From Dysgonomonas sp. BGC7 (GTDB taxonomy: Bacteria > Bacteroidota > Bacteroidia > Bacteroidales > Dysgonomonadaceae), in assembly GCF_001261735.1 (NCBI RefSeq), contig NZ_CVRP01000010.1, forward strand, positions 248,001 through 312,000: a stretch of DNA of 64,000 bases, given 5' to 3'. Positions 1 to 64,000 of the stretch are shown piece after piece (position 1 is the first letter of the stretch; every line of letters starts with the position of its first letter). The notes under the pieces are model-generated. The model worked only from the letters and a program-made list of their open reading frames with translations, was not told the origin of the DNA and did not search any database. The translations under genes and the position numbers were made by a program.

Positions 1-76
1 TCATCTTTTCTTTTTTCTGTCAGTCTATTCACCAATATATAGATAAACTTCTATTGTTATTACAGCAAATATTTAT
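1..76 (-). other. Left-edge intergenic, possible start of a further minus-strand gene
   Basis: This short stretch lies downstream of the Fpg-like gene. On the minus strand a purine-rich run leads into an ATG at positions 4-2, so a co-directional gene may begin here and run off the window. Only the start codon would be visible, so nothing can be said about a product. Confidence 0.2.
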
Positions 77-904
77 TTACTTCTCAGACTGACACTCTCT
101 ACAATAGTATATTGTACCACCCAGATAAGCTTCTTTCACAATAGTACCACCACAATTAGGACACGGATTTTTATATGTATTCCTCGACAATAGACATTTA
201 TATCCGCCAAAGTTTCCATAAAAATCTTTCTCCGTATTACGTCCACCATTGTTTATCATGCTGCGTAAAGTTACTTTTAGGGAATGAAATAAATCTTCTT
301 TTTGCAGATCAGAAATTGTAGAAATTTTTCTCTTAGGGTGAATTCCTGCATTGAATAGAATATCTTGTAAAACTCCATTTCCTAATCCGGGTATTCGCTG
401 TTCGGTAGCAAGAAGAGCTTTTATTGACATATCTTTTTTTACGCTCGTAAATATGTGTTCGAAATAAGTTTTATTGAATGTCTCATCGAGAGGAGATAAG
501 CGTTGTAGACTGTTCTGGTAATAAAAATTATCAATAGCTCCATTATAAACATATATTGCACCATACATCGACACTGTAAATGCAAGAAAACTTTTATCTT
601 CAAAAAGAATCAATAGTTGATGTTTGACAGGATATTTTTCAATAGCCGGGTAGAACTTCATGTTTACTCCATCACTTATTGATATTCTAACATTTCCATC
701 AAGCAAAATATCAATAAATGATCCGTGCCCCGCTAAAGCTTCTACTCTATGCCCTACCAACAAATTGCGGTATAGTATAGGATCGCCACTATACCAAGTG
801 AATCTATGAGGACTGGATGCCTGAACAACATCTACAATCTGTTTATCAATTAGTATTGTTTCAGCTTGACGACTTATGACAGTCGACTCGGGAATCTCTA
901 TCAT
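77..904 (-). CDS. Fpg/Nei-family DNA glycosylase-like protein lacking the N-terminal catalytic proline
   Basis: The protein has 275 residues with the layout of formamidopyrimidine-DNA glycosylase/endonuclease VIII, the base-excision enzymes that remove oxidised bases. The helix-two-turn-helix segment (IPGLGNGVLQDILFNAGIHP) and a C-terminal zinc finger with Cys248, Cys251, Cys268 and Cys271 are clear. The N-terminus is MIEIPES, whereas classical members read PELPE after Met removal and use that first proline as the Schiff-base nucleophile. Here Ile stands at that place while the following Glu is kept. The zinc-finger tip reads GGTIYYC rather than the usual GR-x-T-x-YC, so the DNA-contacting Arg also seems absent. 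Such MIE-x-PE proteins form a recognisable subgroup of the family, and their activity is uncertain. The gene begins 6 bases after the antiporter stop, so the two are probably co-transcribed. Confidence 0.8.
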   Translation of the reverse strand: MIEIPESTVISRQAETILIDKQIVDVVQASSPHRFTWYSGDPILYRNLLVGHRVEALAGHGSFIDILLDGNVRISISDGVNMKFYPAIEKYPVKHQLLILFEDKSFLAFTVSMYGAIYVYNGAIDNFYYQNSLQRLSPLDETFNKTYFEHIFTSVKKDMSIKALLATEQRIPGLGNGVLQDILFNAGIHPKRKISTISDLQKEDLFHSLKVTLRSMINNGGRNTEKDFYGNFGGYKCLLSRNTYKNPCPNCGGTIVKEAYLGGTIYYCRECQSEK

Positions 905-910
905 AACTAC

Positions 911-3286
911 TTATGGAATTATAGGTTCCAAGTCTGATATATTACTTTCAAAAGAGTTTAATTTATCTTTTTCTCCAGCCAACCAAATGATATCGCCTTC
1001 CTGAAAGACAAAACTGACAGGACTAAAATTTATTATAGATTCTTCTCCGCGGTCGATACCGATTACCATACATTCTGTTTTTTCCCTTATACCTGCACCT
1101 GCAATAGTTTTATCGACAAGAGAACTTCCTTCTTCTATCAGAAACTGAGAAAGGCATATATGATGCTGTGCTTCCTCTTCTACTTGTGAATTTTGAGCCC
1201 TTTTATCAATCAAGTACTGAGAGAGTTTTTGCATCTCCTCGTCCGAGCCTGAAACAACAAGTTTATCGAAAGGATAAAGACGTTCATTACCATCCGGAAT
1301 ATTTATTTTTTTACTTCCTCTTATAATAGTAACAATGTTAACTCCGGTTTTCTGTCTAAAATTAAGTTCTCTCAATGTATATCCTACGCTAGAAGAAGAC
1401 TGTGATATTTCGAACTCTTCTATGTGAATATTTTTTGATCTTAAATCGTTAGCCACTGTTGGTAGAATTGCAGCTTTCTTCTCATCCATTTTTTGTTTAA
1501 GATTCAGATTCTCTAGAAAGCGAGCTTCCATTTTACGCGATTGTGCTTTAAATCCTTGAGAAAATATAATGAATGTAACAACTACAAGAGAAATTATAAC
1601 CATCAACACAGTCAATCGTGGAAATAATGGTATTAAAACCATGAGAACCAAAATTATACATATAATTATACGGAATGCAACGAGAGAAATAAGAGCCCCT
1701 CTGTTGAGCCTGTTGTCCTGCCATAAATTTTTGAATTCTGTAGAACGGTTTTTCTTCATCATAATAGCCCTCAAAAATGGAGCCATAGCCACTAATGTTA
1801 TAATCGCCGACAGAATAGGCCCCCACGTGCTTCCCGGCATATATTCTACAATATAAGGGGTTATAAAACTTTGAAAAATAAGTAAAATACCAACTGCAAT
1901 AGTGAAATATACTGCAACAAGAGTAAGGATACTTTTCAATAATTTCTTCCAGTCGTTTTGCTTATTTACAGTATTATACCCCGAAGCGCTGTAGCCCTCT
2001 ATCAACTTATCCCATTTATTAGGAACACGTTTCTCTAGCCAGACATAGGCGTTCTCGGAATATTTAATACAGTATGGTGTAGTAAAGGTAGTAATAACGG
2101 ATACTGCAACTATTATCGGATAAAGGGTTTCTGTAATTACCCCCAGACTCATCCCTAAAGTAGCTATAATAAAGGAGAATTCACCAATCTGAGCAAGACT
2201 GAATCCGGATTGTACAGCAACTTTGAGCCCTTCGCCGGAAGCAACAACTCCCAAAGTAGCAAAAATAATACGCCCGACAAGTACAACAAATGTAAGTAGC
2301 AGTATTAATAAAGCGTATTCAGAAATAATGGCGGGGTCTATCATCATCCCTACTGACACGAAGAAAACCGCACCAAAGAGATTTTTCAATGGTTCTATAA
2401 GATGTTCTATATGTTTAGATTCTATTGTTTCGGCCAGAATAGATCCCATAATAAAAGCGCCTAACGCCGCAGAAAATCCAACTACTGTAGCGAAGTATAC
2501 CATGCCCAGACATAGACCTATAGCCACTATTAGTAATGTTTCGTCATTCAGATATTGTTTTAATTTTTTCAGCATAGTAGGTATTAAATAGATACCTACA
2601 ACAAACCAGATAAGCATAAAAAACAGTAATCTGACAACACTATTTGCCAGCTCGCCTCCTTCGAAATGCTGACTCACAGCAAATGTAGAGAGTAAAACCA
2701 TCATTACGATAGCTGCAACGTCTTCCACAATAAGCATCCCAAAAACAATACCTGCAAACTTTTTCTTTTGCAGATTCATATCGTTAAAGGCCTTTATAAT
2801 GATAGTAGTAGATGACATAGACAACATACCTCCCAAGAATATACTGTTCATTGGCGACCAATTAGGTATAAGATTTTCTAATAATAGTTCACCAACAAGA
2901 TAACCTATAATTATCATCGAGCCCATGTTGATGAGAGTAGCAATAGAAGCCTTTCCTCCGACATCCATCAGTTTTTTGAAACTAAATTCAAGCCCCAAAG
3001 CAAAAAGAAGAAATATAATACCCAGTTCGGACCAAATCGTAATATTAGCCATATCCGAAATTTCGGGTAAAGCTTTAAATACACTTGCCACCTCCCCTTC
3101 CGAGATTCCACTTATTTTCACAACTAATTTTTCCACAAACTCTTTAAAGTGAAGGCTGGCAAAGAAACCGGCAACAATGTACCCCAGGACTACGGGCTGT
3201 TTCAGCCATTTGAAAAGAATTGTAACTATACTTGCCGTTATAAGTATTATAGCTAAGTCGCTAATAAAATCAGGTAGGTGAGCCAT
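911..3286 (-). CDS. CPA2-family (Kef-type) cation:proton antiporter with two RCK_C domains
   Basis: This 791-residue inner-membrane protein exchanges monovalent cations (K+ or Na+) for protons. Residues 1 to about 400 form the Na+/H+ exchanger domain, with many hydrophobic helices and the conserved stretch SGFSLAQIGEFSFIIA. A second cluster of membrane segments lies at about 450-600. The C-terminal third has two TrkA_C (RCK_C) ligand-sensing domains, at about 635-700 (GYTLRELNFRQKTGVNIV) and 715-785. No NAD-binding TrkA_N domain is seen between them. Ion specificity cannot be read from sequence. The start is an ATG with a divergent 427-base gap upstream. The Fpg-like gene follows 6 bases downstream. 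Confidence 0.88.
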   Translation of the reverse strand: MAHLPDFISDLAIILITASIVTILFKWLKQPVVLGYIVAGFFASLHFKEFVEKLVVKISGISEGEVASVFKALPEISDMANITIWSELGIIFLLFALGLEFSFKKLMDVGGKASIATLINMGSMIIIGYLVGELLLENLIPNWSPMNSIFLGGMLSMSSTTIIIKAFNDMNLQKKKFAGIVFGMLIVEDVAAIVMMVLLSTFAVSQHFEGGELANSVVRLLFFMLIWFVVGIYLIPTMLKKLKQYLNDETLLIVAIGLCLGMVYFATVVGFSAALGAFIMGSILAETIESKHIEHLIEPLKNLFGAVFFVSVGMMIDPAIISEYALLILLLTFVVLVGRIIFATLGVVASGEGLKVAVQSGFSLAQIGEFSFIIATLGMSLGVITETLYPIIVAVSVITTFTTPYCIKYSENAYVWLEKRVPNKWDKLIEGYSASGYNTVNKQNDWKKLLKSILTLVAVYFTIAVGILLIFQSFITPYIVEYMPGSTWGPILSAIITLVAMAPFLRAIMMKKNRSTEFKNLWQDNRLNRGALISLVAFRIIICIILVLMVLIPLFPRLTVLMVIISLVVVTFIIFSQGFKAQSRKMEARFLENLNLKQKMDEKKAAILPTVANDLRSKNIHIEEFEISQSSSSVGYTLRELNFRQKTGVNIVTIIRGSKKINIPDGNERLYPFDKLVVSGSDEEMQKLSQYLIDKRAQNSQVEEEAQHHICLSQFLIEEGSSLVDKTIAGAGIREKTECMVIGIDRGEESIINFSPVSFVFQEGDIIWLAGEKDKLNSFESNISDLEPIIP

Positions 3287-3713
3287 ATATTAATCGTTTA
3301 TATTTTGAAGTGTATTTTAAGAGTCGAAACACCCTGTTATAAGCATTTTGGTTGATAAAAATACCAAAAAAAAATGGTTTATGAAAGAAAAAAATCAAAG
3401 CGACTAAAAAAAACTAATTTTCCTTCTTTTAGATTGTTTCTAAATTATTTTGCATCAATAAGAAACATTATTGCAACAAAATATTAACAAATATCAATTG
3501 AACAAAAAGAAATATTCATTGTTAGATAAATAACAGCTTAAATTAATTTCAATATTTATTTAAGTACTGTTGTTTTCACTACAACTAGTAAATAAAAAAG
3601 GTAATCAAAAAGAAAGGTGAGAATGGCTATTTCATAGTCATTCTTATTTTTTTAAACAAGTCGTAAATATCTTAATAAAAAATAGTATATTGCGCCGTGA
3701 AAAGATAGACAAT
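3287..3713. other. AT-rich divergent intergenic region (427 bases)
   Basis: This gap separates the minus-strand antiporter from the plus-strand outer-membrane protein. It is AT-rich with several homopolymer A runs. The only strong structure is a plus-strand intrinsic terminator near its right end, listed separately. A 37-codon basic ORF at 3374-3487 could be chance. No clear TAnnTTTG promoter was found for the antiporter. Confidence 0.6.
3619..3653 (+). terminator. Intrinsic terminator with no gene in front of it
   Basis: AGAATGGCTAT (3620-3630) and ATAGTCATTCT (3634-3644) form an 11-bp stem with one G-U pair and a 3-base loop, followed by TATTTTTTT. It reads on the plus strand, where no annotated gene precedes it, so it may end a small RNA or act as a leader for the next gene. 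Confidence 0.75.
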
Positions 3714-4469
3714 ATGAAAAGAGCGTTATTCTCTGTATTAACATGCATTTCATCCCTTCTCATGTATTCGCAACAAATGGCTTTTGCCAAGCCTCATTTT
3801 TTTGAACACTGGTTTATACAAACTCAAGTGGGGGCTTCTTGTACATTAAGCGAACACTTCAGGGATGCATCTATAAGTAATTTATTAGCACCTCATGCTG
3901 CCATCTCTATCGGTAAATACTTCTATCCCGAAGTAGGAGCCCGTGCGCAGATGGAAGGAGGCTTGTCTAAAAATTATGATATAAAAAACAAAATAGGCGA
4001 AACCTTCAATGTAAAGTATATTCAGGCAAGCTTTGACGGCCTATGGAATCTTACTAATATTTTTTGGAGGTATAAGTCTCCTTATTTAGGCGAGAACGAA
4101 CGTAAATTCAACCTTATAGCTATTACGGGGATTGGACTTGCTTATACATTCAACAATAGTAAGAATAAAGTATTGTCAACCAAAAGTGTAGTCCCTCGCG
4201 TTGGGCTTCAGGGAGACTTTCGGATAAATGACGCTATAAGCATAAATCTGGAAATAATAGCAAATCTATATCCGGACGACTTCAATGGTCGTGTAGCCGG
4301 ACTTAAGTATGATGGAATAATCAATACTCAGATAGGCATCACATACAGAATAAAAAAATATAACAACAGAATGTTCAGAGTAATTCCTTTAAGTCAAAAT
4401 GAGGATTTGCAAGGTCTTAATAAACGAGTAAACAAATTGAGACTAGATTTACTTACAAAAGGAGGATAA
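3714..4469 (+). CDS. Outer-membrane beta-barrel family protein, function unknown
   Basis: The protein has 251 residues counted from the ATG at 3714; a TTG 24 bases upstream would add eight residues and is less likely. Residues 1-25 form a signal peptide ending near MAFA. The rest alternates in the manner of beta strands rich in aromatic and glycine residues, with the motif VGASCTLSEHF and repeated YxxxxxGI-type strands, as in the small outer-membrane barrels of Bacteroidota (OmpA/porin-like N-terminal domains). A basic tail, with the motif NKRVNKLRLDLLTKGG, follows the last strand. No OmpA peptidoglycan-binding domain is present. It is a single gene closed by its own terminator, and its role is unknown. 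Confidence 0.65.
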   Translation: MKRALFSVLTCISSLLMYSQQMAFAKPHFFEHWFIQTQVGASCTLSEHFRDASISNLLAPHAAISIGKYFYPEVGARAQMEGGLSKNYDIKNKIGETFNVKYIQASFDGLWNLTNIFWRYKSPYLGENERKFNLIAITGIGLAYTFNNSKNKVLSTKSVVPRVGLQGDFRINDAISINLEIIANLYPDDFNGRVAGLKYDGIINTQIGITYRIKKYNNRMFRVIPLSQNEDLQGLNKRVNKLRLDLLTKGG

Positions 4470-4495
4470 AATCTCGAGAATATAGAAATATAAAG

Positions 4496-4532
4496 ATAAG
4501 GATATGTCAAGAGAATGGCATATCCTTATTTT
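4496..4532 (+). terminator. Intrinsic terminator after the outer-membrane protein gene
   Basis: ATAAGGATATG (4496-4506) pairs with CATATCCTTAT (4519-4529) over 11 bases with a 12-base loop, followed by a short T run. It separates the barrel gene from pheS. Confidence 0.8.
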
Positions 4533-4568
4533 ATTAGCATAAACCTCTGCTATAAAAAAAGAAAAGTG

Positions 4569-4576
4569 TATTTTTG
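4569..4576 (+). promoter_or_regulatory. pheS promoter -7 motif
   Basis: TATTTTTG matches the Bacteroidota -7 consensus TAnnTTTG and lies 33 bases upstream of the chosen pheS ATG. A convincing -33 TTTG was not seen. Confidence 0.55.
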
Positions 4577-4609
4577 TATCCGTTTGCTAGAAAAAAGTAT
4601 AATATACAT

Positions 4610-5629
4610 ATGATTGATAAGATTAACCAACTACTGGCCGAAATAGATAGCTTGAAAGCCGGTAAAGCTGAAGAGATAGAAGCTCTACGTATAAAATACC
4701 TAAGTAAGAAAGGTGAAGTGTCTGCTTTAATGAATGATTTTCGCAATGTTGCTGCAGATCAGAAACGAGAAGTGGGCATAAGGCTCAACGAGCTGAAAGA
4801 AAAAGCACAAGAACGTATAAATCAGCTAAAAGAATCTATAGAAAACAATCAGTCTAGCGACGATAATATAGATCTTACACGTACTGCTGCTCCTGTAGAA
4901 TTAGGTACACGTCATCCCATATCTATAGTAAAAAAAGAGATTTGCGACATACTGCGTAAGCTTGGGTTTTCAATAGCTGAAGGTCCTGAGATAGAAGATG
5001 ACTGGCATGTATTTTCAGCGCTAAATTTTGCAGATGATCATCCCGCACGCGATATGCAAGATACATTCTTCATTTCACGTAGCCCCGAAATATTGTTGCG
5101 CACACATACTTCTTCGGTACAAACCCGAGTAATGGAGAAGCAACAACCTCCTATACGTATAATTTGTCCCGGAAGAGTATATCGCAACGAAGCCATTTCC
5201 TATCGTGCCCACTGTTTCTTCCATCAGGTAGAAGCCTTATATATAGACAAGAACGTATCTTTTGCCGATTTGAAACAAGCATTGCTATTTCTAGCGAAAG
5301 AGTTATTCGGTGCTGACACAAAAATACGTCTTCGTCCATCATACTTTCCTTTTACCGAGCCCAGTGCCGAAATGGATATATCATGTAACATATGTGGAGG
5401 TAAAGGCTGTCCGTTCTGCAAACATACTGGCTGGGTAGAAATATTGGGATGTGGCATGGTAGATCCTAACGTATTGGAAAATTGCGGAATAGATAGTAAG
5501 GTCTATACAGGATATGCTTTAGGTATGGGTGTAGAGCGCATCACAAATCTGAAGTACAGAGTCAAAGATCTTCGTATGTTCTCCGAAAATGACAAACGTT
5601 TCTTAGAACAATTTGAGAGTGCACATTAA
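4610..5629 (+). CDS. pheS: Phenylalanyl-tRNA synthetase alpha subunit
   Basis: This is the catalytic alpha subunit of the cytosolic (alpha-beta)2 enzyme that charges tRNA-Phe. From the ATG at 4610 it has 339 residues, the usual length; an upstream TTG at 4574 lies inside the promoter motif and is rejected. Residues 1-90 form the coiled-coil tRNA-binding arm. The class II core follows, with TRTAAPVELGTRHPIS, the motif FTEPSAEMDISC, a Cys-rich loop (CNICGGKGCPFC), and motif 3 GMGVERITNLKYRVKDLR. The beta subunit gene pheT is not adjacent, so it is encoded elsewhere. The gene is monocistronic and ends at a strong bidirectional terminator. Confidence 0.97.
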   Translation: MIDKINQLLAEIDSLKAGKAEEIEALRIKYLSKKGEVSALMNDFRNVAADQKREVGIRLNELKEKAQERINQLKESIENNQSSDDNIDLTRTAAPVELGTRHPISIVKKEICDILRKLGFSIAEGPEIEDDWHVFSALNFADDHPARDMQDTFFISRSPEILLRTHTSSVQTRVMEKQQPPIRIICPGRVYRNEAISYRAHCFFHQVEALYIDKNVSFADLKQALLFLAKELFGADTKIRLRPSYFPFTEPSAEMDISCNICGGKGCPFCKHTGWVEILGCGMVDPNVLENCGIDSKVYTGYALGMGVERITNLKYRVKDLRMFSENDKRFLEQFESAH

Positions 5630-5649
5630 GAATAAATGACTATAGAATT

Positions 5650-5681
5650 AAAAGCCCTGATAAGTTTTTATCAGGGCTTTT
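5650..5681. terminator. Bidirectional terminator between pheS and the lipoprotein gene
   Basis: AAAAGCCCTGATAA (5650-5663) and its exact complement (5668-5681) form a 14-bp stem with a 4-base loop. A and T runs lie on both sides, fitting the convergent genes that flank it. Confidence 0.92.
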
Positions 5682-5707
5682 AGTTTGTATCGAAATCAAG
5701 ATACAAA

Positions 5708-6346
5708 CTATTTTTTCTTACTAACTGTTATTTTTACATCAGCGACTGTTTCAAAGAGTTTCTCCTCTTCCGGATTAAGAGCAAAACTCACTAATGAGTA
5801 TTTACGCTCTCCAGCAATCTTATTTATTTCAGCCTCTTTAGTCAAGAAGATCTTACCATCGGGTCCAACGCACTCAAACTTGCATTTATAGACCCCATCC
5901 TCCATAATGATGAAATAGGCATCTACAATAGGAGTAGTCTTATATTTTGCAAAATAGTCTAGAGCAACCCCCGAACTGAAATTATCTGTATGCGGAATAG
6001 CATCATAGTGTTTCTTTACTTCTTCGTTAAAGCCATCAGCAAAACCGTCCACTGACTGTACAACAGTGCGTCCACCCACGGAAGCTATACTTGAGGCATG
6101 TTCATCTAAAAAACGATCAAGACTCCGCCCAACTCCTACTGCAACTTTTCCTGCTGCATCAGCAGCTTTTTCACTCACACGTTCACCATGCTCATCTACA
6201 GCTTCGGACATACCCTCTACTACATCGAGTCCGGTTTCTGTTACTTTTTTAGAGATTTTCTTCACACAGCCCGAGCACGATGAGAATGAGAATAACAGAA
6301 TAGATGCTGAACAAAGAGTGATGGCAAGAATGAATATTTTCTTCAT
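5708..6346 (-). CDS. Hypothetical lipoprotein
   Basis: A 212-residue secreted lipoprotein. A hydrophobic signal is followed by a lipobox (FSSC, Cys24), so it should be lipid-anchored. A low-complexity, Ala/Val/Glu-rich amphipathic region (about residues 30-120) contains VGVGRSLDRFLDEHASS and is predicted helical. A C-terminal beta-rich part has the stretch MEDGVYKCKFECVGPDG. No catalytic motif is recognised. It is a single gene convergent with pheS, with a likely promoter at 6378-6385. Confidence 0.6.
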   Translation of the reverse strand: MKKIFILAITLCSASILLFSFSSCSGCVKKISKKVTETGLDVVEGMSEAVDEHGERVSEKAADAAGKVAVGVGRSLDRFLDEHASSIASVGGRTVVQSVDGFADGFNEEVKKHYDAIPHTDNFSSGVALDYFAKYKTTPIVDAYFIIMEDGVYKCKFECVGPDGKIFLTKEAEINKIAGERKYSLVSFALNPEEEKLFETVADVKITVSKKK

Positions 6347-6377
6347 ATTATATTGGTTTGTTAAAGTTTATGTCAGG

Positions 6378-6385
6378 CAAATATA
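6378..6385 (-). promoter_or_regulatory. Promoter -7 motif of the lipoprotein gene
   Basis: On the minus strand the bases read TATATTTG, an exact TAnnTTTG match, 32 bases upstream of the lipoprotein start. Confidence 0.5.
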
Positions 6386-6425
6386 TAACAAAAGTATCTG
6401 AATAGAAAATTTGTTTCCATAGCAT

Positions 6426-6458
6426 AAAAACGGCTTGCAATATAAATATTACAAGCCG
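6426..6458 (-). terminator. Terminator of the ilv operon
   Basis: CGGCTTG (6431-6437) pairs with CAAGCCG (6452-6458), and the stem continues with AATAT/ATATT after one mismatch. On the minus strand the stem runs into TTTTT, just after the ilvC stop. Confidence 0.88.
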
Positions 6459-6483
6459 CCTTTATATAAAAGGGTCTTCCAGA

Positions 6484-7530
6484 TTAATTATTCTCTGGTC
6501 TTAGTTTTCTTACTACTGCACCTGTACGCCACATTTCACTTTCGCGAAGAGCTTTAAGTTCTTCTTCCAGTTTCTCGCGGTAATCAGGTTTAGAGTTTGT
6601 ATCTATCGAGCGTTGAGCTTCGTTTCCTTTTGCCACCTCATCGTATAGCTTTGCAAATACTGGTTTTGTAGCATCATGGAAAGGTCCCATCCAATCAAGA
6701 GCACCACGTTGAGCAGTAGTAGAACAGTTGGCATACATCCAGTCCATTCCTTTTTCTGCAAATAATGGCATCAATGATTGAGTTAGCTCTTCTACTGTTT
6801 CGTTGAAAGCTTCTGACGGAGAGTGTCCGTTTTCGCGCAATACTTCATACTGAGCCAAAAGGATTCCTTGTATTGCTCCCATAAGTGTACCCCGCTCGCC
6901 TGTAAGGTCAGAATATACTTCACGTTTGAAATCTGTTTCGAACAAATAACCGGAACCAACTCCGATACCAAGTGCTATTACACGTTCTTTAGCACGACCT
7001 GTAGCATCCTGGAATATAGCATAGCTTGAATTTAGTCCACGACCTTCAAGGAACATACGGCGAAGACTTGTTCCCGATCCTTTAGGTGCAACCAAGATAA
7101 CATCTACATCAGCAGGAGGAATAATTCCTGTACGCTCTTTGTATGTGATACCAAAACCGTGTGAGAAATATAATGCTTTACCTGCAGTAAGGTAAGGTTT
7201 GATGCGAGGCCATACCTCTATCTGAGCTGCATCGGACAATAGATATTGAACGATTGTACCTCTTTCGGCAGCTTCCTCTATTTCGAACAGAGTTTCGCCC
7301 GGTACCCAACCATCGGCAATGGCTTTTTCCCAAGTCTTACCGCCTTTTCGTTGTCCGATAATCACGTTAAAACCATTGTCGCGAAGATTCAATGCTTGTC
7401 CCGGACCTTGTACACCGTAGCCAATAACTGCGATTGTTTCATTCTTCAATACTTCTCTTGCTTTTTCCAAAGGAAATTCATCGCGGGTAGCTACTTGTTC
7501 TACAACGCCACCAAAATTCATTTCTGCCAT
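6484..7530 (-). CDS. ilvC: Ketol-acid reductoisomerase (NADP+)
   Basis: This enzyme converts acetolactate or acetohydroxybutyrate to the dihydroxy acid with NAD(P)H and Mg2+, the second shared step of valine, leucine and isoleucine synthesis. The protein has 348 residues. The nucleotide-binding loop is GYGVQGPGQALNL, followed by IIGQRKGGKTW, where basic residues favour NADPH. The metal-site segment AIQGILLAQYEVLRENGHSP and the downstream CSTTAQRGALDW are conserved. Its length fits class I. It is the last gene of the minus-strand ilvD-ilvB-ilvN-thioesterase-ilvC operon, 40 bases after the thioesterase gene. Confidence 0.96.
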   Translation of the reverse strand: MAEMNFGGVVEQVATRDEFPLEKAREVLKNETIAVIGYGVQGPGQALNLRDNGFNVIIGQRKGGKTWEKAIADGWVPGETLFEIEEAAERGTIVQYLLSDAAQIEVWPRIKPYLTAGKALYFSHGFGITYKERTGIIPPADVDVILVAPKGSGTSLRRMFLEGRGLNSSYAIFQDATGRAKERVIALGIGVGSGYLFETDFKREVYSDLTGERGTLMGAIQGILLAQYEVLRENGHSPSEAFNETVEELTQSLMPLFAEKGMDWMYANCSTTAQRGALDWMGPFHDATKPVFAKLYDEVAKGNEAQRSIDTNSKPDYREKLEEELKALRESEMWRTGAVVRKLRPENN

Positions 7531-7570
7531 AATTAGTTTTTATTAAAATAAAATATTTAGGTTTATAAAA

Positions 7571-8308
7571 TTAGTTCCATACTACCTTAGCCGAACATAC
7601 ATTTGTTTCGCCGTCTCGCATTTCCAGAATGAATGTATCATTATCATCTGAGCGGCTCATTATATCCAGCTTCGAACCATAACGCCCTTCTGCCACATAA
7701 TTGATCTCGATTCGGCGTATTTCTTTTTCTTTAAACATCTCTATATCGAACACATCTACAAAATGCTCTATATACTTCATACTATTGAGATGCTTGTTTA
7801 TATCCACATCACTATACTTTACTGTAAATTCCGAAACCAAACTACCATCTTCTTTCAATAAAGGTATTTTAGACAGCCCATCTATAGGACATTCGAAATT
7901 TGTATTTATATAATCTGTCAATCCGTCCAATTCTAAAATATTAGTAGGTTTACGGGTTGTTAGATCTATTGAAGCCCAAAGAGAGCGGGCATAACCCAAA
8001 ATCCTCCCATCGGCATCTTCAAAAGCGAAATGACGCTCTGTAAACAGACGATTCACACTCACAATCCAGGTCTTAATAATAAGAACTGTATCATTTTTAG
8101 GATATTCGTATAGTTCTATCGCCATACGAGACAATACCCAGACACGTTGCTGAGACGTCATATCAGAATATCCAAACCCTCTCTCTTCGGCATGTTTAGT
8201 TGCTGCCTGTAACATAAAGCCACCTAACATGGGAAGGGTTGCTTTTCCTCTGAAATCTGTCAAATAAGCGTCTATCGTAAATTCATATTTACCTATGGGT
8301 GCTAACAT
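7571..8308 (-). CDS. Acyl-ACP thioesterase
   Basis: A 245-residue member of the FatA/FatB-like acyl-ACP thioesterase family, which releases free fatty acids from acyl carrier protein. Two hotdog domains are visible. The N-terminal one contains GFGYSDMTSQQRVWVLSRM and a region about TERHFAFEDADGRILGYARSLW. The C-terminal one has VKYSDVDINKHLNSMKYIEH, holding the Asn and His typical of the catalytic site. It sits between ilvN and ilvC on the same strand, in what looks like one transcript. The same gene order occurs in Bacteroides, which suggests a link between branched-chain precursors and branched fatty acids, but that is inference. Confidence 0.88.
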   Translation of the reverse strand: MLAPIGKYEFTIDAYLTDFRGKATLPMLGGFMLQAATKHAEERGFGYSDMTSQQRVWVLSRMAIELYEYPKNDTVLIIKTWIVSVNRLFTERHFAFEDADGRILGYARSLWASIDLTTRKPTNILELDGLTDYINTNFECPIDGLSKIPLLKEDGSLVSEFTVKYSDVDINKHLNSMKYIEHFVDVFDIEMFKEKEIRRIEINYVAEGRYGSKLDIMSRSDDNDTFILEMRDGETNVCSAKVVWN

Positions 8309-8434
8309 TATTTTAATCTTTATATGTTTTGTAATAGCAATATTGCTTATTTTATGTCAAGTAACTCTACAAAGGTAGTAGTTTTTGATCTAAATAACTT
8401 ACATATTGCATAATTCACAAACCCTATAAATAAT

Positions 8435-8986
8435 TTAGCTATTAACTTTATCTTTTTTATCCAGTTCGGCAAGCATATCGCTAAGCCGTTCTATTTTCGA
8501 TTTTGTTATCGCTACCCTTCCGGAACGGATAAACTGCAACACTCCGATAGATTTACTTAATTCTTCGAAAAGATCCTGCGTTTCCTGATAGTGTCCTGTC
8601 TTTTCAAGAACCACATTATTTTCATTTATATCGAGGATACGGGCATTGTGTTTACGAACAAGTTCCTCTACTGAAGATATTTTGAGAAAATCGGAAGTTG
8701 CTAATTTATATAAGGCTATCTCCTGATATATCAGCTCTTCGTTCGTATTATAGTACGATTTCAGAACATCTACGCGCTTATCAATCTGAAGGACTACTTT
8801 CCGTACAGTTTCTTCGTCACAAAATACGGTAACTGTAAATTTGTGAATTCCTTCTATAGCCGAAGCCGACACCGACAACGTTTCTATATTCAACTGCCGA
8901 CGGGTAAAAACACTTGTTACCTGACTCAACAGACCTACTGTATTTTCGGAGAATATGGTTATTGTATATAATGTTTTATCTTCCAT
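8435..8986 (-). CDS. ilvN: Acetolactate synthase regulatory (small) subunit
   Basis: This is the small subunit that stimulates acetolactate synthase and carries the valine feedback site. It has 183 residues. The N-terminal ACT domain is clear (TITIFSENTVGLLSQVTSVF at about residues 8-27, then the RRQLNIETLSVS element). A C-terminal ALS_ss_C-like domain starts near residue 90 (HNARILDINENNVVLEKTGH). It follows ilvB after an unusually long 189-base gap that holds a copy of a dispersed 29-bp repeat. This family is called ilvN or ilvH in different species. Confidence 0.93.
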   Translation of the reverse strand: MEDKTLYTITIFSENTVGLLSQVTSVFTRRQLNIETLSVSASAIEGIHKFTVTVFCDEETVRKVVLQIDKRVDVLKSYYNTNEELIYQEIALYKLATSDFLKISSVEELVRKHNARILDINENNVVLEKTGHYQETQDLFEELSKSIGVLQFIRSGRVAITKSKIERLSDMLAELDKKDKVNS

Positions 8987-9175
8987 AATATTTTAAATGT
9001 GCGAGTTGATAAATATGCCGATGTACCGTACCAATCATTCAAACCTGCAATCGGCTCATAAATCAAGATGTGATTTTAACTAAAACCTGACAAACTTGTA
9101 CTCTTTTTTTACTGTTTTTTTATTTGTTATCTTTTCTTATTTTATTGGTTTGTTCACCCAAATTATAGATAAAGA
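8987..9175 (-). other. ilvB-ilvN intergenic spacer with a dispersed repeat
   Basis: This 189-base spacer lies inside the ilv transcript. On the minus strand it carries the 29-bp repeat at 9073-9101. A weak GCCGAT/ATCGGC inverted pair (9018-9023 and 9050-9055, by eye) follows it. No promoter or terminator was recognised. Confidence 0.6.
9073..9101 (-). repeat. Dispersed 29-bp repeat, copy D
   Basis: Read on the minus strand it is GTACAAGTTT followed by GTCAGGTTTTAGTTAAAAT. It is identical over 29 bases to copy A at 36298-36326, and close to copies B and C there. Confidence 0.9.
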
Positions 9176-10888
9176 TTATTCATTACCCAGCAAGATATTA
9201 GTTACACATGTGCCGGCTGGCACCATCGGATAAACCATACCCTTAGCTTCCACCTGAACATCGAGCAGATAAGAACCTTTGTGTGTTATCATCCTATTTA
9301 TTGCCGCATCAAGGCCGGCACGGTCTTCTACTTTTTCGCTCTTTATATTATATGCTTCTGCAATCTTTACAAAGTCGGGGTTTGTCATCACTGTTTCCGA
9401 ATAACGTTCATCAAAGAATAACTCCTGCCACTGACGCACCATGCCAAGAAAGTGATTATTCAATAGGATTATTTTCACATCCACATTGTATTGCATAATT
9501 ACACCTAGTTCTTGTATAGTCATCTGGATACCTCCATCGCCCACAAAAAGGCATACAGTACGATCTTGTGCACCATATTTAGCTCCGATAGCTGCCGGAA
9601 GACCAAATCCCATAGTACCAAGCCCGCCGGAAGTAACAACACTTCGACTTTTAGTGTACTTGAAATAGCGCACAGCCATCATTTGGTGTTGTCCAACATC
9701 GGTTACTAATACAGCATTATTTCCTGTTGCCTCAGAGACTTTATTTATTACCTCTCCCATCTTCAACTGTCCCGATGTGGGGTAAAGCTCATTATCGATA
9801 ACAACATCATATTCTCTTTTATAGCAAGCCTTAAACTCGCTTAACCATTCCGGATAACTCTTATTTTCTAATTGCTCGGTTACCAAAGGAAGAGTATCTT
9901 TTACGTCTCCCAAAACACGGGCGGTAACAGCAACATTCTTATTAATTTCGGCTTTATCTATATCGAAATGTATTACTTTTGCTTGTTTGGCATAGGTTTT
10001 AAGATCTCCGGTAACACGATCATCGAAACGCATACCAATAGCAATGAGCACATCACATTCGTTTGTTTTCTGGTTTGGAGCAACATTACCATGCATACCC
10101 AACATACCTACATTCAACTCGTGACTGGACGGTATTGCCGACAATCCTAATACAGTAGATGCTGTAGGTACACCTGATTTTTCTAAAAATGCCAGCAATT
10201 CTTTTTCCGCATTTCCCAGAATAACCCCTTGTCCGACAAGAGCAAACGGTTTTTGTGCTTCATTTATTATTTTTGCAGCAATAGTAATCTCAGTTTCTTT
10301 TACATCAGGCTTGGGCTGATAACTACGGATAAATGTAGCCTTTGTATATTCAAAGTTTTCCAACAACCCGAATTGGGCATCTTTAGTTAAGTCTAAAACG
10401 ACAGGTCCCGGACGTCCTGTAGAGGCAATATAGAATGCTCTGGACACCGCCCACGCAATATCCTCGGGACGGCGAATTTGATACGACCATTTAGATACAG
10501 GCTGAGTGATACCGACTACATCGGCTTCTTGAAAAGCATCACTACCCAATAGAGATGAAACGACTTGTCCCGATATAACAACAAGAGGGGTACTATCGAG
10601 CATAGCATCTGCTACTCCTGTTATTGTATTGGTCGCTCCCGGGCCAGATGTAACAAGAGCTACACCAACCTTTCCCGATGTACGGGCAAAACCTTGCGCA
10701 GCATGTGTGGCACCTTGTTCGTGACGAACCAAAACATGATTAATCTCGTGTTTATGATCATATAAACAGTCGAACACGGGCATTATTGCTCCTCCCGGAT
10801 ACCCGAATATGGTATCTACCCTCTCATTCAATAGAGACTGAATAAGAGCTTCACTTCCTGTTATTTTATTATTAGTCATATGTTTCAT
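9176..10888 (-). CDS. ilvB: Acetolactate synthase catalytic (large) subunit
   Basis: This ThDP- and FAD-dependent enzyme condenses two pyruvates, or pyruvate with 2-oxobutyrate, in the first shared step of branched-chain amino acid synthesis. The protein has 570 residues. The N-terminal ThDP domain holds the catalytic Glu in LVRHEQGATHAAQGFAR. The central FAD-binding domain contains IAIGMRFDDRVTGD. The C-terminal domain carries the ThDP/Mg motif GDGGIQMTIQELGVIMQYN with the trailing LLNN. The start ATG at 10888 is followed by a second ATG three codons in; either is possible. It lies 53 bases after ilvD. Confidence 0.97.
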   Translation of the reverse strand: MKHMTNNKITGSEALIQSLLNERVDTIFGYPGGAIMPVFDCLYDHKHEINHVLVRHEQGATHAAQGFARTSGKVGVALVTSGPGATNTITGVADAMLDSTPLVVISGQVVSSLLGSDAFQEADVVGITQPVSKWSYQIRRPEDIAWAVSRAFYIASTGRPGPVVLDLTKDAQFGLLENFEYTKATFIRSYQPKPDVKETEITIAAKIINEAQKPFALVGQGVILGNAEKELLAFLEKSGVPTASTVLGLSAIPSSHELNVGMLGMHGNVAPNQKTNECDVLIAIGMRFDDRVTGDLKTYAKQAKVIHFDIDKAEINKNVAVTARVLGDVKDTLPLVTEQLENKSYPEWLSEFKACYKREYDVVIDNELYPTSGQLKMGEVINKVSEATGNNAVLVTDVGQHQMMAVRYFKYTKSRSVVTSGGLGTMGFGLPAAIGAKYGAQDRTVCLFVGDGGIQMTIQELGVIMQYNVDVKIILLNNHFLGMVRQWQELFFDERYSETVMTNPDFVKIAEAYNIKSEKVEDRAGLDAAINRMITHKGSYLLDVQVEAKGMVYPMVPAGTCVTNILLGNE

Positions 10889-10941
10889 TAATTATTATCA
10901 AAAATCGCTTCCAAATCAGCTTATATAAGGAGACTTTTGAG

Positions 10942-12771
10942 CTACTCTATTATTCTTATCGCACCTTTATCGGCCGAGCTAACCATACTTGCATACGCTC
11001 TCAAGGCTTTCGACACATAGCGTTCCCGGTCGGGCTTAAATGCATCTTTTCCTTTTGCCACTTCTTGTCTACGGCGTTCTTCCAATTCTGCATCGGAAAT
11101 CTTCACATTTATAGAACGGTTAGGAATATCTATCTCTATAATATCTCCATTTCTTACTAAACCTATTGCTCCACCAGAAGCAGCTTCGGGTGAAACGTGA
11201 CCGATAGACAAGCCGGATGTACCTCCAGAGAAGCGTCCGTCTGTAATCAAAGCACATTCTTTACCCAGATGTTTCGATTTGATATATGATGTAGGATAAA
11301 GCATTTCCTGCATTCCCGGTCCACCCTTTGGTCCTTCGTATGTAATAACTACAACATCTCCAGCTACTACCTGATCTTTTAATATTCCTTCGCAAGCAGC
11401 ATCCTGAGAATGGAAAACTTTTGCTTTGCCGGAAAATTTGAAGATGCTCTCATCTACCCCTGCCGTTTTTACAACGCAGCCATCTAGGGCAATATTGCCT
11501 TTGAGTATGGCTAATCCGCCATCTTTAGTGTAAGCATGTTCCATATCACGAATACAACCGTTTGCCCTGTCTGTATCAAGAGTCGGATAGTAGTTATCCT
11601 GAGAGCCCATCACCAGATTGAAGCGGTTTCCGGGAGCCGACTTATATAATATTTCAGCTTCGTGCGACAATTCAGGCTTTGTTATATCATATTTTTCAAT
11701 AGCCGCGGCAAGTGTAAGTCCATCTACCCGTGGTACATTAGGATCAATAAGTTTACCTTTGTTCAGTTCGTTCATTATACCAAGAATACCTCCTGCCCTA
11801 TTCACATCCTGTATATGATATTTCTGAGTGTTGGGAGCTACCTTACAAAGACATGGAGCTTTGCGGGAAAGTTTATCTATATCATCCATCGAAAAATCGA
11901 CTTCGCCTTCTTGAGCAATGGCCAAAAGGTGTAAGATAGTATTTGTAGATCCTCCCATAGCTATATCGAGAGTCATAGCATTGAGGAATGCTGTTTTTGT
12001 AGCAATATTTCGAGGCAATACCGATTCGTCTCCATCGCGGTAATATTTATATGCGTTTTCAACGATTTGCTTAGCTGCATTTTTAAAAAGTTTCGAACGG
12101 TTGGCATGTGTGGCTACAATAGTTCCATTACCGGGCAAGGCAAGTCCGATTGCTTCATTCAGGCAGTTCATAGAGTTTGCCGTAAACATACCCGAGCAAG
12201 AACCACATGTAGGACATGCAGCACGTTCTATGGCATTTACTTCTTTGTCCGAAACTGTATCGTCCGCAGCTTTTATCATTGCATCTATCAGGTCGAGATG
12301 CTGATCGCCAAGCTCTCCGGCTTCCATAGGGCCTCCCGAAACAAAGATTGCCGGTATATTTAAACGCATGGCAGCCATAAGCATACCTGGAGTAATTTTA
12401 TCACAATTGCTTATGCACACCATAGCATCTGCTTTATGTGCATTGACCATATATTCGACACTATCTGCTATCAGGTCGCGGGATGGTAAAGAGTAGAGCA
12501 TTCCATCATGTCCCATAGCAATACCATCGTCGATGGCAATAGTATTAAATTCGGCGGCAAAACAACCCAAAGCTTCTATTTCGGCTTTGACTTTCTGACC
12601 AATATCGTGTAGGTGGACGTGTCCCGGAACAAACTGTGTAAAAGAGTTTACAATCGCAATTAGTGGTTTACCCATCTGTTCTTCTTTCATTCCGTTAGCT
12701 CTCCATAGAGCTCTGGCGCCAGCCATACGTCTGCCTTGTGTACTGGTAGAACTTCTTAATTCAAATCCCAT
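10942..12771 (-). CDS. ilvD: Dihydroxy-acid dehydratase
   Basis: This iron-sulfur enzyme dehydrates dihydroxy acids to 2-oxoacids, the third shared step of valine and isoleucine synthesis. It has 609 residues. Cluster and metal motifs are visible: [20 protein letters not shown] at about residue 120 and [18 protein letters not shown] near 190, with [20 protein letters not shown] in the C-terminal domain. It is the first structural gene of the ilv operon. Its leader contains a peptide-coding attenuator (12822-13012), so expression should respond to charging of Ile, Leu and Val tRNAs. Confidence 0.97.
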
Positions 12772-12821
12772 AATTTTTTATTTAGCCTTTAGCTTATAGT
12801 TGTCTATTAAACAATATTTAT

Positions 12822-12853
12822 AAAAAAAGCCTTTCCCATAATGAGAAAGGCTT
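12822..12853 (-). terminator. ilv attenuator terminator (3:4 hairpin)
   Basis: On the minus strand AAGCCTTTC (12853-12845) pairs with GAAAGGCTT (12835-12827), closing a short loop, and runs straight into seven Us. It lies between the leader peptide and ilvD, upstream of every structural gene, so it can only be a conditional stop. Confidence 0.92.
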
Positions 12854-12902
12854 ATATTCATTTATTCCTTATATTTTATTCAAAATACATACCTTTCTCA
12901 TT
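12842..12902 (-). promoter_or_regulatory. ilv antiterminator pairing (2:3)
   Basis: On the minus strand AATGAGAAAGG (12902-12892), which overlaps the leader stop codon, is perfectly complementary over 11 bases to CCTTTCTCATT (12850-12840). That second segment includes the 5' arm of the terminator. The two structures are mutually exclusive, as in classical leader-peptide attenuation. Confidence 0.88.
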
Positions 12903-12960
12903 TATTCTGATCGACGAGGAGAATATCAATAATGAGGATATGTAAAAAACAATTTGTCAT
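12898..12960 (-). CDS. ilv operon leader peptide
   Basis: A 20-codon ORF from ATG at 12960 to TGA at 12898 encodes MTNCFLHILIIDILLVDQNK. Nine of the eleven residues 6-16 are Ile, Leu or Val (4 Ile, 4 Leu, 1 Val). Three of the four Leu codons are CTC, which is unlikely to be a favoured codon in so AT-rich a genome. The ORF starts about 20 bases after the predicted transcription start and ends in the antiterminator strand. This is the layout expected of a sensor of branched-chain aminoacyl-tRNA supply: a ribosome stalled on these codons frees segment 2, while one that reaches the stop covers it and lets the terminator form. It is too short for standard gene callers. Confidence 0.88.
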   Translation of the reverse strand: MTNCFLHILIIDILLVDQNK

Positions 12961-12982
12961 TAATTCTATTTGAATATGAACA

Positions 12983-13012
12983 CAAAGTTATAAACTTTTT
13001 TTTAAAAACAAA
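12983..13012 (-). promoter_or_regulatory. ilv operon promoter
   Basis: On the minus strand TTTG (13012-13009) and TAACTTTG (12990-12983) match the Bacteroidota -33 and -7 elements with 18 bases between them, slightly under the usual spacing. The predicted start lies about 20 bases before the leader peptide ATG. Confidence 0.75.
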
Positions 13013-13090
13013 TTTTATCGCTATTTTTTTAAAGAGAGTTGATTTATCGGCAATTTTATTCGATATTTTGATATAAAACTTAAGCTACTT

Positions 13091-14359
13091 TTAATACCGG
13101 TCTTTCCACAGTTTTTTCAACCATTCCACTATTTTCACTTCCGACGAGTTTTGCTGAGGTTTCCAAAACTGACGTCCTTTTATCTCTTGAGGCACATAAT
13201 CCTGCTGTACAAAGTTATTTTCGAAACTGTGAGCATATTGATAATTTTTTCCATAATCCAGCTCTTTCATCAATTTCGTCGGAGCATTTCGCAGGTGTAA
13301 TGGTACGGGCAGATTTCCCGTATCGTTTACCAAAGCAATAGCTTCGTCGATAGATAAATAAGCTGAGTTACTCTTTGGCGACGTGGCTAAGTAGATTGTG
13401 GCTTCGGCAAGCACGATACGTCCCTCGGGCCAGCCAATTTTTTGAAGGGTATCAAAACAGGCATTGGCCAGAAGCAAGGCATTCGGATTTGCCAGCCCGA
13501 TGTCTTCGGCCGCAGATATAACCAGCCTGCGGGCTATGAATTTAGGGTCTTCTCCGCCTGCCACCATTCGTGCAAGCCAATATATAGCCGCATCGGGATC
13601 GCTGCCTCTGATAGATTTTATGAACGCCGATATGATATCATAATGCATTTCGCCCCCCTTATCGTAGGCGGCAGGGTTTTCTTGCAGGCGGTCGGTAATC
13701 AACTTGTCTGTTATTACAACTTTATCTTCTACATCGGCATTAATCACCAAATCGAGAATATTCAATAACTTGCGAGCATCTCCACCCGAAAAACGAAGTA
13801 GGGCATTAGTCTCCTGCAAGTCAATATCGCGTTCTTTCAGAATCACATCTTGAGTTATGGCTCTGTTAGCCAGCTCTATCAGATCATTCTTTCCTAAAGG
13901 CTGTAATACATATACCTGACAGCGGGAAAGCAAAGGCCGTATCACCTCGAAAGAGGGATTTTCCGTTGTGGCTCCAATGAGTGTAATAACCCCCGTTTCG
14001 ACAGCATTGAGCAACGAATCTTGTTGCGACTTAGAGAAGCGATGAATTTCATCTATAAATAAGATAGGACTTTTAGTATTAAAAAACTGTCCCTTCTTGG
14101 CTTGTTCTATTACCTCTCGCACATCCTTTACACCCGAATTAATTGCACTAAGAGTATAGAAAGGCGTATCCAGGGTATTGGCTATAATTTGGGCAAGAGT
14201 CGTTTTTCCTACTCCCGGAGGTCCCCACAAAAGAAAGGAAGGCACCCTACCCGATTCTATCATCTTGCGAAGAATTGCCCCTTCTCCCACAAGATGTTTT
14301 TGGCCTATATATTCATCCAGATTACGTGGTCGCAATCTTTCTGCTAACGGTTGACTCAT
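13091..14359 (-). CDS. rarA: Replication-associated recombination protein A (RarA/MgsA AAA+ ATPase)
   Basis: A 422-residue clamp-loader-like AAA+ ATPase that acts at stalled replication forks. The N-terminus PLAERLRPRNLDEYIGQKHL is typical. Walker A is GPPGVGKTTLA (about residues 47-57) and Walker B is ILFIDEIHRFSKSQQD. Sensor 1 lies in LIGATTENPSFEV. The C-terminal MgsA tetramerisation domain has YWLARMVAGGEDPKFIARRL. The neighbouring phosphatase gene is 92 bases upstream on the same strand. The ilv promoter lies just beyond its stop, so read-through from rarA is possible. Confidence 0.95.
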   Translation of the reverse strand: MSQPLAERLRPRNLDEYIGQKHLVGEGAILRKMIESGRVPSFLLWGPPGVGKTTLAQIIANTLDTPFYTLSAINSGVKDVREVIEQAKKGQFFNTKSPILFIDEIHRFSKSQQDSLLNAVETGVITLIGATTENPSFEVIRPLLSRCQVYVLQPLGKNDLIELANRAITQDVILKERDIDLQETNALLRFSGGDARKLLNILDLVINADVEDKVVITDKLITDRLQENPAAYDKGGEMHYDIISAFIKSIRGSDPDAAIYWLARMVAGGEDPKFIARRLVISAAEDIGLANPNALLLANACFDTLQKIGWPEGRIVLAEATIYLATSPKSNSAYLSIDEAIALVNDTGNLPVPLHLRNAPTKLMKELDYGKNYQYAHSFENNFVQQDYVPQEIKGRQFWKPQQNSSEVKIVEWLKKLWKDRY

Positions 14360-14451
14360 AATCTACACAGTATATATTACGAAAGTACAAAAAGTTGTAG
14401 ATAGACACAACAAAATATGATATCAGATATTAACAATGAATATTTTACATC

Positions 14452-15504
14452 TTAATATAAGTATTTATCTTTCATTTTTTGAATATCGACATTCAGTACT
14501 TTTGTCAAATAATTCTCTATTGTTCCATGATCTTTTTTTATCCTATCCAGACCGGCTTGCAGGAACTGAGGCTTTACCTCATATAACGCTGACAAGGTTG
14601 GATATTCGGACTTAAACTGAGCATATTTATTAGCCAAATAGGTGTTCGAATCCAAATAATCTTTCATTATGGTTTGCTCATCAACGCCCAATGCAGACAA
14701 GACTAAAGCCGCCCCCATGCCTGTACGGTCTTTTCCTGCCGAACAATGGAACATCAAAGGTACATCTTCTTCGTTTTGCAATAGCTCAAAAAACTTACGA
14801 TATTGATCTATACATGCACTATCCGTTACTAGCAAAACATTCATTTCTTGCATCAGTCCTTCTACTTTTTCAGATGTAAGGGACTTTATATCCAGAGTAA
14901 CCGCTGCCATGAGGTTGCCCGGAGAAATAGAATACGGATAGTTTGTTTTTACCGAAGCCGGGTTTATATCCGGTTGCAATGTTCTTTCTTCTTCCGACCG
15001 AAAATCGACAATAGATACTACAGGTATCGCCGAAAGGTATTTAAGGTCCGCATCAGTCAACTGATGCAAATCATCGGAACGAAATATTTTTCCCCATTTC
15101 ACGTACCGCCCATCAGTATTACGATATCCTCCTAAATCTCGGAAATTATAACCTCCTGTCATAGGCAAATGCCTGTCGGACAAAACAGCTTTTCCTTTAT
15201 CTGTTACCACTTCAAAATAGGAACGGACAGAGTCTGTTACTGTCAACGGAAAAAGACCGCTGTCTTCTCCTTCAGCAATAGGTTTTGAGAAATCTATATT
15301 ATCAACAGAGCTTCCCGAATACAATGACCATTTACCGGTTGTAAATATCTGGACAGAAGCTGATTTAGTCGCCTTATCTCTTACTATAATAACATCTTTT
15401 GAAATATCTTCACCGGAATACCCAGCTTTATTTAATGTATCCTTTTTATTACAGGAAGAGAGAATTATAGAACTTAAAATCATGCAAATTAATAGTTTAT
15501 TCAT
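14452..15504 (-). CDS. Tyrosine/dual-specificity protein phosphatase-like lipoprotein
   Basis: A 350-residue lipoprotein with lipobox LSSC (Cys18), so it acts outside the cytoplasmic membrane. After an N-terminal extension of about 110 residues it carries a bacterial tyrosine-phosphatase domain (Y_phosphatase3 type) starting at GGYNFRDLGGYRNTDGRYVK. The P-loop signature HCSAGKDRTGMG has its catalytic Cys near residue 254, and a general-acid region lies at VDFRSEEER. Related enzymes hydrolyse phosphotyrosine or phosphoinositides; the substrate here is unknown. It is a single gene divergent from the Spy-like gene. Confidence 0.85.
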   Translation of the reverse strand: MNKLLICMILSSIILSSCNKKDTLNKAGYSGEDISKDVIIVRDKATKSASVQIFTTGKWSLYSGSSVDNIDFSKPIAEGEDSGLFPLTVTDSVRSYFEVVTDKGKAVLSDRHLPMTGGYNFRDLGGYRNTDGRYVKWGKIFRSDDLHQLTDADLKYLSAIPVVSIVDFRSEEERTLQPDINPASVKTNYPYSISPGNLMAAVTLDIKSLTSEKVEGLMQEMNVLLVTDSACIDQYRKFFELLQNEEDVPLMFHCSAGKDRTGMGAALVLSALGVDEQTIMKDYLDSNTYLANKYAQFKSEYPTLSALYEVKPQFLQAGLDRIKKDHGTIENYLTKVLNVDIQKMKDKYLY

Positions 15505-15722
15505 TTTTGTGTACTCTTATGTTTTATTCGGAAATGTGAAGTTAATAAAAAAAGGCATTAACATGTCCTTCAACATATAAATACCATTTATAACAACTAT
15601 TTTTTAAGATGATTTCACACTAAGTATCTAATAAACAAAAAAAGTTAAAACGGACTATCCCATTAAACCACTGACGATGAATAATATCTAAGCAAATAGA
15701 ACATTAAAATAAATGTAAGGTT

Positions 15723-16580
15723 ATGAGAAAATTATTTTTATCGTTAGCAATAGTATTTTGTGCTTCTTTGATAACATCAGTTAGTGCACAAGAATCGAAG
15801 AGAGGAGGAAAGCGTAATTTTCCGATGGAAAAAGAACTGAATTTGAACTCTGAGCAACAAGAAAAAATTAAAAAGGAAAGAGCTGACTTCAAGGTTAAGG
15901 TCGAGGAGCTGCAAAAGCAATCAGGTCTAAACAAAGAAGACAAGCAAGCTAAGATGAAAGAGTTGAGAAACGAACATCAAAGCGCAGTGACTAGCATACT
16001 CACTCCTGAGCAACAGGCTAAAATGAAAGAGGTGAATGAGAAAAGAGGAGATAGAAAAATAAATAAAGAAGGAAAAGACGGACTTCGTTCCAAAGCAAGA
16101 GATATGCGAAACAAAAAGGATGATCGTAGAATGGCAATCAGAGGATCTAAAGAACATAGAGCAAATAGAATGAAAGAACTCAATCTGACTGATGAACAGA
16201 AACAAAAGATCAAAGCCGAAAATGAAGGATTCAGGAGTAAATCTAAAGAGCTCTTTAATGAACATCAAACTGCTCTAAACAATATATACACTCCCGAACA
16301 GCAAGCTAAACTAAAGGATATGAGAAAAGATTTTGCTAAAGACGGACGCTTTGCTTTTCATAGAAATACGAGATATTTAAGCAACCTTGACGAAGCCAGC
16401 AAAGCTAGATTAAAAGAACTTACAGAAAACTTCACAAAAGAGAAAAAAGCTGTAGAACTAAGTCGTATAGCTCCTGAAGCTCAAAAGCAAAAGATAGCTG
16501 ATCTTCGCGATAATTACAGAAAAGAAAAGAGACAAATAATTACAGAAGCAAAAAACACTAAAGAAAATAAACCCGTATAA
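15723..16580 (+). CDS. Spy/CpxP-like LTxxQ-motif periplasmic protein with internal duplication
   Basis: A 285-residue, highly charged, helical secreted protein. The signal peptide ends at SVSAQ (about residue 23). Two related units follow: ELNLNSEQQEKIK to LTPEQQAKMKEV (about 38-100), and ELNLTDEQKQKIK to YTPEQQAKLKDM (about 155-200). Each holds a pair of LTxxQ-like motifs around an NEHQ-A spacer. This resembles the Spy/CpxP family of envelope chaperones and DUF4890-type proteins of Bacteroidota. The arrangement suggests a tandem duplication within the gene. Its function is inferred only from the fold. An intrinsic terminator follows. Confidence 0.75.
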   Translation: MRKLFLSLAIVFCASLITSVSAQESKRGGKRNFPMEKELNLNSEQQEKIKKERADFKVKVEELQKQSGLNKEDKQAKMKELRNEHQSAVTSILTPEQQAKMKEVNEKRGDRKINKEGKDGLRSKARDMRNKKDDRRMAIRGSKEHRANRMKELNLTDEQKQKIKAENEGFRSKSKELFNEHQTALNNIYTPEQQAKLKDMRKDFAKDGRFAFHRNTRYLSNLDEASKARLKELTENFTKEKKAVELSRIAPEAQKQKIADLRDNYRKEKRQIITEAKNTKENKPV

Positions 16581-16601
16581 CTTCTATATATTAAACAAAC
16601 T

Positions 16602-16633
16602 AAAGACTCTTCTCTTCGGGAAGAGTCTTTTTT
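16602..16633 (+). terminator. Terminator after the Spy-like gene
   Basis: AAAGACTCTTC (16602-16612) pairs with GAAGAGTCTTT (16620-16630) around a TTCG-containing loop, followed by further Ts. Confidence 0.88.
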
Positions 16634-16697
16634 ATTTCGTGTATCATAAAGTCTTAAAAATAAGATTTTACCTATCGTTTGAGGAGACAAAATTTAG

Positions 16698-16705
16698 TAC
16701 ATTTG
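16698..16705 (+). promoter_or_regulatory. Promoter -7 motif of the AddB-like gene
   Basis: TACATTTG matches TAnnTTTG 34 bases before the ATG at 16739. A TTTG at 16678-16681 could be the -33 box, but the 16-base spacing is short. Confidence 0.5.
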
Positions 16706-16738
16706 TACAATTCTCAAAAATACCGAAAGAAATATAAA

Positions 16739-19627
16739 ATGATTCCATTTCTCTATAATGTGGCACAGGCCTATTACAAGGAATACGGCGCAGCAATAAG
16801 TCGTTTCACTTTTGTATTTCCGAATAGAAGGGCTGGTGTTTTCTTTCAGCATTATTTATCTCAGATTGCCCGAAAACCGATATTTTCGCCAGAAATACTA
16901 ACCATCACCGATCTATTTCAGAAATTAAGCCCATACACCAAAGCCGACCGCATAGAAATGCTGTTTCTGCTTTTCGATATTTACAAAAAAATCAGTTCTT
17001 CTACAGAGAGTTTCGATGAGTTCTACTATTGGGGTGAAATGCTTCTCAACGACTTCGACGATGTAGACAAATATATGGTAGACGCTTACCAATTATTTAA
17101 GAATATAAGCGATCTGAAAGAAATAGACTCCGGGTTCGAGTTTCTTTCAGAGACTCAGGTAGAGGCTATCAGAAGATTTTGGTCTAACTTCCTTCCTATA
17201 GGAGAAAATGAAAAAAAGAAAGACTTTCTGGAAATGTGGGAAGTACTGTTTCAACTCTACACAGAGTTGCGAAAACATTTGCAAGAGAAAGGACAGGCAT
17301 ACGAAGGTATGATTTTCAGAGATGTGATAGAGAATATAAGCAAGCCACAAGAAGAGAAAATATCTTTTGAGAAAATTATATTTATTGGACTAAACGGACA
17401 TACCAAATCGGAAGAGATGCTATTAAAACACCTCAATAAAAAAGGTATTGCTGACTTCTACTGGGACTACTCCTCCCCACTCGTGCGCGACAAAGACAAT
17501 AAAGCTTCTTTTTTTATAGATAAGAATAAGGTTACTTTTCATTCTCAACTATCCTTGCAGCCCGAAGAGCAAACTTTGGAAAAACCAATAGTAGAACTAA
17601 TAGGCATTCCCTCGGCTGTAGGGCAGGCAAAATATGTACACTCTATACTAAAAGACTTGATAGAAGAAGGACAAATAGTATCGTCTGACAAAGCTATGAA
17701 TACCGCACTGGTTCTTCCCGACGAAAATTTATTGCTTCCCGCTTTGTATTCTATCCCCACCGAGATAGATAAGATTAATGTAACAATGGGTTACAGTCTA
17801 GGCAATAGTTCGATAGCAGGTCTTATGGAGCAGGTTTTCGAATTGCAAAAGAATATACGAAGATCTGAAAACTACACCGGATTTTATTACAAACCGGTAT
17901 TGGCTATACTCAACCACCGTTATATTGTACGTGCTGCTGCCGAAGCAGCAAACAATCTTAAAAAGAACATCCTGCAATACAATCGTGTAGTAGTATCTGC
18001 TCAAGAGCTGCAAAAAACAAACTCTTTGTTCAATATAGTGTTCACCCCTATATACAACTGGCATGATATTCCAAATTATCTGAGACAAATATTATCGGTT
18101 CTGAATACTACATTATCTCTAAACAATGAAGAGGTTGATGAAAATACAGATGTTCGTTCCGTAGATATAGAGAGTGAATTTATTATCGAGTATTACAAGA
18201 CCATCAATAAGATGGATGAAGCTCTTAAAAATGTTTCTGTCGAAATGACTGTCGAAACATATCTGAAGCTTCTAAAAAAACTGATTACCAATATAAGTAT
18301 TCCATTTACAGGAGAACCTCTCTCGGGTTTGCAGATAATGGGAGTACTGGAAACACGTGCTTTAGACTTCGACAATCTGATAATAATGTCGATGAATGAA
18401 GGCATCTTTCCGCTGAAAAAAGCTGCCAGTTCGTTCATCCCATACAATCTACGCAAAGGATTCGACTTACCCACCTACGAGCATCAGGATAGTATCTTTT
18501 CTTATCATTTCTACAGAATGATTAATCGGGCAAAACATATTTACTTACTATATGACACTCGTACAGAAGGTTTGCAATCGGGCGAAGTAAGCCGTTATTT
18601 CAGTCAGATAAAACACTTATACAGCGAATCGTTCGACATAAGAGAAAAATTGGCTGTTTATAAAGTTTCTTCTACCGAGAGTCTTGCTATAGAGGTAAAG
18701 AAAACGCCACAGATAATAGAAAGAATGAATACCTTTCTACAAGGCGGAGACAAAAGGCTGTCGGCCAGTTCGATAAACACATACCTCAATTGTCCGCTAC
18801 AGTTTTATTTTTCGGTAGTGGAAAATATGGATGAACAGGATGAAGTTTCGGAAACAATAGAAGCCAGTACATTTGGTACAATATTCCACTCTGTAATGGA
18901 ATGGTTGTACGAACCATTTAAGGGTAAAATGATAACAGCTGACCTTTTGCGAAAACTGGAAAAAGATGAAAAACTGCTGACCTCAACTATAGAACGCTCA
19001 TTTGCTGAGAATTACTTCAAAACTGATAAAATTAAAAAACTGACAGGGCAAAATTACCTGACAGGGGAAGTGCTTCGCAAATATATAAAACAGGTTCTTA
19101 ACACCGATGCAGGATTAACTCCTTTCATCTATATAGATTCGGAAGAAAGAATACGGAAAGACTACACCTTACCTTCGGGCAAAACGGTATCTCTCAAGGG
19201 TATTATAGATCGTGTGGATGAAGTGAGAGGACATACCCGCATTATAGATTATAAAACAGGAAAAGGAGCGTTACGCTATAAGGAGATGAAAGACCTTTTC
19301 GATAAAGAGATGAAGGATAGACCAAAGGCTGTGATGCAGGTATTTATGTATTCACACTTGTACATGCTCGATCACCCAGAAAAGGTGTTGGAACCGGGAA
19401 TTTATTATTTACGCAATCTGTTCGACAAGTCGTTCGATCCTGATGTAATAAATAAATCAGGACGTAATGACATACGCATAACTAATTTTGCAGAATACCG
19501 GGACGAATTCAAATCTTATTTCGACAATTGCCTTGAAGAAATATTTGATGATAAAGTACCATTCACTCAAACACCTACAGGGGAAGCTTGTAAATGGTGT
19601 ATCTTTACCAATATTTGTAAAAAGTAA
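16739..19627 (+). CDS. AddB-like PD-(D/E)XK exonuclease/helicase-family protein
   Basis: A 962-residue protein resembling the AddB subunit of AddAB-type recombination nucleases, which process double-strand ends. The start is the ATG at 16739; a TTG upstream overlaps the promoter. The N-terminal part is a degenerate helicase domain (FTFVFPNRRAGVFFQHYLSQ). The C-terminal nuclease has the helix GTIFHSVMEWLY (about 713), the core RIIDYKTGKG near 835, and a conserved Gln in AVMQVFMYSHLYML. Cys at about 685 (CPLQFYF) and Cys951, Cys954 and Cys960 (CKWCIFTNIC) match the AddB iron-sulfur cluster pattern. No AddA/UvrD-like partner gene is adjacent here, so the helicase-nuclease partner must be encoded elsewhere. 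Confidence 0.85.
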   Translation: MIPFLYNVAQAYYKEYGAAISRFTFVFPNRRAGVFFQHYLSQIARKPIFSPEILTITDLFQKLSPYTKADRIEMLFLLFDIYKKISSSTESFDEFYYWGEMLLNDFDDVDKYMVDAYQLFKNISDLKEIDSGFEFLSETQVEAIRRFWSNFLPIGENEKKKDFLEMWEVLFQLYTELRKHLQEKGQAYEGMIFRDVIENISKPQEEKISFEKIIFIGLNGHTKSEEMLLKHLNKKGIADFYWDYSSPLVRDKDNKASFFIDKNKVTFHSQLSLQPEEQTLEKPIVELIGIPSAVGQAKYVHSILKDLIEEGQIVSSDKAMNTALVLPDENLLLPALYSIPTEIDKINVTMGYSLGNSSIAGLMEQVFELQKNIRRSENYTGFYYKPVLAILNHRYIVRAAAEAANNLKKNILQYNRVVVSAQELQKTNSLFNIVFTPIYNWHDIPNYLRQILSVLNTTLSLNNEEVDENTDVRSVDIESEFIIEYYKTINKMDEALKNVSVEMTVETYLKLLKKLITNISIPFTGEPLSGLQIMGVLETRALDFDNLIIMSMNEGIFPLKKAASSFIPYNLRKGFDLPTYEHQDSIFSYHFYRMINRAKHIYLLYDTRTEGLQSGEVSRYFSQIKHLYSESFDIREKLAVYKVSSTESLAIEVKKTPQIIERMNTFLQGGDKRLSASSINTYLNCPLQFYFSVVENMDEQDEVSETIEASTFGTIFHSVMEWLYEPFKGKMITADLLRKLEKDEKLLTSTIERSFAENYFKTDKIKKLTGQNYLTGEVLRKYIKQVLNTDAGLTPFIYIDSEERIRKDYTLPSGKTVSLKGIIDRVDEVRGHTRIIDYKTGKGALRYKEMKDLFDKEMKDRPKAVMQVFMYSHLYMLDHPEKVLEPGIYYLRNLFDKSFDPDVINKSGRNDIRITNFAEYRDEFKSYFDNCLEEIFDDKVPFTQTPTGEACKWCIFTNICKK

Positions 19628-19674
19628 AAGAACAAAAAACAAACTTCCTTATATATAAGAGACTGACTTAATAA

Positions 19675-20139
19675 ATGAAATTTATAGAGCATATAAGAAA
19701 AAGAAGTCCTTTTGAAAGAACATTCCATGCGGTATCTTATGAGGTTATAGGAGTAATTACAAGTGCGCCTATCATATCTTTCATATCGGGAAAGCCTATG
19801 ACCGAATCAGGGCTATTAGCCATAATAGTATCTATAATAGCCATGTTATGGAATTATGTATTCAATTTGGTATTTGACAAAGCTCAAAATAAATATAATT
19901 TCAGAAAAACTCCATTTGTCCGTGTTTTACATGGCACTCTTTTCGAAGTAGGTTTAATAGTACTTACAGCACCCACGATAGCGATACTGTTTAGTATGGG
20001 ATTAATAGATGCTTTCTTGCTCGAAGTAGGTATGCTTATATATTTCTTTCCTTATACTATTGTCTACAATTGGATATATGACAAACTTCGCCTGCGTTTA
20101 ATACACAATTACGACAAATCACATACATCTGACATGTAG
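19675..20139 (+). CDS. PACE-family (BTP domain) efflux protein
   Basis: A 154-residue inner-membrane protein with four predicted helices arranged as two bacterial transmembrane pair (BTP) repeats. The first repeat has ERTFHAVSYEVIGVI, with Glu23 at the position of the conserved acidic residue of AceI. The second has VRVLHGTLFEVGLIVL with the equivalent Glu. Each repeat ends in a WNYVFNLVFD or YNWIYDKL motif. PACE proteins export biocides such as chlorhexidine, or natural polyamines. The gene starts 47 bases after the AddB-like gene and may be co-transcribed. It ends at a shared terminator. Confidence 0.88.
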   Translation: MKFIEHIRKRSPFERTFHAVSYEVIGVITSAPIISFISGKPMTESGLLAIIVSIIAMLWNYVFNLVFDKAQNKYNFRKTPFVRVLHGTLFEVGLIVLTAPTIAILFSMGLIDAFLLEVGMLIYFFPYTIVYNWIYDKLRLRLIHNYDKSHTSDM

Positions 20140-20159
20140 GAACAGATAACTAAATAAAA

Positions 20160-20186
20160 AACTACAGGCTTTTACGACCTGTAGTT
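20160..20186. terminator. Bidirectional terminator between the PACE and alcohol dehydrogenase genes
   Basis: AACTACAGG (20160-20168) pairs with CCTGTAGTT (20178-20186) over 9 bases with a 9-base loop. It is flanked by A-rich sequence on the left, and convergent genes lie on both sides. Confidence 0.8.
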
Positions 20187-20216
20187 CTCATTAATATAAA
20201 AAAAATCTTCTATATT

Positions 20217-21365
20217 TTATTTTCTGATAGTCAGTATCTCTCTTATAACTTCGGGTGCAATATTATGACATTCGCCTAGCTTCCATCCTCGCTCGGCTAG
20301 ACGGTTTACAACTTTGTCTATAGCCTCATCACCCAAACCATAATCAGACAAGTGTGTTTTCACACCCATTTCTTCGAAAAACAGTTCTACCGCTTTTATC
20401 GTTTTTGCGATCGCATCAGCACCCTCTATCCCGAATACTTCTTTACCTAGCCGTTGTATTTTTTTACTCTTTTGCTCCTTCAATACTGTCATCACTCCGG
20501 GAAGAACAATAGCCAAAGTCTGTGCATGATCGAGCCCGAAAAATGCAGTGATCTCATGTCCTATCATATGAGTAGCCCAGTCCTCCGGAACACCACAAGC
20601 TATCCACCCGTTAAGAGCCCATGTAGAGGCCCACATCAGATTAGAACGTACATCATAATCGGTTGGATCCTTTAAGGCTTTAGGCCCTTCTGCCACAAGA
20701 GTTTTCACAATACCTTCTGCCATATAATCTTGTAAAAGCGAATCTCCCTCATTGTAGGTAAGATACTGCTCCATCACGTGTACGAAGGCATCCACTACTC
20801 CGTTACCTATCTGACGAACAGGCATGCTGTAGGTAGTAGTAGGGTCGAGTACAGAAAATTTAGGAAATGTAAGCGGAGAGGAAAAAGCTAACTTCTCCTG
20901 AGTCTCGGCCCGAGTAATAACCCCACCCGAATTCATTTCCGATCCTGTAGCAGGCAAAGTAATAATATCTCCGAAAGGTAATGCTTTTTTCACTTTCGCA
21001 CCTTTCGCTAAAATCAACCAAGGATCACCATCTTGGAAACATGTTGCTGCCGCAATAAATTTTGTAGCATCGAGTACCGAACCGCCACCCACAGCCAATA
21101 TAAAATCAATTCCTTTTTCTTTTATCAAAGCAACGGCTTTCATACAGGTTTCGTAATGCGGGTTAGGTTCTATTCCCGAAAACTCATGAAATTCGAAACC
21201 TTTCAGAGCGTTAACAGCCTGATCATAAACTCCATTTTTCTTGATACTGCCTCCACCATAAGTCATCAACACCTTACTACCCTGAGGTATCTCGTTTGCA
21301 ATTTGTGCGATAGTATCTTTCCCGAAAATAATTTTAACGGGATTTACCATTGAAAAATTCTCCAT
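20217..21365 (-). CDS. Iron-containing alcohol dehydrogenase (BdhA/YqhD-like)
   Basis: A 382-residue group III, metal-dependent alcohol/aldehyde reductase, acting in the cytosol on aldehydes or butanol-type substrates. The N-terminal nucleotide-binding domain has VLMTYGGGSIKKNGVYDQ and ILAVGGGSVLDATKFIAA. The metal ligands are in GVVDAFVHVMEQYLT and in the region ATHMIGHEITAFFGLDHAQTLAI. A Gly-Gly-Gly-Ser loop fits NAD(P)H binding. The substrate cannot be told from sequence. It is a single gene, with a promoter motif at 21389-21396. Confidence 0.9.
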   Translation of the reverse strand: MENFSMVNPVKIIFGKDTIAQIANEIPQGSKVLMTYGGGSIKKNGVYDQAVNALKGFEFHEFSGIEPNPHYETCMKAVALIKEKGIDFILAVGGGSVLDATKFIAAATCFQDGDPWLILAKGAKVKKALPFGDIITLPATGSEMNSGGVITRAETQEKLAFSSPLTFPKFSVLDPTTTYSMPVRQIGNGVVDAFVHVMEQYLTYNEGDSLLQDYMAEGIVKTLVAEGPKALKDPTDYDVRSNLMWASTWALNGWIACGVPEDWATHMIGHEITAFFGLDHAQTLAIVLPGVMTVLKEQKSKKIQRLGKEVFGIEGADAIAKTIKAVELFFEEMGVKTHLSDYGLGDEAIDKVVNRLAERGWKLGECHNIAPEVIREILTIRK

Positions 21366-21388
21366 AATTTCCGTTTTTTGTTTAATAA

Positions 21389-21396
21389 CAAAATTA
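21389..21396 (-). promoter_or_regulatory. Promoter -7 motif of the alcohol dehydrogenase gene
   Basis: On the minus strand the bases read TAATTTTG, a TAnnTTTG match 24 bases upstream of the start codon. Confidence 0.5.
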
Positions 21397-21438
21397 ACTA
21401 TTAAAACGAGGCTAACTGCATTTCGACTCTTAAATAAG

Positions 21439-23865
21439 TTAAAAGCCTGCTATTAGTTTAATATTAATTTGTCGGCCTGTAAGATAATTAGGCACAGCAT
21501 ATTGTTGTCCATATACATCTGCAATCCAATAATAAGTATTGGTGTTTTGCATATCGAATATATTGAATACATCGAGACCTATCCATATATTTTTAAAAGC
21601 ATTCAAGAATGAGTTTCTATTGCGAATAGCAAAGTCTTCTCCAAGAAGTTGCCATGAAAAACCAATATCTACCCTTTTGTAATCGGGAGTACGAAAATAA
21701 CCTTTTTCATAACCATTGTGAGGTGCAGACAAGGGCAACCCTTGTGACCACAACCCTCTCATACTCATGCTTAATCGTTCATATCCAGGAAAATAATCCT
21801 GATAAAACAAAGCTAAATTATATCTTTGATCGGTTGGCAAAGGTACTTTTACTCCGTTTATGTCTTGCTCTGTCTTCATAAAAGAAAGACTGATCCAGCT
21901 ATCTGCTCCGGGAATAAACTCGCCATACAGCTTCATATCCATTCCCATTGTGTAACCATCCGATATGTTTTCTCCGGCATATCTTACCTTTACATTATTT
22001 ACAGTATAAGGTATCAAATCAGAAAGCTTCTTATAATAGATTTCGCCTGAAAGCTTGAAAGGCGGAATCTTATTCTCTTCGTTATGGCCAAAATAGTAAT
22101 CGGTTCCCAAAACTAAATGATATGATTTCTGAGACTTTATATCTTTGTTCAATTCTACAACGTTGCTTCCATCAACATCTTTTATACGCTGAAATTCCTT
22201 ATAGAAAGGAGCTTGATAATATACTCCTCCCGCTATGCGAAAAGAAAGATTGCTCATTCCTTCGGGCACAAATGCCAATGCTATACGCGGACTAACGATA
22301 AGTTCTTTATTGAAAGACCAATAGTTGGCTCGCACTCCAGCATTGAGAATAAATAGTCCTTTTGGAGTATCGAATGTATATGTATCCTGTATGTATCCCG
22401 ATATGCGTGAAGATGTTATACGATTGTCAGACCGTAGATTCGAGTACATATTTATATCGCCGACAGTACTAGGCAGAGAGTATCCTGCCGAATCGCGCAT
22501 TTCCCATTCTTTTATCTTATCTTTTATTCTCTCATTTCTATATGTAAGTCTCCACTTTAAAAGATTATTATCGAGCCTTAAATCTCCAAAATGAGAAAAT
22601 GTATAGACATCAGAGTTTAACTTATTACGAGCATGCTCGTGGTAACTGCCTACACCCAGAGGAGCTCCGTTATCCGATGAATTTCCTCCACCTCCACTAC
22701 CTGAAATATTAGTGTCGGCAAGTACATAACGACCCTGTATATCATATTTTTCCTGCTCATCGGAAGAAAAGGCAGACGCCATAAGCCCAAGATTGAGTTT
22801 GTCACTTATTTTACCTTTAAGAGTAAGAGCACCCTGATAGGTTATGAAACGATCTTCTTCCCACCCATTGAAATGAACAATAAATGATTTAGGAGACATC
22901 AATGTGCCAAATTTTGTTTCTCTTGTCTCAGGTGTAAATTCGTATGTATTATAGGCATAATTACCAAGGAATCCGACTTCCCATCGGGTAGAGAGTGCAT
23001 AAGTAATATATGTTTGCAAATCAAGAAAAGAGGGATCGTACTCAGCTTTGGTGTCCGTTGTTTTCAGCATAGAGCGTATTGTCTTATATCTAATGCTCGT
23101 AACCTGCGAAAAGCGTTCTGTAGAATTTCCTACATATACTTCTCCTCCCTGTAAACTGGCAGAAACCAATCCTTCAAAACGCTTTGGCTTTTTGTATGTA
23201 ATGTCAAGAACAGAAGACATCTTATCTCCATACTCGGCACTGAATCCTCCCGCCGAAAAGTTTACGGATTGCACCATATTCGGATTTATAAAACTCAGTC
23301 CTTCCTGTTGTGCCGAACGTACAAGCAACGGTCGGTATATTTCTATACCATTTACATAAACTATATTTTCATCAAAATTACCCCCTCGAACCGTGTATTG
23401 CGAGCTCAACTCGTTTGTGGAACTAACTCCACCCATTGTGGCAAGAAGTGCTTCCAATCCACCCCAAGGATTGGATGGACGATTTGTTGCCAGATAGTCG
23501 ACTCGTTCAATAACGGTAGTAACCATACGCTGTCCCTCTACTGTAACAGGTGCTAAGCTTTTATCAGATTCTTGCAGTGTTACATGTAAATTAATATTTT
23601 TATCGAGGGTAGGAAAAATAAATTGTTGTCTCTGATAACCAATGTACGAGAAAACTATTCTTACCGTATCGCCCACTGTAACAGGTAATAGAAAGTATCC
23701 ATCTTTGTCTGTATATACGCCTTGCGATGCTCCTGTCTGCGAAACAACAACAAGTTCGACAGGCTGCTTACGACTATTGTAAACATTGCCCGATACATTC
23801 ACTTTTTGAGCAAATGAAAACAAAGGGTATAAAATAAGAATAAGTAAGAATAAGTTTCTTCCCAT
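21439..23865 (-). CDS. TonB-dependent outer-membrane receptor
   Basis: An 808-residue outer-membrane transporter energised by TonB. A signal peptide (about 1-19) is followed by a CarboxypepD_reg-like beta-sandwich (VSGNVYNSRKQPVELVVVSQ, about 23-105), a plug domain (STNELSSQYTVRGGNFDENI), and a 22-strand-type barrel rich in aromatic residues ending in a terminal Phe (KLIAGF). No SusD partner or glycan-utilisation genes are adjacent, so it is unlikely to be part of a polysaccharide utilisation locus. The ligand is unknown. It is transcribed alone between the alcohol dehydrogenase and DPP IV genes. Confidence 0.9.
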   Translation of the reverse strand: MGRNLFLLILILYPLFSFAQKVNVSGNVYNSRKQPVELVVVSQTGASQGVYTDKDGYFLLPVTVGDTVRIVFSYIGYQRQQFIFPTLDKNINLHVTLQESDKSLAPVTVEGQRMVTTVIERVDYLATNRPSNPWGGLEALLATMGGVSSTNELSSQYTVRGGNFDENIVYVNGIEIYRPLLVRSAQQEGLSFINPNMVQSVNFSAGGFSAEYGDKMSSVLDITYKKPKRFEGLVSASLQGGEVYVGNSTERFSQVTSIRYKTIRSMLKTTDTKAEYDPSFLDLQTYITYALSTRWEVGFLGNYAYNTYEFTPETRETKFGTLMSPKSFIVHFNGWEEDRFITYQGALTLKGKISDKLNLGLMASAFSSDEQEKYDIQGRYVLADTNISGSGGGGNSSDNGAPLGVGSYHEHARNKLNSDVYTFSHFGDLRLDNNLLKWRLTYRNERIKDKIKEWEMRDSAGYSLPSTVGDINMYSNLRSDNRITSSRISGYIQDTYTFDTPKGLFILNAGVRANYWSFNKELIVSPRIALAFVPEGMSNLSFRIAGGVYYQAPFYKEFQRIKDVDGSNVVELNKDIKSQKSYHLVLGTDYYFGHNEENKIPPFKLSGEIYYKKLSDLIPYTVNNVKVRYAGENISDGYTMGMDMKLYGEFIPGADSWISLSFMKTEQDINGVKVPLPTDQRYNLALFYQDYFPGYERLSMSMRGLWSQGLPLSAPHNGYEKGYFRTPDYKRVDIGFSWQLLGEDFAIRNRNSFLNAFKNIWIGLDVFNIFDMQNTNTYYWIADVYGQQYAVPNYLTGRQINIKLIAGF

Positions 23866-23885
23866 TTGTTAATTTTTACAGAGAA

Positions 23886-23893
23886 CAAATTTA
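23886..23893 (-). promoter_or_regulatory. Promoter -7 motif of the TonB receptor gene
   Basis: On the minus strand the bases read TAAATTTG, an exact TAnnTTTG match, 21 bases before the receptor start. Confidence 0.55.
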
Positions 23894-23947
23894 TACATAT
23901 AATTTTCGTAAGCCAATTATTTAATATAATTCTGATTTACAGAAGTG

Positions 23948-23981
23948 AAAAGCCTCTCAATTTTAACAACTAAGAGGCTTT
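23948..23981 (-). terminator. Terminator after the DPP IV gene
   Basis: AAAGCCTCT (23949-23957) pairs with AGAGGCTTT (23973-23981) over 9 bases with a 15-base loop. A short T run follows on the minus strand. Confidence 0.75.
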
Positions 23982-24002
23982 CCATTTCTATATCTTATTT
24001 AT

Positions 24003-26156
24003 TTACATATTCGTCTTAAGGTATTTGATAACTTTTTCGTACAAATAAGCCCTATTAGCTGCACCACGTATAGAATGATCTTTGTCTGTAAACACAAACA
24101 TATCGAATTGCTTATTCGCTTTTACCAATGCCGCAGCATAATTCATTGAGTTTTGGAAATGAACGTTATCATCCGCCGACCCATGAATAAGCAATAAGTT
24201 TCCTTCAAGTTTATTTGCCAAATTGATAGGAGATCCAGCCTGATATCCGGCAGCATTCTGCTGAGGTGTACGCATAAACCGTTCGGCATATACAGTATCA
24301 TAAAACTTCCAATCGGTTACAGGGGCTATCGCCACACCTGCCTTAAATGTTCCATTACCACGGCTCATGCTCATCAGCACATTGTAACCTCCATAACTCC
24401 ATCCCCAAATGGCAATTTTACTGCCATCGATATACGGCAACGAAGCAAAATGTTTGGCTGCTGCCACCTGATCGTCCGATTCGTATATCCCCAGATTCAT
24501 ATAAGTACACTTACGGAAATCCTGCCCCCGAGCGCCAGTACCTCGTCCGTCTACACAGGCTATAATAAAGCCTTGTGTTGCCAGATAGTCAGTCCAATCT
24601 ATGCCATAACGATCTACAACCTGTTGCGAATTAGGCCCGCTATATTGAATCATAACCAAAGGATATTTTTGCGAAGGATTGAAGTTTACAGGTTTTATCA
24701 TATATCCGTTCAGATCTTGTCCGTCGGCTGCCTTTACTGTTATAAACTCCTTTGTAGGTAGACTGATTGCAGCCAGAGTATTTTTCAAAGCACTATTGTC
24801 TTGCAATACCCGAAGCTCTTTTCCTATGGCATCGTGTACTGTAACAATTCGTGGAGTAGACAGATTAGTATAACTATTGATATAATATTTACCATTTTTG
24901 CTAAACTGCGCAGAGTTTGTTCCTGCTTTAGCCGATAGTTTGGTTATAGCTCCTTTTACTATATCGACCTTATATATTGCCCTTTGCATTGGTGTTTTAT
25001 CCACCGCTTCGTAAAATATTGCTTTAGAGATAGGATCTATTGCTAAAAGTTCTGTTACATCAACATTACCGGAGGTCAACTGTTTTTGCATTACCCCTGT
25101 AGTTTCATACAAATAAAGCTGAGTATAACCACTCTTTTCGCTAAGATAGGTAAACTGATTGCCAAAGAAATTAATAGAGTTTATAAAATCGGAATCAATA
25201 TACCTGTCGTTATCTTCATGCAGAGCCGAACGAGCTACAGATGAGCGGGCATTAGCAAGATACATATCAAATTTGTTTTGCTCTCTGTTTAGTGTAAATA
25301 TAGCCAATTCGTCGCCTGTCGGTAAAAACTCTATACGTGGAATATACTCTGTATTTTCGGGTATATTCATTTTGCGAATAGTCTTTGAATCTATATCAAA
25401 CACATTACAGGTCACCTTTGAGTTAAACTCTCCTGCTTTTGGGTATTTGAATGTAAACAAAGACGGATATAATTTATTCTCATACATCTGCATCGAATAT
25501 TGAGGTACATTCGTTTCATCGCTGCGAACAAATGCCAACAAACGACCGTCTGCTGAGAAGTCCATAAGTCGGGTGGTACCAAACTCTTCTTCATATACCC
25601 AATCGGTAGCTCCATTTATTATCTTATTCCATTCTCCATCTTTGGTCACTTGCGATTCGGTATCGTAGTCGAACTTCGCAAGCCAAATATTATTGTCTAT
25701 TACAAAAGCGAGCATACGTCCATCGTGCGAAAACGTCGGTATAGACTGCTTACCAGGTTGCTCTGTCAGCTTGCGAACAAGATTACGACGTATGTCGTAA
25801 TAGTAGTAGTTTGCCTTAAAAGAGTGCCGATAAACCGGTTCGTAGTCATTATATACCACCAATCGTTTCTCGTCGGGGCTTATAAGAAATCCCTGAAAAG
25901 AATCGAATGTACATTCACGGGCTTTCTTTACATTAAAGACTGTATCTGTAGGCAGACCTGTTTTATAAGAATATTTCACAATCATGGAATACTCTTTATT
26001 TGCCTGAAAGTACGACTCTCCATCGGCAGAAGATACTACAGACTGAACTCCTTTTGCAGAATATTTTCCGGCAGTTATATCTCTCAATTCCAAACGCTGT
26101 GCACTTGCCGTAACAACAAACAACGCTGTAAAGAGTAACCCTAAGATATTTTTCAT
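24003..26156 (-). CDS. Dipeptidyl peptidase IV (S9B family)
   Basis: A 717-residue secreted serine peptidase that removes Xaa-Pro dipeptides from peptide N-termini in the periplasm. The signal peptide ends at TASA (about residue 19). Residues 80-430 form the DPP IV N-terminal beta-propeller with the double-Glu substrate site (DWVYEEEFGTTR). The alpha/beta-hydrolase domain carries the nucleophile in IWGWSYGGYNVL (near 589), the Asp in GSADDNVHFQNS (about 664) and the His in FTDKDHSIRG (about 692). The length is typical for Bacteroidota homologues. It is a single gene with a good promoter motif. Confidence 0.95.
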   Translation of the reverse strand: MKNILGLLFTALFVVTASAQRLELRDITAGKYSAKGVQSVVSSADGESYFQANKEYSMIVKYSYKTGLPTDTVFNVKKARECTFDSFQGFLISPDEKRLVVYNDYEPVYRHSFKANYYYYDIRRNLVRKLTEQPGKQSIPTFSHDGRMLAFVIDNNIWLAKFDYDTESQVTKDGEWNKIINGATDWVYEEEFGTTRLMDFSADGRLLAFVRSDETNVPQYSMQMYENKLYPSLFTFKYPKAGEFNSKVTCNVFDIDSKTIRKMNIPENTEYIPRIEFLPTGDELAIFTLNREQNKFDMYLANARSSVARSALHEDNDRYIDSDFINSINFFGNQFTYLSEKSGYTQLYLYETTGVMQKQLTSGNVDVTELLAIDPISKAIFYEAVDKTPMQRAIYKVDIVKGAITKLSAKAGTNSAQFSKNGKYYINSYTNLSTPRIVTVHDAIGKELRVLQDNSALKNTLAAISLPTKEFITVKAADGQDLNGYMIKPVNFNPSQKYPLVMIQYSGPNSQQVVDRYGIDWTDYLATQGFIIACVDGRGTGARGQDFRKCTYMNLGIYESDDQVAAAKHFASLPYIDGSKIAIWGWSYGGYNVLMSMSRGNGTFKAGVAIAPVTDWKFYDTVYAERFMRTPQQNAAGYQAGSPINLANKLEGNLLLIHGSADDNVHFQNSMNYAAALVKANKQFDMFVFTDKDHSIRGAANRAYLYEKVIKYLKTNM

Positions 26157-26183
26157 GCTTCTATATGTTATTTATTTAATATA

Positions 26184-26191
26184 CAAATATA
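26184..26191 (-). promoter_or_regulatory. Promoter -7 motif of the DPP IV gene
   Basis: On the minus strand the bases read TATATTTG, an exact TAnnTTTG match, 28 bases before the DPP IV start. Confidence 0.55.
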
Positions 26192-26259
26192 GCCTATTTC
26201 CGAAAAGTTATAAACTTTTGATGCGAGGATTTCAATCTTAGGCAGGCAATAATAATTCT

Positions 26260-26973
26260 TTACTTCTGCGACTTGAAGCTCTCTACAACTTTAAGCAGTT
26301 TATCCAAAGGTTCTAAATCGTAACGAAGATTGTTTCTTATATGATTAAAGTCCAGCTTATTCACAACCCTTGTAGTAGCATTATACTTCTTTGTATACGA
26401 CTTACCTACAAGTCTGTAAATATTATCGAGATCTTTTGCAGGATGCTCCCTCGATTCAGGATCTATAACATAAGGATCGAAACCGAGGTGTTCTTTTATA
26501 AAGTGTCCTGTAAGGCGTTTATCTATTTTCTTAAAGTGATTTGTTTCGGCCAAAAACCATGCCTCTATTTCATGTATAGCTATAATCATATCATAGAAAG
26601 GCGCATCTTTTTTCAGGTGATGCGGTAAATAGCGTAAACCTTTTTCCAGCCTCTCTAAATTATCGATAGGAATAGGATACAAGTCGCGTAATCCAATAAT
26701 CATTCCATATCCTCTTTTTCGCAAATTCGAGATATTTTCTATTATTTCAGACTTTACTCTATTATCTGCGCCACAGTCGAATATCAGCACCTCATATTTT
26801 GGATTTCGCGAAAAAGAAGAGTTTCGCACAATTTCCTGCTTAGGAATGCTCACACCTCCCCTAAACTGTTTTTGCAAAATATTTATCTGTGTTGTTCCCA
26901 GGATTTCCTTGATCAAGCGATTTACAAAAATCTGCTCAGTCTGTCCTTCAACAAAAAAAGCAATACGTCTCAT
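26260..26973 (-). CDS. TOPRIM-like (DUF4276-type) protein paired with the AAA ATPase
   Basis: A 237-residue protein from the ATG at 26973. The first base of that ATG is the last base of the ATPase stop codon (TGATG), so translation is probably coupled. The N-terminus IAFFVEGQTEQIFVNRLI carries Glu9 in the VEG-x-TE motif of TOPRIM/OLD-type nucleases and DUF4276 proteins. Further acidic positions are Asp66 and Asp70 (FDCGAD) and Asp97 (GLRDLYP). A central HEIEAWFLAE motif (134-143) resembles the conserved E-x-EA segment of DUF4276. It is probably the effector of a two-gene module whose sensor is the ATPase. Metal-dependent nuclease activity is inferred, not shown. The family assignment is by eye. 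Confidence 0.75.
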   Translation of the reverse strand: MRRIAFFVEGQTEQIFVNRLIKEILGTTQINILQKQFRGGVSIPKQEIVRNSSFSRNPKYEVLIFDCGADNRVKSEIIENISNLRKRGYGMIIGLRDLYPIPIDNLERLEKGLRYLPHHLKKDAPFYDMIIAIHEIEAWFLAETNHFKKIDKRLTGHFIKEHLGFDPYVIDPESREHPAKDLDNIYRLVGKSYTKKYNATTRVVNKLDFNHIRNNLRYDLEPLDKLLKVVESFKSQK

Positions 26974-28124
26974 CAATCGTTTTCTTCATCTATTTGACCA
27001 AAGCCTGTCTTATAAAAATCAGTAGACAGAAAATCAAAATTATTCAGCCCGGTATATTCAAAATCATCGAATATCTCTTTCGAATTTGCATAGTCATAAA
27101 AAACCGATTTTTTTGAGTTTTCGCGATCTATAACATTCCAATATTTTAATGGTATCTGATTCATCACATACCTATCGTTGGTGGTCATAAAAAACTGAAG
27201 ATTGGAATTATTAATTCTCTTTATAACAATATCCATCATCCGTTTCGACGTATCGAAGTCGAGCCCTTCTCCCATATCGTCGATAAGCATACACAAAGAC
27301 AAATTGCTAAGGCGGGCATACGTTAGCATTATCAAAAGAGCCAAAGCCCTAAACATTCCTTGCGACATATCTCTTTGTGAAACAAGGTATTTTCCTTCCT
27401 CTTCTACACACAAGCCGTAATAACCTTTCTTTTCAATAATATCTATGTTAGTAACAGAATTACCTAACTCTTGCATACCTGAAACAATCTCAGATACAAA
27501 TTTATCGGCAAACAACTCTCTGCCCTTGTAGAAGGTATAGATAAGTATTTCCGATCCTTCAATACCGGGATCACCGCCATCGATTCGGGTATAGTCTTTC
27601 ACCTGTTTATTTTTCTCAAACTGATTGGCAAACAGATAGTTTTTCAATGACTTGCCCCACTCTACTAATATTTCATAATACAGATTACCTTCGCTATCAT
27701 GAATACATATCAACAAAGATGATTCATTTATAGAATCGAATATATTGTTACTTATATCGCTACCTTTAAGGTCAAGAAAAACCCCCTTAGTTCTGTCTAT
27801 AAACATTTTTCCATCTACAACAAGAGTTTCTTCTATTATTCTTCGATCTTTGAACCGAAGAGTATATTTATAAGAAATACCTTTTGCAGCAAATACCAAT
27901 TCAAAAGACTGACTAGGACTGAACACCTCACTCAGAGTAGTACGCCCACTAAGCAATCCGGCAATCTCTCTTATCACGTTCAGGGTACGACTTTTGCCTG
28001 AAGCATTCTTTCCTACAAGCAGATTGATATTCTCGAAACTGGCGTAACCATTCTCTTTACCCACGATATTCCATTCGCGGGGTTCCCCTACATAGCGCGT
28101 ATATTTTAACGATTTAAGTATCAT
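26973..28124 (-). CDS. ABC-type AAA ATPase of a putative two-gene defence module
   Basis: A 383-residue SMC/RecF-like ATPase (AAA_15/AAA_21 type) from the ATG at 28124; a TTG eight codons upstream is less likely. Walker A is GKNASGKS (38-45). The ABC signature-like SQGMFRAL lies near residue 254, and Walker B with D-loop is CMLIDDMGEGLDFD near 281, where the usual catalytic Glu is Asp. The switch region reads TTNDRYVMNQ (about 313), with Asn instead of the ABC His. No coiled-coil arm is apparent; the insert between is short and beta-rich. Its gene overlaps the TOPRIM-like gene, an arrangement shared with the PARIS, OLD/Gabija-like and AbiL-type antiphage systems. The exact family was not identified. 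Confidence 0.8.
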   Translation of the reverse strand: MILKSLKYTRYVGEPREWNIVGKENGYASFENINLLVGKNASGKSRTLNVIREIAGLLSGRTTLSEVFSPSQSFELVFAAKGISYKYTLRFKDRRIIEETLVVDGKMFIDRTKGVFLDLKGSDISNNIFDSINESSLLICIHDSEGNLYYEILVEWGKSLKNYLFANQFEKNKQVKDYTRIDGGDPGIEGSEILIYTFYKGRELFADKFVSEIVSGMQELGNSVTNIDIIEKKGYYGLCVEEEGKYLVSQRDMSQGMFRALALLIMLTYARLSNLSLCMLIDDMGEGLDFDTSKRMMDIVIKRINNSNLQFFMTTNDRYVMNQIPLKYWNVIDRENSKKSVFYDYANSKEIFDDFEYTGLNNFDFLSTDFYKTGFGQIDEEND

Positions 28125-28303
28125 ACATTTCACATTCTTTAGTGGCAAATATCAAACCGACTTTGCATCCATATAAAAATTAAATCTTTCGGTAATTTTC
28201 TTCAAATATACATATTTTACTAAGATAGGACAACCGCATCAAATAATCTTTATTTGTTTATCAGAAAGGAATGGTAAGTCAACAGAATCAAAACATAATA
28301 ATT

Positions 28304-28344
28304 AAAAACAATGCTGCGGGCTCTCATAAGCGCCCGCAGCATTG
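28304..28344 (-). terminator. Terminator after the FGE/lectin-like lipoprotein gene
   Basis: CAATGCTGCGGGC (28309-28321) pairs perfectly with its complement (28332-28344), giving a 13-bp GC-rich stem with a 10-base loop. On the minus strand it is followed by five Ts. Confidence 0.92.
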
Positions 28345-28366
28345 ATCCTCTATCTAAAATCGCTTA

Positions 28367-29086
28367 TCAAGGAATACAAACCACCCGAAGTATTGTACTT
28401 TTGAGAGCAATAGCAGGAACAATATATCCAAAGCTTGAGATTCCTAATGCTTGACCAGGAAAACTGGCATCTTCTGTTGCAGTCCAATAGATAAAATCCA
28501 TGTCTTCGGGTATTCCTGACGGCCAAGAGCCATAAATTTTGCCAAAACCATCTACAGGCATATTATCTGTAAAACTATTTTGAGGTATTGCGTCAACATT
28601 ATTGATCCGAGGTAGTCTGCCTCCATGAAAGGCACTAAATTCTTTAGCTTTATCCCATGTTAAATCAGCTCCGCTAGAAACTGCATAACCAGTAAGGAAG
28701 CCTTCAGGAACAGTGCCGTGAGTAACAATTACAGAAGCAGTATAATTATTTATACCGAACTGAATTTTACGAGGCAGCGCTGTCACATTACCTGTTACAG
28801 TTACTTTTCCTGCTGCATTGGTTTTACCTAAAAGAATATCGGTAGATGTAGCCGTTCCATTACCACCATAGGTACGATACGATAAAGTTATTGCTTTGTT
28901 AGCAACAGCTTTTCCGTTTTCGCCGATAGTAATTACTCCACCAAGAGTTCCGTTTTGATCAATGGTTATACCTGAAAGGTCAGTTTCTGCCGGTTGCGAA
29001 CTATCATCATCATCTTTGTCACAGCCAGTAAGTAACAGACCTATACAAGCTACAAATAATAACGTGAAAAATTTTGTTGTTTTCAT
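28367..29086 (-). CDS. Hypothetical surface lipoprotein
   Basis: A 239-residue lipoprotein with lipobox LLTGC (Cys22), followed by an acidic run (DKDDDD) that resembles a Bacteroidota surface-export signal. A beta-rich N-terminal half, with GGVITIGENGKAVANKAI, looks like an Ig/carboxypeptidase-regulatory type repeat. The C-terminal half has LTWDKAKEFSAFHGGRLP and YWTATEDASFPGQAL, motifs that recall the formylglycine-generating enzyme/C-type-lectin-like folds of DUF1566-like proteins. Function unknown. It is transcribed alone, downstream of the AraC-type regulator, with strong palindromic elements in its promoter region. Confidence 0.65.
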   Translation of the reverse strand: MKTTKFFTLLFVACIGLLLTGCDKDDDDSSQPAETDLSGITIDQNGTLGGVITIGENGKAVANKAITLSYRTYGGNGTATSTDILLGKTNAAGKVTVTGNVTALPRKIQFGINNYTASVIVTHGTVPEGFLTGYAVSSGADLTWDKAKEFSAFHGGRLPRINNVDAIPQNSFTDNMPVDGFGKIYGSWPSGIPEDMDFIYWTATEDASFPGQALGISSFGYIVPAIALKSTILRVVCIP

Positions 29087-29138
29087 ACATTCTAGTTTTA
29101 TAAATTAAAGTATTGAGACTTGGATGGAAGAACCTCAG

Positions 29139-29146
29139 CAAAGATA
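29139..29146 (-). promoter_or_regulatory. Promoter -7 motif of the lipoprotein gene
   Basis: On the minus strand the bases read TATCTTTG, an exact TAnnTTTG match, 52 bases before the start. No -33 TTTG is present at the right distance, which would suit an activator-dependent promoter. Confidence 0.55.
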
Positions 29147-29167
29147 GGCTAGAGGCACACTTCACTC

Positions 29168-29206
29168 TTTCCCAAAACTTAAAAACATTACGCAAGTTTT
29201 GGGAAA
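29168..29206. promoter_or_regulatory. 13-bp perfect inverted repeat upstream of the lipoprotein promoter
   Basis: TTTCCCAAAACTT (29168-29180) and AAGTTTTGGGAAA (29194-29206) are exact complements separated by 13 bases. The pair begins about 22 bases upstream of the -7 motif. No T run follows on either strand at the correct distance, so it looks more like an operator than a terminator. Confidence 0.6.
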
Positions 29207-29230
29207 CAAGTGTTTTTGGAGAATAAAAGG

Positions 29231-29244
29231 TAAGTAGCTACTTA
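29231..29244. promoter_or_regulatory. 14-bp perfect palindrome between the regulator and lipoprotein genes
   Basis: TAAGTAGCTACTTA is self-complementary over all 14 bases and lies 25 bases from the 13-bp inverted repeat. It is a possible second regulator site. Confidence 0.45.
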
Positions 29245-29274
29245 GAGATAATATATCTAAAAGAGTTGTTCAGT

Positions 29275-30372
29275 CTAGTCAGCGAAGGGACTTTCTGCGT
29301 ATTGTTTTCTATATTCCTGTGGGGTCATTCCTGTGACGCTCTGAAAGTGACGATAAAAAGAACTACTACTAGGTATGCCCACTGCTTCGCCAATCTCTAT
29401 TATTGTCAAATCACTTCTATTAATAAGCAGTTGCTGAGATTCTGTTATGCGCAGAAAACTTATCCATGAACGAAAATTTTGCCTGTATGTGGAATTTATA
29501 TAACGTGACAAATAGAACTGATTGGTATATAAATCTTTTGCTAATGATTCTAGGGTAATTCCCTGTATCAGAAATTCCTTTCTTGCAATCCACTGCTCGA
29601 TCGAATAGCCAATATCGTCATTCGTCTGATTCGTTTGCCTATCGACAGGGGTAATATGATCAGGCAATGGTGTAGCTACAGCCAACGCAATACGATGAAA
29701 TAATGTTACATAATTGATATATTTGATTCCGAAATAGATATAGAATATAGCATAAAGCACAGTAAAAATAGTATATAGCTCCTTATTGAGAAAAAGTGAC
29801 ACAATGGCAACAATTCCGACACAAGCAGCCATATAAAAAGATTGTTTTATCCAAACAGCCCTGCGCTCCTCATTCTCGGAAAAGAAATTATCTAGCCTCT
29901 GAGTGTATTTACCATATTCCTTCACAAACATCCATATGTAAATTATCAATTGCATACAATATAGACCCGTTGCAATATAGAATATAGTATAAAATACTTT
30001 TTCTGATACAGTAAGTAATATTATTGATAGCAATGTTATAGGAATAAGATTATACAAAACTCTTTTTCTAGTCATATAACTCATGTTAATGAGCGTTATA
30101 ATAGAAAAAGTGAAGAGCATAGATTGATAAGAAGCACCAATTATAGTAAAAGCCAATACAGACCGCCCATTTTCGTCTATATCCCCTAATATTTCTAATT
30201 GCCCGATTAAAGCTAGTAATATATAAGCTACCGACAAAAAACGCCTCGAAATACGATAGTTTTTCAACTCACTATCTTTTGGTACAGAAACCACGCCAAG
30301 GCACACTCCCATAATAAGTATAGCTGCTGACGAAAGCAATGTAGTAAGCATATACAAATCAAGATGGAACAT
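29275..30372 (-). CDS. Membrane-anchored AraC-family transcriptional regulator
   Basis: A 365-residue protein from the ATG at 30372; a TTG 57 bases upstream is less likely. The first 220 residues contain about seven hydrophobic helices, and the C-terminal 100 residues form an AraC-type double helix-turn-helix (ESLAKDLYTNQFYLSRYINS, then TIIEIGEAVGIPSSSSFYRH and a trailing GMTPQEYRKQ). Such fusions in Bacteroidota are thought to sense an envelope signal and act on nearby genes. It precedes the lipoprotein gene on the same strand, with palindromes between them. Its promoter lies divergent to that of the second antiporter. Confidence 0.88.
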   Translation of the reverse strand: MFHLDLYMLTTLLSSAAILIMGVCLGVVSVPKDSELKNYRISRRFLSVAYILLALIGQLEILGDIDENGRSVLAFTIIGASYQSMLFTFSIITLINMSYMTRKRVLYNLIPITLLSIILLTVSEKVFYTIFYIATGLYCMQLIIYIWMFVKEYGKYTQRLDNFFSENEERRAVWIKQSFYMAACVGIVAIVSLFLNKELYTIFTVLYAIFYIYFGIKYINYVTLFHRIALAVATPLPDHITPVDRQTNQTNDDIGYSIEQWIARKEFLIQGITLESLAKDLYTNQFYLSRYINSTYRQNFRSWISFLRITESQQLLINRSDLTIIEIGEAVGIPSSSSFYRHFQSVTGMTPQEYRKQYAESPFAD

Positions 30373-30396
30373 AGAAATCTGTTTGTTAATTTTCCA

Positions 30397-30404
30397 CAAA
30401 GATA
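30397..30404 (-). promoter_or_regulatory. Promoter -7 motif of the AraC-type regulator
   Basis: On the minus strand the bases read TATCTTTG, an exact TAnnTTTG match, 25 bases before the chosen start. It supports the ATG at 30372 over the upstream TTG. Confidence 0.55.
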
Positions 30405-30464
30405 TAAAACTAAAAATTGCGTTTAACAAATATCTCTATACAATTATTTATCATATAAAAATTG

Positions 30465-30472
30465 TATCTTTG
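30465..30472 (+). promoter_or_regulatory. Promoter -7 motif of the second antiporter gene
   Basis: TATCTTTG matches TAnnTTTG, 28 bases before the ATG at 30501. Confidence 0.55.
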
Positions 30473-30500
30473 CGAAAGGAAGCTAAGATTAAGCCGTTAA

Positions 30501-32792
30501 ATGAAAAAATATAAAAACCTATTATTTTACATAACAACGATAGGAGTATTTTCTATATTAATACTCATCACATTAAATACTGGAAAAGCCAATTTGGAAA
30601 AAGTACCGGAAGGCACCGTTTTAAATAACGGTGGAGACCTGTCGGCTTGGAATGTTTTTTTACAAAACCTACTGGAAAACATAGCAACTCCCACTATTAC
30701 TTTGTTACTTCAGATCATCGTTATTCTCATAGTAGTAAAACTATTTGGGTGGCTATGTAAACTCATAGGACAAACTACGGTTATAGGTGAAATTATAGCA
30801 GGAGTGGTGCTAGGTCCCTCTTTACTCGGATACTATTTTCCAGAAGTCTCTCAAATGATTTTCCCGCCATCATCACTTGGCAACATAGGGCTTCTCAGCC
30901 AGATAGGGCTAATTCTATTCATGTTTATAATAGGGATGGAGCTCGACCTGAGAGTGATTAGAAACAGAGCCCAGAACGCTGTAATAATAAGTCATGCCAG
31001 TATTATCTTTCCATTCACATTGGGCATTATTCTGGCATATTTTATATACGAAGAATTTACTCATGCACAAGTGAGTTTTATTTCCTTCGCGCTGTTTATG
31101 GGAATCGCCATGAGTATCACGGCCTTTCCTGTACTGGCACGCATAGTACACGAAAAAGGTATAAACAAATTACCTATAGGACCTATTGTTATCACATGTG
31201 CCGCCATAGATGACATTACCGCATGGTGCTTGCTGGCAGCAGTAATAGCAATAGTAAAAGCCGGATCGTTTTCCAGTTCTATATTTGTTATCCTCATGGC
31301 TGTAACTTACGTTATTGTTATGTTCAAAGTCGTTCGTCCTGTACTTAAACGGATGGTAGAGCATCAACATTCTAAAAGTAGCATAACCAAGTCTACTGCA
31401 GCTACATTCTTCATATTATTATTCATTTCGGCATATACAACAGAACTTATCGGAATACATGCTCTTTTTGGAGCCTTTCTGGCAGGAGTAATTATGCCTT
31501 CCGACACAAAGTTCAGGAATTTGTTTACTGAAAAGATCGAATATGTATCACTGATAGTATTACTTCCTCTGTTTTTTGTATATACCGGCTTAAGAACTGA
31601 GATAGGACTACTAAACACTGTCCACCTATGGCTCATTTGCGGACTTATTATAGCTGTTGCTATAACCGGTAAGTTTTTGGGCAGTGCCTTTGCAGCTCGC
31701 TTTGTAGGGCAGAGTTGGAAAGACAGCCTTACCATAGGCGCTTTGATGAATACAAGAGGATTAATGGAGCTTGTTGTACTAAATATAGGTCTCGATTTAG
31801 GGATACTTACTCCTCAGGTCTTTGCAATGATGGTTATTATGGCCTTAGGTACAACCTTTATGACATCGCCAAGCCTCAGCCTAATAGACAGGATATTTAA
31901 GAGGCAGCATTCAAAATCAGAAGTCAATCAAAAGGAAAAATTCAGAATACTTATTCCTTTTGCCAGTCCCGAAACAGGAAGAAAACTTTTACTGGTAGCA
32001 CATTATCTTGTAAAGAAAAAGCAAACCTCGTCAGAAGTTGCCATGTTGCATACTACCGAAGGTAACCTGTTGCATCAATACAATATACAAAAAGAAGAAG
32101 ATATTGTTTTTAAACCGATCATAAACCAAGCTAAAAGCTTAAACCAAGAGATTACAAAAATATTTGAAGTCACTAACGACCGACAAGCAAGTATTATAAA
32201 AACAGCAAACAAAGGAGAATACGACTTTGTTCTAATTGGGAGTAAAGGATATACTGTATCTGATAATAATATATTAAGCCGTTTTATAGGTTTTTCGAAC
32301 ACACTGGAAGACACACTAAATCGCTTGATTCAAAAATGGAAGGGTACAGCATCTAACAGACAGTTATCCGTATCTCCGTTCGATGATCGGACACGACGAA
32401 TTATTTCGAAGACTGACATGCAAGTTGGCATATTTATTGATAGAGGATTAGTAGATATACAAAATGTGTTTGTGCCTATATTAGACGAAGATGATTCTTT
32501 TATAGGTCAGTTTTTAGAAAGATTAGCTGGAAATTCGAATGTAAGGATCACACTATGGGACTCTATACATTTGGCTGACAAGAGCCTCGATTTCGTGAAA
32601 TCGGTTAGGGATGTAAAATCTGCAAACCCATATCTATTCCAAGCGTGGCATAACAATATACCGGTTGATGAGAGCATATTACAAAAACACGATCTCATAA
32701 TACTCAGCATAGGCAGCTGGAAAAAGCTTGAGGCAATGGACATAAAATTAATAAAAGCTATGCCATCTACATTAATATTGACTGACTTATAA
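30501..32792 (+). CDS. CPA2-family cation:proton antiporter with a USP-like C-terminal region
   Basis: A 763-residue membrane protein. An N-terminal helix is followed by a Na+/H+ exchanger domain of about 12 helices (residues 55-460), with GEIIAGVVLGPSLLGY near the front and GALMNTRGLMELVVLNIGLD near the end, as in KefB/NapA-type proteins. Residues 480-615 look like a universal-stress-protein domain, and a divergent second one may follow to the C-terminus. It differs from the first antiporter in this window, which has RCK_C domains. The transported cation is unknown. The TPR gene follows 70 bases downstream and may share the transcript. Confidence 0.87.
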   Translation: MKKYKNLLFYITTIGVFSILILITLNTGKANLEKVPEGTVLNNGGDLSAWNVFLQNLLENIATPTITLLLQIIVILIVVKLFGWLCKLIGQTTVIGEIIAGVVLGPSLLGYYFPEVSQMIFPPSSLGNIGLLSQIGLILFMFIIGMELDLRVIRNRAQNAVIISHASIIFPFTLGIILAYFIYEEFTHAQVSFISFALFMGIAMSITAFPVLARIVHEKGINKLPIGPIVITCAAIDDITAWCLLAAVIAIVKAGSFSSSIFVILMAVTYVIVMFKVVRPVLKRMVEHQHSKSSITKSTAATFFILLFISAYTTELIGIHALFGAFLAGVIMPSDTKFRNLFTEKIEYVSLIVLLPLFFVYTGLRTEIGLLNTVHLWLICGLIIAVAITGKFLGSAFAARFVGQSWKDSLTIGALMNTRGLMELVVLNIGLDLGILTPQVFAMMVIMALGTTFMTSPSLSLIDRIFKRQHSKSEVNQKEKFRILIPFASPETGRKLLLVAHYLVKKKQTSSEVAMLHTTEGNLLHQYNIQKEEDIVFKPIINQAKSLNQEITKIFEVTNDRQASIIKTANKGEYDFVLIGSKGYTVSDNNILSRFIGFSNTLEDTLNRLIQKWKGTASNRQLSVSPFDDRTRRIISKTDMQVGIFIDRGLVDIQNVFVPILDEDDSFIGQFLERLAGNSNVRITLWDSIHLADKSLDFVKSVRDVKSANPYLFQAWHNNIPVDESILQKHDLIILSIGSWKKLEAMDIKLIKAMPSTLILTDL

Positions 32793-32862
32793 AAACATTT
32801 TGTTATTCAAAAAATGCAGCTCCTAGTTGTGAGTAGATAATCAAATAGCAGAATATACATAC

Positions 32863-35079
32863 ATGAACAGCCGCGATATTATATCATTAAAGAAAGAAAT
32901 ATTACAAAACCTGTCAAAAAGACAGTTAAAGGATTCCTTCGAAGGGTTAGCTAAATTAACGGTTAACACCCAAGACTGGAAGATTTCGGAAACGCTGAGT
33001 GATTTGGAAACAAATTACAAATATATGCTGCATTATCTATTCGAGGGTGTAGAAGATACTCAGAGAGAAACAGTATATCGAAACCTTGTCCGATCTCTGT
33101 ATGAATTGACAGACGATTCTGCTGATGAATTATTAAAGATTGAGTCATCCAATATTTTTTACGAGAAGCTGCGAATCAACAGTTTGAAAAGTAATACTCT
33201 AAATGATTGCTTTAACCAACTGAAAGATATTGCAGATTCTTTGTCTTTGATAGACCTACTGGAAGAAGGAGATGAAAAAGCACAAAAAAAGAAAGATCTC
33301 GCAATAAGAAGGGAACGAATAGGAGCAGAGATATTTAATACAATCTTTGTCTCTGCACGGGCTAGCGATGCTGATCTAAAAGATTACATTGCTATTTTAG
33401 ACAACATAGACAGCCCAGTAAGAGAAAAATGTATTGTCATATCAGCACTGACACTTAATCTCTTTCACCGCTTCGATACCCGCAAAGTGCAAATACTGAT
33501 GCATGCAGCCGGTGTTGATAATATGCAGCTAAGAGCAAGAGCGATTGTAGGGCTTGTGGTCGTTATGCAAATGTACGACTCTCGCTGGTCTTTATATCCT
33601 GAATTGCAGAACAGATTGGATATATTGTCCGAAAATCAGGTGTTCAGAAAAGCAATTATTCGAACAATCATTCAGTTGATTCGCTCTAGGGAAACAGAAG
33701 AAATTACAAAAAAGATAAAGGAGGAAATCCTACCCGAAATGATGAAGTTCAACAATTTAGCCGGACGGAAGCTAAACATGGAAGAACTCATGGGAGGAGA
33801 CTCAGACTTTTCGGAAAAGAATCCTGAATGGCAAAAAGAGCTTGAAGAATCGGGATTGGGAAAGAAACTGCAAGAATATTCCAATCTGCAAATGGAAGGA
33901 GCTGATGTATTTCACTCCACTTTCTCGGGGCTAAAGAGCTTTCCTTTTTTCTCTGAAATGAGCAATTGGTTCTTACCTTTCGACCCTTCATATTCGGAGA
34001 TTGCGATGTTATTCCCTAACGACAGCAAAAATAATTTACTGAAAACAGCAGTACTCGACTCAGGTCACATGTGCAATTCGGACAAATATTCTTTCTGCCT
34101 TAGTCTGGCTCAGATATCATCGTCCCAACGCGAAATGATGATGGGGCGTATGGGAGCCGAATCGGAAGAAATAAAGCAATTGCAGAAAGAAGCGCAGGCA
34201 ATGAACCCGACTATAGACGAAGATGTAATTTCGAACCAATATATACAGGATCTTTATCGTTTTTTCAAACTGAATCCTTACAGGAACAGTTTCTATGATA
34301 TATTCAGACTCAGTCTCAACTTTTATGAGAAGAAATCTATTGCGCCACTTATTTCGGACACAGACAGCATGAAACAGATTGCGCACTATTGTTTTGATAA
34401 AAACAATTTTGGCGAGGCACTGTATATATTCGAAAAACTGATAGAAAACGACTGTAATAGCGAAGACGTATGGCAAAAAATAGGATATTGCCGTCAAATG
34501 CTAAACAATGCAGAAGAGGCATTGGAGGCTTACCTACAGGCAGATTTGTTGAAGCCAAACAATTCATGGATCATAAAGCGTATAGCTCAGATATACCGTA
34601 CTATTAAAAAACCGGATCTGTCTCTCGATTTCTATCTGAAAGCAGCAAAACTGACTCCCGACAATGTAAATATAGAATTGAACATTGGGCACTGCTATCT
34701 GGAAATGGGTAATAACGAAGAAGCGTTGAATACATACTTTAAAGTTGAATTTCTGGATTCGAAAGGAGTTAAAGCTCAGCGGCCTATTGCATGGACAGCC
34801 TTCCTTCTGAAAAAATATGATATATCGCAAAAGTATTACAAACTAATACTGGCTAACAAGCCAACAATACATGATTATCTGAACGCAGGGCATGTAGAGC
34901 TATGTATGGGAAACAAAAAGGAGGCGATAGAATTTTACAAACACGTATTATATAAAGATAACGACTTCGACAATTTTCTGTTCCTGTTCAATGCCGATAA
35001 AGCGACATTGTTAAGTCATGGAGTAGAAGATCAATTATTTCCATTTCTATTCGATCAGATAAAATACGGAATGGAATAA
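32863..35079 (+). CDS. TPR-repeat protein, function unknown
   Basis: A 738-residue, largely helical, cytosolic-looking protein with no signal peptide. The C-terminal 240 residues contain clear tetratricopeptide repeats (AEEALEAYLQADLLKPNN, LSLDFYLKAAKLTPDNVN, EEALNTYFKVEFLDSKG, KEAIEFYKHVLYKDND). The N-terminal 480 residues form an alpha-solenoid-like region without known motifs. Homologues of this type are common in Bacteroidales and are named only as TPR proteins. It lies between the antiporter and rluF on one strand. The role is unknown; a scaffold function is likely from the fold. Confidence 0.75.
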   Translation: MNSRDIISLKKEILQNLSKRQLKDSFEGLAKLTVNTQDWKISETLSDLETNYKYMLHYLFEGVEDTQRETVYRNLVRSLYELTDDSADELLKIESSNIFYEKLRINSLKSNTLNDCFNQLKDIADSLSLIDLLEEGDEKAQKKKDLAIRRERIGAEIFNTIFVSARASDADLKDYIAILDNIDSPVREKCIVISALTLNLFHRFDTRKVQILMHAAGVDNMQLRARAIVGLVVVMQMYDSRWSLYPELQNRLDILSENQVFRKAIIRTIIQLIRSRETEEITKKIKEEILPEMMKFNNLAGRKLNMEELMGGDSDFSEKNPEWQKELEESGLGKKLQEYSNLQMEGADVFHSTFSGLKSFPFFSEMSNWFLPFDPSYSEIAMLFPNDSKNNLLKTAVLDSGHMCNSDKYSFCLSLAQISSSQREMMMGRMGAESEEIKQLQKEAQAMNPTIDEDVISNQYIQDLYRFFKLNPYRNSFYDIFRLSLNFYEKKSIAPLISDTDSMKQIAHYCFDKNNFGEALYIFEKLIENDCNSEDVWQKIGYCRQMLNNAEEALEAYLQADLLKPNNSWIIKRIAQIYRTIKKPDLSLDFYLKAAKLTPDNVNIELNIGHCYLEMGNNEEALNTYFKVEFLDSKGVKAQRPIAWTAFLLKKYDISQKYYKLILANKPTIHDYLNAGHVELCMGNKKEAIEFYKHVLYKDNDFDNFLFLFNADKATLLSHGVEDQLFPFLFDQIKYGME

Positions 35080-35166
35080 TAAAGGAAAAATCAGACAGGC
35101 TCTTATTCAGAGTTAATACAGGGAATATCAACTTGATAATTATAATAATTCATCGAATTTCAAAAT

Positions 35167-36159
35167 ATGGAATACAGGCTAAATAAATATATTAGTGCTT
35201 CGGGATACTGTTCGCGACGAGAAGCAGATCAGCTTATCGCAGACGGACATGTAACAATTAATGGCAGACGGGCTAACATCGGAATGCGTATACTTCCCGG
35301 TCAGAAAGTGAAAGTACGTGGCGAACTTATTAAAAATGAGATAGAGCCTATATACATAGCTTTCAACAAGCCTGTAGGAGTAGTCAGCACAACGGACACT
35401 CAGGAAAGCAATAATATAGTAGAATATATAAGTCACGAGCAACGTATATTTCCTATTGGCCGCTTAGATAAAGACTCGCAAGGGCTAATCCTTCTTACAA
35501 ATGATGGGGATATCGTAAACAAAATACTTCGTGTAGGCAACAACCACAAAAAAGAATATCTGGTAAAAGTACACAGACCTATTACAAAAGATTTCCTTAC
35601 AAAAATGGCGCAAGGAGTGCCAATCCTCGACCGAGTTACCCGCCGTTGCGAAATAAAGGAAATAAATCCATATACATTCCAGATATCTCTTATTCAAGGA
35701 CTCAATCGTCAGATCAGACGTATGTGTGAGTATTTCGATTACGAAGTCGTTAAACTGGAACGCATTCAGATAATGAATATCAAGTTAGGCAATCTGGGAC
35801 AAGGCAACTGGAGAAATCTCACTCAGAAAGAATTGGAAGAATTATTCGATCTGCTGGAAAAATCGAAAGACGTAACTCAAGCCAAAAAGCCAGCCAACAG
35901 CAACAAGGCAATGAATAAGGCGTTGCAGGAATACGATATAAGAAACGATTACCGCAAAGCAAGCAGTGTGGCTAAACATACACCAAAGGCCAAGCTTGAA
36001 AAAATGGCTATAGCTTCTTCTGCCGATGCAGAACAAGACGAAAAAGAAAAGCCTAAAAAGAAGAAAAAAACAGGAAGCGGACCCCGAATAGGAAAATCAA
36101 AAGCTGTGGGCAAGAAGCCGCAACCCAAACAACACCCGAAGCCAAGAAAAGACAAATAA
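35167..36159 (+). CDS. rluF: 23S rRNA pseudouridine 2604 synthase (RluF type)
   Basis: A 330-residue RsuA/RluB/E/F-family enzyme that isomerises a uridine in 23S rRNA. Residues 1-60 form an S4 RNA-binding domain (LNKYISASGYCSRREADQLI). The catalytic Asp lies in FPIGRLDKDSQGLILLTNDG (Asp about 101). The segment ISLIQGLNRQIRRMCEYFDY is the RluF-like family signature. The match to E. coli RluF through the core is strong, by recall. A C-terminal extension of about 90 residues, rich in Lys, Pro and Gly and including a run of five Lys, is unlike the enterobacterial protein. The start ATG is at 35167. Confidence 0.9.
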   Translation: MEYRLNKYISASGYCSRREADQLIADGHVTINGRRANIGMRILPGQKVKVRGELIKNEIEPIYIAFNKPVGVVSTTDTQESNNIVEYISHEQRIFPIGRLDKDSQGLILLTNDGDIVNKILRVGNNHKKEYLVKVHRPITKDFLTKMAQGVPILDRVTRRCEIKEINPYTFQISLIQGLNRQIRRMCEYFDYEVVKLERIQIMNIKLGNLGQGNWRNLTQKELEELFDLLEKSKDVTQAKKPANSNKAMNKALQEYDIRNDYRKASSVAKHTPKAKLEKMAIASSADAEQDEKEKPKKKKKTGSGPRIGKSKAVGKKPQPKQHPKPRKDK

Positions 36160-36297
36160 AGGCTTCAATCATTCATTATTAAATACAAATCAGCAAGAAA
36201 GATTTATCTATATACAGGTCTCTCCAACCTTGTCGAAAGGTAGGCTTAGCGAAGTCAAGCAGATTGAATAATGACAATTGGGTAACAGAAAAAAGTT

Positions 36298-36326
36298 GTA
36301 CAAGTTTGTCAGGTTTTAGTTAAAAT
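36298..36326 (+). repeat. Dispersed 29-bp repeat, copy A
   Basis: GTACAAGTTT followed by GTCAGGTTTTAGTTAAAAT. It is identical to the minus-strand copy inside the ilv operon at 9073-9101. Confidence 0.92.
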
Positions 36327-36328
36327 AG

Positions 36329-36378
36329 TCCCTCCAAACCTCCCCGAATGGGAGGCTTAGCGAAGCCAATAGGGAGGA
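36329..36378 (+). repeat. Palindromic repeat module 2
   Basis: Within this stretch CCTCCC/GGGAGG closes a 5-base loop, GGCTT/AAGCC closes a 4-base loop, and an outer TCCCT/AGGGA pair can enclose both. The segment GGCTTAGCGAAG recurs in a related module at about 36219-36262. Confidence 0.75.
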
Positions 36379-36388
36379 AATGACAAGT

Positions 36389-36417
36389 GTACAGCTTTGT
36401 CAGGTTTTAGTTAAAAT
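36389..36417 (+). repeat. Dispersed 29-bp repeat, copy B
   Basis: It differs from copy A only at two positions near the 5' end (GTACAGCTTT) and is identical through GTCAGGTTTTAGTTAAAAT. Confidence 0.92.
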
Positions 36418-36458
36418 TTAGATCAGTTAGAACAAGAGAAGTCAATTTCCTGCGTCAG

Positions 36459-36493
36459 CTATTTCTCCCCTTTGGGGAGACGAAGAGGGGCTT
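36459..36493 (+). repeat. Palindromic repeat module 3
   Basis: CTCCCC and GGGGAG form a 6-bp stem with a 3-base loop, followed by GAAGAGGGGCTT directly in front of repeat copy C. Confidence 0.65.
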
Positions 36494-36522
36494 GTACAAC
36501 TTTGTCAGGTTTTAGTTAAAAT
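36494..36522 (+). repeat. Dispersed 29-bp repeat, copy C
   Basis: It differs from copy A at one position (GTACAACTTT) and is identical through the 3' core GTCAGGTTTTAGTTAAAAT. Confidence 0.92.
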
Positions 36523-36615
36523 TACAGTTAAAGGCAACCATCATCAAATAGAGAACAATATCATCATCAAATCCGTTAAACAGGATAGCATCAAGTCTAA
36601 CTAAAAAGTAAATTT

Positions 36616-37377
36616 ATGATTATAACTCTATCTCCGGCTAAGTTACAAGACTTTGAGAAACCTATACATAAGAAAGAGGCTACTACCCCACTCTATGCCA
36701 AAGAAGCCAAAGAGCTTTATAAGTCGATGGAAGGCATATCGGTGAGCGAAATAGCATCATTAATGAGTATCAACCCTCAGTTGGCACATGATGTATATCA
36801 ATATATCCACGCTTTTTCGCTCAGCAAAACACCTCAGCGGCAAGCTGCATTAGCATATAATGGCATAGCCTACAAAGGATTAGATGCTGAGTCATTTACC
36901 GAAAAGGACTGGGATTTTGCACAAGAGCATCTTCTGCATATATCTGGTTTGTATGGAGTTTTACGTCCTTTAGACTTAATAAAACCATATAGGCTGGAAA
37001 TGCAGATACCGTTGATAAACGACAAAGGGAAAGACTTATATGCCTTTTGGTCAGATACTATTAGTAAATATCTGGCTAAAGAGATGAAAGCGGATGATAA
37101 TATCTGGGTAAACCTGACATCGAAAGAGTATGCTAAAGCCATCAACCGAAAACTATTGCCAAAAGGCCATAGAGTAATAACTCCTATCTTTAAGCAGCAA
37201 ACAGATAAAGGATATAAACAAATAGTGGTATACGCAAAAAAAGCCCGGGGTATGATGGCTCGGTTTATCATTCAGAACCAACTGAAAGATGTAGAACACC
37301 TCAAAGGATTCGATACAGAAGGATACACATTTGCGCCACATTTGTCGGACGATAAGGAATGGATATTTATTCGCTGA
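36616..37377 (+). CDS. yaaA: Peroxide stress protein YaaA
   Basis: A 253-residue cytosolic DUF328/UPF0246 protein. In E. coli its homologue limits free iron and DNA damage during peroxide stress. The N-terminus MIITLSPAKLQDF is the family signature. Further conserved stretches are LAYNGIAYKGLDA, HLLHISGLYGVLRPLDLIKPYRLEM and the Lys/Arg-rich MMARFIIQNQL near the end. The length matches the family. The repeat-rich gap lies upstream and no clear promoter was found; gpmA follows with its own promoter. Confidence 0.93.
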   Translation: MIITLSPAKLQDFEKPIHKKEATTPLYAKEAKELYKSMEGISVSEIASLMSINPQLAHDVYQYIHAFSLSKTPQRQAALAYNGIAYKGLDAESFTEKDWDFAQEHLLHISGLYGVLRPLDLIKPYRLEMQIPLINDKGKDLYAFWSDTISKYLAKEMKADDNIWVNLTSKEYAKAINRKLLPKGHRVITPIFKQQTDKGYKQIVVYAKKARGMMARFIIQNQLKDVEHLKGFDTEGYTFAPHLSDDKEWIFIR

Positions 37378-37383
37378 GAGGAA

Positions 37384-37414
37384 TTGTTTTTCCATCAATT
37401 TTTAAATATCTTTG
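37384..37414 (+). promoter_or_regulatory. gpmA promoter
   Basis: TTG (37384-37386) and TATCTTTG (37407-37414), separated by 20 bases, match the Bacteroidota promoter with normal spacing. The ATG lies 41 bases downstream. Confidence 0.7.
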
Positions 37415-37455
37415 CTATTCGAAAAAAATTGCAATTTTAATATAACAAAACAAAG

Positions 37456-38202
37456 ATGAAAAAGGTAGTATTGATTCGCCACGGAGAAAGTGCATGGAAC
37501 AAAGAAAACCGTTTTACAGGATGGACAGATGTTGACCTGACTGAAAACGGAGTACAAGAAGCCATCAAAGCAGGAAAGCTATTGAAGAAAGAAGGCTTTA
37601 AGTTTGAAAAAGCTTACACATCGTTCCTTAAAAGAGCTAACAAAACATTGAATACAATCCTCGACCAAATGGATCTGGATTGGATTCCTGTAGAAAAATC
37701 ATGGCGCTTAAACGAAAAGCACTATGGCATGCTTCAAGGACTGAACAAAGCAGAAACTGCTGAAAAATATGGTGACGAACAAGTTCTTATCTGGAGACGT
37801 AGCTACGATGTACCGCCTACTCCATTAGAGCCAACAGACCCCAGATCGGCATCGCAAGACCCACGTTATGCCGGAGTACCTGCTGCTTTTATTCCTCAAA
37901 CAGAGGCTTTGAAAGATACCGTAGAACGTATTCTTCCTTACTGGTTGGAAGTAATCTATCCTTCTTTGGTAAACCATGACGAAATTATTGTTGCTGCTCA
38001 CGGAAACAGTTTGCGTGGTATCATCAAATACCTGAAAAACATCTCAGACGAAGACATCGTAAGCCTGAATCTACCGACAGCAGTACCTTATGTTTTCGAA
38101 TTCGATGATGAATTAAACCTTGTAAAAGACTATTTCTTGGGAGACCCTGAAGAAATCAAGAAATTGATGGATGCAGTTGCTAATCAGGGCAAGAAGAAGT
38201 AA
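37456..38202 (+). CDS. gpmA: 2,3-bisphosphoglycerate-dependent phosphoglycerate mutase
   Basis: A 248-residue glycolytic enzyme that interconverts 3- and 2-phosphoglycerate. The phosphohistidine motif is [20 protein letters not shown] (His9). The second catalytic His is in [15 protein letters not shown]. The substrate-binding segment [20 protein letters not shown] is intact. The 248-residue length fits the cofactor-dependent dPGM. It is monocistronic, with its own promoter and terminator. Confidence 0.96.
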
Positions 38203-38225
38203 TAGCAATATATTAAGACCGAAGA

Positions 38226-38267
38226 AAGAAGTATGTATTTATATCACGCATACTTCTTCCTTTTTTT
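38226..38267 (+). terminator. gpmA terminator
   Basis: AAGAAGTATG (38226-38235) pairs with CATACTTCTT (38249-38258) over 10 bases, followed after two Cs by seven Ts. Confidence 0.88.
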
Positions 38268-38304
38268 ATTTGGCGGAATATTAGGCAGATAAAAACAAAA
38301 CGAT

Positions 38305-38312
38305 TATCTTTG
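38305..38312 (+). promoter_or_regulatory. Promoter -7 motif of the rplY operon
   Basis: TATCTTTG matches TAnnTTTG, 80 bases before the rplY start. The 5' leader is about 70 bases long and might hold autoregulatory structure, but no convincing fold was seen. Confidence 0.6.
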
Positions 38313-38392
38313 CACCGCTTTTATTAGCCCGTACGTGTGATGGGAATAGGGAAGCAAATCCTGAATTTGAGTAACACATTTAAAATTAGAAA

Positions 38393-38971
38393 ATGAAAAC
38401 ATTTGAACTAAAAGGTGAGGCTAGAACAGACCTCGGCAAAAAAGCAACAAAAGCTTTCCGTAATGAAGATAAGATCCCTGCCATTATTTATGGTGGAGAT
38501 GATAAAAAAGCAGTTCACTTCACTGTAACAAACAGTGATGTACGCAAACTTATCTATACTCCTGAGATCTTCTTGGTAGACCTTACTATAGGTAAAGATA
38601 ACTACAAAGCAATATTAAAAGACATACAAGTACATCCTGTAACAGATGCTATACTACATCTTGATTTTCTTCACGTATTCGACAACAAACCTATTGTGAT
38701 CGATGTGCCTGTTGTTCTTGACGGACTAGCAGAAGGTGTTAAGGCTGGGGGTAAATTATCTCTCGACCTTCGTAAGATAAAAGTAAAAGCACTTTACAGC
38801 AAAGTTCCTGAAAAAGTACATATCGATGTTTCAGGTCTTGCTCTTGGAAAATCTATCCAGGTAGGAGAATTAAGCTTCGAAGGATTAGAATTACTTAGTG
38901 CCAAAAATGCAGTTGTATGCCGCGTTCAGTTGACACGTGCTGCAAGAGGACTTGCTGCTAAAAACGGCTAA
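38393..38971 (+). CDS. rplY: 50S ribosomal protein L25 (general stress protein CTC)
   Basis: A 192-residue protein that binds 5S rRNA in the large ribosomal subunit. The N-terminal L25 domain starts FELKGEARTDLGKKATKAFR, and the TL5/CTC C-terminal domain spans about residues 95-190 (FEGLELLSAKNAVVCRVQ). The long CTC-type form fits Bacteroidota. It is first of a tight cluster with pth (16 bases later) and hslR, a common translation-related neighbourhood. Confidence 0.95.
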   Translation: MKTFELKGEARTDLGKKATKAFRNEDKIPAIIYGGDDKKAVHFTVTNSDVRKLIYTPEIFLVDLTIGKDNYKAILKDIQVHPVTDAILHLDFLHVFDNKPIVIDVPVVLDGLAEGVKAGGKLSLDLRKIKVKALYSKVPEKVHIDVSGLALGKSIQVGELSFEGLELLSAKNAVVCRVQLTRAARGLAAKNG

Positions 38972-38987
38972 TACCTAATATTAGTAA

Positions 38988-39551
38988 ATGAAATACTTAA
39001 TTGCCGGCCTCGGTAATATTGGTAGAGAATACGAATATACCCGCCACAACATAGGATTCAGAGTATTGGACGCTTTAGCAGAAGCGTCCAATGCTGTTTT
39101 TATGGACAAGAGATATGGGTTCGTAACCGAGATAAAAATAAAAGGACGCACCCTCATCCTGCTAAAGCCATCGACATATATGAACCTTAGCGGCAATGCT
39201 GTCCGATATTGGCTGCAACAAGAGAAAATACCGATAGAAAACCTATTGGTCGTAGTAGACGATCTGGCTTTGCCATTCGGCTCTCTCAGACTAAAGGGAA
39301 AAGGAAGCGATGCCGGTCACAACGGACTGAAAAACATACAATCTGTATTGGGTACTCAGAACTACGCCCGTCTGCGCTTTGGTATAGGAAATGAATTTGC
39401 GAAAGGTGCACAGATACACTACGTGCTCGACAATTTCTCGGGCGAAGAAGAACAAGCTTTAAAGAATAAGCTGGAAACTTCGGGAGAGATAATTAAGAGT
39501 TTCTGCCTGGCAGGGATACAGAATACTATGAACCAGTATAATAATAAATAG
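38988..39551 (+). CDS. pth: Peptidyl-tRNA hydrolase
   Basis: A 187-residue enzyme that frees tRNA from prematurely released peptidyl-tRNA. The motif [20 protein letters not shown] has the catalytic His20. Asn and Asp residues lie in the motifs [10 protein letters not shown] and [20 protein letters not shown], followed by [20 protein letters not shown]. The gene lies 16 bases after rplY and 33 before hslR, probably on one transcript. Confidence 0.96.
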
Positions 39552-39584
39552 CGATTATCATTCTTCGCTTAATAAAATGCATTC

Positions 39585-40007
39585 ATGAAAGAACCTAAAA
39601 ACGAAGTACGTATCGACAAATGGCTATGGGCTGTAAGACTATTCAAAACACGCTCTATAGCTATCGATGTATGCAAAAAGGGACGCATCATGATAAAAGG
39701 AACAAACGTAAAACCTTCGCGCATGATAAAAATAGGTGATGTAATAGAAGTGCGTCGTCCTCCGATCACTTATTCTTTTGAGGTACTTAATCTTACCGAA
39801 AACAGAATGGGAGCTAAGTTAGTTCCTGAATTTATGCGAGATGTAACATCTCCTTCTCAGTTAGAAATATTGGAGATGTCTAAAATGAGTGGATTTGTAG
39901 ACCGTGCTAGAGGGACAGGGCGACCAACGAAAAAAGACCGTCGCGAACTAGAACAATTTACAGAAGACTATTCTTTCTTCGATGATTGGGAACTTGATTC
40001 TGAATAG
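39585..40007 (+). CDS. hslR: S4-domain RNA-binding protein, Hsp15 type
   Basis: A 140-residue heat-shock protein 15 homologue. Hsp15 recycles stalled 50S subunits that carry peptidyl-tRNA, which suits its place after pth. The S4 domain covers residues 7-60 (VRIDKWLWAVRLFKTRSIAI, then INVxPSR-like KGTNVKPSRMIKIGDVIEV). The C-terminal part is basic then acidic (RGTGRPTKKDRRELEQF). It ends before a very strong terminator. Confidence 0.9.
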   Translation: MKEPKNEVRIDKWLWAVRLFKTRSIAIDVCKKGRIMIKGTNVKPSRMIKIGDVIEVRRPPITYSFEVLNLTENRMGAKLVPEFMRDVTSPSQLEILEMSKMSGFVDRARGTGRPTKKDRRELEQFTEDYSFFDDWELDSE

Positions 40008-40023
40008 AATATAAAAACAGATA

Positions 40024-40059
40024 AAAAAGGGAATGTATCATATGATACATTCCCTTTTT
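40024..40059. terminator. Strong bidirectional terminator after hslR
   Basis: A perfect 36-base palindrome, centred between 40041 and 40042, gives an 18-bp inverted repeat around CATATG, with AAAAA on one side and TTTTT on the other. It insulates the rplY cluster from the riboswitch. Confidence 0.92.
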
Positions 40060-40107
40060 ATTTATAAAACTTTTGATATGAAACAACTGAATATCTATTT
40101 TATTCCT

Positions 40108-40115
40108 TATCTTTG
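40108..40115 (+). promoter_or_regulatory. Promoter -7 motif of the cobalamin riboswitch transcript
   Basis: TATCTTTG matches TAnnTTTG, and the predicted transcription start falls just before the riboswitch. No good -33 box is seen. Confidence 0.6.
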
Positions 40116-40125
40116 TTTATATGTT

Positions 40126-40293
40126 TTGGTGTTACAAGTCTGCATTCTTCGGACATGTAATGAAAAGGGAATCAGGTGCAAATCCTGAACAGTCGCGCTG
40201 CTGTAATCTCTCTTATATCTTGTGCAATTACCCATGCCACTGCTTGTACTAAAGCGGGAAGGCTGCACAAAGGAGAAAGTCAGAAGACCTGCC
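40126..40293 (+). promoter_or_regulatory. Cobalamin (B12) riboswitch
   Basis: The stretch carries the conserved cobalamin aptamer blocks in order: AAAAGGGAATCAGGTG, then CAAATCCTGAACAGTCGCG, CTGCTGTAAT, GCCACTG, GGGAAGGCTGC and GTCAGAAGACCTGCC. The spacing is normal for the class. Its ligand should be adenosylcobalamin or another cobalamin, and such elements usually repress B12 uptake or synthesis genes. No btuB-like TonB receptor or cob gene lies downstream here, so the regulated target is unclear. The GACCTG block can also pair with CAGGTC about 45 bases downstream, a possible expression platform. Confidence 0.93.
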
Positions 40294-40372
40294 AAAAGAC
40301 AGAGAGTTCATCCTTCGCGATAAAGGGAAAGAACAGGTCGAGTAAAAATATATGTATTTTATCTATTTATTA

Positions 40373-40398
40373 AGATTGTGATATCAATCTCTCTTTTT
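40373..40398 (+). terminator. Possible terminator of the riboswitch expression platform
   Basis: AGATTG (40373-40378) and CAATCT (40385-40390) form a short 6-bp stem with a 6-base loop, followed by a T-rich tail. The stem is weak, so termination here is uncertain. Confidence 0.4.
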
Positions 40399-40465
40399 GT
40401 GTGAATATACCAAAGAAGAAAGAATGATAATATATAATTAATATTAAACCCTCAATGACTCAACA

Positions 40466-40582
40466 ATGAAAAAAGTAAGAAAAGGAAATTTTGTCACATC
40501 TTATAGTGTACAAAACAATAAACAAAAATGCCTATCTAAAGAATTTATGTTTGACGATAAAATAAATAAGAAACCGACTTAA
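40466..40582 (+). CDS. Small ORF downstream of the cobalamin riboswitch (38 residues)
   Basis: ATG at 40466 to TAA at 40582 encodes a basic 38-residue peptide (MKKVRKGNFVTSYSVQNNKQ at the start). It has no signal peptide, membrane segment or motif that I recognise. It is the only plus-strand ORF in the 550 bases after the riboswitch. It could be a real riboswitch-controlled small protein, the remnant of a decayed gene, or chance. There is no clear terminator after it. Confidence 0.3.
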   Translation: MKKVRKGNFVTSYSVQNNKQKCLSKEFMFDDKINKKPT

Positions 40583-40844
40583 ATAGATCACTTATTTTTC
40601 TTATTATAAGATATTTATTTATAGACTAAAATCAAAAATTAATAAATGACAAGCATCTACAGAACAACAAAATAGTAAAAAGTTACTTTTAATTTACAAT
40701 TTATTATAAAATAAGTCTGTAATTCGCTTAAATGTATAGCTAAGATTCTGTAAATTTGAGGTTAGAAAAAAATCTTCTTCTTTAGAGGATCAACCCAAAT
40801 AATATTTGAAAACAAATTAATCATAAACAATAAAATAATAAGAC
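40583..40844. other. AT-rich intergenic region upstream of the PEPCK-like gene
   Basis: No ORF or repeat was seen. It contains the promoter motif of the next gene (40751-40758), which gives that gene an 86-base leader. It is not clear whether transcripts from the riboswitch also run through it. Confidence 0.5.
40751..40758 (+). promoter_or_regulatory. Promoter -7 motif of the PEPCK-like gene
   Basis: TAAATTTG matches TAnnTTTG, 86 bases before the ATG at 40845. The long leader shows no obvious structure. Confidence 0.5.
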
Positions 40845-42575
40845 ATGCTACAAGAATTTACTTTAATTGAAGGTAAAGCAATAATTAACTTCACATTGAA
40901 ATTTTGCGATACACGGCAAAAAATATTAAACAGCTATGGTTTTCGCAGAGTTATTGAAGTATTTGTTCAAAAACTTAAAAAAGAAGAAGTAATCATTTAC
41001 GAATATTATATTAAGGAATTCAAAACAGATGAAGATTTTGAAAAAACACTCATAGAAGCATTCAAACTATTAACCGTTTGTAATTCCGACGAAGTACAAA
41101 ACGTGCATAACAAATACTCAATCTTTTTCGACGACAGAGACCTATTCATAGAATTGATCGAATTATTATATAGTTTCTGGAGAAGATTGGAGCGCTATGC
41201 AATAGTACATAACAGCACTATCGGAAGCGGACTTCAAAGTGTTCGTTTTATGCAGGCAAACGAACTGTTCAACGAATTAATTCTTTCCATATATCGCCGC
41301 ATAGAAGAAACTGTTATGGGTTATCAGCACAGAGTATATCGCCAATTAACAGCCGGAGCTAATGCAGCCCTCACCCTTAGCGATATAAATTGGAATTGCC
41401 CTGTAGAATATAAAGGGTTAACATCAATACCATTCATAACAGGAGTTATGTTCAAACCTCCTTTTATATCATACACAAAACGTAACACCCGCGACGGTAT
41501 ATTTCAAGAACATCAAACCAATCCAATAGAAAATATTGTATTAGGAGAAGATGACTGGTTCCTATTTCCTGCCAAAGTGGGTAACATGCTTACATTTGTG
41601 TACTTCCATAAAGATTTTATGGTACATGGCTTTGCTCTATCCAATCTTTTCGAGTTGGCTAAAGAAAGTGAATATATAGGGAAGAAACCTGAGATTATTT
41701 ACATCTTCGGATACCCTGACGGACATGAGGAGAAACGTACATTCTACTACAAAGACAAAAAGAATGATATCTTAATAGGATATGCAAATCATTGCGACGA
41801 TATCGACTATTTCGGATATATGAAAAAAATGCTTCTAACATTGCACAACATTAAACAAATGGAAAATAACAAACTTCCTATACATGGTGCAATGGTAAAC
41901 ATAGCTCTTAAAAATGGAAAAGAAGCAAATATCATCATCATGGGAGACAGTGGCGCAGGCAAGTCTGAAAGCCTTGAAGCCTTCCGTACGCTTAATGAAA
42001 AATATATACGTCATATGCGTATTATTTTCGACGACATGGGCTATCTAAAAAAGGAAGAAGACGGAACTATAAAAGGTTATGGAACTGAAATCGGCGCTTT
42101 CGTTCGTATAGATGACCTTGACCCAATGTACGCATTCGAACAAATGGAAAGGGGAATTTACACTAACCCTGACAAAATAAATGCCCGCATCACTATACCT
42201 GCTGCTACTTACGATGTAATAATGAAAGGATACAAAGTAGACTATTTCTTGTATGCCAACAATTATGAAGATGCAGAAAAGAAAATTAAGTTCTACGACA
42301 ATCTGGACGAAGCTATAAAAGTTTTTGAAGCAGGAGCCCGTAAAGCCAAAGGCACCACTACAGAAAAAGGACTTGTTACATCTTATTTTGCAAATCCGTT
42401 TGGACCTGTTCAGGAACAAGAGATTGCAGGACGCCTAATTAGAGAATATTTCTCAGACATGAAAAAGAACGGAGTGAAAATTGGAGAAATCCATACATCT
42501 TTGGCAATTGACGGCAGAAGCAAAGATGGTCCTCAGGAAGCAGCAGAAGAATTATTCACATTGATAAACGAATAA
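40845..42575 (+). CDS. PEPCK/HPr-kinase-like P-loop protein
   Basis: A 576-residue protein whose C-terminal half belongs to the phosphoenolpyruvate carboxykinase/HPr kinase fold. The P-loop is GDSGAGKS (367-374), in the kinase-1a form typical of the fold, followed by IIFDDMGYLKKEEDG with paired Asp residues for metal. The N-terminal 340 residues match no domain that I know. It is unlike the classical ATP-PEPCK (PckA) in sequence and length. It lies 166 bases before the PEP carboxylase gene, so a link to PEP/oxaloacetate interconversion or its regulation is plausible. Whether it is a PEPCK or a protein kinase cannot be told here. Confidence 0.7.
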   Translation: MLQEFTLIEGKAIINFTLKFCDTRQKILNSYGFRRVIEVFVQKLKKEEVIIYEYYIKEFKTDEDFEKTLIEAFKLLTVCNSDEVQNVHNKYSIFFDDRDLFIELIELLYSFWRRLERYAIVHNSTIGSGLQSVRFMQANELFNELILSIYRRIEETVMGYQHRVYRQLTAGANAALTLSDINWNCPVEYKGLTSIPFITGVMFKPPFISYTKRNTRDGIFQEHQTNPIENIVLGEDDWFLFPAKVGNMLTFVYFHKDFMVHGFALSNLFELAKESEYIGKKPEIIYIFGYPDGHEEKRTFYYKDKKNDILIGYANHCDDIDYFGYMKKMLLTLHNIKQMENNKLPIHGAMVNIALKNGKEANIIIMGDSGAGKSESLEAFRTLNEKYIRHMRIIFDDMGYLKKEEDGTIKGYGTEIGAFVRIDDLDPMYAFEQMERGIYTNPDKINARITIPAATYDVIMKGYKVDYFLYANNYEDAEKKIKFYDNLDEAIKVFEAGARKAKGTTTEKGLVTSYFANPFGPVQEQEIAGRLIREYFSDMKKNGVKIGEIHTSLAIDGRSKDGPQEAAEELFTLINE

Positions 42576-42588
42576 AATTTATATACTT

Positions 42589-42623
42589 TTCCATGTGCCG
42601 GTTATTATGAATAATTGGCACAT
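42589..42623. terminator. Stem-loop between the PEPCK-like gene and ppc
   Basis: CCATGTGCC (42589-42597) pairs with GGCACATGG (42615-42623), and ATTAT/ATAAT-type pairs can extend it inward. There is no T run, so it may be a weak terminator or a processing/stability element. Confidence 0.5.
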
Positions 42624-42741
42624 GGTGTATGATAAATATATATTAATTAGGTTTAAGAGTTTGATGAAAGAAAAAACATTAAAGCTGAACTTTTCGTTTA
42701 TTATTATAGTATTATAATCATATATTGAAAACATATAAACC

Positions 42742-45381
42742 ATGAATAATTTACAACAATCTTTGATGCACGACAATATCAAACTGTTGGGCAACATGTT
42801 GGGTAAAACCATAGGTGAAGCCAAAGGACAAGATATGGTTGCTCTAATAGAAACAATTCGTAGACTATCCAAAGCATCTCATTCAGGAGATATAGAAGCA
42901 CATAAATCTTTGGTAAAGACTCTCCAGAATTTAAGAGACGAAGAATTTTTACCGGTAGCCCGTTCCTTCAACCAATTTCTGAATCTTACAAATACTGCTG
43001 AACAATATAACAGTGTCTCGCCACATGCTCAAGGGGCAGAGAATCCTGTAAATTTTCCGGAAATATATCAGAAATTAAAAGCAGCTAAGCTAAGCGATGA
43101 AGATATAATAAAAGCAATAGAAAATATATCTATAGATTTAGTACTTACAGCCCACCCTACTGAGATAAACAGACGATCATTAATTAACAATTTGAATGAA
43201 GTAGATCACTGTCTGGCTTTGTTAGACCACGACGATCTAGCCGAATATCAAAAAGTACAGATACTAAGAAGACTCAAACAACTGATTACTCAATATTGGT
43301 ATACAGATGAGATTCGCCAAAAACGCCCTACCCCTAACGAGGAAGCGAAATGGGGATATGAGGTTGTAGAAAATAGCCTTTGGACAGCTGTTCCGGCGTA
43401 TATAAGGGAATTAGATGATCAAATAAAAAATGTATTGCCTTATAAATTACCTGTAGATACACGTCCTATACATTTTTCTTCGTGGATGGGAGGTGATCGT
43501 GATGGAAACCCGAATGTAACAGCAAAAATAACTCACGATGTTTTATTAGACAGCAGAAAAAGAGCTGCACGCCTATTCTTAGAAGATATAGAAGTTCTTG
43601 TTAAAGAACTTTCTATGGCTACATGCACCTCTGAATTCAGAAACTATATAAATGACTATGAGGTACAAGAGCCTTACCGGGAACTAATGAAAAGGCTTCG
43701 GGCTAAACTGAGAAAAACGATTGCATATCTCGATGAGAAAATTGAAGGAAGAAACCCTGAATGTACCGAAGATATATTAATCCATAATGAGCAGTTGTGG
43801 GAGCCTCTATACGAATGTTACAAGTCGTTAGTTGCTTGTAAAATGGAAAGTATAGCCGATGATAAGCTTTTAGATACTCTTCGTAGAATTCGCTGTTTTG
43901 GACTAACATTAACCCAGTTGGATGTTAGACAAGAAAGTACAATACATACAGAAGCTCTATCCGAAATAACCCGATATTTAGGTCTAGGCGATTATGAAAC
44001 ATGGTCGGAAGAAGACAAGCAGGCATTTTTAATAAAGGAACTTAATTCAAAACGGCCTCTTGTCCCTAACAATTGGCAGCCAAGTCCACAAACAAAAGAA
44101 GTGTTGGACACATGTAAAGTTATAGCTACAACTCCCGAAGGAGCTATTCCTACATATGTAATATCGATGACTCGCACTCCATCCGATATACTAGCCGTTT
44201 ATCTTTTATTGAAAGAAGCTGAATGCCCGTATATATTGCCGGTTACCCCATTATTTGAGACATTAAACGACTTAAATAATGCCGATAATATAATGCAGCA
44301 GCTTTTCAATATCAATTGGTATAAAGGCATTATCAAAAACAAGCAGATGATAATGATAGGCTATTCGGATTCGGCTAAAGATGCGGGTTCGTTAGCGGCA
44401 GGATGGGCTCAATATCATGCACAGGAAGCTCTGATAAAAACATGTCAGGATCAAGGTGTTGCCCTCACTCTGTTTCATGGTCGTGGTGGTACTGTCGGTC
44501 GTGGTGGTGGACCTGCTAAAGTAGCCTTATTTTCACAACCTCCGGGTTCGTTGAAAGGCGGTCTCAGAGTAACAGAACAAGGAGAAATGATCCGCTTCAA
44601 ACTCGGATTACCGGATTTGGCAATAAAAACTCTATCCTTGTATACTGATGCTATATTAGAGGCAAATCTACTTCCTCCTCCTGCACCAAAGCAAGAGTGG
44701 AGAGACTTGATGAATGAATTATCAGATATTTCATGCAAAATATATCAGGATATCGTCCGTCGCGATCCTGACTTTATTCCTTACTTCTATCAGGCAACTC
44801 CCGAAGCAGAACTGGCTCGTCTACCTTTGGGTTCGCGTCCGGCCAAGCGTCGCCCTAATGGAGGAGTAGAAAGTCTTCGTGCAATTCCTTGGATATTTGG
44901 ATGGACTCAAAACAGGCTGATGCTTCCAGCATGGCTAGGTGCAGGAGATGCACTCCAACAGGCGATTGACAACGGAAAGATGGATCTCTTAAAGGCAATG
45001 TATAGAGAATGGCCATTTTTTGGAACACGAATCAGCATGTTCGAAATGGTTTTTGCCAAAGCAGACTTACGAATATCTCAATACTATGACGAACGTTTGG
45101 TTGATGCCGAATTACAAAGATTAGGAAAAGAGCTAAGAAGTCAGTTAGAAAGTAACATAAATACAGTTCTAAGAATATCTCAAGATGAATATTTAATGGA
45201 AGGGTTACCTCAAGTTGCAGAGAATATAGCAATGCGAAATATTTATACCAACCCTTTAAACCTGTTACAGGTAGAACTTCTGCATCGTACACGACAGGAA
45301 GGTGAACATTCATCTGAGTTGGAATTGGCCCTAATGATAACTATTTCGGGTATCGCAGCAGGAATGCGAAACACAGGATAA
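42742..45381 (+). CDS. ppc: Phosphoenolpyruvate carboxylase
   Basis: An 879-residue cytosolic enzyme that carboxylates PEP to oxaloacetate with bicarbonate, an anaplerotic step. The catalytic His is in [14 protein letters not shown] at residue 138, the same number as in E. coli. Other active-site motifs are [30 protein letters not shown] and [17 protein letters not shown]. The C-terminus ends GMRNTG, as in the E. coli enzyme. The length is normal. It follows the PEPCK-like gene, possibly as a functional pair, with a stem-loop between. Confidence 0.97.
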
Positions 45382-45405
45382 TTATCAATTTGAAACATAG
45401 GAAAT

Positions 45406-45466
45406 AGAACATAAGAATCTAAAAGGTTTCTTAAATTCAGAGCCTATTACTAGATTCTTATGTTCT
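45406..45466. terminator. Long stem-loop between ppc and aroA
   Basis: AGAACATAAGAATCTA (45406-45421) and its exact complement (45451-45466) form a 16-bp stem around a 29-base loop. A weak TTT follows. It probably ends ppc transcription, though the large loop is unusual. Confidence 0.6.
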
Positions 45467-45503
45467 TTAATCTAAATTCGTAAGAATAAATTTACCCTTA
45501 ATT

Positions 45504-46727
45504 ATGCAATATAAAATAACAGGTCCGAAAGATATAAAATCGGCTATACAACTTCCTGCATCAAAAAGTATAAGTAACAGAGCTCTTATATTAAATGCTC
45601 TCAGCCATTCTTCGTTCGATATTAAAAACCTATCGGACTGCGATGACACCAATGTAATGGTAGATGCATTCAACTCAGGTAGCAATCTGATAGATGTAAA
45701 AGCAGCCGGGACTTCTATGCGCTTCCTTACTGCGCTACTGGCTATTACTCCGGGAGAATGGATTATTACCGGTACCGAACGTATGCAAGAGCGTCCTATT
45801 CATATTTTGGTAGATGCATTAGCATCTCTCGGAGCACATATCGAGTATATCGGAAAAATAGGCTTCCCTCCGCTGAAAATAAAAGGAACTTCTCTTGATG
45901 GAGGTGACATCTATCTGTCCGGAGACGTTAGTTCTCAGTTCATTTCGGCACTATTAATGATAGCGCCAACCATGAACAAGGGATTGACTATAAATCTGGA
46001 AGGAAATGTTATATCTATACCATATATAAAGCTAACGTTGGGAATGATGGCTCAATATGGAGTTAAAACCCACTGGGACGGAAAAGTAATAAAATTATAC
46101 CCAGAACAGTACAAGCCTATCCACTACATTGTAGAATCCGATTGGTCGGCGGCTTCATACTGGTACGAAATGGCTGCGCTTTCTGACAATACCCATATAG
46201 AACTAAAAGGACTGTTTAAAGATAGTATGCAGGGAGACTCGAAAGTTGCAGAATTGTTTCTCGATCTTGGTATTGGTACAGAATATACTGATGATGGTGT
46301 AATACTTACCAAGACGAACAGAAAGACAAAAAAGATGTTTCACAATTTTGTAAACGAACCGGATTTAGCTCAAACCTTTGCTGTCACTTGTTGCATGATG
46401 GGAATTCCTTTTATGTTTACTGGCTTACAAACACTGAAAATAAAAGAAACAGATCGTATAGAAGCTTTAAAACAAGAACTTAGGAAATTAGGATATGTGC
46501 TATATGACAGTGAAGATAGTATATTGGAATGGACAGGCGAACGCTGCGAAGCTATGCCGGATGCTGTAATAAAAACATATGAAGATCATCGTATGGCGAT
46601 GGCATTTGCTCCGGCGGCAATATGCCTGGATCATATAAACATAGCTACACCTAAAGTGGTTACGAAGTCTTATCCCCGTTTTTGGGACGACCTCAAACAT
46701 GTAGGTTTTAGTATAACAGGAGAATAG
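45504..46727 (+). CDS. aroA: 3-phosphoshikimate 1-carboxyvinyltransferase (EPSP synthase)
   Basis: A 407-residue shikimate-pathway enzyme that joins PEP to shikimate-3-phosphate. It has the substrate motifs LPASKSISNRALILNAL near the start, VKAAGTSMRFLTALLAI, SSQFISALLM and IKETDRIEALKQELRKLG. The PEP/glyphosate loop reads AAGTSMR where E. coli has GNAGTAMR; this Bacteroidota-type variant lacks the usual Asn. It is short for the family, which is usually about 425-440 residues. Convergent with era, its stop lies 5 bases from the era stop. Confidence 0.94.
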   Translation: MQYKITGPKDIKSAIQLPASKSISNRALILNALSHSSFDIKNLSDCDDTNVMVDAFNSGSNLIDVKAAGTSMRFLTALLAITPGEWIITGTERMQERPIHILVDALASLGAHIEYIGKIGFPPLKIKGTSLDGGDIYLSGDVSSQFISALLMIAPTMNKGLTINLEGNVISIPYIKLTLGMMAQYGVKTHWDGKVIKLYPEQYKPIHYIVESDWSAASYWYEMAALSDNTHIELKGLFKDSMQGDSKVAELFLDLGIGTEYTDDGVILTKTNRKTKKMFHNFVNEPDLAQTFAVTCCMMGIPFMFTGLQTLKIKETDRIEALKQELRKLGYVLYDSEDSILEWTGERCEAMPDAVIKTYEDHRMAMAFAPAAICLDHINIATPKVVTKSYPRFWDDLKHVGFSITGE

Positions 46728-46732
46728 AAGAA

Positions 46733-47614
46733 TCAGTCTAAACGATACCCGAATTGGCGAAGTATGTTATCCCTGCTTCGCCAATCTTTTTCTACCTTGA
46801 CGAATATCTCCATAAAGATTTTCTTATTGAAGAAGCGTTCAATATCTTTACGAGCCATAGTTGCAACTTTCTTCAGAGCTGCTCCTTTGTGCCCTATTAT
46901 TATTCCTTTCTGAGTATCGCGCTCGACAATGATAAGGGCACGTATATTGATTATATCTTTCTCCTCTTTAAATTCTTCTACAACAACTTCCACTGCATAC
47001 GGAACCTCTTTCTGATAATATAAAAGAATCTTCTCGCGAATAGTCTCAGTTACAAAGAATCGAGCAGGACGATCGGTCAGCGCATCTTTCTCGAAATAAG
47101 GAGGAGACTCTGGGATCAGGTCTAAGATCCTCTTTTTAATAATATCTATATTAAACTTATTCAATGCCGATATAGGATATATCTCGGCCTTAGGCAACAA
47201 GTCTTTCCACTTAGCAACCAACTCTTCCAGCTCCTTCTGATTAGTCTGATCTATTTTATTTATCAGTAGTAGCACAGGAGCATCTGCCTGCTGAACCTTT
47301 TGTAGAAATTCCTCATTCTTATCAGTTTTCTCTACCACATCGGTCATATATAATAAAACATCGGCATCGCTAAGTGCCGATTGAGAAAATCCCAACATAG
47401 ACTCCTGCAATTTGTAGTTTGGACGCAACACTCCCGGGGTATCAGAATATACGATCTGGTATTCCTCGGTGTTTACAATACCCAAAATTCTATGACGGGT
47501 AGTCTGAGCCTTTGATGTAATGATAGAGACTTTCTCTCCGACCAATAGATTCATCAAGGTTGATTTTCCTACATTTGGGTTTCCTACAATATTTACAAAT
47601 CCGGATTTATGCAT
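46733..47614 (-). CDS. era: GTPase Era
   Basis: A 293-residue essential GTPase that binds 16S rRNA and helps assemble the 30S subunit. The G domain has G1 NVGNPNVGKSTLMNLLVG-type sequence (GNPNVGKS, about 11-18), G3 DTPGVLRP and G4 NKIDQ. The C-terminal KH domain contains IIGHKGAALKKVATMARKDI. Length and order match the family. A promoter motif lies at 47647-47654. Confidence 0.97.
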   Translation of the reverse strand: MHKSGFVNIVGNPNVGKSTLMNLLVGEKVSIITSKAQTTRHRILGIVNTEEYQIVYSDTPGVLRPNYKLQESMLGFSQSALSDADVLLYMTDVVEKTDKNEEFLQKVQQADAPVLLLINKIDQTNQKELEELVAKWKDLLPKAEIYPISALNKFNIDIIKKRILDLIPESPPYFEKDALTDRPARFFVTETIREKILLYYQKEVPYAVEVVVEEFKEEKDIINIRALIIVERDTQKGIIIGHKGAALKKVATMARKDIERFFNKKIFMEIFVKVEKDWRSRDNILRQFGYRLD

Positions 47615-47646
47615 TCTATATTTTATCTATTATTATAATGAAAGAA

Positions 47647-47654
47647 CAAAAGTA
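47647..47654 (-). promoter_or_regulatory. era promoter -7 motif
   Basis: On the minus strand the bases read TACTTTTG, an exact TAnnTTTG match, 33 bases upstream of the era start. Confidence 0.55.
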
Positions 47655-47708
47655 CAAAAAGATTCAGTTAAAATGTAAAACATGAACAATTAACACTAGA
47701 ATATATTA

Positions 47709-47739
47709 TTGTTATTAGTCGAAGTTTTTATTATTTTTG
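47709..47739 (+). promoter_or_regulatory. Promoter of the L,D-transpeptidase gene
   Basis: TTG (47709-47711) and TATTTTTG (47732-47739) with 20 bases between them match the Bacteroidota promoter. The ATG follows 88 bases later. Confidence 0.65.
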
Positions 47740-47827
47740 CATCAGAAAAGAAATTTGATTTTCATTCTCAAAAAACACTTGCAAATATACACTCACTAAA
47801 CTTTTACCCTCTCTTTATATCTTATAT

Positions 47828-49582
47828 ATGAAACACATACCTTACAATCTGTATTTTTTATTTTTCATTCTTTCCTTTGTTATAATTTCGTGCAAAGATA
47901 AAAGTTCTCATAAAGTAAGTGAGTCGAACAAGAAAGAGGTGGTGAAATCTAAATTTGCGAGAAACTATCCGGACTTCGATCCTCAGATTTTCAGAAAATA
48001 CCTAAAAACCCATATTGTAGAAGATAGTATTGCTGCACCCTTTTATCAAGAAAACGAATTCTCTGCCATATGGGTACACGATACACTAGACACTAAAAAC
48101 CTATACACATATATAGACATTCTCGAACAAGTAGAAAAGCACGGTTTAACATCTGATTATTTTTCTGTTTCTAGAATAAAATCAATTACCGATTCTATAG
48201 ATTCAGGTGCATACTCTAACTATCCCGACACATTGTATTCAAAAATATATGAAGTAGAGCGCTTATCTACAGCTTCTTTAATTAAGTACGCTACAGGCAT
48301 GAAATATGGGTTTGTAAATCCTCACAAGCTTTTTGGAAAAAAATTGTACGATATTACACTACTCAGTGCAGACTCTGCGTTTTACACATCCTTATATTCT
48401 GAAATAAAGATAAACCCTATTGATGTAGCAACCCTATCTCACCCTACAGATAGTATATATCTACTATTGCAAAAAGAATATGAAATACTGAAAAGAGGAG
48501 AAGCGACTGATATAAAAAAAATAACATCGGGAAGCACAACATTTAAATTAGGAGACAAAAGTAAGTATATATCAGATATTGCCGAACGATTAATTATAAC
48601 AGGAGAATATACTCCAAATACAGAAACAAACGATAGCCTTCATAGCATCTTAGATGAAACATTATTGGATGCAATAAATACTTTCAGAAGAAAAAATTCA
48701 TATCTGGAAGAAAAAGAAGTTGGGAAACTTACAATAGATGCTCTTAACCAGCCTATTAGTTATTACACAAACAAGATAAGAGCTAATATGGAACGTTACC
48801 GGTGGAAGCGAGCCAAGCCGAAAGAGAATAAACATATAGAGGTTAATGTCGCTTCATTTATGTTGGAAGCAACACAGTCTGATAGCCTACCTTTAATATC
48901 TAGAGTATGTGTAGGTTCTGTAAGAAACAAAACACCTTTATTGGAAAGCAATATTTCTTATCTTAATCTAAATCCTATATGGAATGTACCTAAGAGTATT
49001 GCTCAAAACGAAGTTGCTGTGTTACAGAAGAAAGATCCGACCTATATAAAACGACACAACATGCGTTTGTTTAAAGGAGGAAAAGAAATTGATACTGAGT
49101 CTATTGATTGGAAAACAGTCAATCCTGCAAAATTCCCATATTTTATAAAGCAAGATCCCGGATATGGTAACTCTTTAGGACTGATTAAATTCATGTTCAA
49201 CAACGCGCATTCAGTATATTTACACGATACACCTAGTAAAGCTGCATTTGGACGAAAGATCAGAGCAATAAGCCATGGATGTGTAAGAGTTCAAAAACCT
49301 TTTGAGCTTGCATTCTTTTGTACATCTCCCTCTACCGACTTATACAAAGATCAACTATTATTTAGTGTAAAGAAAGAGCCTATCACTATCGAAGGAAAAA
49401 AGCTGTTAAAAGAGGATAGGTTAAAAAAGATATCGGATATAATAAACATCAAGCAGGATAAAAAAATATCATTATTTATCGACTACTATACAGTATTTAC
49501 GTATCAGAATGATAGTATGCTATATTATGCAGACGATGTATATGGATATGATGATTTAATTTTAAGAGAATTATCTATATAG
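47828..49582 (+). CDS. L,D-transpeptidase lipoprotein (YcbB-like)
   Basis: A 584-residue envelope enzyme that forms 3-3 cross-links in peptidoglycan or anchors proteins to it. The signal ends in a lipobox (VIISC, Cys22). A helical N-terminal scaffold domain holds the stretch AATLSHPTDSIYLLLQKEYE-like region near 200. The catalytic YkuD domain (about 330-500) carries SVYLHDTPSKAAFGRKIRAI and the nucleophile motif SHGCVRVQKP. This matches the large YcbB/LdtD class, with a split catalytic domain. It is monocistronic and divergent from era. The C-terminal 70 residues have no known motif. Confidence 0.9.
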   Translation: MKHIPYNLYFLFFILSFVIISCKDKSSHKVSESNKKEVVKSKFARNYPDFDPQIFRKYLKTHIVEDSIAAPFYQENEFSAIWVHDTLDTKNLYTYIDILEQVEKHGLTSDYFSVSRIKSITDSIDSGAYSNYPDTLYSKIYEVERLSTASLIKYATGMKYGFVNPHKLFGKKLYDITLLSADSAFYTSLYSEIKINPIDVATLSHPTDSIYLLLQKEYEILKRGEATDIKKITSGSTTFKLGDKSKYISDIAERLIITGEYTPNTETNDSLHSILDETLLDAINTFRRKNSYLEEKEVGKLTIDALNQPISYYTNKIRANMERYRWKRAKPKENKHIEVNVASFMLEATQSDSLPLISRVCVGSVRNKTPLLESNISYLNLNPIWNVPKSIAQNEVAVLQKKDPTYIKRHNMRLFKGGKEIDTESIDWKTVNPAKFPYFIKQDPGYGNSLGLIKFMFNNAHSVYLHDTPSKAAFGRKIRAISHGCVRVQKPFELAFFCTSPSTDLYKDQLLFSVKKEPITIEGKKLLKEDRLKKISDIINIKQDKKISLFIDYYTVFTYQNDSMLYYADDVYGYDDLILRELSI

Positions 49583-49671
49583 TAAGAAAAGATAGGATAT
49601 CGACCAAAAAGTGACAACCTCTTTTATTTGTATTTTATAATGAAACCTGATCTTATTAATGCAATTTTTAC

Positions 49672-49679
49672 TATTTTTG
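49672..49679 (+). promoter_or_regulatory. Promoter -7 motif of the phosphohexomutase gene
   Basis: TATTTTTG matches TAnnTTTG, 52 bases before the ATG at 49732. Confidence 0.55.
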
Positions 49680-49731
49680 TTTCTTACATTTATCAAGATC
49701 ATAAGACTATTAGAACAAAATAAGCAGGAAC

Positions 49732-51477
49732 ATGGAAAATAATGAATTATTATTGCAAGTAACAGCAAAGGCTAAAACATGGCTTTCGGACAAATATGAT
49801 GACGAAACCCGAAAACTGGTACAAGCATTATTAGACAAAGAAGATAAAACCGAGCTTATCGAAGCTTTTTATAAAGATCTTGAGTTTGGAACCGGAGGTT
49901 TACGCGGTATTATGGGCGTGGGTACCAACAGGGTTAACATATATACTATCGGAGGTGCTACTCAGGGACTAGCAAACTATTTGTTAAAAGAATTTTCTAC
50001 CTTAAAACAAATAAAAGTTGTTATTGGACACGATTGCCGTAATAACAGTAGAAAGTATGCAGAAATTTCAGCCGAAATCCTTTCTGCTAACGGAATAAAA
50101 GCTTATCTTTTCGAAGATCTTCGCCCTACTCCTGAGGTTTCGTATGCAATCAGAAAATTAGGATGTCAAAGCGGTATAATGATTACTGCATCTCACAACC
50201 CAAAAGCATATAATGGATACAAAGCATACTGGGAAGATGGTGCTCAAGTAATACCTCCTCACGATAAAAATATTATTGCCGAAGTAAACCGAGTAAATGT
50301 AGGTGATATCAAATTTAAAGGAAACAAAGAATTAATAGAGACTCTGACCAAAGAAATAGATGAATCATACATCAATGATCTGAAAACATTACAATTATCG
50401 CCAGACGCAGTAAAACGTCATGGAAGCATTGGCATTGTATATACTCCACTGCACGGCACAGGTTTCACTATTATACCACAAGCACTGAAAGCATGTGGAT
50501 TTAACAACATTATTAATGTACCCGAGCAGGATGTATTAAGTGGCGATTTCCCTACAGTAGTATCGCCTAACCCTGAAGATCCTGCCGCTATGGCTATGGC
50601 TGTAAAAAAAGGAGTAGAAACTAATGCCGAACTGGTATTTGCTACAGACCCCGATGCCGATCGTTTCGGTGCAGCTATAAGAAACGATAAAGGTGAGTTT
50701 ATTCTATTGAATGGCAATCAGACAATGCTTATTCTCATCTATTATATCATTACCCGCAAAAGAGAACTCGGACAGCTTACTGGCAAAGAATATACAGTTC
50801 GTACTATCGTAACCAGTGCTTTGACTCAGACTGTATCAGAGAAAAACGGAGTGGAAATGTTCGAATGCTATACAGGCTTCAAATGGATAGCATCTGTTAT
50901 GCGCGAACTGGAAGGAAAGCGCCAATATATAGGAGGCGGGGAAGAAAGTTATGGCTTCTTAGCCGAAGATTTTGTAAGAGATAAAGACTCTGTATCTGCT
51001 GCTATCCTATTTGGAGAAATTGCTGCATGGGCTAAAGATAATGGAAAAACTCTGTATGAAATGCTTCAGGACATCTATGTTGAATATGGCTTTTCGAAAG
51101 AAAAAGGCATTTCTGTTGTAAAAGAAGGACGTACAGGTGCTGAAGAAATAGAATCAATGATGAAGAACTTCAGAGAAAACCCTATTCAACAAATTGCAGG
51201 CTCAAAGGTGGTCTTAATAAAGGACTATGTTACCCTAAAAGCCAAAGACCTTGTATTGGAAGAAGAGTTTACTCTTGAAATGCCTACAACATCGAACGTA
51301 CTTCAATATTTTACAGAAGATGGCACCAAAGTATCCATTAGGCCATCGGGTACAGAGCCAAAAATAAAATTCTATATAGAAGTACACAGCAAACTAAAAT
51401 CGAGAGAAGAATATGATGTTGTAGATGCTGCTGCTGAAAAGAAAATAGAACAAGTTTGTAAAGATTTAGGTATCTAA
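49732..51477 (+). CDS. Phosphoglucomutase/phosphomannomutase (phosphohexomutase)
   Basis: A 581-residue alpha-D-phosphohexomutase that moves phosphate between C1 and C6 of glucose or mannose. The phosphoserine loop is ITASHNPKAYNGYKAYWEDG (Ser near residue 154). The Mg loop is DPDADRFGAAI. The sugar-binding segment is GGGEESYGFLAEDFVRDKDS, and the phosphate-binding loop RPSGTEPKIKFYIEV is near the C-terminus. The length fits the PgcA-type phosphoglucomutase of Firmicutes and Bacteroidota. Substrate preference (glucose or mannose) is not clear from sequence. An intrinsic terminator follows. Confidence 0.94.
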   Translation: MENNELLLQVTAKAKTWLSDKYDDETRKLVQALLDKEDKTELIEAFYKDLEFGTGGLRGIMGVGTNRVNIYTIGGATQGLANYLLKEFSTLKQIKVVIGHDCRNNSRKYAEISAEILSANGIKAYLFEDLRPTPEVSYAIRKLGCQSGIMITASHNPKAYNGYKAYWEDGAQVIPPHDKNIIAEVNRVNVGDIKFKGNKELIETLTKEIDESYINDLKTLQLSPDAVKRHGSIGIVYTPLHGTGFTIIPQALKACGFNNIINVPEQDVLSGDFPTVVSPNPEDPAAMAMAVKKGVETNAELVFATDPDADRFGAAIRNDKGEFILLNGNQTMLILIYYIITRKRELGQLTGKEYTVRTIVTSALTQTVSEKNGVEMFECYTGFKWIASVMRELEGKRQYIGGGEESYGFLAEDFVRDKDSVSAAILFGEIAAWAKDNGKTLYEMLQDIYVEYGFSKEKGISVVKEGRTGAEEIESMMKNFRENPIQQIAGSKVVLIKDYVTLKAKDLVLEEEFTLEMPTTSNVLQYFTEDGTKVSIRPSGTEPKIKFYIEVHSKLKSREEYDVVDAAAEKKIEQVCKDLGI

Positions 51478-51503
51478 AACAGTATAATATACTCGACAGA
51501 TAA

Positions 51504-51539
51504 AAGCCGGATTCATAATGAATCCGGCTTCTTTTTTTT
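51504..51539 (+). terminator. Terminator after the phosphohexomutase gene
   Basis: AAGCCGGATTC (51504-51514) pairs with GAATCCGGCTT (51520-51530) over 11 bases with a 5-base loop, followed by an 8-base T run. Confidence 0.93.
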
Positions 51540-51853
51540 ACAGAAATGAAACATTTTTTACAAAAAAAGTTGTTCCTTTACACTGATCTTTAGTTCTCCT
51601 TTAACGAGAGCTTTCTTAAAAGAACAGAGAACAAGACCCAAATAGACAAAAGGAAACAGATATATAATCGGTTTGAACTCTTTATTAAATTAAAGTATAA
51701 TGAGTAAAAATCATCCCAAAAGCAAAATGCAATTCATTATTTACAATAAACCTTCAATGTGTTTTTATCAAACAAATACAAACAAAATGAACGATCGTCC
51801 ACTACCTTGCGTAAAAAATGTTAATAAATAGAATTTAAATGATTCCCGGCAAC
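51540..51853. other. AT-rich gap before the efflux operon
   Basis: This 314-base stretch has no strong structure. A 43-codon plus-strand ORF (51700-51831) begins MSKNHPKSKM; it has no motif and may be chance. The marR promoter and operator lie just to its right. Confidence 0.4.
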
Positions 51854-51866
51854 ACTTATTATAAGT
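51854..51866 (+). promoter_or_regulatory. Candidate MarR operator
   Basis: ACTTATTATAAGT is a perfect 6-1-6 palindrome lying 8 bases upstream of the marR -7 motif, between the two promoter boxes. This is a natural place for autorepression by the adjacent MarR protein. Confidence 0.6.
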
Positions 51867-51874
51867 ACACTTAC

Positions 51875-51882
51875 TATATTTG
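51875..51882 (+). promoter_or_regulatory. marR-efflux operon promoter -7 motif
   Basis: TATATTTG matches TAnnTTTG, 23 bases before the marR ATG at 51906. It is the only promoter motif seen for the four-gene operon. Confidence 0.65.
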
Positions 51883-51905
51883 CATTCAAATTAAATAAAG
51901 AATAA

Positions 51906-52373
51906 ATGGATGTAAATTGCAACAAATTGGGTAATCCTTACGAAGATGTAGGGTATTTGATATGGCGGGTATCCAAATATTGGCATAGAGGTAAACATAA
52001 ACTACTAGACGAATTTGGACTTACTAGTGCCCAGTTGGAACTATTAGGAGCTATATATCATATGTCGAGACGAAATATGGAAGCAACACAAATTATTCTG
52101 TCGCAAGAAACAGATATAGATCCGATGACGACATCTACAATTCTCAGAAACCTACAGAGAAAAGGGTTAATCAGCAGACGCGAAAGTACAACTGATACAA
52201 GAGCCCGAATAGTAGAAGTAACAGAAGCTGGAGCCGAACTATTTGTAAAAGCGATATCAAAAGTAAAAGAAGGACAAGATGTATTATTCAAAAATATAGA
52301 TACAGAAGCATTAAAGATTCAGCTTCAAATTCTATTAGGAGAAATGGATAGATTGAGTAAAATCAGTAATTAA
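51906..52373 (+). CDS. MarR-family transcriptional regulator
   Basis: A 155-residue winged-helix repressor. The helix-turn-helix and wing lie at about residues 60-105 (DPMTTSTILRNLQRKGLISR, then RRESTTDTRARIVEVTEAG), and flanking helices form the dimer. The gene is first of a tight operon with an RND pump, so it most likely represses the pump and is released by a ligand. A palindrome in its own promoter fits autoregulation. The inducer is unknown. Confidence 0.92.
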   Translation: MDVNCNKLGNPYEDVGYLIWRVSKYWHRGKHKLLDEFGLTSAQLELLGAIYHMSRRNMEATQIILSQETDIDPMTTSTILRNLQRKGLISRRESTTDTRARIVEVTEAGAELFVKAISKVKEGQDVLFKNIDTEALKIQLQILLGEMDRLSKISN

Positions 52374-52388
52374 AAATAAATAAAGGAC

Positions 52389-53507
52389 ATGGACTTAAAG
52401 AAGATTGTTTTTGGAGCAACAGCTCTATTGGTTATGGTATCTTGTGGGAACAAGAATTCCAACCCCTTTGGAGGAGGGGACACTTCTCCGAAAGAATACC
52501 CCACAGCGGTATTGCAAGAGCAAAGTGTTGAACTTGAAAGTGTATATCCTGTAACTATAAAAGGACAGGAAGATATAGAGATCAGACCACGTATCGACGG
52601 ATTTATTGATGCAATATATGTGGACGAAGGTTCTGTTGTAAAAAAAGGTCAAACTCTATTTAAAATCAATTCACCACAAGCAGCGCAGGCAGTAAACACT
52701 GCAAAAGCAGCTGTGAGTAGCGCAGAGGCACAAGTGCAAACAGCAAAATTGAATGTAGATAGAATCAGACCATTAGCAGAAAAAGGTATTGTGAGCCAAG
52801 TACAATTAGATACTTATATGAATGCATATACATCAGCATTGGCTACAAAGGCACAAGCAGATGCAACGCTGACAAATGCTAATGCAACAATGAGCTGGAC
52901 AAATGTGTCAAGCCCTGTAGATGGAGTTGTAGGATCTATTCCATTCCGTTTGGGTAGTTTAGTCAATAATGGAAATGTGTTAACAACAGTATCCAGCACA
53001 AGTAATGTTTTTGCAAACTTCTCTCTTAACGAAAAAGAATTGGTCACTTTCCTTGCCAATTTGGAAGGTAAAACTCAGGCAGAGAAAATTAAGAATTTGC
53101 CGGAAATATCTTTAAGAATGGCTGACGGAACTTTATATTCTGAAAAAGGAAAAATAAAGACTATTACAGGACAAGTGAATGTAACAACAGGTAGTGCTAA
53201 TTTCAGAGCAGACTTTCCGAATCCTCATGGAATATTAAGGAGTGGTTTTAGCGGTAATATATCTATACCAAAACATATAGAGAAAGCAATACTAATACCG
53301 CAAGTTGCAACATTTACTAAACAAAATAAACACCTTACATATAAAGTAGTGAATGACTCGATAGCTATACAGACTTTAATATCAGTGGTGCCTACACCTG
53401 ATGGCAAAAGCTATGTTGTAGAAGACGGACTATCTGTAGGCGATCGTATTATCACAAATGGTATAGCAACATTATCGGATAGCGCTAGAGTTATAGTAAA
53501 GAAATAA
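52389..53507 (+). CDS. RND efflux periplasmic adaptor (membrane fusion) lipoprotein
   Basis: A 372-residue adaptor that links the inner-membrane RND pump to the outer-membrane channel. The lipobox is MVSC (Cys19). Domain order is a barrel-sandwich hybrid (IEIRPRIDGFIDAIYVDEGS at about 60-80), an alpha hairpin (about 95-150, Ala/Thr/Gln-rich coiled coil), the second lipoyl half (WTNVSSPVDGVVGSIPFRLG), a beta-barrel and a membrane-proximal domain. It lies 15 bases after marR and 30 before the RND gene. Confidence 0.95.
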   Translation: MDLKKIVFGATALLVMVSCGNKNSNPFGGGDTSPKEYPTAVLQEQSVELESVYPVTIKGQEDIEIRPRIDGFIDAIYVDEGSVVKKGQTLFKINSPQAAQAVNTAKAAVSSAEAQVQTAKLNVDRIRPLAEKGIVSQVQLDTYMNAYTSALATKAQADATLTNANATMSWTNVSSPVDGVVGSIPFRLGSLVNNGNVLTTVSSTSNVFANFSLNEKELVTFLANLEGKTQAEKIKNLPEISLRMADGTLYSEKGKIKTITGQVNVTTGSANFRADFPNPHGILRSGFSGNISIPKHIEKAILIPQVATFTKQNKHLTYKVVNDSIAIQTLISVVPTPDGKSYVVEDGLSVGDRIITNGIATLSDSARVIVKK

Positions 53508-53537
53508 GACTTTTTAATAAAATAAAATAAAGATACA

Positions 53538-56500
53538 ATGTTAAAGACATTTATAGAAAGACCTGTACTATCTACAGTTATTTCTGTCATCATTGTGGTA
53601 TTAGGGATTATTGGGCTGGCTACTTTGCCGGTAGAGCAATATCCCGACATAGCACCTCCGACAGTACAGGTTCAGGCTAACTACCCCGGTGCAAATGCGG
53701 ATGTAGTTATGAATAGTGTAGTTATACCTCTCGAAGAACAAATAAACGGAGTAGAGGGTATGACATATATGACATCATCGGCAAGTAACGGGATGGCAAC
53801 AATCAGGGTATTCTTCAAACAGGGTATCAATGCCGACATTGCAGCCGTAAACGTACAGAATCTTGCAGCACGCGCCACTCCTCTACTTCCGCAAGAAGTA
53901 ACACAACTAGGGGTGACTGTTGCAAAACAACAGAATAGTACGCTGTTAGGTTTTACCCTAAGTACAAGTAACCCCGACTACGATGGAGAGTTTTTGCAAA
54001 ACTATGCCAATATCAATATCCTGCCACAAATCAAACGTGTATATGGAGTAGGTAATGCGAGCGTGTTTGGAGCCAAAGACTACTCAATGCGTATATGGTT
54101 GAAGCCAGACATTATGGCCGCCTACAAAATATCGGCGCAAGAAGTATCTGCAGCTTTGCAAGATCAGAATATAGAGGCAGCTCCCGGCGAGTTAGGACAA
54201 AATAGTGATCAATCTTTCCAGTATGCACTGAGATATACCGGAAAGCTAAAAACAGAAGAAGATTTTCAAAATATAATACTTCGTTCTCAGAACGGACAAA
54301 TTTTGAGATTGAAAGATATAGCTGATGTAGAGTTAGGGTCTCTTAATTACAGTGTAGTCTCTCAAACCGACAGAAATGATGCTGTGTTTATGATGATAAA
54401 CCAAACAGCGGGATCGAATGCACAACAAGTAATTGCTGATGTAAAAGCCGTATTGAAAGATGCAGAAAAATCATTACCTTCAGGTGTTCAGTTCAACTTT
54501 ATGATGGACTCGAGCGAGTTCCTTGATGCATCTATCGAAAAAGTTATTCACACCCTGATAGAAGCCTTTATACTTGTATTTATCGTAGTATTCGTTTTCT
54601 TACAGGATTTGCGTTCTACTATTATTCCGGCAGTAGCTGTACCGGTTGCAATTGTTGGTACGTTTTTCTTCCTACAGATTTTCGGGTTTTCTGTCAATCT
54701 GTTGACGTTGTTTGCCCTTGTGCTGGCCATTGGTATTGTCGTCGATGATGCCATAGTCGTCGTCGAGGCCGTTCACGCCCATCTGGATGCAGGAGAAAAA
54801 GATCCTAAGGTAGCAACCATGACGGCCATGAAAGAGATTGCGCCTGCCATTGTATCTATCACTTTGGTTATGTCAGCGGTGTTTATTCCGGTCAGCTTCA
54901 TTGGTGGTACTACGGGTATATTCTTTAAGCAGTTTGGTCTTACACTAGCCATAGCGATCCTCATATCGGCCGTAAACGCATTAACGCTGAGTCCGGCTCT
55001 CTGTGCCCTGTTCCTTAAGGCACACGACGAAGAACATAAACAAAAGAGTTTCCTTCAGAAGTTTTATTACTATTTTAATATCACTTTCAACAGCGCTACT
55101 CAGAAATACAAACAATCATTGCATTTCTTAGGCCGCAAAGGACACCGTTGGATCACAGTGGCCATTATATTAGTATCGTCTTTGATTCTATTTGGGCTAA
55201 TGAAGATGTTGCCTACTGGTTTTGTACCTAACGAAGACAGTGGAGGTGTTATCGGTTTCGTTACTTTGCCCCCGGGATCGTCGTTGGAAAGAACCGACTC
55301 GGTTGTTGCACAGGTGGTACGCATTGCCAGCGAAATAGAAGGAGTGAAAGGCGTAACAAATATTACAGGGGTAAACTTTACGGCTGGGATGAATAGCTCT
55401 TATGGAACTCTTGTTGTTAAGATGAAATCGTGGAACGACAGAAAATTATCTACCAACGAAGTTTCTGCTATCCTGAAAGAAAAAACAAGCGGAATTAAAG
55501 ACGCTACATTTTTCTTTCTAGCAACACCTACCCTACAAGGATTTGGTCTGGGTGCTGGTGTTGAACTACAGCTACAAGACCGCATGGGTGGAGATATAAA
55601 TAAATTTAATGATGTTGCTCAAAACCTATTGCAAAAACTTACTGCTAGAAAAGATATTGTAATGATGGGGATGACAAACTTTAACCCGGCTTTCCCACAG
55701 AAAGAGATATCTGCTGATTTGCCTAAAATTAAAGCAGCCGGGCTCACTCTCAATCAGGTGATGGGTACATTGCAGACATATATAGGTAGTTCTTATGCTT
55801 CTACATTCAATCTCTACGGTAAACAATTCAGGGTTGTATTACAGGCCTCGCCGGAATACCGTAAAAAAATAGAAGACCTCAATGGCCTCTTTGTGCAAAC
55901 AGCTTCAGGAGAGATGGCTCCAATAACAGAGTTTATCCATATCAAAGATATAGATGCACCTCCTACACTAAGCCGTTTCAATATGTATTCGTCCATAGAC
56001 CTTACTATTGTACCTAATCTTATTGACGGGAAGAGTACTGGAGATGTACTTAATCTATTAGAAGAATTTTCGCAGGATAAAACGATATTACCGGATGGAT
56101 ATACTTACGAATTTTCCGGTATGACTCGTGAAGAAGCTAATAGTGGAAATGAAACTGTATTGATCTTTGGTATTTGTATCATTTTCGTATACTTGCTATT
56201 ATGTGCTTTGTATGAAAGTTACATTATTCCTCTTGCAGTATTATTCTCCCTACCTGTTGGTTTGGCCGGAGTATTTATCTTCCTTATGATATTCGGAGTC
56301 TCGCAAGGTATTGTTAATAATATATATGTTCAGATATCGATGATTATGCTCATCGGACTATTGGCTAAAAATGCCATTCTTATTGTAGAATATGCGATTC
56401 AACGTCGTCAACAAGGTATGAGTATAATCGAGGCTGCTGTAAACGGTGCTGTAGCACGTCTTCGTCCGATTTTGATGACATCATTTGCATTTATTGCAGG

Positions 56501-56708
56501 ATTACTTCCATTGATGTTTGCATCAGGAGCAGGTGCCATAGGAAATAAATCTATTGGTATCAGTGCAGTAGGTGGTATGTTTATCGGAACCATGATTGGA
56601 GTATTAGTGATACCTTCGCTTTACATTATATTCCAAAGTATACAAGACAAGTTCAGTAAATCGGGAATGATAAACTCTAACGATGAGTTAATTAATAAAA
56701 ACAAATAA
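53538..56708 (+). CDS. RND multidrug efflux transporter (HAE1, AcrB/MexB-like)
   Basis: A 1056-residue inner-membrane proton-driven pump. The N-terminus MLKTFIERPVLSTVISVIIV is typical. TM4 carries the paired Asp (IGIVVDDAIVVVEAV) and TM10 the Lys (LLAKNAILIVEYA) of the proton relay. Two large periplasmic loops lie between helices 1-2 and 7-8, with the signature GSSYASTFNLYGKQFRVV in the second. The family exports drugs, bile salts and detergents; the substrate here is unknown. The outer-membrane gene begins 2 bases after its stop. Confidence 0.97.
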   Translation: MLKTFIERPVLSTVISVIIVVLGIIGLATLPVEQYPDIAPPTVQVQANYPGANADVVMNSVVIPLEEQINGVEGMTYMTSSASNGMATIRVFFKQGINADIAAVNVQNLAARATPLLPQEVTQLGVTVAKQQNSTLLGFTLSTSNPDYDGEFLQNYANINILPQIKRVYGVGNASVFGAKDYSMRIWLKPDIMAAYKISAQEVSAALQDQNIEAAPGELGQNSDQSFQYALRYTGKLKTEEDFQNIILRSQNGQILRLKDIADVELGSLNYSVVSQTDRNDAVFMMINQTAGSNAQQVIADVKAVLKDAEKSLPSGVQFNFMMDSSEFLDASIEKVIHTLIEAFILVFIVVFVFLQDLRSTIIPAVAVPVAIVGTFFFLQIFGFSVNLLTLFALVLAIGIVVDDAIVVVEAVHAHLDAGEKDPKVATMTAMKEIAPAIVSITLVMSAVFIPVSFIGGTTGIFFKQFGLTLAIAILISAVNALTLSPALCALFLKAHDEEHKQKSFLQKFYYYFNITFNSATQKYKQSLHFLGRKGHRWITVAIILVSSLILFGLMKMLPTGFVPNEDSGGVIGFVTLPPGSSLERTDSVVAQVVRIASEIEGVKGVTNITGVNFTAGMNSSYGTLVVKMKSWNDRKLSTNEVSAILKEKTSGIKDATFFFLATPTLQGFGLGAGVELQLQDRMGGDINKFNDVAQNLLQKLTARKDIVMMGMTNFNPAFPQKEISADLPKIKAAGLTLNQVMGTLQTYIGSSYASTFNLYGKQFRVVLQASPEYRKKIEDLNGLFVQTASGEMAPITEFIHIKDIDAPPTLSRFNMYSSIDLTIVPNLIDGKSTGDVLNLLEEFSQDKTILPDGYTYEFSGMTREEANSGNETVLIFGICIIFVYLLLCALYESYIIPLAVLFSLPVGLAGVFIFLMIFGVSQGIVNNIYVQISMIMLIGLLAKNAILIVEYAIQRRQQGMSIIEAAVNGAVARLRPILMTSFAFIAGLLPLMFASGAGAIGNKSIGISAVGGMFIGTMIGVLVIPSLYIIFQSIQDKFSKSGMINSNDELINKNK

Positions 56709-56710
56709 CT

Positions 56711-58102
56711 ATGATCAGAAAATATATAAAAGGTACAATTCTATTGGGAGTAATACTCTCAATGGGATTCTCCTCCTGTCAGGTCGTCAATAAATATAAA
56801 GCTCCCGAGATAGATTCGGATGCCTTATATCGCGACGAGGTTTCTACAGACACTACTACGATAGCTAATATTCCTTGGCGGGAATATTTCACTGACCCTG
56901 CTCTTCAGGCTTTAATAGATGAAGCTTTGAACAACAACTATGATATGCTCATAGTAGCACAACGCGTAAAACAGGCAGAAGCTGCTTTGGGTATGGCTCG
57001 TGCGGCTTATTTTCCAAGCTTGGCTGTTGGAGGGAACCTAACTCACACACGTTTTAGTAATGGAGCTGATGGAAAAAAAACTTTAGGCTACCACACTAAC
57101 GAATATATGGTAGGATTCACTGCAACTTGGGAACTAGACGTATGGGGCAAGCTCAATCGTCAGTCTCGTGCCAAATTTGCAGATGTTTTGAACAGTTATG
57201 CAGGTCGCAACCTATTACAAACATCCTTAATTTCGGGTATTGCAAATTCTTATTATGCACTGCTTGCTCTAGACCAGCAGCTGGAAGTAACTAACGAAAT
57301 GATTGGTTTAATGCAGGAAAGTGTAGATGCAATTGAAGCAATGAAAACTGCCGGATTTCAGAACAGAGCTGCTGTAGAGCAAATGAAAGCATCGTTATAC
57401 TCAGCTAAAGTATCCATCCCTGATCTGGAAAGCAACATAAGACAGTTAGAAAACAGTATCTGTGTAATGCTAGGTAGAAAACCCGGCAGTATTGCTCGCA
57501 CTACAATAAAAGATCAAGTAGTACCTACTCAGTTAGCATATGGTGTACCATATCAAATGTTAGCAAAAAGGCCGGATGTTAGGCAAGCTGAATTATCTTT
57601 CAGATCTGCCTTTGAATTAACAAATGCAGCACAGGCAAGCTTTTATCCTTCTATTTCAATAAACAGTGCATCTCTCGGATATGCAGGAACATTGTTTAAA
57701 CCAGAAAATCTTGCAGCTAATATTATAGGTAATATAATGCAGCCAATATTTGCTAAGAAACAGCTTATAACTCAACTAAAAGTAGCTAAAGCAGAACAGC
57801 AAGCAGCATTACTTACATTCGAAAAAACAGTATTAGAAGCAGGTCAGGAAGTATCAAATATTATGTATACCTACGAGTCTTCACAGAAAAAGAATGAAGT
57901 GAGGTCAGAACAGGTTACATCGCTTACACAAGCTGTACACGATACGAAAGAGTTATTGTCTGCCGGAGAAGCAAATTATTTGGAAGTAATCAATGCACAA
58001 CAAAGTTTACTTCAGGCAAAACTTAATCAAATAAGTGACAAGTTAGAACAGCTTCAAGCATCCTCTGATCTATACAGAGCTTTAGGCGGAGGTATTGAGT
58101 AA
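56711..58102 (+). CDS. RND efflux outer-membrane channel lipoprotein (TolC/NodT family)
   Basis: A 463-residue outer-membrane factor that forms the trimeric exit duct of the pump. The lipobox is GFSSC (Cys23). Two OEP repeats are present: the first with YDMLIVAQRVKQAEAALGMA (about 78-97) and YMVGFTATWELDVWGKLNRQ, the second with AKRPDVRQAELSFRSAFELT and ANYLEVINAQQSLLQAKLNQ. This is the last gene of the operon, closed by a terminator 30 bases on. Confidence 0.95.
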   Translation: MIRKYIKGTILLGVILSMGFSSCQVVNKYKAPEIDSDALYRDEVSTDTTTIANIPWREYFTDPALQALIDEALNNNYDMLIVAQRVKQAEAALGMARAAYFPSLAVGGNLTHTRFSNGADGKKTLGYHTNEYMVGFTATWELDVWGKLNRQSRAKFADVLNSYAGRNLLQTSLISGIANSYYALLALDQQLEVTNEMIGLMQESVDAIEAMKTAGFQNRAAVEQMKASLYSAKVSIPDLESNIRQLENSICVMLGRKPGSIARTTIKDQVVPTQLAYGVPYQMLAKRPDVRQAELSFRSAFELTNAAQASFYPSISINSASLGYAGTLFKPENLAANIIGNIMQPIFAKKQLITQLKVAKAEQQAALLTFEKTVLEAGQEVSNIMYTYESSQKKNEVRSEQVTSLTQAVHDTKELLSAGEANYLEVINAQQSLLQAKLNQISDKLEQLQASSDLYRALGGGIE

Positions 58103-58130
58103 ATAAAAATCAGATAACACTTTTCTTTAA

Positions 58131-58170
58131 GAGGGGGATATTTTCGAATAGAATTTATTCCCCTCCTTTA
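58131..58170 (+). terminator. Terminator of the efflux operon
   Basis: GAGGGG (58131-58136) pairs with CCCCTC (58160-58165), and the stem can be extended through GATA/TAT-like pairs. A short T-rich tail follows. Confidence 0.7.
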
Positions 58171-58237
58171 TTTATCACATTTTTGAAAAATAGTTCTATA
58201 CAGTCACATGACAAGTATAACAAAAAATAGACCTAAT

Positions 58238-58271
58238 AAAAAACCGAGACAGCTATATGTCTCGGTTTTTT
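58238..58271. terminator. Bidirectional terminator after the SulP gene
   Basis: AAAAAACCGAGAC (58238-58250) pairs perfectly with its complement (58259-58271), a 13-bp stem with an 8-base loop and A/T runs on both sides. Confidence 0.93.
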
Positions 58272-58315
58272 ATTTAATCTATAAATAATATCAATTGTTT
58301 ACGATAAGCAGTCTA

Positions 58316-60025
58316 TTAAGTTGTTTCCTGCAATTCTGTTATCAGCTTATTTGCTCTAGCAATTGCAATATTTATATTGTCACAGATATTTTCTTCTCCA
58401 ATCATATTAGGGATATCTGATGTTTCTATCATAGCATGTACTTCACGCCTTACACCAGACAAAATAACCTGAATACCATCTTTCATAGACTTCCGACACA
58501 AACTCTCCAGATTATGCAGCCCGGTAGAGTCTATAAATGGTACTTTACGCATACGTATAATGCGAATCTTTGATTTATCTCCAATAATACGCATACTCTC
58601 TTCAAACTTATTAGCTATACCAAAAAAGAATGGACCATCTATTTCATATACTTCGACTTCGTCTGGTAATAATAATACCTCTTCATCTTGAGTGAACTCA
58701 CTCTCATCTGTTAAATCAAGCTTATCTTTTATAATAGAAACATGTGTAACATCATTTATCCGCTTCATAAATAGCACCACTGCAAGAAGGAGTCCGACTT
58801 CTATTGCAATAGTAAGATCGAATATAACAGTAAGGAAGAAAGTAATAAGTAGTACAGCGACATCTGATTTCTGATCTTTCAGCAAAGATTTGAATGTACG
58901 CCATTCACTCATATTATACGATACTATCACCAACACCCCAGCCAGACACGCCATCGGTATATACTGAGCCAACGGCATCAACAATAAGAGAATTAATAAT
59001 AAAACAATAGCATGTATAATACCTGCAACAGGAGTACGCCCCCCATTATTGATATTAGTCATAGTACGAGCTATTGCACCTGTAGCAGGTATTCCTCCAA
59101 ACAAAGGCGTTACAATATTAGCTACCCCCTGGGCTATAAGTTCTGTGTTCGAATTATGCTTCTCCCCTCCGATTACGCCATCAGCTACAGTCGCAGATAA
59201 AAGAGATTCAATTGCTCCCAGCAGAGCAATGGTTAAGGCGACAGGTAATAGATCGGTAATAGCCTGCATATTAAGATTCGGCAATTCTGCAGCAGGCAGT
59301 TCTGCATTGATCCTAAAACGATCACCAATAGTATCAATTACAGATATTCCAAAATATGTTTTTAATACGTAGACTCCAATAGTAACTACTATAATGGCAA
59401 CCAACGAACCTGGTATTTTCTTTATAACTCGTGGAGTGAATACTATGATAAGAATACTTATAATGCTCACTAATGTATTCCACCAGTTTATAGTATCAAA
59501 GTGTTTAACATATATAATCCATTTACCGATAAAGTCGCCCGGAACTTTTTCACCACCGAAAGTTAATCCAAAAATATCAGCTATTTGTGTAGTAAAGATA
59601 GTAACGGCAATACCGCTTGTAAATCCTACAATAATAGGATATGGGATAAATTTTATGATCTTGCCCAACTTAAAAATCCCGAGTAACACAAGTATTACTC
59701 CCGCAATGATAGTAGCAACAAGAAGCCCTTGTATTCCATAGTTCTGTACAACACCATATACAATAACGATAAAAGCCCCAGTAGGGCCTCCAATCTGTAC
59801 TTTACTTCCTCCTAATAAGGATATTATAAATCCGGCTATAATAGCAGTTATAATACCTTGCTCAGGCTTCACCCCTGAGGCTATACCAAAAGCCAAAGCC
59901 AAGGGAAGTGCTACAATACCAACAATCAACCCCGCCATGAGGTCATTTACAAGTTTTTCCTTATTATACGTTTTCAGAGAGATAAATAACTGAGGAGTAA
60001 AGTCCTTAAAAAAACTTTTTTTCAT
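58316..60025 (-). CDS. SulP-family anion transporter with STAS domain
   Basis: A 569-residue inner-membrane transporter of the SLC26/SulP family, which moves sulfate, bicarbonate or dicarboxylates. The N-terminal signature is NDLMAGLIVGIVALPLALAF, followed by GSKVQIGGPTGAFIVIVYGV and about 12 helices in total. The STAS domain covers about 445-560 (VPFIDSTGLHNLESLCRKSM, with the conserved DSTG). The substrate is unknown, as no sulfur-assimilation or carbonic anhydrase gene is adjacent. Its promoter motif is at 60183-60190. Confidence 0.93.
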   Translation of the reverse strand: MKKSFFKDFTPQLFISLKTYNKEKLVNDLMAGLIVGIVALPLALAFGIASGVKPEQGIITAIIAGFIISLLGGSKVQIGGPTGAFIVIVYGVVQNYGIQGLLVATIIAGVILVLLGIFKLGKIIKFIPYPIIVGFTSGIAVTIFTTQIADIFGLTFGGEKVPGDFIGKWIIYVKHFDTINWWNTLVSIISILIIVFTPRVIKKIPGSLVAIIVVTIGVYVLKTYFGISVIDTIGDRFRINAELPAAELPNLNMQAITDLLPVALTIALLGAIESLLSATVADGVIGGEKHNSNTELIAQGVANIVTPLFGGIPATGAIARTMTNINNGGRTPVAGIIHAIVLLLILLLLMPLAQYIPMACLAGVLVIVSYNMSEWRTFKSLLKDQKSDVAVLLITFFLTVIFDLTIAIEVGLLLAVVLFMKRINDVTHVSIIKDKLDLTDESEFTQDEEVLLLPDEVEVYEIDGPFFFGIANKFEESMRIIGDKSKIRIIRMRKVPFIDSTGLHNLESLCRKSMKDGIQVILSGVRREVHAMIETSDIPNMIGEENICDNINIAIARANKLITELQETT

Positions 60026-60182
60026 AATTTAACTAATAAATCCGGCTATGAGTAACCGGCGACTATCATAAAAATATAATAACCTAGCAAGCAGGCAATT
60101 ACAAAGCTCTCGAAAAACACTATTTAGAAACAATCTAAGTATCTTATTTAGAACACCTTATTATCACCTCAATTTTGAGACA

Positions 60183-60190
60183 CAAAGGTA
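60183..60190 (-). promoter_or_regulatory. SulP gene promoter -7 motif
   Basis: On the minus strand the bases read TACCTTTG, an exact TAnnTTTG match, giving the SulP gene a leader of about 155 bases. Confidence 0.5.
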
Positions 60191-60232
60191 TAAAATCATT
60201 CTTGTTTTCTTCCCAAAAGAAAGAATAATTAT

Positions 60233-60240
60233 TATATTTG
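60233..60240 (+). promoter_or_regulatory. Rubrerythrin promoter -7 motif
   Basis: TATATTTG matches TAnnTTTG, 32 bases before the ATG. It directly follows the palindrome AATAATTATT (60224-60233), which could be a redox-regulator site, though such AT-rich palindromes are common. Confidence 0.55.
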
Positions 60241-60272
60241 TAAATATATAGACTAAAACTATCAAACAAGTT

Positions 60273-60851
60273 ATGGAAAAAAGTATTAAAGGAACAGAGA
60301 CTGAAAAATGTCTCTTAAAGTCTTTTGCCGGAGAATCTCAGGCTAGAATGCGTTACACAATGTTTGCCAGTGTTGCAAAAAAAGAAGGCTACGAACAGAT
60401 AGCAGCTATCTTCTTAGAAACAGCAGACCAAGAAAAAGAGCATGCAAAACGCATGTTTAAATTCTTAGAAGGGGGTATGGTTGAAATTACAGCATCTTAT
60501 CCTGCAGGTAAAATAGGAACTACTGCCGAAAATCTTATCGAGGCAGCAGCCGGAGAGCATGAAGAATGGTATATAGACTATCCGGCATTTGCTGAAATAG
60601 CAGAGAAAGAAGGTTTTAAGGAAATTGCAGTAATGTACAGAATGGTAGCCAAAGTAGAAAACATGCACGAAGACCGTTATAAAGCTCTTCTTGCTCGTGT
60701 AGAAAGTCAATCAGTATTCTCTCGTGAAGAAGCGATCGACTGGCAATGCCGCAACTGTGGATTTGTTATTAAGAGTAAAATGGCTCCGAAAACTTGTCCG
60801 GCATGTTTACACCCTCAGGCATATTTCGAACCACTAAAATGGAATTTTTAA
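60273..60851 (+). CDS. rbr: Rubrerythrin
   Basis: A 192-residue non-haem di-iron peroxidase that reduces hydrogen peroxide in anaerobes. The N-terminal four-helix bundle carries the iron ligands in AGESQARMRYTMFA, EKEHAKRM and the second pair about 95-130 (AAAGEHEEWYIDY, KVENMHEDRY). The C-terminal rubredoxin-like domain has CRNCGFV and CPACLHP (four Cys for one Fe). It fits an anaerobe facing oxidative stress. It is monocistronic with a strong terminator. Confidence 0.96.
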   Translation: MEKSIKGTETEKCLLKSFAGESQARMRYTMFASVAKKEGYEQIAAIFLETADQEKEHAKRMFKFLEGGMVEITASYPAGKIGTTAENLIEAAAGEHEEWYIDYPAFAEIAEKEGFKEIAVMYRMVAKVENMHEDRYKALLARVESQSVFSREEAIDWQCRNCGFVIKSKMAPKTCPACLHPQAYFEPLKWNF

Positions 60852-60870
60852 TAAATTCTTATAATATAAT

Positions 60871-60906
60871 AAAAAAGACTACCCCTCAAGGTGGTCTTTT
60901 TTTATT
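60871..60906 (+). terminator. Rubrerythrin terminator
   Basis: AAAAAAGACTACC (60871-60883) pairs with GGTGGTCTTTTTT (60890-60902), 13 bp with one G-U pair and a 6-base loop, then Ts. Confidence 0.9.
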
Positions 60907-61057
60907 TTGGATAAATCTCTAAATAGATTATCTATAATAAAAGATTGGATTATTTCAGAAAAGCTTAATTAACATTCGAAAATATTCTCTTCTTATATAT
61001 TTAATTATGTAGTATCAAAGGAATATAATTAATTTAGCAGTCTAAATAAGGAGAAGT

Positions 61058-62320
61058 ATGGAGATCATAATAATAATTGCACTTATATTACTCAATGGAT
61101 TATTTTCCATGTCGGAGATAGCTATAGTTTCGGCGCGTAAATCGAGTCTGAACAACGAAGCAAAACGGGGAAGTAAAAGTGCGCAAGCAGCGGTAAATCT
61201 AGCTAACAATCCTAATAAATTTTTATCAACAATACAAGTTGGTATAACGTTAATAGGTATAATAACAGGTTTATATTCAGGAGATGTATTAGCAGATGAC
61301 TTCTCGCAAATATTAGCAAAAACAAGTATACCTAACAATTATGTACTTCCGGTTGCTAAAATAACAATCGTTATTTTGGTTACATATTTCACAATAGTAT
61401 TTGGAGAATTAGTACCTAAACGCATAGGAATGAGTGCAGCGGAGAAGATTGCAAAGATAATAGCAAAACCAATGCATTATCTTTCTCTTTTGGTATCGCC
61501 GTTTGTATGGCTACTGTCTAAGAGCACAACTATAATCTTTAACATATTGGGAATAAAAGGCTCTGAAGCTAAAGTTACAGAAGAGGAGATTAAATCCATT
61601 ATACAGGAAGGTGCAGAAGATGGTGCGGTACAAGCTGTGGAGAAAGATATTGTCGAACGGGTTTTTACTCTTGGAGATAGAGACTTGGAGTCGATAATGA
61701 CCAACCGCAACGAAATAATATGGATAGATACTGATATGACTAACGATGAGATTGTAGAAATCATACGCAATCATCCATTCGACAAGTATCCTGTTGGCAA
61801 AAAAGATTTAGATCATATTGAAGGTGTAGCATACCTTAAAGATATGTTTGGGAAAATAGAACAACCTGATTTTGACATTTATCAGATAGTGAGACCTGTA
61901 CATTATTTCTATGAAGACATGGAAGTGTATACTGCTCTTGAGGAAATGAAATTAAAACATATACAATATGCCCTTGTATGTGACGAATTTGGTACTGTAC
62001 GAGGGGTCGTTACCTTAAAAGACATACTAGAAGCTCTTGTTGGTACAATACTAGACCCTTTGGAAGAACCGGAGATCGTACAACGACAAGATGGCAGTTG
62101 CCTGATTGATGGACAATGCTCTTTCTATAACTTTCTTACTTATTTCCAAAAGGGGGATTTATATCCTAAGTACGACTATAATACAATTAGCGGACTCATA
62201 CTAGATCTTTTAGGACATATTCCGAAAACAGGAGAACAAGTGCAGTGGCATAAGTTCTTATTCGAAATTGTAGACATGGATGGCGCCCGAATTGATAAGG
62301 TATTAGTAACACAGTTGTGA
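61058..62320 (+). CDS. CNNM/CorC-type membrane protein with CBS domains
   Basis: A 420-residue hemolysin-C-like protein of the CNNM family, linked in other species to Mg2+/Co2+ homeostasis. The N-terminal DUF21 membrane domain (1-170) begins IIALILLNGLFSMSEIAIVSARKS-like sequence. Two CBS domains follow, with VFTLGDRDLESIMTNRNEI near 205, and a CorC_HlyC domain ends the protein (SCLIDGQCSFYNFLTYF). An AAGGAG Shine-Dalgarno-like site 5 bases before the ATG is unusual for this phylum. It probably has its own promoter. Confidence 0.92.
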   Translation: MEIIIIIALILLNGLFSMSEIAIVSARKSSLNNEAKRGSKSAQAAVNLANNPNKFLSTIQVGITLIGIITGLYSGDVLADDFSQILAKTSIPNNYVLPVAKITIVILVTYFTIVFGELVPKRIGMSAAEKIAKIIAKPMHYLSLLVSPFVWLLSKSTTIIFNILGIKGSEAKVTEEEIKSIIQEGAEDGAVQAVEKDIVERVFTLGDRDLESIMTNRNEIIWIDTDMTNDEIVEIIRNHPFDKYPVGKKDLDHIEGVAYLKDMFGKIEQPDFDIYQIVRPVHYFYEDMEVYTALEEMKLKHIQYALVCDEFGTVRGVVTLKDILEALVGTILDPLEEPEIVQRQDGSCLIDGQCSFYNFLTYFQKGDLYPKYDYNTISGLILDLLGHIPKTGEQVQWHKFLFEIVDMDGARIDKVLVTQL

Positions 62321-62423
62321 ACTGAAAAAGAGAATCTTACTACCGGATAAGATAATATAATCTATACTTTTTCGTATCTTCGACTTCATATTATCTAATA
62401 CACAAATTATACTTTTTCAACAG

Positions 62424-63560
62424 ATGAATTTACAAACTAAAAACCATATAGCTTGGATAGATATCCTTCGCATAGCTGCTTGCTTTCTTGTTATTGTATC
62501 ACATAGCTGCGATCCTTTTGTTGGACAATTTGATAATAATCGTTATGAATTCCTGACAGGAGCTTTTATTGGTAGCTTCGTAAGGCCTTGCGTACCTTTG
62601 TTTGTTATGATATCAGGAGTATTATTATTACCTGTAAATATGGACATGAAAACATTCTATACCAAAAGGACTAAACGCATAGCTATACCTTTTATATTTT
62701 GGTCTCTATTAATGCCTATTCTCTATTTCCTATATTTTGCATCAGGTATTGAAACAATAAGCCCCAGCATAGCAGAAGATATTCATACACTTCCTATGAC
62801 ATTACAGAAACTATATACTTTTATTTTCAATTTCAACTACGACACCACTCCTCTATGGTATGTGTATATGCTGATAGGCCTCTACTTATTCATGCCCATA
62901 TTAGGAGGCTGGCTTAAGCAGGCTTCGAAAACAGATATAAAATGGTTCTTAAGTATCTGGATAATAAGCATGTGTTTACCCTATCTGCAAATGTTGGCTC
63001 CGATACTTGGTTATAACGGAAATTATGGCAACATGGGCTTACTTGGTGTGTGCGACTGGAATCCTTATGGAATGCTTTATTATTTTTCAGGTTTTCTCGG
63101 CTATTTAGTACTGGCATACTATCTAGTACACCATCCACTAAATTGGAACTGGAAACGAACATTATCTATTGCTATACCATTATTTATGATCGGATATGCA
63201 ATTACAGCAGGAGGCTTTATTATTACTCAAAAATATTTTCCGGGTAGCTACGCTAATCTAGAGATAATCTGGTACTTTTCGGGAATTAATGTATTTTTAA
63301 TGACCACAGCTATATTCATTATTATGCAAAAAATAAAAGTGAAACCTTCTCCTTTCTTAAATAAAGTGGCAGTACTCACTTTCGGAATATACCTTTGTCA
63401 CTTCATATTTGTACAGCTTGGATACGATCTCATATATAGAAGTATTCCTGTGCCTCCGTTTTTCAAGATTATACTGATAGCAGTATTTACTTTCTGTATT
63501 TCTTTATTTGTCGTTTGGCTAATGAGCTTTAATAAAGTTACAAGGAAAGTAATAATGTAA
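62424..63560 (+). CDS. Acyltransferase 3 family membrane protein
   Basis: A 378-residue protein of about ten membrane helices, of the OafA/acyltransferase-3 type that transfers acyl groups to envelope sugars or lipids. It starts with HIAWIDILRIAACFLVIVSH, in which His and Arg residues of the active-site motif are present, and has PCVPLFVMISGVLLLPVN in the second helix. A region of aromatic-rich loops follows. The substrate is unknown. A long 104-base gap and a weak inverted repeat (AGATAATAT/ATATTATCT) separate it from the CNNM gene. Confidence 0.88.
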   Translation: MNLQTKNHIAWIDILRIAACFLVIVSHSCDPFVGQFDNNRYEFLTGAFIGSFVRPCVPLFVMISGVLLLPVNMDMKTFYTKRTKRIAIPFIFWSLLMPILYFLYFASGIETISPSIAEDIHTLPMTLQKLYTFIFNFNYDTTPLWYVYMLIGLYLFMPILGGWLKQASKTDIKWFLSIWIISMCLPYLQMLAPILGYNGNYGNMGLLGVCDWNPYGMLYYFSGFLGYLVLAYYLVHHPLNWNWKRTLSIAIPLFMIGYAITAGGFIITQKYFPGSYANLEIIWYFSGINVFLMTTAIFIIMQKIKVKPSPFLNKVAVLTFGIYLCHFIFVQLGYDLIYRSIPVPPFFKIILIAVFTFCISLFVVWLMSFNKVTRKVIM

Positions 63561-63567
63561 GCAGAAA

Positions 63568-63600
63568 GAAGGGGAAAACTGATATTTTCCCTCCACCTTC
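63568..63600. terminator. Terminator between the acyltransferase and SMR genes
   Basis: GGGAAAA (63572-63578) pairs with TTTTCCC (63585-63591) over a 6-base loop, with an outer GAAG/CTTC pair. The flanking genes converge here. Confidence 0.65.
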
Positions 63601-63617
63601 TTCTAATAATATATTTA

Positions 63618-63944
63618 TCAGTGAGAGACCATTTTCAGACCAATAACCGATGCAATAAGGGTTGCCATAAAAAATAAACGCATTGCATTTGCCGGTTCTT
63701 TAAAAACCAGAATACCAATCAGTACAGTTCCTACTGCACCTATTCCCGTAAATACAGCATAGGCTGTTCCTACAGGAATAGTTTGCGTAGCCTTCACCAA
63801 AAGATACATGCCTATAACCAAACACACTACAAATCCTCCATACCAATAATACGAATGAGGAACTATCGCCTCTTTCGCTTTAGCCATACAGAATGTAAAA
63901 CCAACTTCGAATACACTGGCAACCAGTAAAATAATCCAATTCAT
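63618..63944 (-). CDS. SMR-family exporter, SugE/Gdx (guanidinium) type
   Basis: A 108-residue, four-helix small multidrug resistance protein that works as a dual-topology dimer. The conserved carboxylate is Glu13 (NWIILLVASVFEVGFTF). The C-terminal half (IPVGTAYAVFTGIGAVGTVL, then KEPANAMRL) closely follows E. coli SugE, which exports guanidinium ions. A ykkC riboswitch, often found before Gdx genes, is not seen in the 56 bases available. Instead a palindrome that could bind a TetR-type regulator lies upstream at 63970-63987. Confidence 0.9.
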   Translation of the reverse strand: MNWIILLVASVFEVGFTFCMAKAKEAIVPHSYYWYGGFVVCLVIGMYLLVKATQTIPVGTAYAVFTGIGAVGTVLIGILVFKEPANAMRLFFMATLIASVIGLKMVSH

Positions 63945-63969
63945 AATAGTAATCTTTAAATATATTCAT

Positions 63970-63987
63970 ATTGAACAATCGTTCAAT
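63970..63987. promoter_or_regulatory. Candidate TetR-type operator upstream of the SMR gene
   Basis: ATTGAAC (63970-63976) and GTTCAAT (63981-63987) are exact complements with a 4-base spacer. They lie 26-43 bases upstream of the SMR start, in the likely promoter. An ATG at 63993 on the plus strand could begin a divergent regulator gene, but only 8 bases of it are visible. Confidence 0.5.
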
Positions 63988-64000
63988 GTGAGATGAAAAA

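Follow-up and report, generated by a model that had tools for sequence, protein, structure and literature searches.

The ilvD gene of Dysgonomonas sp. BGC7 is preceded by a short reading frame and two competing RNA helices. This raises the question whether transcription of the ilv genes is controlled by the ribosome that translates a leader peptide, as had been proposed for this locus from the DNA letters alone (hereafter the sequence-only reading). We examined the locus within the whole stretch of DNA analysed (the window, 64 kb), in related genomes and in comparison with leaders of other amino acid operons.

Anatomy of the ilvD leader and its operon

The features of the locus are listed in the direction of transcription.

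rarA, ending at 13091, minus strand (the same as ilvD): upstream gene, 130 nt ahead of the leader
12983..13012, minus strand: Bacteroidetes-type promoter; -33 TTTG at 13012-13009, 18-nt spacer, -7 TAACTTTG at 12990-12983
12898..12960, minus strand: leader peptide gene MTNCFLHILIIDILLVDQNK, 20 codons; ATG at 12960, stop codon TGA at 12900-12898
12931..12944, minus strand: strand 1, inside the leader ORF; anti-antiterminator or pause hairpin, formed with strand 2 and the adjoining GGTATGT in folds of the full leader
12892..12902, minus strand: strand 2 AATGAGAAAGG, overlapping the leader stop codon; perfect 11-bp complement of strand 3
12840..12850, minus strand: strand 3 CCTTTCTCATT, common to antiterminator and terminator
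12822..12853, minus strand: terminator hairpin 3:4 with U run; stem 12853-12827 of 12 pairs, strand 4 TGGGAAAGGCTT, U run 12828-12822
10942..12771, minus strand: ilvD, dihydroxy-acid dehydratase, predicted first regulated gene (NF009103 and TIGR00110 above cut-off)
9176..10888, minus strand: ilvB, acetolactate synthase large subunit (TIGR00118 above cut-off)
8435..8986, minus strand: ilvN, acetolactate synthase small subunit (TIGR00119 above cut-off)
7571..8308, minus strand: acyl-ACP thioesterase (PF01643 and PF20791 above cut-off)
6484..7530, minus strand: ilvC, ketol-acid reductoisomerase (TIGR00465 above cut-off)

The promoter claimed by the sequence-only reading is present on the minus strand as TTTG-18 nt-TAACTTTG. 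It was called with a -33/-7 consensus which we take to be that of the Bacteroidetes; a generic sigma-70 scan missed it. The -33/-7 pattern occurs 16 times on the minus strand of the window, and no second full copy was found on this strand between 6300 and 13300. An exact TACCTTTG box (-7 type, TAnnTTTG) was observed at 8377-8370 of the minus strand, inside the 126-nt gap between ilvN and the thioesterase gene. Since this box lies ahead of the thioesterase gene, an internal promoter for thioesterase and ilvC is possible, and the response of the whole operon to branched-chain aminoacyl-tRNA levels, expected by the sequence-only reading, is no more than probable for these two genes. The 189-nt gap between ilvB and ilvN gave no sign of a second regulatory element (fold z 0.00), and tRNA genes were not found within the window.

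The leader ORF is exactly as it had been described. It comprises 20 codons, and nine of the eleven consecutive residues 6-16 (LHILIIDILLV) are Ile, Leu or Val. The 11-bp antiterminator, said to begin at the leader stop codon, pairs perfectly and its start was correct to within 2 nt: helix 2:3 begins 2 nt 5' of the TGA (12900-12898), and the stop codon lies inside strand 2. As also proposed, the 5' arm of the terminator is common to both helices. Folding of the 151-nt leader gives -33.3 kcal/mol (z -3.27), which was equalled by none of 200 shuffled sequences. The terminator alone is not significant because shuffles yield as many terminator-like sites (1 found on 1.2 kb; 1.0 ± 0.9 in shuffles). 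The combination of elements is significant, since relatives conserve the layout and since ilvD alone showed it in full among the 46 ORFs of at least 120 aa in the window, ilvD included. The layout was defined in this control as terminator, antiterminator and a short ORF in which one of the tested residue classes accounts for 4 or more of 8 residues.

Conservation and exchange of the helices in Bacteroidales

The comparison with relatives suggested by the sequence-only reading was carried out in the genus and in the order. Leader, antiterminator and terminator were present at all 24 ilvD loci found among 25 Dysgonomonas genomes, the remaining genome (71% complete) yielding no ilvD, and the leaders at these 24 loci are 20-21 codons long. 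In Bacteroidales 110 ilvD loci were collected, of which 99 distinct upstream regions remained after removal of duplicates and of regions shorter than 230 nt. Terminator and antiterminator were both strong (scores of at least 22 and 15, respectively) in 77 of these 99, compared to 1 of 297 dinucleotide-preserving shuffles. Thus, the leader ORF, its regulatory codons and both helices are kept throughout the Dysgonomonas loci and widely in Bacteroidales.

At least 8 of 11 residues are Ile, Leu or Val in 69 of 75 leaders over Bacteroidales, a set in which the leader was picked among candidate ORFs partly by this very content; no leader was obtained at locus L066, and that of L049 was poor (4/11). 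The peptides differ much between families yet keep their I/L/V blocks, as in Bacteroides (L103, ...NLAVLHIIRVVVV...), Parabacteroides (L044, ...LHIILVVVLLVISR) and Paludibacter (L047, ...YTILVLVVVLLV...). In 68 of the 75 leaders no more than 5 nt separate the stop codon from the start of strand 2; in the remaining seven the distance is at least 10 nt, with the stop codon mostly downstream. At five loci (L071, L073, L096, L104, L110) the frame crosses strand 2 and stops about 20 nt later, often with ...SCM or ...GFCM. Some pheA and leuA leaders likewise read through strand 2 and stop about 20 nt later.

The same-strand position of rarA, 130 nt ahead of the leader, would suit an ordinary rarA terminator with a chance reading frame in front of it. 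This explanation is extremely improbable. RarA matched in the examined flank at only 2 of 110 ilvD loci, one of them in this very genome; therefore the terminator belongs with ilvD. Moreover, the leader is conserved and has its own promoter pattern. In 71 of 75 leaders TAnnTTTG occurs no more than 75 nt ahead of the ATG (3.7 expected from mononucleotide shuffles), and in 68 of 75 it has a TTG 17-23 nt ahead of it and so forms the promoter pattern (0.1 expected from such shuffles).

Alignment A2 was used for the analysis of base pairing. From 76 selected leaders 70 were non-redundant, and 68 remained after L066 (without leader) and L037 were left out. At the ten central pairs of the terminator 99.9% of the cells of this alignment are paired, and 16 cells, in 4 pairs, are changed on both sides. 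For helix 2:3 the share of paired cells is 97.4%, and changes on both sides are limited to 3 cells in 2 pairs. Its further pair types did not exceed background (equalled or surpassed in 491 of 500 shuffles), and its covariation score of 0.074 was below that of a control slid by +2 (0.082). Within A2, helix 2:3 is thus conserved, but covariation does not prove it. Strand 3 (CCTTTCTC) hardly changes, as would be expected from its need to pair with both strand 2 and strand 4; these two drift by G-U wobble.

A model, R1, was built from ilvD leaders alone. Its scan of 198 Bacteroidales genomes gave a match at E <= 0.01 in 87. A match lay less than 450 nt upstream of ilvD at at least 50 of 85 ilvD places (at least 49 of 83 genomes), counted from the matches listed, namely those scoring about 43 bits or higher and weaker ones near an ilvD; the other 35 of 85 had none close upstream among these matches. 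We examined 21 of these 35 places (L027 included), a sample without a shuffle baseline, and found a full attenuator in 10 of the 21, one of which (L262) rests on a 6-bp antiterminator. Most of these have different, still complementary strands, and the strand 2/strand 3 pairs include GGTGGAAAGG/CCTTTCCACC, GGAGGGCTG/CAGCCCTCC, AATCGGTAT/ATGCCGATT, GTAAGAATGG/CCATTCTTAC and AATCGG/CCGATT. The other 11 of 21 lack a complete attenuator, four of them (L254, L255, L257, L027) having an ORF with at least 7/11 I/L/V. The places missed by R1 put helix 2:3 to a harder test than the alignment does. Covariation in the 2:3 and 3:4 stems, named by the sequence-only reading as a check, was clear mainly in distant relatives, with few compensating changes inside the alignment.

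The strong conservation of the strand sequences over many Bacteroidales favours a different explanation, in which leader peptide and hairpins regulate without stalling-dependent attenuation, by translational control, by Rho, or by a protein or metabolite that binds the conserved GAGAAAGG/CCTTTCTC RNA. According to the available part of PMC1262725, changes of the regulatory codons in a similar-looking ilvB leader of Streptomyces coelicolor had no effect, and the accessible portion of PMC8632094 includes an ilvD RNA motif from Veillonella among weak riboswitch candidates. Nevertheless, we regard this explanation as unlikely. The double pairing of strand 3 is by itself enough to freeze it, strands 2 and 4 are free to wobble, other genomes replace all three strands, and the stop codon is locked to strand 2. 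Furthermore, Rfam release 15 gave no match of the ilvD leader above threshold, neither to a riboswitch nor to a T-box, and none of these two kinds even at E <= 5. The best cis-regulatory match was PyrR with 27.8 of 54 bits. Attenuation by a stalled ribosome, the interpretation of the sequence-only reading, is supported by the conservation of leader, codons and alternative helices in relatives.

Two complete attenuators in series precede a single ilvD in two genomes (G416 and G509). In L130 (G509:C68:23780-24068) MRNLNNIILSIIIILVVVIP with a terminator is followed by MNTTLIIIVVVIILILIRT with its own terminator, and L129 (G416:C25:18303-18547) carries the tandem leaders MKSLSLHLIQIIIRVVLSHGRERGV and MKKMNRSMYNYIIVINILLVVLQN. 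The ilvD leader layout of Dysgonomonas recurs in records that bear the names Phocaeicola vulgatus ATCC 8482 (L094) and Bacteroides fragilis (L068), which makes the mechanism testable in cultured gut Bacteroidales.

A search of 296 genomes across the phylum gave matches in 91, from which 20 ilvD upstream regions outside Bacteroidales were drawn. None had a complete attenuator, a weak negative as most start codons were guessed. A terminator-like hairpin occurred in 2 of the 20, both without leader, and a short ORF with at least 8/11 I/L/V in 5 of the 20, without terminator. In one genome listed only as belonging to the same phylum (G283:C57:34801-36621) IlvD is 79% identical to that of the window and no leader was seen ahead of it; the other IlvD matches outside the order, unlike this one, show roughly 49-54% identity.

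Leaders of other amino acid operons

The model R1 also matched at places away from ilvD. Among the matches listed, 36 of at least 43 bits were of this kind. The 18 that were fetched precede leuA (15), trpB (1), gltB (1) and, in one spurious-looking case (G000:C10:152640), an ORF judged permease-like by eye. The downstream gene was identified by family model for leuA and trpB of the Dysgonomonas genome itself and for gltB, and by eye for the others. The match ahead of the glutamate synthase large-subunit gene (L122, G377:C2:74476-74559) has the leader MKTKHTSFANKHAYKHNKIVQ with three His.

In the genome of strain BGC7 four further leaders were found. The leuA leader MITHSIIISSLIILWRNLG is rich in Ile and Leu, with three Ile in a row, and I/L leaders occur at 22 of 24 Dysgonomonas leuA loci. 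The trpB leader MNFLLTNTFWWWLLQLKKS contains WWW and matches Rfam Bacteroid-trp with 60.6 bits (cut-off 49). The hisG leader MNNNTHHHHFILLPLGK (L168, G000:C7) contains HHHH and was missed by the automatic test. Among 20 of 25 Dysgonomonas hisG matches examined (L151-L170), His-run leaders were detected automatically in 13 and by eye in 18. The pheA leader MKNFSYTYFFFFYFYFKK (L204, G000:C1) contains FFFFYFYF and is followed by antiterminator ACAGGATTTTGT and terminator AATCCTGT; Phe/Tyr leaders precede pheA in 19 of 20 cases examined (L195-L214) out of 22 Dysgonomonas matches. Ahead of thrA no leader was detected in 10 upstream regions (of 22 genus matches), where coding sequence extends almost up to the gene.

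Thus, the leader residues agree with the pathway in five operons (ilv, leu, his, trp and phe). No other observation speaks as strongly against a chance reading frame or an unrelated small protein. The ilvD leader peptide is short and hydrophobic, as would be expected of a membrane peptide or type I toxin with its own function that lies ahead of ilvD by chance. Leaders of the same layout, however, are rich in His at hisG, in Phe/Tyr at pheA and in Trp at trpB, the ilvD peptides vary greatly between families while their I/L/V content stays, and none of the 45 further ORFs that served as controls in the window has the layout. An independent small protein is therefore highly improbable.

Predicted mechanism and relation to known systems

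The ilvD leader combines a short ORF rich in codons for the pathway products, a terminator before the first gene and an antiterminator that excludes this terminator and can be covered by a ribosome at the stop codon. We consider it very likely that it works as a classical ribosome-mediated transcription attenuator. This reading is based on the anatomy, the conservation, the exchange of helices in relatives, the residue match in five operons and the computed folds; termination in cells, ribosome stalling, the response to starvation and the extent of the regulated transcript are what we infer from it.

According to this model, transcription would start immediately after the -7 box (12983), and a ribosome would begin the 20-codon leader. 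With well-charged Ile-, Leu- and Val-tRNAs it would reach the stop codon inside strand 2 and cover this strand. Strands 3 and 4 would then pair and transcription would end at the U run 12828-12822. With poor charging the ribosome would stall on the Ile, Leu and Val codons and leave strand 2 free to pair with strand 3 before strand 4 has been transcribed, resulting in read-through into ilvD-ilvB-ilvN and probably on to thioesterase-ilvC. Without translation, 1:2 would be expected to form first, leaving 3:4 to terminate. Judged from its sequence, the switch very probably lets the cell sense its Ile, Leu and Val supply through its ribosomes.

Folds were computed for different ribosome positions, assuming a footprint of 11 nt beyond the A site. 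If the A site is placed at codons 10-15 and strand 4 is absent, the RNA adopts the antiterminator fold (-19.8 kcal/mol). A ribosome at the stop codon covers strand 2; only -1.7 is then gained until strand 4 is present, after which the terminator forms with -15.8. For the complete RNA, the terminator is lowest in energy if the ribosome is stalled at codon 8, 13 or 16, whereas stalling at codon 10 or 15 gives preference to the antiterminator. Because these energies favour neither helix consistently, the choice between them must, in the model, rest on the order of synthesis, i.e. be kinetic. If both the ribosome and strand 4 are absent, the antiterminator (-23.7) and not 1:2 is the most stable fold.

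The 1:2 region, from leader start to strand 3, was compared with versions carrying other synonymous codons. Against permuted codons the mean z was -1.21 (standard error 0.11) for 74 leaders, 68 of which folded better than their permuted versions in a statistic that ignores kinship. Against codons drawn by ilvD usage the mean z was -1.0, with p <= 0.05 in 17 of 74 (kinship ignored); for the leader of the window p was 0.08 against random synonymous codons. Codon choice in the leaders differs from that in ilvD genes for Leu (CTC 0.39 versus 0.11), Val (GTC 0.58 versus 0.14) and Ile (ATT 0.80 versus 0.40). This bias may serve either pairing or sensitivity to charging.

The ilv, leu, his, trp and pheA leaders of gammaproteobacteria are leader-peptide attenuators. 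The Dysgonomonas leader shares with them the short ORF of end-product codons, the stop codon at the antiterminator, the mutually exclusive helices 2:3 and 3:4 and the U run. It differs in the gene order ilvD-ilvB-ilvN-thioesterase-ilvC and in its Bacteroidetes-type -33/-7 promoter. The sequence-only reading had called the design best known from gammaproteobacteria, but it is not wholly new to the phylum. The leader-peptide motif Bacteroid-trp (RF01692), described for Bacteroidetes in Table 1 of PMC2864571 as far as this source was available, matches the BGC7 genome itself ahead of trpB and was found in 18 of 25 genus genomes, in 15 of them above cut-off. Like the ilvD leader it is a leader-peptide RNA of the same phylum, whereas its codons are for Trp and its helix sequences are different. 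RF01692 gave no match at E <= 5 in 12600-13200 (cut-off 49 bits), and RF01859 (Phe_leader) matched the ilvD leader with 18.6 bits at E 1.8, below its cut-off of 55 bits. None of the leuA (seven loci), hisG (two loci) and pheA (two loci) leaders had a match above threshold in Rfam release 15 either, so that the trp leader is the only one of the five with such a match.

Actinobacterial ilvB leaders resemble the ilvD leader in runs of Ile, Val and Leu codons and a terminator ahead of a branched-chain operon; they belong to another phylum, and in the available text the ORF overlaps the terminator (PMC1262725). Long 5' UTRs of Bacteroides thetaiotaomicron hold short ORFs reminiscent of attenuation leader peptides, e.g. 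BT_4401, according to the accessible part of PMC7366714. In the mostly non-subscription literature we found little on leader-peptide attenuation in Bacteroidetes, and an earlier prediction for ilv or his is possible. A 2010 paper, in its available part, states that leader-peptide systems had until then been demonstrated for Proteobacteria and Actinobacteria alone, and adds a case from Firmicutes (PMC2965389).

The ilvD attenuator represents a system that spans several operons, is widespread in the order and seems to have been described little. It is likely that Bacteroidales control amino acid operons broadly by attenuation, with an ilv, leu, his, trp and phe set that parallels the enterobacterial one but has promoters of the phylum type and unrelated helices, and that is doubled before ilvD in some lineages. 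If so, this would explain the tuning of several amino acid pathways in Bacteroidales, and many short leader genes would have to be added to the annotation. It would also contradict the view, expressed in the available portion of a 2013 paper, that amino acid attenuators may have originated in gammaproteobacteria and been transferred on few occasions (PMC3766115).
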